Positions 1 to 34,628 of a stretch of 34,628 nucleotides of DNA are shown here, one piece after another. The notes under the pieces are model-generated. The model was not told where the DNA came from and searched no databases. It was given only the letters and a program-made list of their open reading frames with translations. Where the stretch lies: contig JAJRQC010000101.1 in the NCBI GenBank assembly GCA_024280455.1, positions 1 through 34,628 on the forward strand, given 5' to 3'. The translations under genes were made by a program, and so were the position numbers. Positions within the stretch are counted from its first letter, which is position 1. Every line of letters starts with the position of its first letter. Source of the stretch: Deltaproteobacteria bacterium. GTDB lineage: Bacteria > Desulfobacterota > Desulfobulbia > Desulfobulbales > Desulfobulbaceae.

Positions 1-288
1 ACCAGCATGGCTGGACCAGATTGTACAGGTCACAGCCACAACAAACTATGAAAATAGCCCGGATCGGCATCACTTCGTGGGCGATTTTCGGATAAACCAG
101 CATGGCTGGACCAGGATTTTTAACGTCACAGCCACAACCAAGGATGAAAATAGCCTGATGCGGTATCACTTCGTGGGCGATTTTCGGATAAACCAGCATG
201 GCTGGACCAAGATTTTTAACGTTACAGCCACAACCAAGGATGAAAATAGCCTGATACGACATCACTTCGTGGGTTATTTTCGGATAAA
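1..288 (+). repeat. Tandem array of a 96-bp structured repeat (three copies)
   Basis: Three direct copies; the CCAGC that opens each unit lies at 2, 97 and 193, giving periods of 95 and 96 bp. Homology stops at a partial CGGATAAA near 281-288. Each unit can form helix P1 (GGCTG.ACC with GGT/CGT..CAGCC) and helix P2 (GAAAATAGCC with GGCGATTTTC; 50-59 with 80-89 in copy 1). Copy 1 is one base shorter than the others, which breaks the reading frame shared by copies 2 and 3, so the array is probably not coding. The same unit recurs around hcp at 26586 and 28328. The array may continue off the left edge. Confidence 0.85.
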
Positions 289-374
289 CTCTTTGGACGA
301 AAAATTACAACCTGAGTTATGCGTGGACAGCCCCTGAAAAAAACAAGGCAGCCATTAAGAGATCAATCCATTAT

Positions 375-399
375 AAAGACATCGTGCGATGTCTTTTTT
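375..399 (+). terminator. Intrinsic terminator after the repeat array
   Basis: A 9-bp stem AAAGACATC / GATGTCTTT (375-383 and 388-396) with a GTGC loop is followed by T's through 399. On the minus strand the T-run is poor, so it mainly stops plus-strand transcription coming through the repeat array. This suggests the array is the 3' end of a transcript that begins outside the window. Confidence 0.7.
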
Positions 400-421
400 C
401 ATGGCAGGAGGGGTGAAAAAA

Positions 422-1300
422 TTATCTGGTTACCGTTAAGAAATGTTCTTTGTACATTTTACGATAACTCTCCAGACTGGAGTCATCCAGCCATCGTTCA
501 TAGGCTGCACGATACCGGTCAGTAGGACGCTGTTCAAGAAGTACCCGGTTTATATTCTCTATAACCTCTTTCCCCCAATCGTTTTTTGAGCACGCCACGT
601 AGGAAAGCCAGCCATCAAAACTCTTCTGATTCTCGCTGATGGTCAGGGTCATAATTTTATCCCTTGCTCCCAATTGTTCCGCCATATACATGGCCTCTTC
701 TGGATGTCCAAGCAACACATCAACACGATCGAAAAGAAGCATCTTAAACAGGCTCTGAGCAAGGCCCTGTTGGGCATGAACAAAGATATTCTTCTGGCCG
801 CTGTGTCTGGCAATAACCTGATCAACGGCCTCGCCGTAAGAACGATCCCTGGCCAGACCAAACAAAATGTTTTCATCCTTGAGCACATCACTGAGGTTCA
901 CAATTTTTTTGCCGCCTAACTTTTCCAGATTGTCCTTTTTTATAATAAGCACGATCGGCAAGGTAAAAATACTGGGTATAGAATAATAGGCGAACTCTTC
1001 ACGTTCGGGGTTCTTGAAAAAACCTACAGTACAGACCTTTTCTCCGTGTTTGAAGTTGTAGTAATGACGAGCAATATTGGCAACAATCATGTCATGCTCA
1101 TACTGGGGTAGCTGCTCCTGAATAATGTCGGTAATCAGATCTTCGTAGCCTTGGCCTTTTAACTCTCCATTGTGAATAAAAAAAGGCGGCGCGTCAGCTT
1201 CCATCCAGGAAATGGAATCCTTCGCAAAAGACAGGTTGACATAACCACACGCCAAAAAGAAGGTAAGAGCGAGCAAGAATGACAAACTTTTTCCCAGCAT
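422..1300 (-). CDS. Periplasmic solute-binding-like protein (SBP_bac_3 / TIGR02285-like)
   Basis: 292 residues. The first ~26 form a signal peptide (KSLSFLLALTFFLACG core, probable cleavage after SFA), so the protein should be periplasmic. The rest resembles family 3 amino-acid-binding proteins of the TIGR02285 type: an early aromatic-rich PPFFIHNGELKGQGYE segment, a central TLPIVLIIKKDN strand and a C-terminal YRAAYERWLDD helix. No permease or ATPase gene is adjacent, so it may be an orphan receptor rather than part of an ABC importer; the ligand cannot be named. The start is supported by GGAGA nine bases upstream of the ATG. It is a single gene, divergent from the flavoprotein at 1584. Confidence 0.7.
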   Translation of the reverse strand: MLGKSLSFLLALTFFLACGYVNLSFAKDSISWMEADAPPFFIHNGELKGQGYEDLITDIIQEQLPQYEHDMIVANIARHYYNFKHGEKVCTVGFFKNPEREEFAYYSIPSIFTLPIVLIIKKDNLEKLGGKKIVNLSDVLKDENILFGLARDRSYGEAVDQVIARHSGQKNIFVHAQQGLAQSLFKMLLFDRVDVLLGHPEEAMYMAEQLGARDKIMTLTISENQKSFDGWLSYVACSKNDWGKEVIENINRVLLEQRPTDRYRAAYERWLDDSSLESYRKMYKEHFLTVTR

Positions 1301-1583
1301 AATGTCTCCGAAGTAGATGAAATGGATTGCGGTTTAAGAAGCACTCCCAAACAAACATAAAACATTGCAGTCCAATTATCACGACAATTTTATCTATCTG
1401 TATTGGCCTGAAACAAAAGGATAAGATGGCAATAATAGAAAGAGCGGGAAAACATCACTGAAGGACACACATAACACGGCAGAGGCCGGCTTTGTGGTTG
1501 CTTTTTTATTACAGAACGGTTTTTCTGCCGACACACAGTGTATGTTGGTATTTTTCACCCTATTTTTGAGCTGATTGATACAG

Positions 1584-2618
1584 ATGAAATCCTCTGCAGA
1601 AATTGTCATCATCGGAGCCGGACCGGGAGGACTAGCCTGTGCAAAACACCTGGCCGAAAACAACCGTAGAGTTCTGGTCATTGAACGTAAACAGGTCATC
1701 GGCCCCAAGGTCTGTGCCGGAGGTATCACCTGGAGCGGTCTGCTGCGCCACGTCCCGGAAGACCTCATTGAACAGGCCTTTCCGCAGCAGTTTATCTATT
1801 CCAATCTTCAGAAAATAAAGGTCTCGGAACCGGAGCCCATTGTTGCCACCATAAATAGAGAAACTCTTGGTCAGTGGATGGCCCGATCGGCCGCTGATGC
1901 CGGGGCAACTGTTGAAACCGGGATGACGGTGCTGGAGATCACAAGAGACAGTGTGATTGCGAAAAATTCCGACGGCAACGTACAGACAATTGGTTACACA
2001 CACCTGGTCGGGGCCGACGGTTCGACCTCGATGGTGCGCAGGTTTCTTGGGATTCACACGAAAAGAATGGGCATCGGCATCAACTATCAGGTTAGCGGGA
2101 AATGTAAAAACATGGAATGGCATCTAAACACAAAGATGTTCGGATCCGGCTACGGCTGGATCTTTCCCCATCGTGAGACAATCTCTATCGGCGCCTATGG
2201 AGATCAGCACAATCTGCCGGCAGCGGAGTTGAAAAAACGGCTGCTTACCTGGGCCGCCCGAAGAGGGTATGACCTATCCCATGAACAACCGCGGGCAGCT
2301 CTGGTCAACTATGATTTCCAGGGCTTTTCTTTCGGTTCGATCTGGCTGGTTGGCGATGCCGCCGGTCTAGCATCCGGCTTGACCGGCGAGGGAATTTATC
2401 CGGCAATTATCACCGGTGAGGCAGTGGCAAAAAAAATTATCGACCCGGCCTACCCGGCTGTAGAGATCACCGCTATGGCAAAAAAACAATTGCAACATCA
2501 AAGGGTTATTCGACTTGCAGCAATCCATCCATTGCTGTGCAGCTTGATGATGGAATGGCTGGTCTTTCTTTTACGCATAAAACTGCTTGATTTCCATGCC
2601 CTGGAAATGGCAGATTAA
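1584..2618 (+). CDS. Geranylgeranyl reductase family FAD-dependent oxidoreductase
   Basis: 344 residues from ATG 1584; an in-frame TTG lies at 1575. The N-terminus has the FAD dinucleotide fold IVIIGAGPGGLACA and an acidic VLVIER end to strand 2. A second flavin motif, LVGDAAGLASGLTGEGI, lies near residue 255. These are the hallmarks of the geranylgeranyl reductase / digeranylglycerophospholipid reductase family, which saturates isoprenoid chains or oxidises related lipids. A menaquinone cluster in the same window makes reduction of a polyprenyl tail plausible, but this is inference. It is the first gene of a co-directional run. No strong Shine-Dalgarno sequence is visible. Confidence 0.8.
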   Translation: MKSSAEIVIIGAGPGGLACAKHLAENNRRVLVIERKQVIGPKVCAGGITWSGLLRHVPEDLIEQAFPQQFIYSNLQKIKVSEPEPIVATINRETLGQWMARSAADAGATVETGMTVLEITRDSVIAKNSDGNVQTIGYTHLVGADGSTSMVRRFLGIHTKRMGIGINYQVSGKCKNMEWHLNTKMFGSGYGWIFPHRETISIGAYGDQHNLPAAELKKRLLTWAARRGYDLSHEQPRAALVNYDFQGFSFGSIWLVGDAAGLASGLTGEGIYPAIITGEAVAKKIIDPAYPAVEITAMAKKQLQHQRVIRLAAIHPLLCSLMMEWLVFLLRIKLLDFHALEMAD

Positions 2619-2663
2619 GGATTCGCTTAAAAAAACAACTTCAACTCAATAGTTTTTACTCTC

Positions 2664-2939
2664 ATGAAACCAGATCGAACAAAAGTTATCATCTACAACA
2701 TTCTCTTTGTGGTCGTCTGCGCAGGCCTCTTTCTCTTTCTCTGGAATGCGCCGCCGGAAACCACGGCCTACCTGCCCCATGACAGTGATCACGAACGGTT
2801 CATGGACATGGGAAAAAAGGAAGCTGAAAAGTTCTGCAATGAGTGTCATGCCCCGGACGCCATAGCTCCTCTGCCCGAAGATCATCCACCCAAATACCGC
2901 TGCCTGTTCTGTCATAAACGAGACCAGGAGAAAATGTAA
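2664..2939 (+). CDS. Small membrane-anchored dihaem cytochrome c
   Basis: 91 residues. Residues ~8-26 form one hydrophobic helix (YNILFVVVCAGLFLFLW) that probably serves as an uncleaved anchor. The remaining ~60 residues hold two covalent haem c motifs, CNECH and CLFCH, about 25 residues apart. The expected role is periplasmic one-electron transfer; the partner is unknown. The stop TAA overlaps the next ATG (TAATG), so translation is coupled to the PEP synthase regulator, an unusual partnership. No homologue name is recognised with certainty. Confidence 0.75.
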   Translation: MKPDRTKVIIYNILFVVVCAGLFLFLWNAPPETTAYLPHDSDHERFMDMGKKEAEKFCNECHAPDAIAPLPEDHPPKYRCLFCHKRDQEKM

Positions 2940-3760
2940 TGTGGAACGCAAAGGATGTTTATTATGTGTCCGATTCAACGGCACTCCTGACGGAAGACAT
3001 GGCAAGGTCAATGCTCTGCCAATTTCCGGAAATCAGCTTCAATGAAGAAAAGATTCCTTTTGTCCGGACTGTAAATGACGCCAAAAAAGTACTCAAAGAT
3101 ATTCTCAAACAATCAGGCGCCCTGCGGCCGCTGATTTTCTGCACCATCATGGATGCCGAGGTACGTGAAGTCTTTGATGTGGCCGAGGTTGAACTGCTCG
3201 ACCTTTATGGAGGTTTTCTCAATACCCTGGAAATGGCCCTTGAAGCCAAGGCGCTGCGGGAACCCGGTTACTTCAGGCATGGAGACAATTCTCAGATTGA
3301 CCGAAGAGTGGAGGCGATCCATTACTCCATGGAGCATGATGACGGGAAAAAAACCGGTGGTTACGACCAGGCCGATATCATTCTTATCGGCGTTTCCAGA
3401 TCCGGAAAAACACCGGTCAGCGTCTATCTTGCAACGCATATGGGAATCAAAGCCGCCAATTTTCCCCTGACAGCAGACCACCTGAGCAACTATGAACTGC
3501 CCTCAGACATTGTCCGCAACCGTATCCACACCGTCGGCCTGACCACATCTCCCCAGTACCTGCATAGAATTCGGGAAAAACGGTATTCCGGCAGCAGGTA
3601 CGCCAGTGTTGCCACCTGTTCCAATGAACTGCGGCAGGCTGAACAACTCTGCCTGCAGCACTCGATAAAGACCTTGAACACGGAAGGGAAATCCATCGAA
3701 GAGATAGCTGTCCAGGCGACACAACTCGTCGGCATTACCAAATCGAGACACAGCGGATAA
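2939..3760 (+). CDS. ppsR: Bifunctional PEP synthase regulatory kinase/phosphorylase (PSRP, DUF299)
   Basis: 273 residues, the normal length for the family. It opens with VYYVSDSTALLTEDMARSM, the PSRP N-terminal signature, and carries the P-loop GVSRSGKTP near residue 149. Family members use ADP to phosphorylate, and phosphate to dephosphorylate, a threonine of phosphoenolpyruvate synthase (or PPDK) next to its catalytic histidine, switching gluconeogenic PEP production. No ppsA/ppdK target lies in the window. Translationally coupled to the upstream cytochrome and followed after 3 bases by the dehydratase gene. Confidence 0.85.
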   Translation: MWNAKDVYYVSDSTALLTEDMARSMLCQFPEISFNEEKIPFVRTVNDAKKVLKDILKQSGALRPLIFCTIMDAEVREVFDVAEVELLDLYGGFLNTLEMALEAKALREPGYFRHGDNSQIDRRVEAIHYSMEHDDGKKTGGYDQADIILIGVSRSGKTPVSVYLATHMGIKAANFPLTADHLSNYELPSDIVRNRIHTVGLTTSPQYLHRIREKRYSGSRYASVATCSNELRQAEQLCLQHSIKTLNTEGKSIEEIAVQATQLVGITKSRHSG

Positions 3761-3763
3761 CCT

Positions 3764-4717
3764 ATGTCTTCGATGCCGACCATTGGTGATATCTATCGTG
3801 CACGCCCCCATGTGTATCGCCACCTACGCCCCCCTCCACTTCATCAGTACTCAGGCCTCAACGATCTGGTTCAGGCGGAGATCTACCTTAAACACGAAAA
3901 TCATCAGCCGGTAGGCGCCTTCAAGGTCCGTGGCGGCCTGAATCTGGTTGCAGGTTTAAGCCAAGATCAAAAACGGGGCGGCTTGTTTACCGCCTCTACC
4001 GGCAACCACGGCCAGTCCATTGCCTTTGCGGCCAGGGCCCATAATATAAAGGCAACCATTGCCGTTCCTGTCGGGGCAAATCCAGGTAAAGTTGCCGCCA
4101 TGCAGGGGCTGGGAGCGGAAGTACTCTTTCACGGCAACGATTTTGATACCGCCCGGCAATGGATTGCCGAAGTCGCCAAGGAAAAAAGCGGCACATTTGT
4201 CGGCCCGACCGATGCACCGCTTATTCATGGAGTCGGCACCTATGGCCTGGAAATTATAGAAGACCTGCCCGATGTTGAAGTTATTATCGTACCGGTTGGC
4301 GCAGGCAGCGGGGTATGCGGTACCGCCATTGTTGCCAAAACTATAAACCCGGGGATCAGGGTCATTGGCGTCCAGTCGGCCCAGGCCCCGACCATGCAGC
4401 AGAGCTGGCAACAGGGAAGGCCGGTTGAGGGGCCTATGACAACTGTTGCCGAGGGCTTAGCCACCCGGATATCTTTTGCCAACACCCAGGCCATCATGGC
4501 CAGGTACCTGGACGACTTTGTACTGGTTGAAGATTCCGCCCTGGAAGAGGCGGTTCGCCTGCTGCTGACCCACAGTCACAATCTGGTTGAAGAAGCCGGT
4601 GCGGCTTCTCTTGCCGCCGCCCTGCAGATCAAAGAACAGCTGCAAGATAAAAAAGTGGTACTGGTGGTCAGTGGCGGAAACCTGTCTCCCGAACGACTTT
4701 CCCAGATTATAAGGTAA
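3764..4717 (+). CDS. Threonine/serine dehydratase (PLP-dependent, catabolic type)
   Basis: 317 residues with the fold type II PLP enzyme pattern. The Schiff-base lysine is in HQPVGAFKVRGG (about residue 52), the phosphate-binding glycine loop is VPVGAGSGVCGTA, and the C-terminal VVSGGNLS closes the cofactor site. The C-terminal ACT-like regulatory domain of biosynthetic IlvA is missing, so this resembles TdcB-type enzymes that deaminate threonine to 2-oxobutyrate or serine to pyruvate. The start may be the ATG at 3764 or the one at 3773. Substrate preference (threonine, serine or hydroxyaspartate) cannot be read from sequence alone. Confidence 0.85.
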   Translation: MSSMPTIGDIYRARPHVYRHLRPPPLHQYSGLNDLVQAEIYLKHENHQPVGAFKVRGGLNLVAGLSQDQKRGGLFTASTGNHGQSIAFAARAHNIKATIAVPVGANPGKVAAMQGLGAEVLFHGNDFDTARQWIAEVAKEKSGTFVGPTDAPLIHGVGTYGLEIIEDLPDVEVIIVPVGAGSGVCGTAIVAKTINPGIRVIGVQSAQAPTMQQSWQQGRPVEGPMTTVAEGLATRISFANTQAIMARYLDDFVLVEDSALEEAVRLLLTHSHNLVEEAGAASLAAALQIKEQLQDKKVVLVVSGGNLSPERLSQIIR

Positions 4718-4724
4718 AAATACC

Positions 4725-4943
4725 ATGCAATGGCTTGACAGAATTCCATGGAGCATCCTCATCATTGCCGCCGTATTCCTCGGCCTGGCCCCATTTGTAC
4801 CGGAGCCACACCTGATTGAAAAAATACGTATGCTGACCCAGGGCACGCTGGTCCGCCCCATTGACATCTTCGACCTGTTCTATCACGGACTCCCCCTTCT
4901 CCTGATTGGAGGAAAGTTATTTCGTCGGTTTCAACTCAGATGA
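4725..4943 (+). CDS. Small two-helix membrane protein
   Basis: 72 residues with an N-terminal hydrophobic helix (WSILIIAAVFLGLAPFV) and a second one near the C-terminus (FDLFYHGLPLLLIGGKLF). The PEPHLIEKIRML and RPIDIFDL segments are typical of a short family often labelled RND transporter in databases, although 72 residues cannot form an RND pump. The true function is unknown. Its stop overlaps the start of the next gene (ATGA). Confidence 0.6.
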   Translation: MQWLDRIPWSILIIAAVFLGLAPFVPEPHLIEKIRMLTQGTLVRPIDIFDLFYHGLPLLLIGGKLFRRFQLR

Positions 4944-5920
4944 CGGCGTATTTGACCAACAACAGCAAGTCGACTAAGATATCCCGGGCAAAGAATCTAC
5001 CAGCTCTGACAATACTCCTCCTGTTTCTCTTTTCAGCCATAAGTTCCGGCTGCAGGAGACAGGAAAACGATATGGAAAACAGAATGACACAAAACACCAT
5101 GGATCGACCTGAAATCCTCCGATTCCTCTTTCATCCGCGGACCACGGCCAGGACAACACCACCTGAGAGAACAATGGATTTTGATGTACCCGTTGCCCCG
5201 GATGCCACCATTGGCTGCCGCCTGTTTACAGCTGAAAAAGACGCGCCCATTATCCTCTTTTTTCACGGGAACGGTGAAATCGTTGCCGATTATGATGATA
5301 TCGGCCCATATTATCAGCAGCAGGGCCTTAATTTTCTGGTGACGGATTATCGTGGGTATGGCTGGAGTACAGGTTCACCGACCTCCAGCACCATGCTTAC
5401 CGATGCCCGAACCCTATACGAAGATCTGTTGAAAAAACTGCGCGCAGACGGCTATACGGGTTCAGTCTTTGTCATGGGCAGATCACTGGGCAGTGCCTGT
5501 GCCATCGAGCTGGCGGCTCTTCATAATGAGGAGATAGCAGGACTCATCATTGAATCCGGTTTTGCCGAGACCCTGCCCCTGGCCCGGACCCTCGGCATAG
5601 ACACAGACAAACTCGGCATTAGCGAAAAGGACACCTTTGATAACAGCCGCAAGATGGAATCGATCACCAAACCGACCTTTATCCTTCACGGACAACAGGA
5701 TACTCTCATTCCCCTCCGGCAGGCTGAAAAACTCATGGCCGCAAGCGGCGCCCGCTCCAAAGAGCTGCAGATTATCCCCGGGGCCGATCACAACACCTTG
5801 ATTGCCGTTGGCGGCATGTTGTATTTTCAGGCCATCAAACAGTTTATCAATAAGGTTGAAGGGACGGATGACTGGCGCAAGCGTCGTCGATCCTCCAGGG
5901 AAAAGCAACAGGAAAACTGA
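4940..5920 (+). CDS. Alpha/beta hydrolase, exported or membrane-anchored
   Basis: 326 residues. A hydrophobic segment (LTILLLFLFSAISSGC, residues ~23-38) ends in a lipobox-like cysteine, suggesting a lipoprotein or anchored enzyme, although the residues before the Cys are not an ideal lipobox. The catalytic triad can be read: nucleophile Ser in GRSLGS, Asp in HGQQDTLIP, His in PGADHNT; the oxyanion region is FFHGNGE. Resembles the BEM46/YqkD-like serine hydrolases. The substrate is unknown. The last ~15 residues are strongly basic. The ATG overlaps the previous stop. Confidence 0.75.
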   Translation: MTAYLTNNSKSTKISRAKNLPALTILLLFLFSAISSGCRRQENDMENRMTQNTMDRPEILRFLFHPRTTARTTPPERTMDFDVPVAPDATIGCRLFTAEKDAPIILFFHGNGEIVADYDDIGPYYQQQGLNFLVTDYRGYGWSTGSPTSSTMLTDARTLYEDLLKKLRADGYTGSVFVMGRSLGSACAIELAALHNEEIAGLIIESGFAETLPLARTLGIDTDKLGISEKDTFDNSRKMESITKPTFILHGQQDTLIPLRQAEKLMAASGARSKELQIIPGADHNTLIAVGGMLYFQAIKQFINKVEGTDDWRKRRRSSREKQQEN

Positions 5921-5923
5921 AAA

Positions 5924-6430
5924 ATGACCGGCAAGCGAACCGATTACATCTCCTGGGATGAATATTTCATGGCCATTGCCCTGCTCTCGGGCCTGCGCTC
6001 AAAAGACCCTAATACTCAGGTCGGCGCCTGTGTCGCCAATGCCCAGAATAAAATCGTCGGGGTCGGCTACAACGGCTTCCCCATCGGCTGCTCCGATGAC
6101 GAACTGCCCTGGGCCAGAGAAGGCGGTTACCTGGACACAAAGTACCCCTATGTCTGCCACGCGGAGTTGAATGCCGTCCTTAACTCAATAACCTTTGACC
6201 TGCGAGACTGCCGCATTTACGTCGCCCTGTTCCCCTGTAACGAATGCACCAAGGTTATTATCCAGTCCGGTATTCGAGAGATCGTTTATCTTTCCGACAA
6301 ATACAGGGAAACCGACTCGGTCCTGGCCTCAAAAATCATGCTGGAAAAATCCAACACCTCCTTTCGCCGCTTCCATCCTGATCGGCAGTCGATCCTTCTC
6401 TCCTTCACAAACAATACCGAAGACCAATAA
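5924..6430 (+). CDS. Deoxycytidylate (dCMP) deaminase
   Basis: 168 residues. The zinc site is complete: HAE (His ligand plus catalytic Glu) and PCNEC (two Cys ligands). The N-terminal WDEYFMAIALLSGLRSKDP and GYNGFPIGCSDDELPW are typical of dCMP deaminase rather than cytidine or tRNA adenosine deaminase. It converts dCMP to dUMP for thymidylate synthesis in the cytoplasm. It starts 3 bases after the hydrolase stop, as part of the same transcript. Confidence 0.9.
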   Translation: MTGKRTDYISWDEYFMAIALLSGLRSKDPNTQVGACVANAQNKIVGVGYNGFPIGCSDDELPWAREGGYLDTKYPYVCHAELNAVLNSITFDLRDCRIYVALFPCNECTKVIIQSGIREIVYLSDKYRETDSVLASKIMLEKSNTSFRRFHPDRQSILLSFTNNTEDQ

Positions 6431-6445
6431 CCCGCCTGGAACCCC

Positions 6446-6667
6446 ATGGAAACGCTAGCCATTCGTGACGAATACATCGAGCTCTATAAAGTATTGAAAA
6501 TTGAGAACATGGCTGCAAGCGGCGGTGAGGCTAAGTTTCTTATCAGCGAAGGACTGGTTCAGGTCAATGGCCAGGTTGACACCCGAAAACGGAGAAAGAC
6601 CAGACCCGGGGATATTGTCGAGTATAATGGGGAAGAGGTACGGATTACAGGCACCGAAAAGGGCTGA
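6446..6667 (+). CDS. S4-domain RNA-binding protein (YbcJ-like)
   Basis: 73 residues that are almost entirely an S4 fold: IENMAASGGEAKFLISEGLVQVNG followed by a basic DTRKRRKTRPGDIVEY turn. Similar stand-alone S4 proteins (YbcJ type) bind structured RNA, probably rRNA, in the cytoplasm. Last gene of the 1584-6667 run, directly before the terminator at 6676. Confidence 0.8.
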   Translation: METLAIRDEYIELYKVLKIENMAASGGEAKFLISEGLVQVNGQVDTRKRRKTRPGDIVEYNGEEVRITGTEKG

Positions 6668-6675
6668 GAGTCCAT

Positions 6676-6714
6676 AAAAAAAATCTCTGTGACGGCTGCC
6701 ACAGAGATTTTTTT
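6676..6714. terminator. Bidirectional terminator between the S4 gene and purC
   Basis: The core stem is AAATCTCTGTG / CACAGAGATTT (6681-6691 and 6700-6710) with an 8-nt loop, extended by A's on the left and T's on the right. It therefore presents a T-run to transcripts from both sides: the plus-strand S4 gene and the minus-strand purC, whose stop is at 6743. Confidence 0.85.
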
Positions 6715-6742
6715 ATTTTTTTCTTCTGAATCGAAAAAAGTT

Positions 6743-7633
6743 TCAGGAAATAAGCTTCTTCTGAGCCTCTTCGTAGCGCGCCCTGGTCTTCTCCAGAATT
6801 TCCGCCGGCAGAGGCGGTGGCGGCGGCTGCTTGTTCCAGTCTAAGGAAGAAAGATAATCCCGCAGGAACTGCTTGTCGAAACTCGGCTGTCCCTGGCCCG
6901 GGGTATACTCATCCAGAGGCCAGAACCGGGAGGAATCCGGGGTCAGCACTTCATCAATCAGAATCAGTTCCCCGTCAACCATGCCCAGTTCAAACTTGGT
7001 GTCGGCAATGATAATTCCCTTGCCCAAGGCATATTCTGCCGCCTTTTCATACAGAGTAAGACTGACTTCAGCCATCCTGGCGGCCATCTCTTTACCGACA
7101 ACCTCTTCCATAAGGGCAAAGGAGATATTCTCGTCGTGCAGCCCCTGCTCAGCCTTGGTTGAAGGGGTAAAGAGCGGTTGGGGAAATTTATCCGACTCCT
7201 GCAGGCCTTCCCCAAGTTCAAAGCCGCAGACAGTGGTGTCTTTCTGATAGGCCTTCCAGAACGAGCCTGAAATATAGCCCCGGACAATGCACTCTATGGG
7301 CTGGACTTTGGTCTTCCGGACCAGCATGGAGCGTCCTTCCAACTGATCTTTATACTGATGACAGACTTCAGGATATTCGTCTACATCAGCAGTAATAAGG
7401 TGGTTGGGAATAATATCGCCAAGCAGGTCAAACCAGAACAGGGAGATCCGGGTCAGCACCCTGCCCTTGCCCGGGATGGGGTCAGCCATAACCACGTCAT
7501 AGGCTGAAATTCTGTCGGTGGCAACCATGACGAGTTTATCATCATGGCCTGGAATCCCGTACATATCGCGGACCTTACCTCGGTGCAGCAGGTCAAGCTC
7601 AGGACAGTCAGTCTGGATAACAGCAGTGGTCAT
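6743..7633 (-). CDS. purC: Phosphoribosylaminoimidazole-succinocarboxamide synthase
   Basis: 296 residues, in the range of the longer (yeast-like) SAICAR synthases. It ligates aspartate to CAIR with ATP in purine biosynthesis. Diagnostic segments are HRGKVRDMY (ATP site), [10 protein letters not shown], the [15 protein letters not shown] signature, IADTKFELG and [14 protein letters not shown]. The start ATG has a good Shine-Dalgarno (CAGGAGG). It is followed upstream by adk on the same strand with a ~90-bp gap. Confidence 0.95.
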
Positions 7634-7723
7634 GAAAAAACCTCCTGAAGTAAACGAGCAGGAAATTGTTTTTTTATTCCCTGCTCTATTCTTGTTTTCT
7701 GGGCGCCTTGAACAAAGCGGCTT

Positions 7724-8371
7724 TTACAAATTTAACTCTTTTTTTACGGCCTCAATAACCGCGTCACTGCTCACGGCTTCAACACTCAGGAGCAGGCCCT
7801 CTTTTTCGTAAAAACCAATCAGGGGGGACGTCTTCTCGTTATAGGTGGCCAGACGATGACTGATCGCCTCTTCGGTCTCATCCTCACGCTGAACAACCTT
7901 GGCACCGCATTTATCACAGATACCTTCCTGCTTGGGCGGATTTGATTTTACATTATAAATCGCCTGGCAGTCGGAATTCTCGCAGGTTCTGCGGGTACAG
8001 AGCCGATCAAGAATAATATCCTTGGGCACATCAATATTGACTGCCTTATCCAGGGTAATATCAAGTCTGACAAGAAGTTCCTTCAATGCTTCGGCCTGGG
8101 GAATGGTGCGCGGAAAGCCATCGAGCAGAAAACCCTTTGCACAATCGGGCTCCTGCAGGCGACCTTCCATGATACCCATGATCAGTGAGTCCGGAACCAG
8201 ATCACCACGCTTCATATAGCCTTCAGCCTCTTTACCAAGCTCGGAACCGGCCTGCACTGCACCGCGGAGGATATCACCGGTGGAAATCTGTATGGAGCCG
8301 TCAATGGCGGTCAACAGTTTAGCTACGGTTCCCTTGCCGGCGCCGGGGGCACCGAGTAAAATCAACTTCAT
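7724..8371 (-). CDS. adk: Adenylate kinase
   Basis: 215 residues, the long form with a LID domain. The P-loop GAPGAGKGT is at residues 7-15, the LLDGFPRTIPQA signature near 83. The LID holds Cys residues in CENSDCQAIYN and CDKCG, spaced as a structural zinc site. Catalyses ATP + AMP to 2 ADP. Strong Shine-Dalgarno (AGGAGAAAATT-ATG). Confidence 0.95.
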   Translation of the reverse strand: MKLILLGAPGAGKGTVAKLLTAIDGSIQISTGDILRGAVQAGSELGKEAEGYMKRGDLVPDSLIMGIMEGRLQEPDCAKGFLLDGFPRTIPQAEALKELLVRLDITLDKAVNIDVPKDIILDRLCTRRTCENSDCQAIYNVKSNPPKQEGICDKCGAKVVQREDETEEAISHRLATYNEKTSPLIGFYEKEGLLLSVEAVSSDAVIEAVKKELNL

Positions 8372-8530
8372 AATTTTCTCCTACATTTTTTTTGATCAAT
8401 CAATTTGGTCAGGGTCACAAACAAACCCGGAAAACTTTCTAGTATAGCCGATTCCAGGCCGAGTTGGTAGCTCAAAATCGTTCCCGACGATGAACCAGAC
8501 GACAAATTTCTCTCAAATTTTTACACCCCC

Positions 8531-8558
8531 TTGACAAGGGAGGATCAAAACTTATTTT
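8531..8558 (+). promoter_or_regulatory. Candidate promoter for the Hsp20 pair
   Basis: TTGACA (8531-8536), a 16-bp spacer and TATTTT (8553-8558), about 58 bp before the first Hsp20 ATG. The -35 lies inside a small inverted repeat CCCTT-GAC-AAGGG. No clear sigma-32 pattern (CTTGAAA / CCCCATNT) or CIRCE element was seen. Confidence 0.5.
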
Positions 8559-8615
8559 TAGGCCAGGAACGAGTAAAAAAACAGTAAACCATAAACCCAT
8601 GAAGAGGAGGAAAAA

Positions 8616-9071
8616 ATGGCACTGATACGATTTACGGAACGGCCCCATTTCAGGAATCCCTGGGCTGAATTTGAACGTATACGTCGCGGCCTGGATGAGC
8701 TTTCACAAAATCTGATTTCCGAAGGTAAAATGCATATGCACGCCACGGTCTACCCGCCGCTGAACATGTACGAAAATGCAGACTCTCTGATTATCAAGGC
8801 GGAACTACCCGGTGTTCAGGCCGAAGACCTTGACATTTCAGTCGAGGGTGACACCCTGACCCTGCTGGGTAAAAGAAAAGCGCACCAGGAAGAGGAACAG
8901 ACCTCGTACCATCGCCGGGAAATTGAGGCTGGTAACTTCAGCCGGGCCATCGCCCTGCCGACCAAAGTGGATCTCGACAAGATCACGGCAAAACTTGTTG
9001 ATGGTGTTCTGACCATTACTTTGACAAAAGCAGACGAAGTCAAACCCAGACAGATAAGCATAACCACCTGA
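8616..9071 (+). CDS. Hsp20/alpha-crystallin small heat-shock protein 1
   Basis: 151 residues. After a ~40-residue N-terminal arm comes the alpha-crystallin domain: YPPLNMYENADSLIIKAELPGV at the start, GKRKAHQEEEQTSYHRRE in the middle and the closing DGVLTITLTKAD (the G-V-L motif). An ATP-independent holdase that binds unfolding cytoplasmic proteins as an oligomer. Shine-Dalgarno GAGGAGG before the ATG. The C-terminal RQISI supplies an I-x-I anchoring motif. Confidence 0.92.
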   Translation: MALIRFTERPHFRNPWAEFERIRRGLDELSQNLISEGKMHMHATVYPPLNMYENADSLIIKAELPGVQAEDLDISVEGDTLTLLGKRKAHQEEEQTSYHRREIEAGNFSRAIALPTKVDLDKITAKLVDGVLTITLTKADEVKPRQISITT

Positions 9072-9141
9072 AGCTGTTACAGGTGAGCGTTCTGCAAGTA
9101 CATACGAAGAAACCCAGAGGACAGAAACGAGGAGGAACGCC

Positions 9142-9540
9142 ATGAGTGAAAAAGAACTCAAGGTTCAAGAAAAACAGCTCGTGCAGCAGGAAAATGAAGA
9201 GACAAAGCCGGAAAAATACTTTGTGCCTGCTGTTGACATCTTTGAAACCGACGAACAGGTAACGGTTGTTGCAGAAATGCCGGGGGTGAAGAGTACCGGG
9301 GTCGATGTCTCCCTTGAAGATGACGTATTGACCATCCGCGGTCATCGGGAAGAAGACGAGATTGACGGCCGCCTGCTCCTGCAGGAGTATGAAAGCGGTT
9401 CCTACCTGCGCCGGTTTACCATGGCCGAAACCATTGACCGGGACAAGATCCGCGCCTCCATGAGCGGCGGGCTGCTCAAGGTTGAACTGCCCAAGGCGGC
9501 TCCGGCACAACCGCGCAGGATTGAGGTCCAGGCCGGTTGA
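9142..9540 (+). CDS. Hsp20/alpha-crystallin small heat-shock protein 2
   Basis: 132 residues, a second alpha-crystallin domain: VPAVDIFETDEQVTVVAEMPGV, TIRGHREEDE, SGGLLKVELPK. The N-terminal arm is short, charged and Gln/Lys-rich (KELKVQEKQLVQQENEE), unlike its neighbour, and the C-terminal RRIEV is a weak anchoring motif. A pair with different arms suggests a hetero-oligomer or divided roles, by inference. Good Shine-Dalgarno (GAGGAGG). It sits 70 bp after the first gene with no terminator seen between them. Confidence 0.92.
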   Translation: MSEKELKVQEKQLVQQENEETKPEKYFVPAVDIFETDEQVTVVAEMPGVKSTGVDVSLEDDVLTIRGHREEDEIDGRLLLQEYESGSYLRRFTMAETIDRDKIRASMSGGLLKVELPKAAPAQPRRIEVQAG

Positions 9541-9572
9541 CCGTAAAAAACAGAGTGTCCCTGCTTTTTACG

Positions 9573-10379
9573 CTACCTGTTTCCTCCGCCTGTCCGTTCC
9601 GGGCAGGCGGGATTACTGTATTCAACAAGCTCCGCAGTCAGGGAACCGATCAGAATTTTTGAATTAATCGCAACCGGTATCCGGCAGGCATCATCGGTGA
9701 GCCAGAACACCGTATCGCCATCCTTATCATAGAGCCCCTTGAAATCCATCTTCGGCATTATTTTTACCGTATCCACCTTACCAAAGATGGAGTCCATTTT
9801 CTCTCTGCCCAGCATGACAACGGCCACCTCATGCCGTTTTTCATCGACATAGGTGGGGACAACATTCCCCTGCTCCAAAAACTTCAGAGCACGGGTAATA
9901 AAAAAAGAGGAAAACTCGTTATAGGCTGTTCCGGCAAGGGTAAAGGTTTTCACCGGCTGATCGTTCTTTTGATAGCTGACCTCAAGGCGCTGCTGGTCAT
10001 ACAGGGTCAGACGACGGGTTTCGCGACCGCCATGCCCCTCCCTTTGCAACACTTCGTACCTGTAGGGCAGCTTCAGAACACCACGAACCATCGTGGTGAA
10101 GATGTCATCGACCGGATAAAAGAGACGAAACATTCCGTAGTCGCTTACCCGGGCTTGTATTCTATAACCGTCACCATTTTCAGCCCGGCTGACAACAAGG
10201 TCCAGGTCGCCGATCTTGATCCCACCGGACCAGGAAATCGAATAATGCATGACCTCACTACCGGAGAAAATCGTATTCAGGACATCTTTTTGAATATGCA
10301 GCAGAGGGGGTGCATCCTGAGCAGACAAAGAACCGGCTGAAGCAAAAGACAATACAATAAAAAGCAGGAAACGTGACAT
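9573..10379 (-). CDS. DUF3108 exported protein, last gene of the menaquinone operon
   Basis: 268 residues with a signal peptide (SRFLLFIVLSFASAGSLSAQ). The mature part matches DUF3108: HYSISWSGGIKIGDLDL near the start, then FFITRALKFLEQG, and a C-terminal WLTDDACRIPVAINSKI. The function of DUF3108 is not established; it is probably a periplasmic or outer-envelope beta protein. Its ATG overlaps the TGA of the prenyltransferase gene (ATGA), so it is translated with the menaquinone genes. Confidence 0.75.
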   Translation of the reverse strand: MSRFLLFIVLSFASAGSLSAQDAPPLLHIQKDVLNTIFSGSEVMHYSISWSGGIKIGDLDLVVSRAENGDGYRIQARVSDYGMFRLFYPVDDIFTTMVRGVLKLPYRYEVLQREGHGGRETRRLTLYDQQRLEVSYQKNDQPVKTFTLAGTAYNEFSSFFITRALKFLEQGNVVPTYVDEKRHEVAVVMLGREKMDSIFGKVDTVKIMPKMDFKGLYDKDGDTVFWLTDDACRIPVAINSKILIGSLTAELVEYSNPACPERTGGGNR

Positions 10380-11232
10380 CAGACGGTCAGTAAAGAAAGC
10401 CAGGTGGCCAGGAACAGGGTCAGGGCGATGAACCCGTTCATGGAGAAAAAAGAGACCTGGATGCGGGAAAGATCTCTCGGATTCACCACCAGATGCTGAT
10501 AAAAGAGGGCTGCCCCGGTCAGGAGAAGACCTCCGTAATAAAACATGTTCAGTTCACTTTGGTAACCGGTCAGGGTGAAGAAGACAAAGGCCAGAACATG
10601 GAAAAAAACAGCCAGATGAAAGGCACGCCTGCGGCCAAGGGTGGCGGGCATGGAGTGCAGTCCGGCCTTGCGGTCAAAATCGGCATCAAGACAGGCGTAA
10701 ATGCAGTCAAAGCCGGTGACCCAGAACAGGACGCCAAGGGACAGTACCCAGGGATAGTTACTCAGAGATCCGGCCACGGCAACCCAGCCGCCCAGGGGTG
10801 AAAAGGCCAGAGCCACCCCGAGCACCAGGTGACAGAGCCAGGTAAAGCGCTTGGTCAGTGAGTAGACCAGGGTCAGGCCAAGGGCAATAGGCGCAATCAT
10901 CAGGGCCAGGGGGTTGAGCATGTAACAGGCAATAAAAAAAGCAGTCCGCTGACAATGACCATGGCCCAGGACTCGGTCAGGCTGACCTCACCGGCGGGAA
11001 TGGCCCGGTTGGCAGTCCGTGGGTTGGCGGCATCAAACCGACGATCGGCGATGCGGTTAAACCCCATGGCACAGGTTCGGGCCCCGACCATGGCCAGGAC
11101 CACAAAGAAAAAAACCCGTAAAGAGGGTACTCCGCGACCGGCGAGAAAAGCGCCCATCAAGGCAAAGGGCATTGCAAAAACGGTGTGCTTGAACTTGATC
11201 ATTTCAAGCAGGGTTTGAATTTTTTTCCGCAT
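10379..11232 (-). CDS. mqnP: UbiA-family prenyltransferase (MqnP-like), split by a -1 frameshift
   Basis: The gene reads in two frames. The first half (from ATG 11232, or 11250 overlapping ubiX) has the Asp-rich prenyl-diphosphate motif NRIADRRFD. The second half, in the -1 frame, has the second motif DADFDRKAG and further membrane helices. The break lies in a T7 run (A7 at 10934-10940 on the plus strand). There CTT-TTT-TTA can be read as U_UUU_UUA, the canonical -1 slippery heptamer in the correct phase, and a -1 slip gives an uninterrupted protein of about 284 residues. MqnP-type enzymes attach the polyprenyl tail to 1,4-dihydroxy-6-naphthoate in the membrane. The break could be a sequencing error, a mutation or programmed slippage. 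Confidence 0.8.
10933..10939 (-). other. Slippery heptamer U_UUU_UUA inside ubiA/mqnP
   Basis: On the minus strand the codons CTG-CTT-TTT-TTA-TTG contain T-TTT-TTA in the zero frame. A -1 shift continues as ATT-GCC-TGT-TAC-ATG, which restores the UbiA reading frame. A T7 homopolymer is also a common sequencing-error site and a possible transcriptional slippage site. Confidence 0.6.
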
Positions 11233-11234
11233 GG

Positions 11235-11801
11235 CTACATTCCACTCCACCTGGGAACATCCACATCCAGCCCTATCTGGTCACAGATTCGGGCGGCAAA
11301 CTGACGGGCCATCTCCTGCAGGGTTTTGGGCTGCAGGTAAAAAGAAGGCATTGGTGGACAGATTATTCCACCGGCCTCCTGAACAGCGAGCATGTTGCGC
11401 AGGTGGGTTCGATTCAGTGGTGTTTCCCGGACCGCAAGGACCAGCGGTCGCCGTTCTTTCAAGGTAACATCTGCAGCACGATGGATCAGGTTGCCGCTGT
11501 AGCCTCCGGCAATGGCACCCAGGGTGCCGGTGGTACAGGGAAGAATCACCATGGCTGCGTAGCGGCTTGAACCCGAAGCCGGAGGAGCGGTAAAATCATC
11601 AATATCAAACCAGTGGCGCACTCCGGCAAGGCTTTTATACTCTTTCAACCCCAGTTCCAGTTGCAGTACCTTCTCGCCGCTGCCGGATACAATCCCGTGT
11701 ACTTCTACAGACTGCTCCTTAAGCAACGCAAGGAACTCGGGCACATACAGCATGCCGGTAGCACCGGTCACTGCCAGAAGTATTTTTTTGTTTTCTCCCA
11801 T
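11235..11801 (-). CDS. ubiX: UbiX-family flavin prenyltransferase (MqnM role)
   Basis: 188 residues. Signature parts are AVTGATGMLYVPEFL at the FMN site, ILPCTTGTLGAIAGGYSGNLIHRAADV and LVLAVRETPLNRTHLRNM. It makes prenylated FMN, the cofactor for UbiD-type decarboxylases. In the futalosine pathway this role is called MqnM and serves the MqnL decarboxylase, which is not in the window. The menG start is 5 bases from this gene's upstream end and the gene is followed directly by the prenyltransferase. Confidence 0.9.
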   Translation of the reverse strand: MGENKKILLAVTGATGMLYVPEFLALLKEQSVEVHGIVSGSGEKVLQLELGLKEYKSLAGVRHWFDIDDFTAPPASGSSRYAAMVILPCTTGTLGAIAGGYSGNLIHRAADVTLKERRPLVLAVRETPLNRTHLRNMLAVQEAGGIICPPMPSFYLQPKTLQEMARQFAARICDQIGLDVDVPRWSGM

Positions 11802-11805
11802 TCGC

Positions 11806-12531
11806 TTATTTTATTCCAATGTAGATTGAAACAATACCAAAACTGAGCGGTTTTCGCTCAACATGGGAAAATCCGGCCTCACGCATCATGGAGAGCAGTT
11901 CTTCAGGTTCATAAAAGGCGGCAATGGATGAGGCCAGATATTCATACGCCTCTTTATCCCCCGAGACCAGCCCGGCCACAAAAGGCAACACCCGGTTCAG
12001 ATAAAAACTGTAGACCGGTTTTATAATAAAGTTGGTGGGCCGGGAAAACTCAAGGATCAGCAACTTTCCATGCACCCGGAGTACACGATGCATCTCACCC
12101 AGTCCCTGTTGGGTTCGGGCCAGGTTACGGACGCCAAAGGCGACGGTACAGCCGTGAAAGGTATCGGACGGAGCCGGGATCTCTTCGCCATCACCGCAGA
12201 CTGGAAAAATACGCTTTTTGCGATCATCTTCGGGCAAGGCTTTCTTTCCGGCCCTGAGCATATCTTCACAGAAATCAACCGAGAGCACCTGACGTTTTTT
12301 TGCCTGCCGGGTCAACTCCAGAGAGAGCGGCAGGGTTCCGGCGCAGAGGTCCAGCACAGGGCCGGCGGGAAACTCAGCCAGCAGACGGGTGGTCTTCCAG
12401 CGCCAGTAGCGGTCAATCTGCATCGACAGAAGCGAATTGAGCAGATCATAACGACCGCTTATGGCGGAAAACTTATCGCGGACAAACTTTTTCTTATCAT
12501 CCGGCTTGGGAAATGAAGATGGCTCAACCAT
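11806..12531 (-). CDS. menG: Demethylmenaquinone methyltransferase (UbiE/MenG)
   Basis: 241 residues. The SAM-binding loop is VLDLCAGTLPLSLEL; family signatures are the N-terminal FSAISGRYDLLNSLLSMQID and VAFGVRNL, followed by HRVLRVHGKLLILEFSRP. It C-methylates demethylmenaquinone, the last step of menaquinone synthesis. Sits between mqnA and ubiX in the operon. Confidence 0.92.
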   Translation of the reverse strand: MVEPSSFPKPDDKKKFVRDKFSAISGRYDLLNSLLSMQIDRYWRWKTTRLLAEFPAGPVLDLCAGTLPLSLELTRQAKKRQVLSVDFCEDMLRAGKKALPEDDRKKRIFPVCGDGEEIPAPSDTFHGCTVAFGVRNLARTQQGLGEMHRVLRVHGKLLILEFSRPTNFIIKPVYSFYLNRVLPFVAGLVSGDKEAYEYLASSIAAFYEPEELLSMMREAGFSHVERKPLSFGIVSIYIGIK

Positions 12532-12540
12532 TGTATTTTA

Positions 12541-12563
12541 GGGTTAGGGACCAGGGGTTAGGG
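12541..12563 (+). other. G-quadruplex-type, telomere-like G-run in the mqnA-menG gap
   Basis: GGG-TTA-GGG-ACCA-GGGG-TTA-GGG satisfies a four-run G-quadruplex pattern with loops of 3, 4 and 3. It lies on the plus strand, which is the template for the minus-strand menaquinone operon, in the 54-bp gap between mqnA and menG. Confidence 0.6.
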
Positions 12564-12585
12564 TTTAGCTATCAGGGGGCAGCCT

Positions 12586-13416
12586 TTATAGCTCAGGAAA
12601 AATCTTCATGGGCAGGGCATGCCTGTCGGCCTCACCCCGTTCAATGAGCAGGGTGAAAAACCGCTGCAACCCCTGCTGCTTAATGGGCTGCAGGTCATAC
12701 TCCATTGCATGCAGATACGAGGAGCAGGCCGCACAGTCCATGGGAATCCGCCGGGCAACCCGGTCGCAGATCTCCGGCAGACGGGCCAGGCCATTGGTTC
12801 GGCAGTCAAGCAGGGTCTGGTGGATCCGCCTGACTTGATCAGGCTCCTGCTGCAAATACTCCTCACGGACGGCAAAGACGGCAAAGACAAAGGGCAGCGC
12901 GGTTTGCTTATACCAGACTTCAGCCAGATCCAGCTGCACAGGGTATCGATTTTCATAGCGGAGCCGCAGGGCCTCGTCACCAATGGCAAGAATTGCGGCG
13001 GGTTCTTCCTCAGCCTGCCGATCGGCAAAGACCTCACCCCGGTAATAGGTGGGTTTGACAGAATAAAACTCTTCCAAGACAATCTTGACTAAACTAACCG
13101 AGGTATCGGACTGACCGGTCATCAACACGGATCGGCCGTCAAGTTCTTCCGGCGCAGCAGTTGAAAACAGAAAAACCGAACCAACCGGGCCGGTGGCTGA
13201 AATGGAGAGATCAGCCAATATCCGGTAACGTTCAGGCCGGGCCGCATACTCGTAGGAGGAGACAAAACCAAGATCAAGCTCGTTAGCAGCCAGCATCCGG
13301 TTCAGGCTGGCTGGAGGCGCCTCAATCACCTGCCAGTCGGCCTCGTGCACCTGCTCTTTCCATATCTCATAAATAGGCGCAGTATTTATGTAGTTGACCA
13401 TTCCTATACGTGTCAT
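12586..13416 (-). CDS. mqnA: Chorismate dehydratase
   Basis: 276 residues from ATG 13416; a GTG at 13434 would add six residues and overlap the upstream gene. The N-terminus TRIGMVNYINTAPIYE is the MqnA signature; DLGFVSSYEYA and SDTSVSLVKIVLEEFY follow in the periplasmic-binding-like fold. MqnA removes water from chorismate to give 3-enolpyruvylbenzoate, the entry to futalosine-route menaquinone synthesis. Confidence 0.9.
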   Translation of the reverse strand: MTRIGMVNYINTAPIYEIWKEQVHEADWQVIEAPPASLNRMLAANELDLGFVSSYEYAARPERYRILADLSISATGPVGSVFLFSTAAPEELDGRSVLMTGQSDTSVSLVKIVLEEFYSVKPTYYRGEVFADRQAEEEPAAILAIGDEALRLRYENRYPVQLDLAEVWYKQTALPFVFAVFAVREEYLQQEPDQVRRIHQTLLDCRTNGLARLPEICDRVARRIPMDCAACSSYLHAMEYDLQPIKQQGLQRFFTLLIERGEADRHALPMKIFPEL

Positions 13417-13426
13417 AATTCTCTCG

Positions 13427-14656
13427 TCAGCCACTCACCCATTGCGGTTTAGTACTGCTCCCCCTATGAACCAGGGCAGCGCAAACCTCTTGTTCTTTTT
13501 GCAGGTCCGATGCTACCGGTACGGCAAGAAAGTGACTGCTCCGACCGGGGTCCAGGGTTCCATACTCAGCCTCTATGCCAAGCGCAGCAGCTCCGCCCGC
13601 AGTCGCCATCCTTAGAATTTCATAGGGATCAATCTCGGGATGATCCTCAGCAAGCAGCTGCATTTCACGCCACATGGAAACCTCCGGATTACTGGCTGCT
13701 GAATCGGTTCCAAGGGCCGGAAGTATCCCCTGGCGAAGATAGGCTGCAACCGGGGCTGTGCCAACCTGGAGAAACCGGTTGCTTCCAGGGCAGAGACAGA
13801 TTTTTGCACCGCTCTCTTTCAACAGGGTAATTTCACTTTCACTGACATGAATGGCATGGACACACAGAGTTTTCTCATCCAAAACCCCGAGGCTATGTAA
13901 ATACTGTACAGACCCCTCAATGTCAATTCCCGCCCAGCTAAACGTATCTTCATAAAAACCGCGCTTCCGTAAAAAATCTGCCATTTCACCAGTACCACTG
14001 GTGAGCATGCTGTTTTCAGAAACGGGTTCCGCCACATGGATGGGAAAGAGAAAACCCAACTGGTCAGCCCTTTTTTTCAAGGCCCGGATCAATTCCGGAT
14101 GAGTTGAATAGGGAGCATGGGCGGTGCAGGCGATATGATCGTCTGCCTTTCCAAGCTTTTTCAGGGCTGGAACAAGGGAGCCCCTTGTCAATCCGAGATA
14201 TTCAAGAAATGGGAAGAGCAGGCCGGGGAATACACCAACAAGCTTGCGGGCCACCCCGGTGTTGCCGATATCGGCAAGGGCAAGGACTCCGCTGTCATGC
14301 TGAACCTGCAAAACATCTAAGGCCGCCTCCTCAACATGGGGACCGGTCACACCCAGAGCCTCGCGTTCACTCAGCATTTCCGTGAGCCAGTCGGTAAAAC
14401 TCTCCGCTGGATTTCCCTGGCTCAAATGGGCTAGATTAGAGAGTTCCAGGTGGATATGGGCATTGATCAGCCCCGGCATCAGAACGCAGCCATCATGATC
14501 CTCAACCGCCGCTCCGGCAAATTCCGCCTCAAGCTCACGAAACGGGCCGACCGCGGCAATAGTCTTGTCGTGGAGGACGACGGCTCCATCGGCAACAATG
14601 GGACCGGCCATGGAAATGAGCCAGGGGGCACGATGTATGACTACAGGAAGTTGCAC
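13427..14656 (-). CDS. mqnX: Amidohydrolase, probable aminodeoxyfutalosine deaminase
   Basis: 409 residues. Metal ligands of the amidohydrolase superfamily are visible: HIH in INAHIHLE, HVAE, HAIH and the Asp of GTDSAASN. This belongs to the SAH/guanine/aminofutalosine deaminase group. Its position between mqnC and mqnA makes deamination of 6-amino-6-deoxyfutalosine to futalosine the most likely reaction. An S-adenosylhomocysteine deaminase activity cannot be excluded from sequence. Confidence 0.8.
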   Translation of the reverse strand: MQLPVVIHRAPWLISMAGPIVADGAVVLHDKTIAAVGPFRELEAEFAGAAVEDHDGCVLMPGLINAHIHLELSNLAHLSQGNPAESFTDWLTEMLSEREALGVTGPHVEEAALDVLQVQHDSGVLALADIGNTGVARKLVGVFPGLLFPFLEYLGLTRGSLVPALKKLGKADDHIACTAHAPYSTHPELIRALKKRADQLGFLFPIHVAEPVSENSMLTSGTGEMADFLRKRGFYEDTFSWAGIDIEGSVQYLHSLGVLDEKTLCVHAIHVSESEITLLKESGAKICLCPGSNRFLQVGTAPVAAYLRQGILPALGTDSAASNPEVSMWREMQLLAEDHPEIDPYEILRMATAGGAAALGIEAEYGTLDPGRSSHFLAVPVASDLQKEQEVCAALVHRGSSTKPQWVSG

Positions 14657-14686
14657 GGAAACAAGTTTGATAAAAAAATAAAAAAA

Positions 14687-15748
14687 TCAGGCCGGAGTGT
14701 AATCCATCAACCGCTGCCGGGGCTCAAATCCGGCGGCACGGACCAGGTGCTGGATTTCCTCTTCAGTCAATCTGAAATGGACCCCGGCTGCAGCAACAAC
14801 ATTTTCTTCAATCATGGTTGAGCCGAAATCGTTGGCGCCGAAGAAAAGGGAAACCTGGGCGATCTTCGGGCCCTGGGTGACCCAGGAGGCCTGGATGTTA
14901 TCAAAATTATCAAGAAAGATCCTGCTTAAGGCCAGCATCCGCAGGTAGGAAAATCCGGAGGTTTTTTCTATTTCTACAGCTTGAGCCAGCGCCGTGTTGT
15001 CGGGCTGAAAGGGCCAGGGAATAAAGGCGGTAAAACCGCCGGTGCGGTCCTGGAGATCACGCAACCGTTGCAGATGCTCAAGCCGCTCCTCGATGGTCTC
15101 AACGTGGCCGAACATCATGGTGGCCGTGGTACGCATGCCCAGATTATGGGCCTCTTCCATCACCTCTATCCAGCGGTCGGCCGAACACTTGCGCGGCGCC
15201 AGCGATTCGCGGACACGGTCGGAGAGGATTTCAGCCCCGCCGCCGGGCATGGAATCAAGCCCTGCCGACATGAGTCGTTCAAGAACGGCCACGGTTGAGA
15301 GTCCGGAGAGTTCGGCAAAATGACAGATCTCAGGTGGTGAACAGCCATGGACATGAATACCGGTTTTTTTCATGAAGTGCAGCATATCTTCATAAAACTC
15401 AAGCGGTTTATCCGGATGGAGCCCTCCCTGAAGCAGAATCTGGGTGCCGCCGAGTTCCTGGGTCTCGAGAATTTTCTGCTTCAATTCCTCGTTGGTGAGT
15501 AAGATCCCGCCCGCCTCTTCCGGGGCCTTGAAAAAGGCACAGAACTTACAGGCCGAAATGCAGATATCGGTATAATTGATATTGCGGTCAATCACATAGG
15601 TAACCACCGGCTCCGGGTGCTTTTTTTTGCAAATGGCGTTGGCCGCAAAGCCGAGTTGATAGAGATCCGCCTCAGCATACAGCTTGAGAAACTCATCGCC
15701 GGAAATACGCCTGCCGGCCAGTACCTTGTCAACTATTTCCTGAACCAT
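14687..15748 (-). CDS. mqnC: Cyclic dehypoxanthine futalosine synthase (radical SAM)
   Basis: 353 residues from ATG 15748; a TTG at 15766 overlaps the mqnE stop. The radical SAM cluster motif is CISACKFC (C-x3-C-x2-C). TATMMFGHVET and FIPWPFQPDNT distinguish MqnC from MqnE. It cyclises dehypoxanthine futalosine using a 5'-deoxyadenosyl radical. Follows mqnE by 14 bases. Confidence 0.92.
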   Translation of the reverse strand: MVQEIVDKVLAGRRISGDEFLKLYAEADLYQLGFAANAICKKKHPEPVVTYVIDRNINYTDICISACKFCAFFKAPEEAGGILLTNEELKQKILETQELGGTQILLQGGLHPDKPLEFYEDMLHFMKKTGIHVHGCSPPEICHFAELSGLSTVAVLERLMSAGLDSMPGGGAEILSDRVRESLAPRKCSADRWIEVMEEAHNLGMRTTATMMFGHVETIEERLEHLQRLRDLQDRTGGFTAFIPWPFQPDNTALAQAVEIEKTSGFSYLRMLALSRIFLDNFDNIQASWVTQGPKIAQVSLFFGANDFGSTMIEENVVAAAGVHFRLTEEEIQHLVRAAGFEPRQRLMDYTPA

Positions 15749-15762
15749 AATCTGATCTGATC

Positions 15763-16857
15763 TCAAAAAGTCTCGATGACGTTATAAAGGGTGTCGCGCT
15801 GGACCGGAGTTCGACCGGCCTCCTTGATCAGCCGGATCAATGTCTTATGGCCCAGGGCCTGTTCAGTCTCGGCCCCGGCCATATGGGTGATCACCTCTTC
15901 CTTGACCGTACCGTCCATATCATCGGCACCAAAGGAAAGCGCAACCTGGGCCATCTTGGGACCGATCATGACCCAGTAGGCCTTGATATGGGGAAAGTTA
16001 TCCAGCATCAAACGGGCAACCGCAACATTTTTCAGGTCGTCCATTCCGGTTGTTCGAGAATGTTCGGACATCTCGGTATTTTTTGGATGAAAGGCAAGCG
16101 GGATATAGGCAAGGAAGCCACCGGTCTCGTCCTGGGTTCTGCGCAGGGCATCAAGATGCTCAAGTCGTTCGTCGATGGTCTCGATGTGCCCATAGAGCAG
16201 GGTTGCATTGGTATTTAATCCATGCCGGTGGGCAATACGGGCAACTTCCAGCCACCCTTCACCGGAAAGCTTTTTCTCACAGGTCAGTTCACGGATGCGG
16301 GGACTGAAGACCTCGGCTCCGCCGCCGGGAATTGAACCAAGTCCTGCATCTTTCAACTCTTCCAGGGTCTCTCCGACTGATTTGCCTGCAAGCTCGGCCA
16401 GATGGTATATTTCGACACAGGTAAAGGCCTGGATATGGACCTCGGGTCGGATCTCTTTAATACCCCGCAACAGGTCCAGGTAATATGAATAGGGCAGATC
16501 GGGATGAATCCCGCCGACCATATGGATCTCGGAGATGGGTTCATCCAGACGCTCACGGACCTTTTCCTTCACATCTTCAACCGTCATCTCATAGGCCTGT
16601 TCATGCCCCTTTTCCTTGCCGAAGGCGCAGAACTTGCAAAGATTGGTGCAGACGTTGGAGTAGTTGATATGCTGGTTGTAAATAAAAAATGCCTGATTGC
16701 CGTTTTTCCGCTCCCGGACGATATTGGCCAGATAACCAAGAGCCAGGAGATTATTTGAAGCAAACAGCCGCCGGCCGTCCTCCATGCTCAACCGCTCCTC
16801 GGCCCGAACTTTTTCTAGGATATCGCCCAACCCGGCCTGTTCAATTAAGGTGTCCAT
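15763..16857 (-). CDS. mqnE: Aminofutalosine synthase (radical SAM)
   Basis: 364 residues. The cluster motif is CTNLCKFC; NATLLYGHIET and YIPLAFHPKNTEM are MqnE-type. It joins 3-enolpyruvylbenzoate with SAM to make 6-amino-6-deoxyfutalosine. First gene of the menaquinone operon. Only ~50 bp separate it from the terminator of the upstream sigma-factor gene, so its promoter must be short or overlap that terminator, or it relies on read-through. Confidence 0.92.
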   Translation of the reverse strand: MDTLIEQAGLGDILEKVRAEERLSMEDGRRLFASNNLLALGYLANIVRERKNGNQAFFIYNQHINYSNVCTNLCKFCAFGKEKGHEQAYEMTVEDVKEKVRERLDEPISEIHMVGGIHPDLPYSYYLDLLRGIKEIRPEVHIQAFTCVEIYHLAELAGKSVGETLEELKDAGLGSIPGGGAEVFSPRIRELTCEKKLSGEGWLEVARIAHRHGLNTNATLLYGHIETIDERLEHLDALRRTQDETGGFLAYIPLAFHPKNTEMSEHSRTTGMDDLKNVAVARLMLDNFPHIKAYWVMIGPKMAQVALSFGADDMDGTVKEEVITHMAGAETEQALGHKTLIRLIKEAGRTPVQRDTLYNVIETF

Positions 16858-16910
16858 GTTGTTCTCAAGGTATGCGCCGCAGTTCCTGCAGCTAAAAATA
16901 AAAACAAAAC

Positions 16911-16941
16911 AAAAAAAGCCCCTTCTCGGAAAAGAAGGGGC
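16911..16941 (-). terminator. Terminator of the sigma-factor gene
   Basis: A 9-bp GC-rich stem GCCCCTTCT / AGAAGGGGC (16918-16926 and 16933-16941) with a 6-nt loop. On the minus strand it is followed by seven T's (16911-16917 as A's). It lies between the sigma-factor stop and mqnE. Confidence 0.88.
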
Positions 16942-16988
16942 AATACTCTGTACAATACTCTCTTTGCCGACTCTACTCCACGGATGAG

Positions 16989-18305
16989 TTAATCAAGAAA
17001 AAATCGAAGTTTTTCCCGTCGGCTGGAGTGCCGGAGCCGATTTAATGCCTTTTTCTCAATCTGCCGGATACGTTCCCTTGAAACGTTGAATCGTTTACCG
17101 ATCTCCTCAAGGGTGTACTCCGCAGTTTCACCAATACCAAAACGCAGACGGATAATTTTTTCTTCCCGATCAGTCAGGGTAGAGAGCACTTCAGTCACCC
17201 GGCTGGAAAGCTCACGGTTCTGAACCGCATCATAGGGCGATTCCGATTCCTGATTTTCCAGAAAGTCGCCCAGGGTAGAATCATCATCGCCAACCGGTGT
17301 TTCAAGGGAAATCGGCTCACGGGAGGCCTCCAGGATCGCCAGGATCTTATCCATGGGCAGATCGGTCATCTTGGAAATTTCGACCGGAGTCGGCTCCCGG
17401 CCAAGCTCTTTGAGTAAAGAATAAAAAGCCTTGAAAAACTGGCTGCGCAACTCAAGGAAATGAACCGGAAGACGAATGGTCCTGGTCTTATCGAGAATGG
17501 CACGGGTAATGGCCTGCCTGATCCACCAGGAGGCATAGGTGGAAAACTTATTCCCTTTTTTGTAATCGAACCGGAAAACAGCCCGCATCAGACCAAGGTT
17601 CCCTTCCTGGATCAGGTCGGCAAGGGTAAGGCCCTGGTGCATATAGCGCTTGGCAATGGAGACCACGAGCCGCAGGTTGGCCCGGATCATCGCATCCTTG
17701 GCCCCTTCAATGGAGCGATTATAGGCCTCGATTTTTGTATTGAGCTCAAACAGCTCACGAGACTCGGAATATTTTTTATTCGCCATCAGCACGCAATGGC
17801 GCATGTAGTTCAGCTGCTGTTTCTTGGGCTTGAGGGTGGGATCACGACGCTGCCACAGATCTATACGCTCAACCAGCATTTTGATCTCTTTGGCACCGGA
17901 ACCGTCCTCTCGAATGGCCATGATAATGGAGTCGAACCCACCACGGATGGTCTTAGAGTACCGTGCTTCATCTTCAGGAGTGAGCAGGTCAAACTGCCCC
18001 ATTTCCCGGAGGTAGGTGGTGGTGGTCTCTTCAGACTCGTGCTCTTCGCTGGACGGCAGAACTTCATTGCCGTCTTCGGTCTGTGATTTTTTCCCGGTCC
18101 AGAGGTCACCGGACAGGGTCTTTCTCTTACCTGATTTCTCCTGAGTGACAATCTCAATATTATTTTCACTCAGAAAGTCGAAAAGCTCTTCAATCTCACC
18201 GGGATCCTTAATCTCTTCCGGCAACAATTCATTAAGATGCTGGAAGGTTATACAACCTTCACCTTTTCCGGCCTCAAGAAGGTCTTGTTTGATACTCTTC
18301 AGCAC
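16989..18305 (-). CDS. RpoD-like sigma-70 family factor with region 1.1
   Basis: 438 residues from a GTG at 18305, chosen because GGAGGGAGA lies just upstream; a TTG at 18359 would add 18 residues without a ribosome site. Region 1.1 is at residues ~1-50 (IKQDLLEAGKGEGCITFQHLNELL), region 1.2 is TYLREMGQFDLLTPEDEARY, region 2 runs from ANLRLVVSIAKRY to YASWWIRQAI, and region 4.2 is YTLEEIGKRFNVSRERIRQIE. The non-conserved insert is short, so it is smaller than a typical housekeeping RpoD; it may be a group 2 (RpoS-like) factor. It has its own terminator. Confidence 0.85.
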   Translation of the reverse strand: MLKSIKQDLLEAGKGEGCITFQHLNELLPEEIKDPGEIEELFDFLSENNIEIVTQEKSGKRKTLSGDLWTGKKSQTEDGNEVLPSSEEHESEETTTTYLREMGQFDLLTPEDEARYSKTIRGGFDSIIMAIREDGSGAKEIKMLVERIDLWQRRDPTLKPKKQQLNYMRHCVLMANKKYSESRELFELNTKIEAYNRSIEGAKDAMIRANLRLVVSIAKRYMHQGLTLADLIQEGNLGLMRAVFRFDYKKGNKFSTYASWWIRQAITRAILDKTRTIRLPVHFLELRSQFFKAFYSLLKELGREPTPVEISKMTDLPMDKILAILEASREPISLETPVGDDDSTLGDFLENQESESPYDAVQNRELSSRVTEVLSTLTDREEKIIRLRFGIGETAEYTLEEIGKRFNVSRERIRQIEKKALNRLRHSSRREKLRFFLD

Positions 18306-18557
18306 CCGCCTTCTCCCTCCACTCGTTCTATTAAAACGCAATTTTACGACACCGTCCAAAAAACAGGAAAATAAGTTTAATATACCACCTGATTCCTGTA
18401 CATATTAAACAGCAACGCAAAAAACGCAGTTCGTCCTATAAAAAACAAAGATATTATAATCTAATATAATATTCCAAAAAAAGCAAATAAAGAGTAAGAG
18501 GACCCGCTGTTAAATATAAGCATGTGCGGTCTCCCTTCCACAGGAAAGAGTAAAAAA

Positions 18558-20135
18558 ATGCAACACAAAACACTTAAAACCGACCTTCAACAACGAGCCG
18601 GCGGCATCCTCTTTGCAATCAGCTCCCTGTCCGGACCGTATGGGATCGGTGACCTGGGCCCCGTCGCATTCAGGTTCATTGATTTTCTTGCCCGAGCTGG
18701 ACAGAAGTACTGGCAAATCCTGCCGGTCGGCCCTACAAGTCCGATCTTCGGCAATTCACCGTATATGAGCTTTTCAGCCTTTGGCGGCAATCCGTTGTTC
18801 ATCAGCCCGGAGTTGCTCATCGGACAAAATCTACTGCGGCAATCAGACCTGCCCCCGTCTGATTTTTCAGAATACACGGTTGACTATGAATCGTTGACTG
18901 TGTGGAAAAGAAGGATTCTCGACCTGGCCTGGCAGCATTTTCAGGCCAACGGCTACCGGAAAGCCCTTGATACCTTTTGCAAACAACACCCATGGGTCAA
19001 TGAGCACGCATTGTTTCTGGCTCTGAAGGACTACTATAAAGATAAGCCGTGGTACCAGTGGCCAAAAGAAATTCGTTTCCGTCAACAATCGGCCCTGCAG
19101 CAGGCAACAGATGCTCTTTCCAGGAAAATTGATCAGGCCGTTTTTGAGCAGTACCTGTTCTTTCGGCAATGGGAGCAGTTGCATTCCTATGCCCACAAAA
19201 AAAATATTCAACTCATTGGTGACCTGCCGATTTATGTCGGCCTGGACTCCGTAGACGTCTGGACCAACCAGGAAATTTTTGATCTGAACCCCAAAAGCGG
19301 ACGGCCTAAAACCATTGCCGGAGTACCGCCGGATTACTTCAGTGCAACCGGTCAGCGGTGGGGTAACCCACTCTATCGCTGGAACAGCCGGTCCCAAACT
19401 ATAAAAAAACGGCTGTATGACTGGTGGGAACAACGATTGAGGCTCATATTCAACCAGGTGGATGTCATCCGTATTGATCATTTCCGTGGATTCGAATCCT
19501 TCTGGTCAATTCCTGCTCAAGAACAAACCGCGGTCAACGGCACCTGGAAAAAAGGGCCCGGCAAACCATTTTTTCTGGAAATGGAACGCCGGTTGGGCCG
19601 GTTACCTATTATTGCCGAGGATCTTGGCATCATTACCCCTGCGGTGGAGAAACTTCGTGATGACCTTGAATATCCGGGAATGAAAATTCTCCTCTTTGCC
19701 TTTGACGGCAAACCCGACAACAGTTATCTGCCCCAGAACATAGATAGAAACTGTGTTATTTACACCGGGACCCACGACAACGACACCGTGGTCGGCTGGT
19801 ATTTGAATCCAGAAATCACGCAGGAGTCACGCAGACAGGCAAAACGGCAGGCAAACAAGTTTGACGACGAGGCGTCCTCGTTCCACCATGACATGATCTA
19901 TCTGGCTCATTCCTCAACGGCAGCGCTTTCGATCATTCCCATGCAGGACTTGCTTGGTTTCGGTAACGATTGCCGGATGAATATCCCCGGCACCACCGAG
20001 GGCAACTGGAGCTGGCGTTGCGCAGAACGTTTCATTTCCAATGAACTTGCCGATTGGCTCAAAGAGACCACCGAGTTTTTCGGCCGACTCAACCACAGTG
20101 CCCCTCTTCCTCCTAAAAAAATTACCCAAGACTAA
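18558..20135 (+). CDS. malQ: 4-alpha-glucanotransferase (amylomaltase, GH77)
   Basis: 525 residues from ATG 18558, chosen because AGGAAAG precedes it; an upstream in-frame ATG at 18522 has no ribosome site. GH77 motifs: RAGGILFAISSLSGPYGIGDLG at the start, the nucleophile Asp in DVIRIDHFRGF, the acid/base Glu in IAEDLGIITP and YTGTHDNDT. It moves alpha-1,4-glucan segments between malto-oligosaccharides or glycogen in the cytoplasm. Ten bases separate it from the flavoprotein gene. Confidence 0.93.
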   Translation: MQHKTLKTDLQQRAGGILFAISSLSGPYGIGDLGPVAFRFIDFLARAGQKYWQILPVGPTSPIFGNSPYMSFSAFGGNPLFISPELLIGQNLLRQSDLPPSDFSEYTVDYESLTVWKRRILDLAWQHFQANGYRKALDTFCKQHPWVNEHALFLALKDYYKDKPWYQWPKEIRFRQQSALQQATDALSRKIDQAVFEQYLFFRQWEQLHSYAHKKNIQLIGDLPIYVGLDSVDVWTNQEIFDLNPKSGRPKTIAGVPPDYFSATGQRWGNPLYRWNSRSQTIKKRLYDWWEQRLRLIFNQVDVIRIDHFRGFESFWSIPAQEQTAVNGTWKKGPGKPFFLEMERRLGRLPIIAEDLGIITPAVEKLRDDLEYPGMKILLFAFDGKPDNSYLPQNIDRNCVIYTGTHDNDTVVGWYLNPEITQESRRQAKRQANKFDDEASSFHHDMIYLAHSSTAALSIIPMQDLLGFGNDCRMNIPGTTEGNWSWRCAERFISNELADWLKETTEFFGRLNHSAPLPPKKITQD

Positions 20136-20144
20136 TACAAGGCC

Positions 20145-20714
20145 ATGCAGATACTGGTACTCAACGGCAGTCCCCGGAAAAAGGGCAACACCGAACATAT
20201 CGTGACAACGGTTGCAGATGGTTTAACAAGAGCAGGTGCAGAGGTTGAGGTGTTCCGCCTTGCAGATCTCGATATCCACCCCTGCATCGGCTGCGGCCAT
20301 TGTGAGAAGGAGGGCATTTGTGTGTTCAAGGACGATATGCCGGTTTTGTACAAAAAGATTGCCGAAGCAGACAGGATTATCCTTGCATCTCCGATATATT
20401 TTTACGGTCTCACCGCCCAGACCAAAACATGTATTGATCGCTGTCAGGCCCTGTGGAGCAGAAAATACATTCTTAAACAACCTGTTTCAACTAAGCCCGG
20501 CCGCAAAGGGTACCTGATCAGCGTAGCAGCCACCAGGGGGGAGCGAATTTTTGAAGGGGCAATCTTATGTGCCCGCTACGGCCTTGATGCCATGGACGCG
20601 CACTATAGCGGCGAACTTCTCTACCCAGGAGTAGATGGCAGAGGGGCGATTAAAAATCATCCCGACTACCCGGACAGGATAGTCGAGTTTACCCGCCAAC
20701 TGTTTGAAACCTGA
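20145..20714 (+). CDS. Iron-sulfur flavoprotein (NADPH-dependent FMN reductase family)
   Basis: 189 residues. A flavodoxin-like FMN site opens the protein (LVLNGSPRKKGNTEHI), followed near residue 47 by CIGCGHCEKEGIC, the compact C-x2-C-x2-C-x4-C cluster motif of the Isf group. SPIYFYGLTAQTKTCIDR is the second flavin loop. Such proteins carry [4Fe-4S] plus FMN and take electrons from ferredoxin, often reducing O2 or peroxide in anaerobes. The physiological acceptor here is unknown. Confidence 0.85.
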   Translation: MQILVLNGSPRKKGNTEHIVTTVADGLTRAGAEVEVFRLADLDIHPCIGCGHCEKEGICVFKDDMPVLYKKIAEADRIILASPIYFYGLTAQTKTCIDRCQALWSRKYILKQPVSTKPGRKGYLISVAATRGERIFEGAILCARYGLDAMDAHYSGELLYPGVDGRGAIKNHPDYPDRIVEFTRQLFET

Positions 20715-20761
20715 GTCAACACCCAAGAGTCGTTTTTTATTTCAACTGTGACAAAAGCGGC

Positions 20762-20788
20762 TTGACAAAGACGGAGAGATATTATAGA
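20762..20788 (+). promoter_or_regulatory. Candidate tRNA-Glu promoter
   Basis: TTGACA (20762-20767) and TATAGA (20783-20788), spaced 15 bp, end 15 bp before the mature tRNA 5' end. The spacer is a little short for a sigma-70 promoter. Confidence 0.5.
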
Positions 20789-20803
20789 AAGCCTGCACCG
20801 TAA

Positions 20804-20878
20804 GGCCCCATCGTCTAGCGGTTAGGACGACGGCCTCTCACGCCGTAAACAGGGGTTCGATTCCCCTTGGGGTCACCA
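20804..20878 (+). tRNA. tRNA-Glu (anticodon CTC)
   Basis: 75 nt with encoded CCA. The acceptor stem GGCCCCA pairs with TGGGGTC (one G.T). The anticodon stem ACGGC/GCCGT closes the loop CTCTCAC with anticodon CTC at loop positions 3-5. The T arm is AGGGG-TTCGATT-CCCCT. It stands just before a degraded integrase, so its 3' end is a likely former attachment site. Confidence 0.95.
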
Positions 20879-20932
20879 AAAACAATAGAAGGAATTCAGC
20901 GCGTTATAAAGGTTTCCTTCTCTGGCACCGAA

Positions 20933-20971
20933 GCCGTCTAAGGGGTTAACGGCCCCTTAGACGGCCTTTTT
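20933..20971 (+). terminator. Terminator after tRNA-Glu
   Basis: A perfect 13-bp stem GCCGTCTAAGGGG / CCCCTTAGACGGC (20933-20945 and 20953-20965) with a 7-nt loop and a T-run at 20967-20971. The last codons of the minus-strand integrase remnant run into this hairpin. Confidence 0.9.
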
Positions 20972-21406
20972 ATTTTCAACTACGTTTTCTTTCCTCACTT
21001 TTTGTCTTGAAGTGAGTTCAACCAATTGTGCTTTTTCAGGCTTCGATAAACCTTCCAAAGCATCACGAACCTGCTCAAGTCCAAGAGTTTTCAAATACCG
21101 TTCAGTCGTAGACGTGCTCTTGTGCCGAAGAATGGCCTGGATCACACCAACACTGTTTCCCTTCTTGTATAAACATGAAGCTGATAAATGACGTATTGCG
21201 TGAAAACCAAACGATTTCACCTCAGCCTTCGCACAGAGACGCCGCATCAAGTGAAGTCTTTGGGTAAACGGTTTACCGTAATATTCTCTGGTAAATGCTG
21301 TCTTATCTATACAAACGAAAACATTATCAGAATCAACCGGCCGAACCTTTAACCACTCAGCAAGTGCTTTTCCTGATATCTTTTTTCGCCTGCTCCCAGT
21401 CTTCAA
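20957..21406 (-). pseudogene. 5'-truncated tyrosine recombinase (integrase)
   Basis: 149 residues hold only the C-terminal half of a phage-type integrase catalytic domain. KTGSRRKKIS is the lysine beta-hairpin, HAIRHLSAS the H-x-x-R motif and TTERYLKTLG the nucleophile tyrosine. The first catalytic arginine and the whole core-binding domain are missing. The 5' end overlaps the antitoxin gene at 21357-21406 in another frame, marking a rearrangement junction. Together with the tRNA at 20804 this indicates a former integrated element; it should no longer be active. Confidence 0.75.
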
Positions 21407-21569
21407 ACGAATCTTTCCCCTGTTTCAAATGTTCCTCTCTATGCTGGATAATTTTCCCCTGCCAGGCGGGCGATTCCAGCTCCGACGCATTCCGGCAAAT
21501 TTCATCCCACAACATTTCCATGGTCTGCAATTTTTCTGTAATGGTCATTTTTTGAACATTCAGATTCAT
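21357..21569 (-). CDS. Addiction-module antitoxin-like protein (TIGR02574-like), orphan
   Basis: 70 residues: KMTITEKLQTMEMLWDEICRN, then SPAWQGKIIQHREEHLKQGKDSFEDWEQAKKDI. This is the layout of short addiction-module components that normally sit in front of a RelE/ParE toxin, whose C-terminus is often WEE-x-K-x-R-like. No toxin follows; the truncated integrase takes its place. Shine-Dalgarno AAGGAG before the ATG. Probably an antitoxin left behind after the toxin was lost. Confidence 0.65.
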   Translation of the reverse strand: MNLNVQKMTITEKLQTMEMLWDEICRNASELESPAWQGKIIQHREEHLKQGKDSFEDWEQAKKDIRKSTC

Positions 21570-21709
21570 AACGTCTCCTTATTCGTTTTTGCACTGTTCA
21601 AAAACTGGCGTTTTGCTCTAATCATACTAACGCATGTATGAAGACCTGATTCACCATGTCAGGTAACAATCTTTTTGATGTGTTGGTGGTCTGTATTTTG
21701 GTGACATAC

Positions 21710-22021
21710 TCATGCCAGCATTTCTCTTACGGGTATCGCTTTTTCAATCCTTGCCTTTCGTTTGGGGGTGTGCAAGGCGGACCAGATATCATTACGCCTT
21801 TGGACATTAAGCCAAAAATCAGGAGTATTACCAAAAACTCTTGCAAGCATAAGGGCAGTGTCAACGGTCACGGCTCTTTTTCCTGTACAAATCTCATTCA
21901 CAGTCCTGCGACTGACTCCCATAGCCTTGGCCAACTGCCCCTGGGTAATATCTAATGGTATCAGAAATTCCTCGGTAATCATTTCTCCAACACTCACAGG
22001 CTGGCGCTTTGTAATGATCAT
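21710..22021 (-). CDS. higA: HigA-family antitoxin (XRE helix-turn-helix)
   Basis: 103 residues. SVGEMITEEFLIPLDITQGQLAKAMGVSRRTVNEI is the HigA/VapI-type helix-turn-helix, followed by the family hallmark DTALMLARVFGNTPDFWLNVQ. It neutralises the HigB mRNA interferase and represses the operon. Starts 12 bases after the higB stop, the usual toxin-first order of this family. Confidence 0.9.
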   Translation of the reverse strand: MIITKRQPVSVGEMITEEFLIPLDITQGQLAKAMGVSRRTVNEICTGKRAVTVDTALMLARVFGNTPDFWLNVQRRNDIWSALHTPKRKARIEKAIPVREMLA

Positions 22022-22033
22022 CTTTTCACCTCA

Positions 22034-22378
22034 TTATCTGTAATCATGGTTATCAAGATAAATTTCACCTGCCTCACCTCTACTGTCTTCCCATATAAAA
22101 ATTAATCGCCACTGCTTATTTATCCTGATTGAACATTTACCGTTCAACGTACCTGATAGTTTTTCAAAATGATTGCTTGGGGGGCTGCGCAAATCCAGAT
22201 CGCAGGTTGCATCATCAAGCAGTTGTAATTTTCTAAATAAACTTCCCCGAATAGCAGCAGGTAGCTTTTTATGGTTAACATCATTTTCAAAAAAATCTCT
22301 TAACCATCTATTTCGAAAGTTTCGAATCACAGTTATACTGTAACGCCCCTGGTTACACCAGTCAAGGTTTGATTTCAT
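22034..22378 (-). CDS. higB: HigB-family toxin (RelE/ParE superfamily)
   Basis: 114 residues from ATG 22378. The conserved part begins at ITVIRNFRNRWLRDFFE, so a GTG start in that stretch (about 22337) would give a more typical length. HFEKLSGTLNGKCSIRINKQWRLIFIWE and the final YLDNHDYR are the HigB RNase core and tail. Expected to be a ribosome-dependent mRNA interferase. Pairs with higA downstream. Confidence 0.88.
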   Translation of the reverse strand: MKSNLDWCNQGRYSITVIRNFRNRWLRDFFENDVNHKKLPAAIRGSLFRKLQLLDDATCDLDLRSPPSNHFEKLSGTLNGKCSIRINKQWRLIFIWEDSRGEAGEIYLDNHDYR

Positions 22379-22957
22379 TTTGTCAACTCAGAAAATACAA
22401 CCTCACTTCAATTCCCTGGCAAGTTCAGCTTCAATCTCTTCCACTGTCGGCAGGCTGGTTTACGATCTGGTGTCGTATCGTAGCAGATAGACCGGCTGCA
22501 ACCCGTGAAAATCATGATAGGAGCGTAAGTGTGCCTGAAGTCGTGTACCCGAGTCTATCTCAATTTTGCCGTTTCACGCATCGAATAAAAAACATCTCGT
22601 CGCCATAAATCGCCATGGTTTTTCCGTTTGCCAAACTTTGCTTACTCCCCGCATCCATAACGCAATTGACCGCCTGGACATGCCCATAGAAATGGGCATC
22701 AAAGTTGTTATTTTGTCGACAACGATTCTTCTTATGGCTATAATAAAATAGAGAAACAAGTGCCGTACGAATTAATTAAGAGGGACTCCTAAAAAGGCAA
22801 AAATGCCACTTTCACTGTACGGAACTACAGGAAGTTATAACCTTTCCGCCGTCGGTGGCGAGGTTTTTTGCGACACCGACAATTAAAAGAAACAATAAAA
22901 ATGTTATCCGGTATGCTGCGATCACCCCGTTGGCATGCCTTTCCGGAGGAAATAAAC
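22379..22957. other. Gene-poor 580-bp stretch with one tiny gene remnant
   Basis: The only coding-like trace is on the minus strand at 22403-22459. There 18 codons ending in SLPTVEEIEAELARELK-stop look like the C-terminus of a longer lost protein; a stop codon directly precedes them. The family is uncertain. No RNA gene or strong terminator was recognised. The promoter of the rhodanese-MBL gene must lie toward the right end. Confidence 0.4.
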
Positions 22958-24115
22958 ATGGCAGTTTTCACCTATCAGGCAAGTGACCTGTTCCACTGGT
23001 TGACAAGTAAGGAGGATATTGTTGTTCTTGATGTCCGTAACGACAAGGACTTCAAACGCTTTCAGGTCGAAAGCCCCTACGCCTTTGAAATGCTCAACGT
23101 CTCCTATTACGACTTTATGGAAATTGAGGAGGCATCCGTTGCTCGAGTACCGAAAGGAAAAAAAATCCGCATTGTCTGTGCCAAGGAAGGATCGGCCAAA
23201 TATGTGGCTGAAATCCTCGACAAACACGGTTTCAGGGATGTCGGCTACCTGAGTGGCGGCATCAAGACCTGGGGCAACCTGCTGGTCCCGAAACTGGTGA
23301 ATCCGGGCATGGAGTACGAACTGTACCAGTTCATCCGCCCGGGCAAGGCCTCCTGCAGTTACGGCCTGATCACCGCAAACGAGATGATGGTCTTTGACCC
23401 CTCCAGGGCCGTGGATTTTTATGTTGATTTTGCAAAAGAAAAAGGGTGTTCGATTATTAAAACCTTTGAAACCCACCTGCAGGCCGACTACATCGCCGGC
23501 AGCCGCGAGATAGCAGCCCGAACCGGGGCTGAATTCCTCGGCAATGACGGAGACTTCAAAACATCTAAAAACCCCTACACCGCACTGGTCGACGGTGAGG
23601 TTCATACATTCAGTAATGGTGGTCCGGCCGTAAAGGTTCTTTTTACCCCCGGCCATACCCCGGGCTCAACCTCGTTCATCGTCGACGAAAAATTCATGAT
23701 CAGCGGCGACATGGTTTTTATTCGCTCAATCGGACGTCCGGACCTGGGCGGCAAGGCTGTGGAATGGGCCGGCATGCTCTTTGATTCAATGCGGATGGTT
23801 CGCGAACTCGACGATGACCTGATCATTCTGCCGGCGCATTATATAGACTGGGATGAAGCCGATGAAAACTTGATCTTTGCCCTGCCCTTTGGTCAGGTTA
23901 AAGAACGTAACAAAAGCATCTACAGTATTGATACTCTGGATGACTTCATCACCTTTATCAAAGACAACATGCGGCCCCAGCCTGAGGAATATGCCTTGAT
24001 CCGGCTGGCCAACGGGAACATGGAACAGTATGACGAGGGCAAAGAGGAGGAGCTTGATCTCGGTAAAAATGAATGCGCAGCCTCAGCCTATGCTGCAACA
24101 AAGGCTGCGGCCTGA
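22958..24115 (+). CDS. Rhodanese / metallo-beta-lactamase fusion (persulfide dioxygenase-like)
   Basis: 385 residues from ATG 22958 (GGAGGAAATAAAC upstream). Residues ~1-105 form a rhodanese domain with VVLDVRNDKDF and the catalytic-loop Cys in RIVCAKEGSAKY. The rest is an ETHE1-like MBL domain with inverted domain order compared with many fusions. The canonical HxHxDH reads H-L-Q-A-D-Y. The first His, GHTPGS, the Asp of SGDMVF and LPAHY are kept. By ETHE1 numbering these include the three mononuclear iron ligands, while second-metal residues are lost. Likely acts on glutathione or other persulfides. The last ~40 residues are acidic. Confidence 0.8.
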   Translation: MAVFTYQASDLFHWLTSKEDIVVLDVRNDKDFKRFQVESPYAFEMLNVSYYDFMEIEEASVARVPKGKKIRIVCAKEGSAKYVAEILDKHGFRDVGYLSGGIKTWGNLLVPKLVNPGMEYELYQFIRPGKASCSYGLITANEMMVFDPSRAVDFYVDFAKEKGCSIIKTFETHLQADYIAGSREIAARTGAEFLGNDGDFKTSKNPYTALVDGEVHTFSNGGPAVKVLFTPGHTPGSTSFIVDEKFMISGDMVFIRSIGRPDLGGKAVEWAGMLFDSMRMVRELDDDLIILPAHYIDWDEADENLIFALPFGQVKERNKSIYSIDTLDDFITFIKDNMRPQPEEYALIRLANGNMEQYDEGKEEELDLGKNECAASAYAATKAAA

Positions 24116-24133
24116 TTTCTTTTTATTTTTATT

Positions 24134-24284
24134 GTAACTGTTCAGGTCACGCAATATATTACCCAAAATATCGGCCTTTCACTGTTTAGAAGTGCCACAT
24201 ATTTGTTCAATTCGGCCTTTGAGGCATACTGATGCTATTCGAGAAGGCCGAAGTGGGCGAAGATGGGGTGCTTCTGAACAGTGA
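24134..24284. mobile_element. MITE-like hairpin element with flanking 15-bp direct repeats
   Basis: The ends are inverted: T[A/C]ACTGTTCAG at the left (24135) and its complement ending at 24284. An identical 15-bp sequence, CTTTTTATTTTTATT, flanks both sides (24119-24133 and 24285-24299), as a target duplication would, though it is low-complexity. Inside, TCACTGTTTAGAAGTGCC pairs with GGTGCTTCTGAACAGTGA over 18 bp with three G.U pairs, and CGGCCTT pairs with AAGGCCG. No ORF is present. It sits directly in front of a dead yjbQ gene. Confidence 0.55.
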
Positions 24285-24310
24285 CTTTTTATTTTTATTT
24301 TTTTGATTCT

Positions 24311-24500
24311 ATGCGTAATTTTTTTAAACTATCCATCGGCCGGCGGGAGATCCTGGTTGATATCACCCCGGAGGTGGAAGAAATTGTCCGCTCAAGCGGA
24401 ATAAAAACGGCCTGGTTGCCATCTACGCACCGGGGACAACCGGGGCTATTGTGATTCAGGAAAACCGGGACGACTCCGTCCAGACCGATGTGGTTGGTCC
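24311..24500 (+). pseudogene. YjbQ/UPF0047 pseudogene
   Basis: ATG 24311 opens a frame LSIGRREILVDITPEVEEIV that continues to SSGIKT. After a one-base loss near 24409 the family sequence resumes in another frame: GLVAIYAPGTTGAIVIQEN then DDSVQTDVV. This is the N-terminal half of the YjbQ/UPF0047 family (thiamine-phosphate-synthase-like fold). The C-terminal half, with its conserved HIK and GTWQ..FF parts, is not found. No ribosome site precedes the ATG. A trailing sequence to ~24600 holds no recognisable gene. Confidence 0.7.
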
Positions 24501-24694
24501 GGGAGGTTCCGGGAACGGCAAAACCCGCTTTAGTACCACGTCAAGGCCGTGAAAAATCAGCTTTCCCACGATCGTTGACCTTTTGCGCTGGACAAGGTTA
24601 CTACAGCTCTATAGAATAGAGGCATCAAAACCGGTACATCTGGTGCCTCTAAGGAATATTAAATAGAGAGCGCTGTTATTCCAACGGAGAGTGC

Positions 24695-25489
24695 ATGAAC
24701 ATCCTGTCCTTACGCAAAGGCGTTCCCTTTCAGACTCTGGGGCCTGCAACCCTCATCCTGTTCTTTCTGATCACCACCAGCGCCTATGCCGCCCCGCCCC
24801 TGCCCGCAAGAGCCGCGTCACTGCTGAACAAGGCCAAACCACGGGTCCAACAGGAGTTGCAGCAAAAGGGATTTAAACTGGGCCAGCCGGTTTTCGTCCG
24901 TATCTTCAAGATGCCCGGCACCCTGGAAGTCTGGATCAAGAAAAACAGCCGCTACCAGCTGTTTAAAGAGTACCCCATCTGCAGTTACTCCGGATATCCC
25001 GGGCCCAAACTGCAGGAGGGCGACTGGCAGAGTCCGGAGGGATTCTATTGGGTAGCTGCCCGGCAGATGAACCCCAACAGCAGCTATCACCTCTCGTTTA
25101 ACATCGGCTATCCAAACGAATTCGACCGCTCCAGAAACCGGACCGGCAGCTCAATCATGGTCCATGGGGAATGTTCTTCACGGGGCTGTTTTGCCATGGG
25201 AAACAGCAGAATGGAAGAAATCTATCTTCTTGCCCAGGCCGCTCTGACCATGGGACAGGATCGATTTGAAGTTCATGTCTTCCCCTTCAAACTCACCTCC
25301 CGCAACCTGTTTAAATTTCGCAGCTCCCCCTGGATTGGTTTCTGGAAAAAACTGCAGCCCGGCTTTGAGGCCTTTGAACGCAATCGTCAGGTTCCCGATA
25401 TTATTGTTGAGCAGGGTAATTATATTCTGAAAAGCAGATCGATTCGGGTAGCGCTGGCCGACACCAATGACAAGGGACGCAATCAATGA
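24695..25489 (+). CDS. L,D-transpeptidase (YkuD domain, YafK-like)
   Basis: 264 residues with a signal peptide (ATLILFFLITTSAYA). The YkuD active site is HGECSSRGCFAMGN, with the catalytic Cys in RGCFA and the His in IMVHG. Preceding segments VFVRIFKMPGTLEVWI and SPEGFYWVAARQMNPNSSYHLSFNIGYPNEFD are of the YafK/murein transpeptidase type. Acts in the periplasm on peptidoglycan cross-links or protein attachment. Overlaps the PilZ gene by 4 bases (ATGA). Confidence 0.88.
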   Translation: MNILSLRKGVPFQTLGPATLILFFLITTSAYAAPPLPARAASLLNKAKPRVQQELQQKGFKLGQPVFVRIFKMPGTLEVWIKKNSRYQLFKEYPICSYSGYPGPKLQEGDWQSPEGFYWVAARQMNPNSSYHLSFNIGYPNEFDRSRNRTGSSIMVHGECSSRGCFAMGNSRMEEIYLLAQAALTMGQDRFEVHVFPFKLTSRNLFKFRSSPWIGFWKKLQPGFEAFERNRQVPDIIVEQGNYILKSRSIRVALADTNDKGRNQ

Positions 25490-25851
25490 ATGTGCCGGAA
25501 CAGCGGGAGGCAAGACGGATCCGGTTTGAAAGTCAAATCACCATCAGGACCGGTGATGATACGGTCGAGGCCACGGCGGATTCCCGGAACATCAGCCTTA
25601 AGGGCATCTACCTGGTACCCGAAAAAAAGATTCCCGTAGATACGCCCTGCACCCTCGCCATTACCCTGACCGGCAAGGGAAGCCAGATGATTGTCACCAT
25701 ACCCGGTAAGATCTGCCGTCATGACGGCCAAGGCACGGCCGTTACCTTCCTCGACATGGATGTGGACAGCTTCGTCCACCTTAAAAACCTGATCCAGCTC
25801 CACTCCTCGGAAAAAACGCCTACAACTCCTCCAGCCTGTCCAGGTCAATAA
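25486..25851 (+). CDS. PilZ domain protein
   Basis: 121 residues. The cyclic-di-GMP motifs are present: REARRIRFE supplies the R-x3-R element, and ADSRNISLKGIYL supplies N-x-S-x2-G. A single-domain PilZ receptor, likely to change partner activity on c-di-GMP binding. Co-translated with the L,D-transpeptidase, which suggests envelope control. Its 3' end overlaps the convergent hcpR gene by 32 bp. Confidence 0.8.
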   Translation: MNVPEQREARRIRFESQITIRTGDDTVEATADSRNISLKGIYLVPEKKIPVDTPCTLAITLTGKGSQMIVTIPGKICRHDGQGTAVTFLDMDVDSFVHLKNLIQLHSSEKTPTTPPACPGQ

Positions 25852-26485
25852 TCTCGATCACCTTGCCCTGCACCCGCAGGATATTGTCCTCACTCATTTT
25901 AGCAAAGATGCGGGAAAGCGTTTCAGGGCTGGTTCCGAGCAGACTTGCCAGCTGCCCCTTGGGAATATCCAGGGTCACCTGATCGGTGCGCCCCTGCTCC
26001 TCACTAAGATAGAGCAGATGCGAGGCCAGCCTGCCCGGCACCTCTTTTAAAGACAGATGTTCGATCTGGGTGGCAAATCTGCGCAGACGCAGGGAAAGCA
26101 TGGCCAGCATATTGAGAGCGATAGAGGGATTGGCATGCACCAGAGCGGTAAACTCCGAACGTGGAAAAAAAAGAAGCTTGCCTTTACTCAAAGCCACGGC
26201 GTTGGCCGGAAAGGGCTGGCCATGAAAAACCGGGACCTCACCAAATGGTTCGCCGGTTCCAAAAATGTGCAGGATCTGCTCTCGGCCCTCAATTGAGGTT
26301 TTAAATATCTTTATCTTTCCCTCGGCAACCATATAAAAACCAGTGGCCTCGTCACCCTCAAAAAAAATGGTTTCTCCCCGGGCCACGTTTTTGATACGTA
26401 TAATTGCTGTGACTTCATCCAGTTGCGACTCAGGTATGCCGGCAAACAGGTGGCTTCCGGCAAGAATCTTTTGTGCATTGTTCAT
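25820..26485 (-). CDS. hcpR: Crp/Fnr-family regulator HcpR
   Basis: 221 residues from ATG 26485; an upstream in-frame start at 26533 would run through the operator and is rejected. The cyclic-nucleotide-like sensor domain spans residues ~15-125 (IFFEGDEATGFYMVAEGKIKIF, then EPFGEVPVF). The winged helix includes LASLLGTSPETLSRIF (recognition helix). No Cys cluster of the FNR type is seen. HcpR proteins respond to nitrosative stress, probably through haem, and activate hcp. The divergent hcp gene and the TTGAC-N4-GTCAA box 22 bp upstream support the name. No clear Shine-Dalgarno. Confidence 0.85.
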   Translation of the reverse strand: MNNAQKILAGSHLFAGIPESQLDEVTAIIRIKNVARGETIFFEGDEATGFYMVAEGKIKIFKTSIEGREQILHIFGTGEPFGEVPVFHGQPFPANAVALSKGKLLFFPRSEFTALVHANPSIALNMLAMLSLRLRRFATQIEHLSLKEVPGRLASHLLYLSEEQGRTDQVTLDIPKGQLASLLGTSPETLSRIFAKMSEDNILRVQGKVIEIIDLDRLEEL

Positions 26486-26506
26486 AAAAAAATAAAAAAA
26501 TAAAAG

Positions 26507-26520
26507 TTGACCTATGTCAA
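26507..26520. promoter_or_regulatory. HcpR operator
   Basis: A perfect 14-bp palindrome TTGAC-CTAT-GTCAA, matching the HcpR consensus known from sulfate reducers. Located between hcpR and hcp. Its centre is 40.5 bp before the start predicted from the TATAGT box at 26542, so it can activate hcp and could autoregulate hcpR. Confidence 0.85.
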
Positions 26521-26541
26521 AGGAAATTGACACAATGTGGT

Positions 26542-26547
26542 TATAGT
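26542..26547 (+). promoter_or_regulatory. hcp -10 element
   Basis: TATAGT, one mismatch from consensus, predicts transcription start near 26554. No good -35 lies at the usual spacing; the HcpR box occupies that place, as at class II activator-dependent promoters. Confidence 0.6.
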
Positions 26548-26585
26548 GATTACATCCTAATCAAGAAAAACGTCGAACGCGACAC

Positions 26586-26685
26586 AAACCAGCATGGCTG
26601 GACCAAGATTTTACAGGTCACAGCCACAACCAACAATGAAAATAGCCTGATACGACATCACTTCGTGGGCCATTTTCAGGTAAAA
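26586..26685 (+). repeat. Structured repeat copy filling the hcp 5' leader
   Basis: One full unit of the array seen at 1-288. P1 is GGCTG-g-ACC with GGT-ca-CAGCC. P2 is GAAAAT-a-GCC with GGC-c-ATTTTC, the mismatch position differing from the array (A.C instead of A.G). It occupies nearly the whole leader between the predicted start (26554) and the Shine-Dalgarno at 26693-26700. It is a candidate cis-acting RNA controlling hcp, or an inserted repeat. Confidence 0.75.
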
Positions 26686-26706
26686 ATCAGACAAAGGAGA
26701 TCCATT

Positions 26707-28335
26707 ATGTATTGTAATCAGTGCGAACAGACCGCAAAGGGAGTTGCATGCACCAAGATCGGGGTATGCGGCAAGAACGAGGAAGTTGCCGATCTTGAAG
26801 ATGTACTTATCCATGCCCTCTGCGGCTTATCCCTTTTTGCCAATGAGGCCCGTCAGAAAGGTATCGTTGATGAAGCCATTGATCGTTTCGTCATGGAAGC
26901 GGTGTTCTCCACCCTGACCAATGTTGATTTTGATCCGGAGCGCTTTGTTGTTCTGATCAACAAGACCGTTGAGCTCCGTGATACCCTGAAAGAAAAAGTT
27001 GCCGCTGCCGGCGGTAAAACCGATTTCGATCATCCTGCAGCTACCTTTACCCCGGCCGGCACGGTTGACTCGTTGGCCAAGCAGGGTGCAGATCTCAACT
27101 TTATTCCCAGCCTGGACACTGATGAAAACGTCCGCTCCCTGAAGCAGACCCTGCTCTACGGCCTGAAGGGCATTGCTGCCTATGCTGACCATGCCTCTAT
27201 CCTGGGCCAGAATGATCCGGCCATCGCAGGTTTTATGTATGAGGCACTTTCAGCGTTGCTGGCTGAAGGTCTCACCATTGAGGACTGTGTTCCCGTTGCC
27301 ATGAAGGCCGGTGAAATCAACCTGAGAGCCATGGAGCTGCTGGATGCCGCCAACACCGGCACCTACGGCCACCCGGTTCCCACTTCAGTCCCCCTGGGAC
27401 ACCGCAAGAATAAATGTATCCTGATTACCGGTCATGATCTGCACGATCTTGAGCTCCTGCTCAAACAGACCGAGGGCAAGGGAATCGATATCTACACCCA
27501 TGGTGAGATGCTGCCCTGTCACGGTTATCCGGAGCTGAAAAAATACGACCATTTTTATGGGCATTTTGGAACCGCATGGCAGAACCAGCACAAAGAGTTC
27601 CCGAACTTCCCGGGACCGGTTCTGTTCACCACCAACTGTATCCAGAAACCGCGTGAAGACTATGCAGACCGCATCTTCACCACCGGCCTGGTCGGCTGGC
27701 CCGGAATCAAGCACATTGAAGACAAGGATTTCACCCCGGTTATCGACAAGGCTCTGGCCCTGGACGGCTGGCAGGATGAAGCGGACAATGGTTCGGTTAT
27801 GGTCGGTTTTGCCCGTAACGCCGTTCTTGGCGTTGCCGACAAGGTAATTGAGGCCGTGAAGAACAAAGATATCCGCCATTTCTTCCTGGTCGGTGGTTGT
27901 GACGGCGCTAAGCCTGGTCGCGATTACTTCACTAAATTTGTTGAGCAGGTGCCCTCGGACTGCATGATTCTGACCCTGGCCTGCGGCAAGTTCCGCTTCT
28001 TTGATAAGGACCTGGGCGACATCGGCGGTATCCCGCGTCTGCTTGACGTCGGACAGTGCAACGATGCCTACTCCGCCGTTCAAATTGCAGTGGCCCTGGC
28101 CGGAGCGTTTGAGTGTGATGTCAACGATCTGCCCCTGTCCTTTATTATTTCCTGGTACGAGCAGAAGGCGGTGGCGATATTGCTGACCCTGCTGTTCCTG
28201 GGTATCAAGGATATCCGCCTCGGACCCTCCCTGCCCGCCTTTATCAGCCCGGCAGTTCTTGACTTCCTGGTTGCCACCTTTGACATCAAACCGGTTGACA
28301 CCCCCGAGAATGACCTGAAAACCATCCTCGGATAA
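26707..28335 (+). CDS. hcp: Hydroxylamine reductase / hybrid cluster protein, class I
   Basis: 542 residues from ATG 26707 with AAAGGAGA upstream. The N-terminal cluster cysteines are at 3, 6, 15 and 21 (CNQC, then ACTKIGVC), the class I spacing of strict anaerobes. Hybrid-cluster ligand regions are TGHDLHDLELLL, HGEMLPCHGYPEL, TTNCIQKP, FFLVGGCDGAKPGRDYF, LACGKFRF and DVGQCNDAYSA. It reduces hydroxylamine in vitro and is linked to NO detoxification in vivo. An open frame continues 60 codons upstream through the repeat, but the conserved protein begins here. The stop codon lies inside the next repeat copy. Confidence 0.96.
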   Translation: MYCNQCEQTAKGVACTKIGVCGKNEEVADLEDVLIHALCGLSLFANEARQKGIVDEAIDRFVMEAVFSTLTNVDFDPERFVVLINKTVELRDTLKEKVAAAGGKTDFDHPAATFTPAGTVDSLAKQGADLNFIPSLDTDENVRSLKQTLLYGLKGIAAYADHASILGQNDPAIAGFMYEALSALLAEGLTIEDCVPVAMKAGEINLRAMELLDAANTGTYGHPVPTSVPLGHRKNKCILITGHDLHDLELLLKQTEGKGIDIYTHGEMLPCHGYPELKKYDHFYGHFGTAWQNQHKEFPNFPGPVLFTTNCIQKPREDYADRIFTTGLVGWPGIKHIEDKDFTPVIDKALALDGWQDEADNGSVMVGFARNAVLGVADKVIEAVKNKDIRHFFLVGGCDGAKPGRDYFTKFVEQVPSDCMILTLACGKFRFFDKDLGDIGGIPRLLDVGQCNDAYSAVQIAVALAGAFECDVNDLPLSFIISWYEQKAVAILLTLLFLGIKDIRLGPSLPAFISPAVLDFLVATFDIKPVDTPENDLKTILG

Positions 28336-28459
28336 ACCAGCATGGCTGGACCAGATAAACGGAGCGAGAAGCGTAGACTCCGAATTTTTCTGGTTACAGC
28401 CACAAGCAAAGCATGGAAATCAGGGTAGGTCGGAGTCTCGCAAGCTCCCTACCTGGGTT
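28328..28459 (+). repeat. Remodelled structured repeat copy at the hcp stop codon
   Basis: Starts with ~28 nt identical to the array unit, then diverges while keeping pairing. P1: GGCTG-g-ACCAGA (28344-28355) with TCTGGT-ta-CAGCC (28389-28401), longer than in other copies. P2: 28418-28429 with 28448-28459, 12 positions with one A.G mismatch. The P1 loop holds GACTCCGA (28376-28383) and the P2 loop TCGGAGTC (28430-28437), an 8-nt perfect complement. Confidence 0.65.
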
Positions 28460-28482
28460 AAAGCGGATTATTACCCGATAAT

Positions 28483-28553
28483 TGTTGGGTTACGCCGGCC
28501 TCACCTGCTTGCCGGTACGCATATCTTCAGGCAGGGACAAGCATAACCCAACA
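28483..28553. repeat. Inverted repeat in the hcp 3' region
   Basis: TGTTGGGTTA (28483-28492) pairs perfectly with TAACCCAACA (28544-28553). Inside, CCGGC pairs with GCCGG (28495-28499 and 28511-28515). Looks like a REP-type palindrome. It lies between the remodelled repeat copy and the terminator. Confidence 0.6.
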
Positions 28554-28600
28554 GGTTTGAAGCTGAGACCCGATAACACCAACCTCCAGCTAAAGACAGG

Positions 28601-28644
28601 CGGATAAACCAACATGGCCGGACCAATGCGGTCCGGCCTTTTTT
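28601..28644 (+). terminator. hcp terminator built from a half copy of the repeat
   Basis: Begins CGGATAAACCAACATGG like the repeat, then GGCCGGACC (28616-28624), loop AATGC, GGTCCGGCC (28630-28638) and six T's. The stem is the P1 helix of the repeat made perfect. A T-A pair has become C-G on both arms, whereas the competing CCAGC/GCTGG hairpin of the repeat is lost. Confidence 0.85.
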
Positions 28645-28746
28645 ATCAAAAACGGCATGACTGTGGTCTGATCGCAATACTGCTCAGCGGTGTTACGCAT
28701 CCTCCACGCTCTGCATTATACTCTATTAAGATACATCAGTAAGACA

Positions 28747-29391
28747 GTGACGATCATACAAAAAAATCATAAAACCTATTTTCCAATGCCCGGAATCAAC
28801 GCAGGAATGCTCACGTTACAGGATCTGGAACGAATCACGGATCTGGTTCGCAAGCATGAAATCCCCATGGTCAAGGTGACCGGTGCCCAGCGCCTGTACT
28901 TCCTGGGGCTCTCACCGGAAAAGCGTACCGAGGTCATGCAGGAGCTGGAACTTCCCGACACCATGCCCCATACACGCAACCGGACCCATTATGTCCAGGC
29001 ATGTCCCGGTAAGAGCTGGTGTAAATACGGAACGTTGGATACGCAGCACATGGCCAGGGCTATCACCGAGATGGAACTGGACGGTCCCCTGCCCTACAAG
29101 GTAAAAGTCGGCATTTCCGGCTGCCGGATGTGCTGTTGCGAGTCATGGATGCGAGACGTGGGACTTGCGGCTGAAAAAAACGGCTGGCGCTTTACCTTTG
29201 GCGGCAACGCCGCCGGTCGACCGCGAATCGGTGATCTGGTCGCCGACGGCTTAAGTGATAATGAAGCCCTTGCCCTGATTAAAAAAACCCTTAACTTTTA
29301 TATCAAGACCGCTAAGTTTAAAACCCGCAGTGCCCGTTTTATGGAACGTATCGGCATTGATGCATTGAAAAAAGGAATCGGCCTGAGCTGA
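28747..29391 (+). CDS. Small sirohaem/[4Fe-4S] sulfite-nitrite reductase-like protein (alSiR type)
   Basis: 214 residues from a GTG at 28747, chosen because TIIQKNHKTYFPMPGINAGML aligns with the family N-terminus. Alternatives are GTG 28690 or ATG 28786; none has a strong ribosome site. The sirohaem-cluster ligands are CPGKSWC (C-x5-C) and CRMCC (C-x3-C) about 50 residues later. Length and motif match the ~27-kDa assimilatory-type low-spin sulfite reductase of Desulfovibrio. In this setting reduction of nitrite, NO-derived species or sulfite is possible. Separated from hcp by a strong terminator, so it has its own promoter. Confidence 0.82.
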   Translation: MTIIQKNHKTYFPMPGINAGMLTLQDLERITDLVRKHEIPMVKVTGAQRLYFLGLSPEKRTEVMQELELPDTMPHTRNRTHYVQACPGKSWCKYGTLDTQHMARAITEMELDGPLPYKVKVGISGCRMCCCESWMRDVGLAAEKNGWRFTFGGNAAGRPRIGDLVADGLSDNEALALIKKTLNFYIKTAKFKTRSARFMERIGIDALKKGIGLS

Positions 29392-29418
29392 AACCTGCAA
29401 CCTGAACCCTGGAACCTG
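29392..29418 (+). repeat. Short AACCTG-type direct repeats
   Basis: The gap before the HD gene is almost entirely repeats of AACCTG with single-base variants (AACCTGC, AACCTGA, ACCCTGG, AACCTGA). This is a simple-sequence patch and replaces a normal Shine-Dalgarno region. Confidence 0.5.
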
Positions 29419-29422
29419 AATT

Positions 29423-30163
29423 ATGAAATGCCCCGGACAAGACAGCCGCTACTGGAATGGTGAGGATGTATTTGAGGCCGAGTGCCCGAACTGCGGGCAC
29501 GGCGTGGAATTTTTTAAAGACGACAGCCAGCAGAAATGCCGCAAATGCGGACACCGAATACTGAACCCGAAAATGGACTTCGGCTGCGCCTCCTACTGTC
29601 CCCATGCAGAGCAGTGCCTTGGCTCCATGCCGCCTGAGCTGATCGCCAAACAGGGTGACCTGTTCAAAGACCGGGTGGCCATTGCCATGCGCAGATATTT
29701 CGGCAGTGATGCCCGCAGGATCAAGCACGCAATGGATGTGGCCGCACACGCCGAAGCCATCGGTAAAGAGCAGAAGGAAGGCGATCTGATGGTGATCATG
29801 GCCGCCGCCTACCTCCACGATATCGGGATTAAAAATGCCGAGCTGAAATACAATTCTTCATCGCCAAAATACCAGCACATTGAGGGACCGCCGGTGGCAA
29901 AGGAACTGCTTGCCGAGCTCAAGGCCCCGGAAGAACTGGTTGAGGAAGTCTGTGACATTATCAGTCATCATCACAGCCCCCGCGATGAGGAGACCATGAA
30001 TTTCAAAGTTCTCTATGATGCCGATCTTATCGTCAACATGGCGGAACTGTACCGGGAAAAACCGCACACCAGTGAACAGCTGGAAAAGATCCTGGCCTCA
30101 TCGTTTATGACCGAGGCCGGTGCAGGTGAGGCCCGGAAAACACTTGAAAAACTTATACAATAA
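29423..30163 (+). CDS. Zinc-ribbon plus HD-domain protein
   Basis: 246 residues. The N-terminal ~60 residues have paired Cys motifs (CPNCG, CRKCG) and further cysteines (FGCASYCPHAEQC), a zinc ribbon or cluster site. An HD phosphohydrolase domain follows: KHAMDVAAHAE (first His), AAAYLHDIGI (HD), IISHHHSPRD and YDADLIVNM (last Asp). The substrate is unknown, possibly a nucleotide. Its place between the sirohaem protein and the ferredoxin suggests a signalling or repair role in the same response. Confidence 0.78.
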   Translation: MKCPGQDSRYWNGEDVFEAECPNCGHGVEFFKDDSQQKCRKCGHRILNPKMDFGCASYCPHAEQCLGSMPPELIAKQGDLFKDRVAIAMRRYFGSDARRIKHAMDVAAHAEAIGKEQKEGDLMVIMAAAYLHDIGIKNAELKYNSSSPKYQHIEGPPVAKELLAELKAPEELVEEVCDIISHHHSPRDEETMNFKVLYDADLIVNMAELYREKPHTSEQLEKILASSFMTEAGAGEARKTLEKLIQ

Positions 30164-30190
30164 TCTGTAACTGACAGAGAGGAAATATTA

Positions 30191-30931
30191 ATGAAAAAAA
30201 CAAGAAAAATTATTCAGATCGATGAAGAACTCTGCACCGGCTGCGGAGAATGCGTGCCCGACTGCGCCGAAGGCAGTCTGCAGATTATTGACGGTAAGGC
30301 CAAGCTGGTTGCCGACAAACTCTGTGACGGTCTTGGTGCCTGTCTGGGCTCCTGTCCCACCGGTGCCCTGAAAATTATCGAGCGTGAAGCAGATGAGTTT
30401 GATGAAGAGGCGGTTGAGGAATTTCTGGCTGGACAGAAGAAGAAAAAGACAGCCGCACCCGCAGGCGGCGGATGCCCGTCAGCCCAGATCAAAACCATGC
30501 AGCCGATTACTCCCTGCCAGGCGGCCAACACCCCGACCTCCCATCAGGAAGGCAGTGCCCTTTCGCACTGGCCGGTTCAGATCAGGCTTATCCCGCCTGC
30601 CGCACCGTTTCTGGAAAACTGCGACCTCCTGATTGCAGCCGACTGCACTGCGGTTTCCTATGCCGGCCTGCAGAAGGATTTTATCCAGGGCCGGGTCGTG
30701 ATGATGGGCTGCCCGAAATTCGATGATCAGCAGATGTATGTGGATCGTTTTACCGAGCTGTTCCAGACCCGGAAACTGAACTCGGTCACCATCCTCATCA
30801 TGGAAGTACCCTGCTGCGGATCCATGCTCCAGATCGTCAAAAAGGCCTATACAGATGCAGGTGCAACCGTACCGGTCCGTCAGGTGGTGGTCTCCACCCA
30901 GGGTGTTCTTCTGGACGACCGTAACTGGTAA
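30191..30931 (+). CDS. Ferredoxin-like protein with two [4Fe-4S] motifs and a C-terminal domain
   Basis: 246 residues. The N-terminal dicluster domain has CTGCGECVPDC and CDGLGACLGSCP; the second motif has an extra residue pair relative to C-x2-C-x2-C. A charged Lys/Ala-rich linker (~85-110) leads to a ~130-residue domain with CDLLIAADCTAV, MMGCPKF and VPCCGSM, possible extra metal ligands. Similar ferredoxins (FrdX) are part of the HcpR regulon in sulfate reducers and may feed electrons to Hcp. Shine-Dalgarno AGAGAGGAAA. Confidence 0.8.
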   Translation: MKKTRKIIQIDEELCTGCGECVPDCAEGSLQIIDGKAKLVADKLCDGLGACLGSCPTGALKIIEREADEFDEEAVEEFLAGQKKKKTAAPAGGGCPSAQIKTMQPITPCQAANTPTSHQEGSALSHWPVQIRLIPPAAPFLENCDLLIAADCTAVSYAGLQKDFIQGRVVMMGCPKFDDQQMYVDRFTELFQTRKLNSVTILIMEVPCCGSMLQIVKKAYTDAGATVPVRQVVVSTQGVLLDDRNW

Positions 30932-30946
30932 TTTTTTTGTATTTAG

Positions 30947-31088
30947 TCACAGGCTATGTAATGCGTTTTTCTTTACCCCCAAAACTGTACGTTGGCACAG
31001 GTGCCCCGGATTTACAACAGGCACGTCTCTCACTATAGCCCCTCTATGCGGGAAGACGTGACCGTGTGAATATGGGGGTGCCTGTGAC
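30947..31088. other. Nested inverted repeats downstream of the ferredoxin gene
   Basis: GTCACAGGC (30947-30955) pairs with GCCTGTGAC (31080-31088). Inside it ACCCCCA pairs with TGGGGGT, and CACGTCT with AGACGTG. There is no ORF and no T-run. It could be a folded attachment site or the relic of a small element; the type is not recognised. Confidence 0.45.
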
Positions 31089-31108
31089 GACTTACCAATC
31101 CAAAGCAC

Positions 31109-31171
31109 GTTAAACCTCGTAGATTTCGAATGCCTGACTAACAAAATAAGGTCGAAATATGAGGTTGCAAC
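31109..31171. other. attC-like imperfect palindrome near the integron integrase remnant
   Basis: AACCTC/GAGGTT (31113-31118 and 31161-31166) and ATTTCGA/TCGAAAT (31123-31129 and 31152-31158) are separated by unpaired GTAG/AT, and outer GTT/AAC pairs frame them. This two-box layout with an unpaired spacer recalls attC. But the boxes GTTAAAC and GTTGCAA match RYYYAAC/GTTRRRY only in part, and the site is on the 3' side of intI. Confidence 0.35.
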
Positions 31172-31206
31172 AAAATGGGAATGTACCCGGTGCAACATGT
31201 CGAAAG

Positions 31207-31461
31207 CTATATTGAATCAAGTGGACTTCGCACTCCTTGTCCGCTACGATTGAGCACATGGGTATAGATCATGGTGGTTGACACGTCGGCATGGCCGAGA
31301 AGTTCCTGTACTGTGCGAATATCATAACCGTTTTCCAGAAGATGAGTCGCAAAACTATGGCGCAGGGCATGACAGTTCACCCTTTTGGTTATTCCGGCCT
31401 GGGTCGCCGCCTTTTTCACTGCTTTCTGTAATCCATTCTCATGGATGTGGTGTCTGCGTAG
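31207..31461 (-). pseudogene. Integron integrase remnant (IntI C-terminus)
   Basis: About 84 codons survive. [17 protein letters not shown] is the IntI-specific stretch, followed by [22 protein letters not shown] and [17 protein letters not shown] with the HxxR box and the nucleophile tyrosine. Homology stops at ~31461, where the transposase element begins; a stop codon falls at the junction. The N-terminus, the attI site and any cassettes on that side are missing from the window. Confidence 0.85.
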
Positions 31462-33673
31462 TTACCTGGAACAGATAGACGAAAGAACGCTCAAGTGGCT
31501 TGACAAGAGCCTTGCCGCCACGCCGGACATCAGCCGGACCCAACTGGCAGGCAATCTCTGCAAACACTTGTCCTGGCACGATATCAATGGCCGCCCCAAG
31601 ACCACCGGTGGTGCGATTGCCCTGAGACGGCTTGAAGATCTTGGCCTGATCACCCTGCCGAAAGGACGTGAGATCGCCTGTAATGATCCGGCCCGCAGGG
31701 GACAAATAAAGCCCTATCCTGCTCGCTCCGAGCTTCATTGCGGCTTGGCGGAACTTGGCGAAATTGAGCTGATCATGGTCAATGACGACCGAAATCAGTG
31801 GCAATTGTGGCAGAACATGGTCAACACCTGGCATCCTTTGCAAAACAGCAATTTGTGTGGGGCAAGGATCTGTTACCTGATCCGTTGTCAGGCTGAAGGG
31901 ATAATCAGCGCCATATCCTTTTCCAGCGCGGCCTGGCGCCTCCAGGCCCGTGACAAGTGGATTGGCTGGACGAATCAGACCCGCGCCGAAAACCTTGCCA
32001 TGGTGGTCAACAACAGCCGATTCCTCATTCTGCCCCAGGTACACGTTCCCCACCTGGCTTCCCATGTCTTGGCCAGGGCCTGTCGTCAGGTTGCCGGGGA
32101 CTGGGAAATAATGTATGGTATCCGTCCAGTACTTCTGGAGACATTTGTCGATCCCCGGCAGTATCGCGGTATCTGTTACCGGGCTGCAGGATGGCAGTGT
32201 ATCGGCAAGACCAGTGGCCGCGGACGCCAGGATACCGGTGATGCCACCCAGGCCAAGGATATCTACTGCCTGCCTGTACAAAAGAATTTTCGTACGCTGC
32301 TTGGCGGGCAACCACCCAGGTCGCTGAGCTGGACTGAAGAAGAATTCGGCCAGGTGAACCTTGGTGACAAGCGGCTTAAAAAACGACTTTTTCGCATAGC
32401 CGAGGATTTCTATGCCAACCCCCTGGCCAGCATACCCCAGGCCTGTGGCAGCCGTAGTGCTGCTAAAGCAGCCTATAGATTTTTTCAGCATCCTGCCGTG
32501 AAACTCGAAGAGACGTTGTCCGGGCATTATCAGGCAACCGCCAAGCGGATCCAGGCGCATAAAGGGGTGATTCTGGCTGCCCAGGACACCACCAGTCTCA
32601 ACTATGCCACTCATCCGGCTACCGTGGGCCTGGGGCCCATTGACGCCAAGGGAACCCAAGGTGTCCTGGTCCATGACACCATGGCGTTTACCGAGGACGG
32701 GGTTCCCCTGGGTCTGATTGATGTTCAGCACTGGGTACGACAGGAAAAAAAGAACCGGACAGTGACGGAAAGTGCCAAGTGGCTGGAGAGCTTCAAGGCC
32801 ACCCAGCAGCTCAGCAGGCAGTGTCCCGGCCCGTTGATTGTCAATGTCGGGGATCGGGAGGCTGACTTTTTCGACCTCTTTTGCGCTGTCCAGCCTGATG
32901 GTGCCCAGCTCCTGGTCAGGGCCGTGCATTGCCGCGCCCTGGCCGATTCCGATACCAACATATGGGTTCACATGCAGCGCTGTGCCTCCAAAGGCACGCT
33001 GGAGGTCCATGTCCCGCCGCGAAAAAACCAGTCTGCCGGGGTAGCCAGCCTGTCTGTTACCTTTGACCAGGTTGTTCTGCAGCCGCCCAAGGGCAGAAAA
33101 GAACTTTCGCCGGTCACCATGTGGGCGGTGCTGGCGAGGGAAACCGACCCACCCGATGGCGTGGAACCCTTGGAGTGGCTTTTGTTGACCTCGGTGGCAG
33201 TGGATAATTTTACCGCTGCCTGCCAGCGGATTGAATGGTACACAAGGCGCTGGGGTATTGAGGTCTTTCACCGGACACTTAAAAGCGGCTGCAAAGTCGA
33301 AGACCGCCAGCTGGAAACCGTTGATCGGATTACCGCGTGCCTGGCCATTGACATGGTCATTGCCTGGCGGGTTTATTACCTGACCATGCTTGGCCGCCAG
33401 ACCCCCGATGTCCCCTGCTCGGTGTTCTTTGAAGAAGTCGAATGGAAGGCGCTTACCGCTCATGCAGCACGTCGTCCCTCCCCCGCCCCTGAACCGCCGC
33501 CCCTGTACGAGGCTATCGTCATGGTCGCCAGGCTTGGCGGGTATATCAAACAAAGCCGCAAGGAACCGCCCGGCACCGAAACCATTTGGAGGGGCCTGGT
33601 TGCATTGGGCTGGATCACTGATGCATGGCGTGCCTTTGGCCAGCAAAATGGCCCTCCGAGGAAACCTGAATAG
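31385..33673 (+). CDS. DruA-like (DUF4338) / Tn5-type IS4 family transposase
   Basis: The open frame gives 762 residues from ATG 31385, but the first ~26 are antisense to the integrase and do not belong to the family; homology starts around [13 protein letters not shown]. Domain order: DUF4338/DruA-like ([50 protein letters not shown]), then the Tn5-type DNA-binding domain ([16 protein letters not shown]), then a DDE domain. Catalytic parts are [17 protein letters not shown] and [15 protein letters not shown], which fits Y-x2-R-x3-E-x6-K. All three acidic residues are present. No own ATG is seen inside the element, so the 5' end may be lost. Confidence 0.82.
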
Positions 33674-33690
33674 CGTTCACGTTATCCAGG
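31465..33690 (+). mobile_element. IS4-like element inserted in the integron integrase
   Basis: The left limit is set by the end of IntI homology (31459-31465). Candidate inverted ends are CCTGGA at 31465-31470 and TCCAGG at 33685-33690; 11 of the first 17 bases match when compared inverted. No target duplication is evident, so the ends are approximate or one is truncated. Confidence 0.5.
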
Positions 33691-34628
33691 GATATTTGTG
33701 GGTAACTGGCAGGCCAGTATGGAAAGGGCTTTGCCTTTGCCGTGTTTGTTGACCAGTTTCTGGTGATATTTTTGTCCGGCACCATTGCACCTGAGGAAGA
33801 GCTGGGCAGCCTCGGCAAAAGCCCAGCGTAAATGGGCATTGCCGATTTTCTTGCCGGCAGTGCCATACTTCTTGCCGTTGGATTCCTTTGCACACTTGAC
33901 CAGACGGCAATATGAAGCAAAATCCTGTACCCTGGGAAAGCGACCAATGTTTTCTTTCATACAAGAGTACCAGGGCAATGATCTTGCCTACACCGGGAAT
34001 GGTCCTGAGCAAGGCATAGGAGGTGGCATCATGTGCTTTGGCACATTTAACGATCTACTGCTCCAGCTGTGTGAGCAGGTAGTCATAGGTTTCAATCATA
34101 TCCAGATTGACGGCAACCGACATCTGGACAGCGGGATCCTCAAATTTTTCCCGCAGTCCTTCTCTGTTTCGGGCATGTGTTATCGCTCCCAGAGGAGGCA
34201 GGTTGTACTGGCTGGCAGTGTTTTGGATGTGGGCAAGCAGCTCCGCTCTTTTGCGCATGAGGTGGTTTCGTCTGCGCATTAGATCTCTGGTTGATCGCAT
34301 CTTCTGCGGATAGACATAGGCCATGGGAATGAGACCACCACGCAGCAATGCTGCTATTTTTTTGGAGTCAATTTTGTCATTTTTGCTTTTGACGCCATGG
34401 ATGGCCCGCATGTACAAGGCATGACCGAGAATAAAAGGAATGTTTTCCTTTTCGCAAAGGTCAGCCAACCAATACCATGTGAACATGCATTCGGCGCAGA
34501 CGACGATGTCCTCCCGGTATGGCTTTATAGCCCGGAGAAAGGCTTCCGGATTTGTCCGAATATTCCTGTGCAAGGCGATTTCACCCTCTTGAGTGAGGAT
34601 GCACAGGTACATTTTGTTGGTGTGCAGG
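33682..34628 (-). pseudogene. IS110-family transposase, decayed and cut by the window edge
   Basis: The N-terminal RuvC-like DEDD part is readable from the right edge: LHTNKMYLCILTQEGE, VVCAECMFTWYWLAD, KNDKIDSKKIAALL. An in-frame TAG near 34053 follows LLTQLEQ. The sequence resumes with IVKCAKAHDATSYALLRTIPGVGKI, then shifts frame near LLYE to ENIGRFPRVQDFASY and ends with GNAHLRWAFAEAAQLFL, the Transposase_20 domain. Two lesions make it inactive. It lies tail-to-tail with the IS4-like element. Confidence 0.85.

Follow-up and report, generated by a model that had tools for sequence, protein, structure and literature searches.

The prenyltransferase MqnP is a UbiA-like protein of the futalosine pathway, described by the models NF041586 (MqnP_DT), TIGR01475 and PF01040, and its role was put forward from genome comparison, in the part of the source on which we draw (PMC4746308). 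Genes expressed through programmed -1 ribosomal frameshifting, of which dnaX is the type, have an X_XXY_YYZ heptamer in phase with the upstream frame, a conserved site and a stimulator of the shift; U_UUU_UUA is such a heptamer, as in HIV. Transcriptional slippage is instead associated with long runs of A or T, often of at least nine, and with a split that is conserved. A further class comprises the singletons of the GeneTack survey, which are disrupted in one genome only and are confirmed as such by homologues and Pfam; in the portion of that survey available to us, BLASTp-validated singleton frameshifts are expected to be sequencing errors and not genuine indels, and Table 1 files them under pseudogene or hypothetical pseudogene / error (PMC3711429). 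The locus described here is an mqnP whose frame is disrupted in a single genome, like the survey singletons, but whose break happens to fall on a textbook slippery heptamer.

The window, by which we mean the whole stretch of 34,628 nucleotides that was analysed, corresponds to contig C112. The genome to which it belongs amounts to 4.15 Mb in 173 contigs, with a completeness of 99.85% and a contamination of 4.83%, and its nearest named relatives, judged by mqnP, are Desulfobulbaceae metagenome bins. Its minus strand carries a futalosine cluster in the order mqnE, mqnC, amidohydrolase, MqnA-type ORF, ubiE, ubiX and mqnP, in which mqnP alone is split. The principal features are as follows.

10379 to 10921, minus strand: downstream half of mqnP, read in the -1 frame and carrying the second Asp motif DADFDRKAG (UbiA profile positions 86-248 of 250)
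10900 to 11250, minus strand: mqnP upstream half, with the first Asp motif NRIADRRFD (UbiA profile positions 1-84 of 250)
10934 to 10940, minus strand: run of seven T's at which the frame is lost, making an in-phase T_TTT_TTA with the A at 10933 (read from the sequence)
11235 to 11801, minus strand: ubiX-family flavin prenyltransferase, upstream neighbour of mqnP, open (TIGR00421, 193 bits, above cut-off)
11806 to 12531, minus strand: ubiE/menG methyltransferase, open (TIGR01934, 221 bits, above cut-off)
12586 to 13434, minus strand: MqnA-type (VitK2_biosynth) menaquinone biosynthesis ORF, open (PF02621, 199 bits; no NCBIfam match)
14687 to 15766, minus strand: mqnC, open (TIGR03699, 482 bits, above cut-off)
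15763 to 16857, minus strand: mqnE, open (TIGR03700, 492 bits, above cut-off)

These neighbours are those of a futalosine-pathway MqnP, with mqnC and mqnE above their curated cut-offs and the PF02621 ORF beside them. The best model for the amidohydrolase is aminofutalosine deaminase, although its score lies below the cut-off of that model. An initial annotation of this DNA had spoken of an otherwise complete menaquinone operon, and this description is supported in part: the six genes checked in the window (mqnE, mqnC, the amidohydrolase, the MqnA-type ORF, ubiE and ubiX) are all open.

By homology the locus is assigned as a disrupted copy of mqnP. The upstream half, which probably starts at the Met codon 11232-11230, is read in the 0 frame as CTT TTT TTA TTG at the break and then ends at TGA (10902-10900). 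The heptamer T_TTT_TTA (10939-10933) is in phase with this frame, so that the initial annotation was right in placing the split at a canonical -1 slippery site, and also in its claim that a -1 shift at the T run rebuilds the enzyme: the two halves match consecutive parts of the 250-position Pfam model, and their translations hold NRIADRRFD and DADFDRKAG, which we take to be the Asp-rich motifs of UbiA and MqnP proteins. Each half also matches the NCBIfam MqnP and UbiA-like models, with scores below the full-length cut-offs, as expected for halves. The prenyltransferase is thus not encoded in one continuous frame in this assembly, the frame being lost once. The downstream half contains a Met codon at 10921-10919, and the open frame in which it lies has 202 codons in total.

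The coincidence of break and heptamer says little by itself. Comparison with relatives suggests CTT TTT TTT ATT as the intact sequence at this place; loss of any one T from its run of eight gives CTT TTT TTA TT, which sets T_TTT_TTA in phase and shifts all that follows into the -1 frame. The heptamer and its -1 repair therefore follow automatically from a one-T deletion and are not independent evidence for recoding. Neither is the heptamer rare. In a sample of 885 ORFs, called mechanically in 1.26 Mb of the genome with a minimum of 150 amino acids and not proven to be genes, there were 53 in-phase copies of T_TTT_TTA, of which 36 lay well inside their ORFs. The same ORFs contained 200 T7, 379 A7, 54 T8 and 92 A8 runs.

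A protein search of 37 genomes, including that of the window, found mqnP in 30. The other 29 genomes comprise two with contig-end fragments and 27 with a full-length gene in one open frame, one row (G024) listing a stop. Combining the loci of the genome search with 80 loci of named genome records gave 97 distinct loci with readable sequence spanning the site. In the frame of the C-terminal half, every one of the 97 stays open over 95 codons or more on the upstream side, and the aligned C-terminal halves contain no stop codon in any of them; hence the comparison with close relatives, which the initial annotation had proposed, finds mqnP in a single frame throughout and the split in none of these loci. 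The site usually codes two aromatic residues followed by x-A, and 25 of the 97 have a run of seven or eight T's there, in frame. None has the heptamer in phase; in two, TTTTTTA does occur near the site, but its phase is different and the gene is not split. A search of viral contigs with the junction sequence gave no matches.

A paralogue that might rescue the enzyme, a concern of the initial annotation, was sought and rejected, as both UbiA matches in the 4.15 Mb genome fall within the split mqnP and no other UbiA gene was found. The dN/dS of the halves against six relatives was 0.06-0.12 upstream and 0.06-0.13 downstream, in the 11 of 12 comparisons that could be computed (the remaining downstream value could not) and with dS near or above 1, that is, close to saturation. 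Both halves are strongly constrained, which implies that the break is either recent or not real; with only one UbiA gene found in the genome, an undecayed null is therefore unlikely.

Close mqnP is missing from 7 of the 37 genomes, where the gene may be less needed than was assumed or may sit in assembly gaps. Five of these have at least 300 contigs, and G017 and G018 about 30, so that the absence may be real in some. UbiA searches gave matches in four of the seven, three of which, all of the same genus as the window, score above the family cut-off; in G004 the full-length ORF encodes a protein of the UbiA family, and G005 carries a very similar one. In both of these genomes (loci L253 and L254) the other UbiA-family gene adjoins a shared ORF of unknown function.

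The frequency of broken frames elsewhere in the assembly was estimated from 1037 ORFs in 1.2 Mb of the relative G012, set against 1.26 Mb of this genome, with 206 usable comparisons. Of twelve rows, we set aside four on L247, whose offsets measure about 110 bases and which fall on both strands, one on L158 that was apparently a chance antisense frame, and two on L122 and one on L233 in which the break seemed to lie in the reference. The breaks that lie in this genome affect four of the 206 genes, namely mqnP (at its T7 run), an adaptor-like gene (next to two A7 runs), a partial copy of hypF (at a G6 run) and an acetyl-CoA-synthetase-type gene. With the roles reversed, G012 shows seven split rows from six genes in 193 comparisons, five of the genes having an offset of the one-base type; the rate is similar, and the comparison does not show the present assembly to be the worse of the two. 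As a control, seven window proteins were compared with 107 loci of other assemblies; the 323 comparisons, which cover few and conserved genes, gave two flags, both at N's, and no split in the remaining 321. The contrast with this control has a one-sided Fisher p of 0.059 without mqnP (3/205 against 0/321) and 0.023 with it, and is weaker if the hypF copy is dropped, which leaves 2/204 splits besides mqnP.

The second hypF copy, at 18879-19998 of L132 (contig C20), has its acylphosphatase part near its Kae1-like part with the middle region gone and a frame break near the G6 run, while an open hypF lies in contig C76; the partial copy is probably a real pseudogene. The adaptor-like gene resembles efflux adaptor proteins, and three of the 18 other genomes searched hold close relatives of it; Pfam gives no match for its C-terminal piece, and the name is our own reading. 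This gene is accessory and may be truly broken. In the acetyl-CoA-synthetase-type gene (L127, contig C15, 1-148) the frame changes 145-148 bases from a contig end, and the outermost 141 bases at that end recur identically at the end of contig C10. An ab initio frameshift scan that required runs of at least six gave 15 rows, several of which look like ordinary gene overlaps, and its sensitivity was limited, mqnP itself being missed. The rows taken further were those of recN, the hypF copy and the adaptor-like gene. The scan did identify recN, split at a G8 run around position 2371 of L125 (contig C13). A recN match was found in all 18 other genomes searched, one as a contig-end fragment and five in rows that list one stop (the query began upstream of the start); the five of these genomes that were read at the site have shorter, in-frame G tracts.

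Between contig ends there are nine overlaps of 73-141 bases, and a dispersed repeat stands at the start of several contigs. The window contig itself begins inside a repeat of about 96 nt, of which three units lie in tandem at 19-306 and a single one at about 26585-26680, the latter overlapping the start of a Prismane (hybrid-cluster protein) family ORF. The core of this repeat is an inverted sequence around CCAGCATGGCTGG. It has at least 137 matches in this genome, at least 41-73 in each of six of the other seven genomes of the genus, and at least 13 weak matches in one genome of another family. Towards its other end the window holds a single long ORF on the plus strand (31385-33673) that fuses a DruA-like domain to Tn5-type transposase domains, and an IS110-type transposase on the minus strand (33677-34612) that is broken by a stop codon and, by our reading of its frames, by a frame change.

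Of the explanations for the split in mqnP, an error in the sequence, or else a recent slip private to this genome, accounts for it better than a built-in frameshift does. We lean, with some reserve, towards an error of reading or assembly by which eight T's were written as seven in this one assembly. On that account mqnP would be an ordinary gene of the futalosine pathway, the living organism would carry T8 followed by A, and a single T dropped from the data would produce the T7 run, the break in the frame and, as a by-product, the slippery heptamer; the loss, we infer, arose in the data and not in the cell. In its favour stand the single frame of mqnP in all 97 related loci, the runs of seven or eight T's in 25 of them, the other one-base breaks of this assembly (in recN, the adaptor-like gene and the acetyl-CoA-synthetase-type gene) and what the GeneTack survey expects of singletons. 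The G012 result weakens one argument for an artefact, but the conservation of the sole mqnP still carries it. A genuine one-base loss by replication slippage, recent and confined to the strain or to part of its population, is a tentative alternative that we consider possible but hold with less conviction; such an allele would be null, or else leaky, sustained by slight slippage of ribosome or RNA polymerase and easily reverted. Homopolymer tracts are hot spots for real indels too, and the T8 and A8 runs that the assembly keeps within ORFs indicate that such runs are not generally shortened in it. A genuine indel would also accord with the likely hypF pseudogene in the same genome and with the seven genomes that lack close mqnP, and some full-length enzyme could be made, U_UUU_UUA being a known shift site. 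Against this, the broken gene is the only UbiA gene found, it stands beside pathway genes that are otherwise open, and decay is seen in neither half. A further point against it is that heptamers without stimulators in E. coli give, in the part of that study used here, ratios no higher than 10 relative to the background without a motif, the mean of which is 0.055% (PMC4066793); this by our own arithmetic is a shift of up to about 0.5%, and U_UUU_UUA is far less shift-prone than A_AAA_AAG in the E. coli results that we draw from PMC5009743.

The readings in which the T7 run is functional are, taken together, unlikely. Programmed -1 frameshifting at U_UUU_UUA, giving full-length MqnP and possibly a point of control, has in its favour the kind and phase of the heptamer, both shared with genes of the dnaX type, and the continuation of the enzyme in the -1 frame. 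Unlike those genes, however, the mqnP site is conserved in none of the 97 loci, and the downstream stimulatory stem that the initial annotation had wished to see looked for did not appear: RNA 3' of the site folds no better than shuffled sequence (z of -0.75 over 94 nt and +0.84 over 55 nt, in a model that excludes pseudoknots). Nor was a Shine-Dalgarno-like motif found within about 40 bases upstream, 60 bases holding only a distant GAGG, and the same heptamer lies in phase at 36 interior positions of the sampled ORFs. Our literature search found nothing on programmed ribosomal frameshifting of a menaquinone prenyltransferase. Given the lack of conservation and of a detected stimulator, and a heptamer common in open frames, we rejected this reading as distinctly improbable. 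Transcriptional slippage, by which a fraction of mRNAs would acquire eight U's, is more improbable again. The homopolymer does sit at the exact site of the break, and the run length prone to slippage varies widely among bacteria, eight A's sufficing in one species; yet selection against coding A/T runs is visible from nine in a large proportion of genomes, according to the part of the same source consulted (PMC1088944). The run here is of seven, a length common in the sampled ORFs, and the runs of the relatives vary with the gene in frame. Least credible of all is a prenyltransferase made as two polypeptides of 116 and 180 residues, with reinitiation at Met 10921 and assembly in the membrane. 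An in-frame ATG does lie a few codons past the slip site, and conservation extends to both halves, but in many relatives this Met is internal to the protein (CYMLN), no ribosome-binding site is seen next to it, and the arrangement occurs in none of the 97 loci. Of the three options that the initial annotation had left open, then, the homopolymer error or indel is the one favoured; programmed frameshifting gained no support beyond the heptamer, and transcriptional slippage, while possible, gained none.

These results carry a general caution, which is that wherever a T8A tract ends on a codon boundary, the loss of one base from it will always mimic a perfect in-phase -1 slippery site, so that the coincidence of a split with such a heptamer is not, on that ground alone, evidence of recoding. 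Should the T7 run nonetheless be real and fixed, with the only menaquinone prenyltransferase gene found being expressed solely by slippage at U_UUU_UUA, whether of the ribosome (by -1) or of the polymerase, which we think very unlikely, a respiratory gene of an environmental bacterium would be present as a low-dose allele that reverts easily, and this would mean that a bacterium can run its sole quinone-synthesis step of this kind through slippage.
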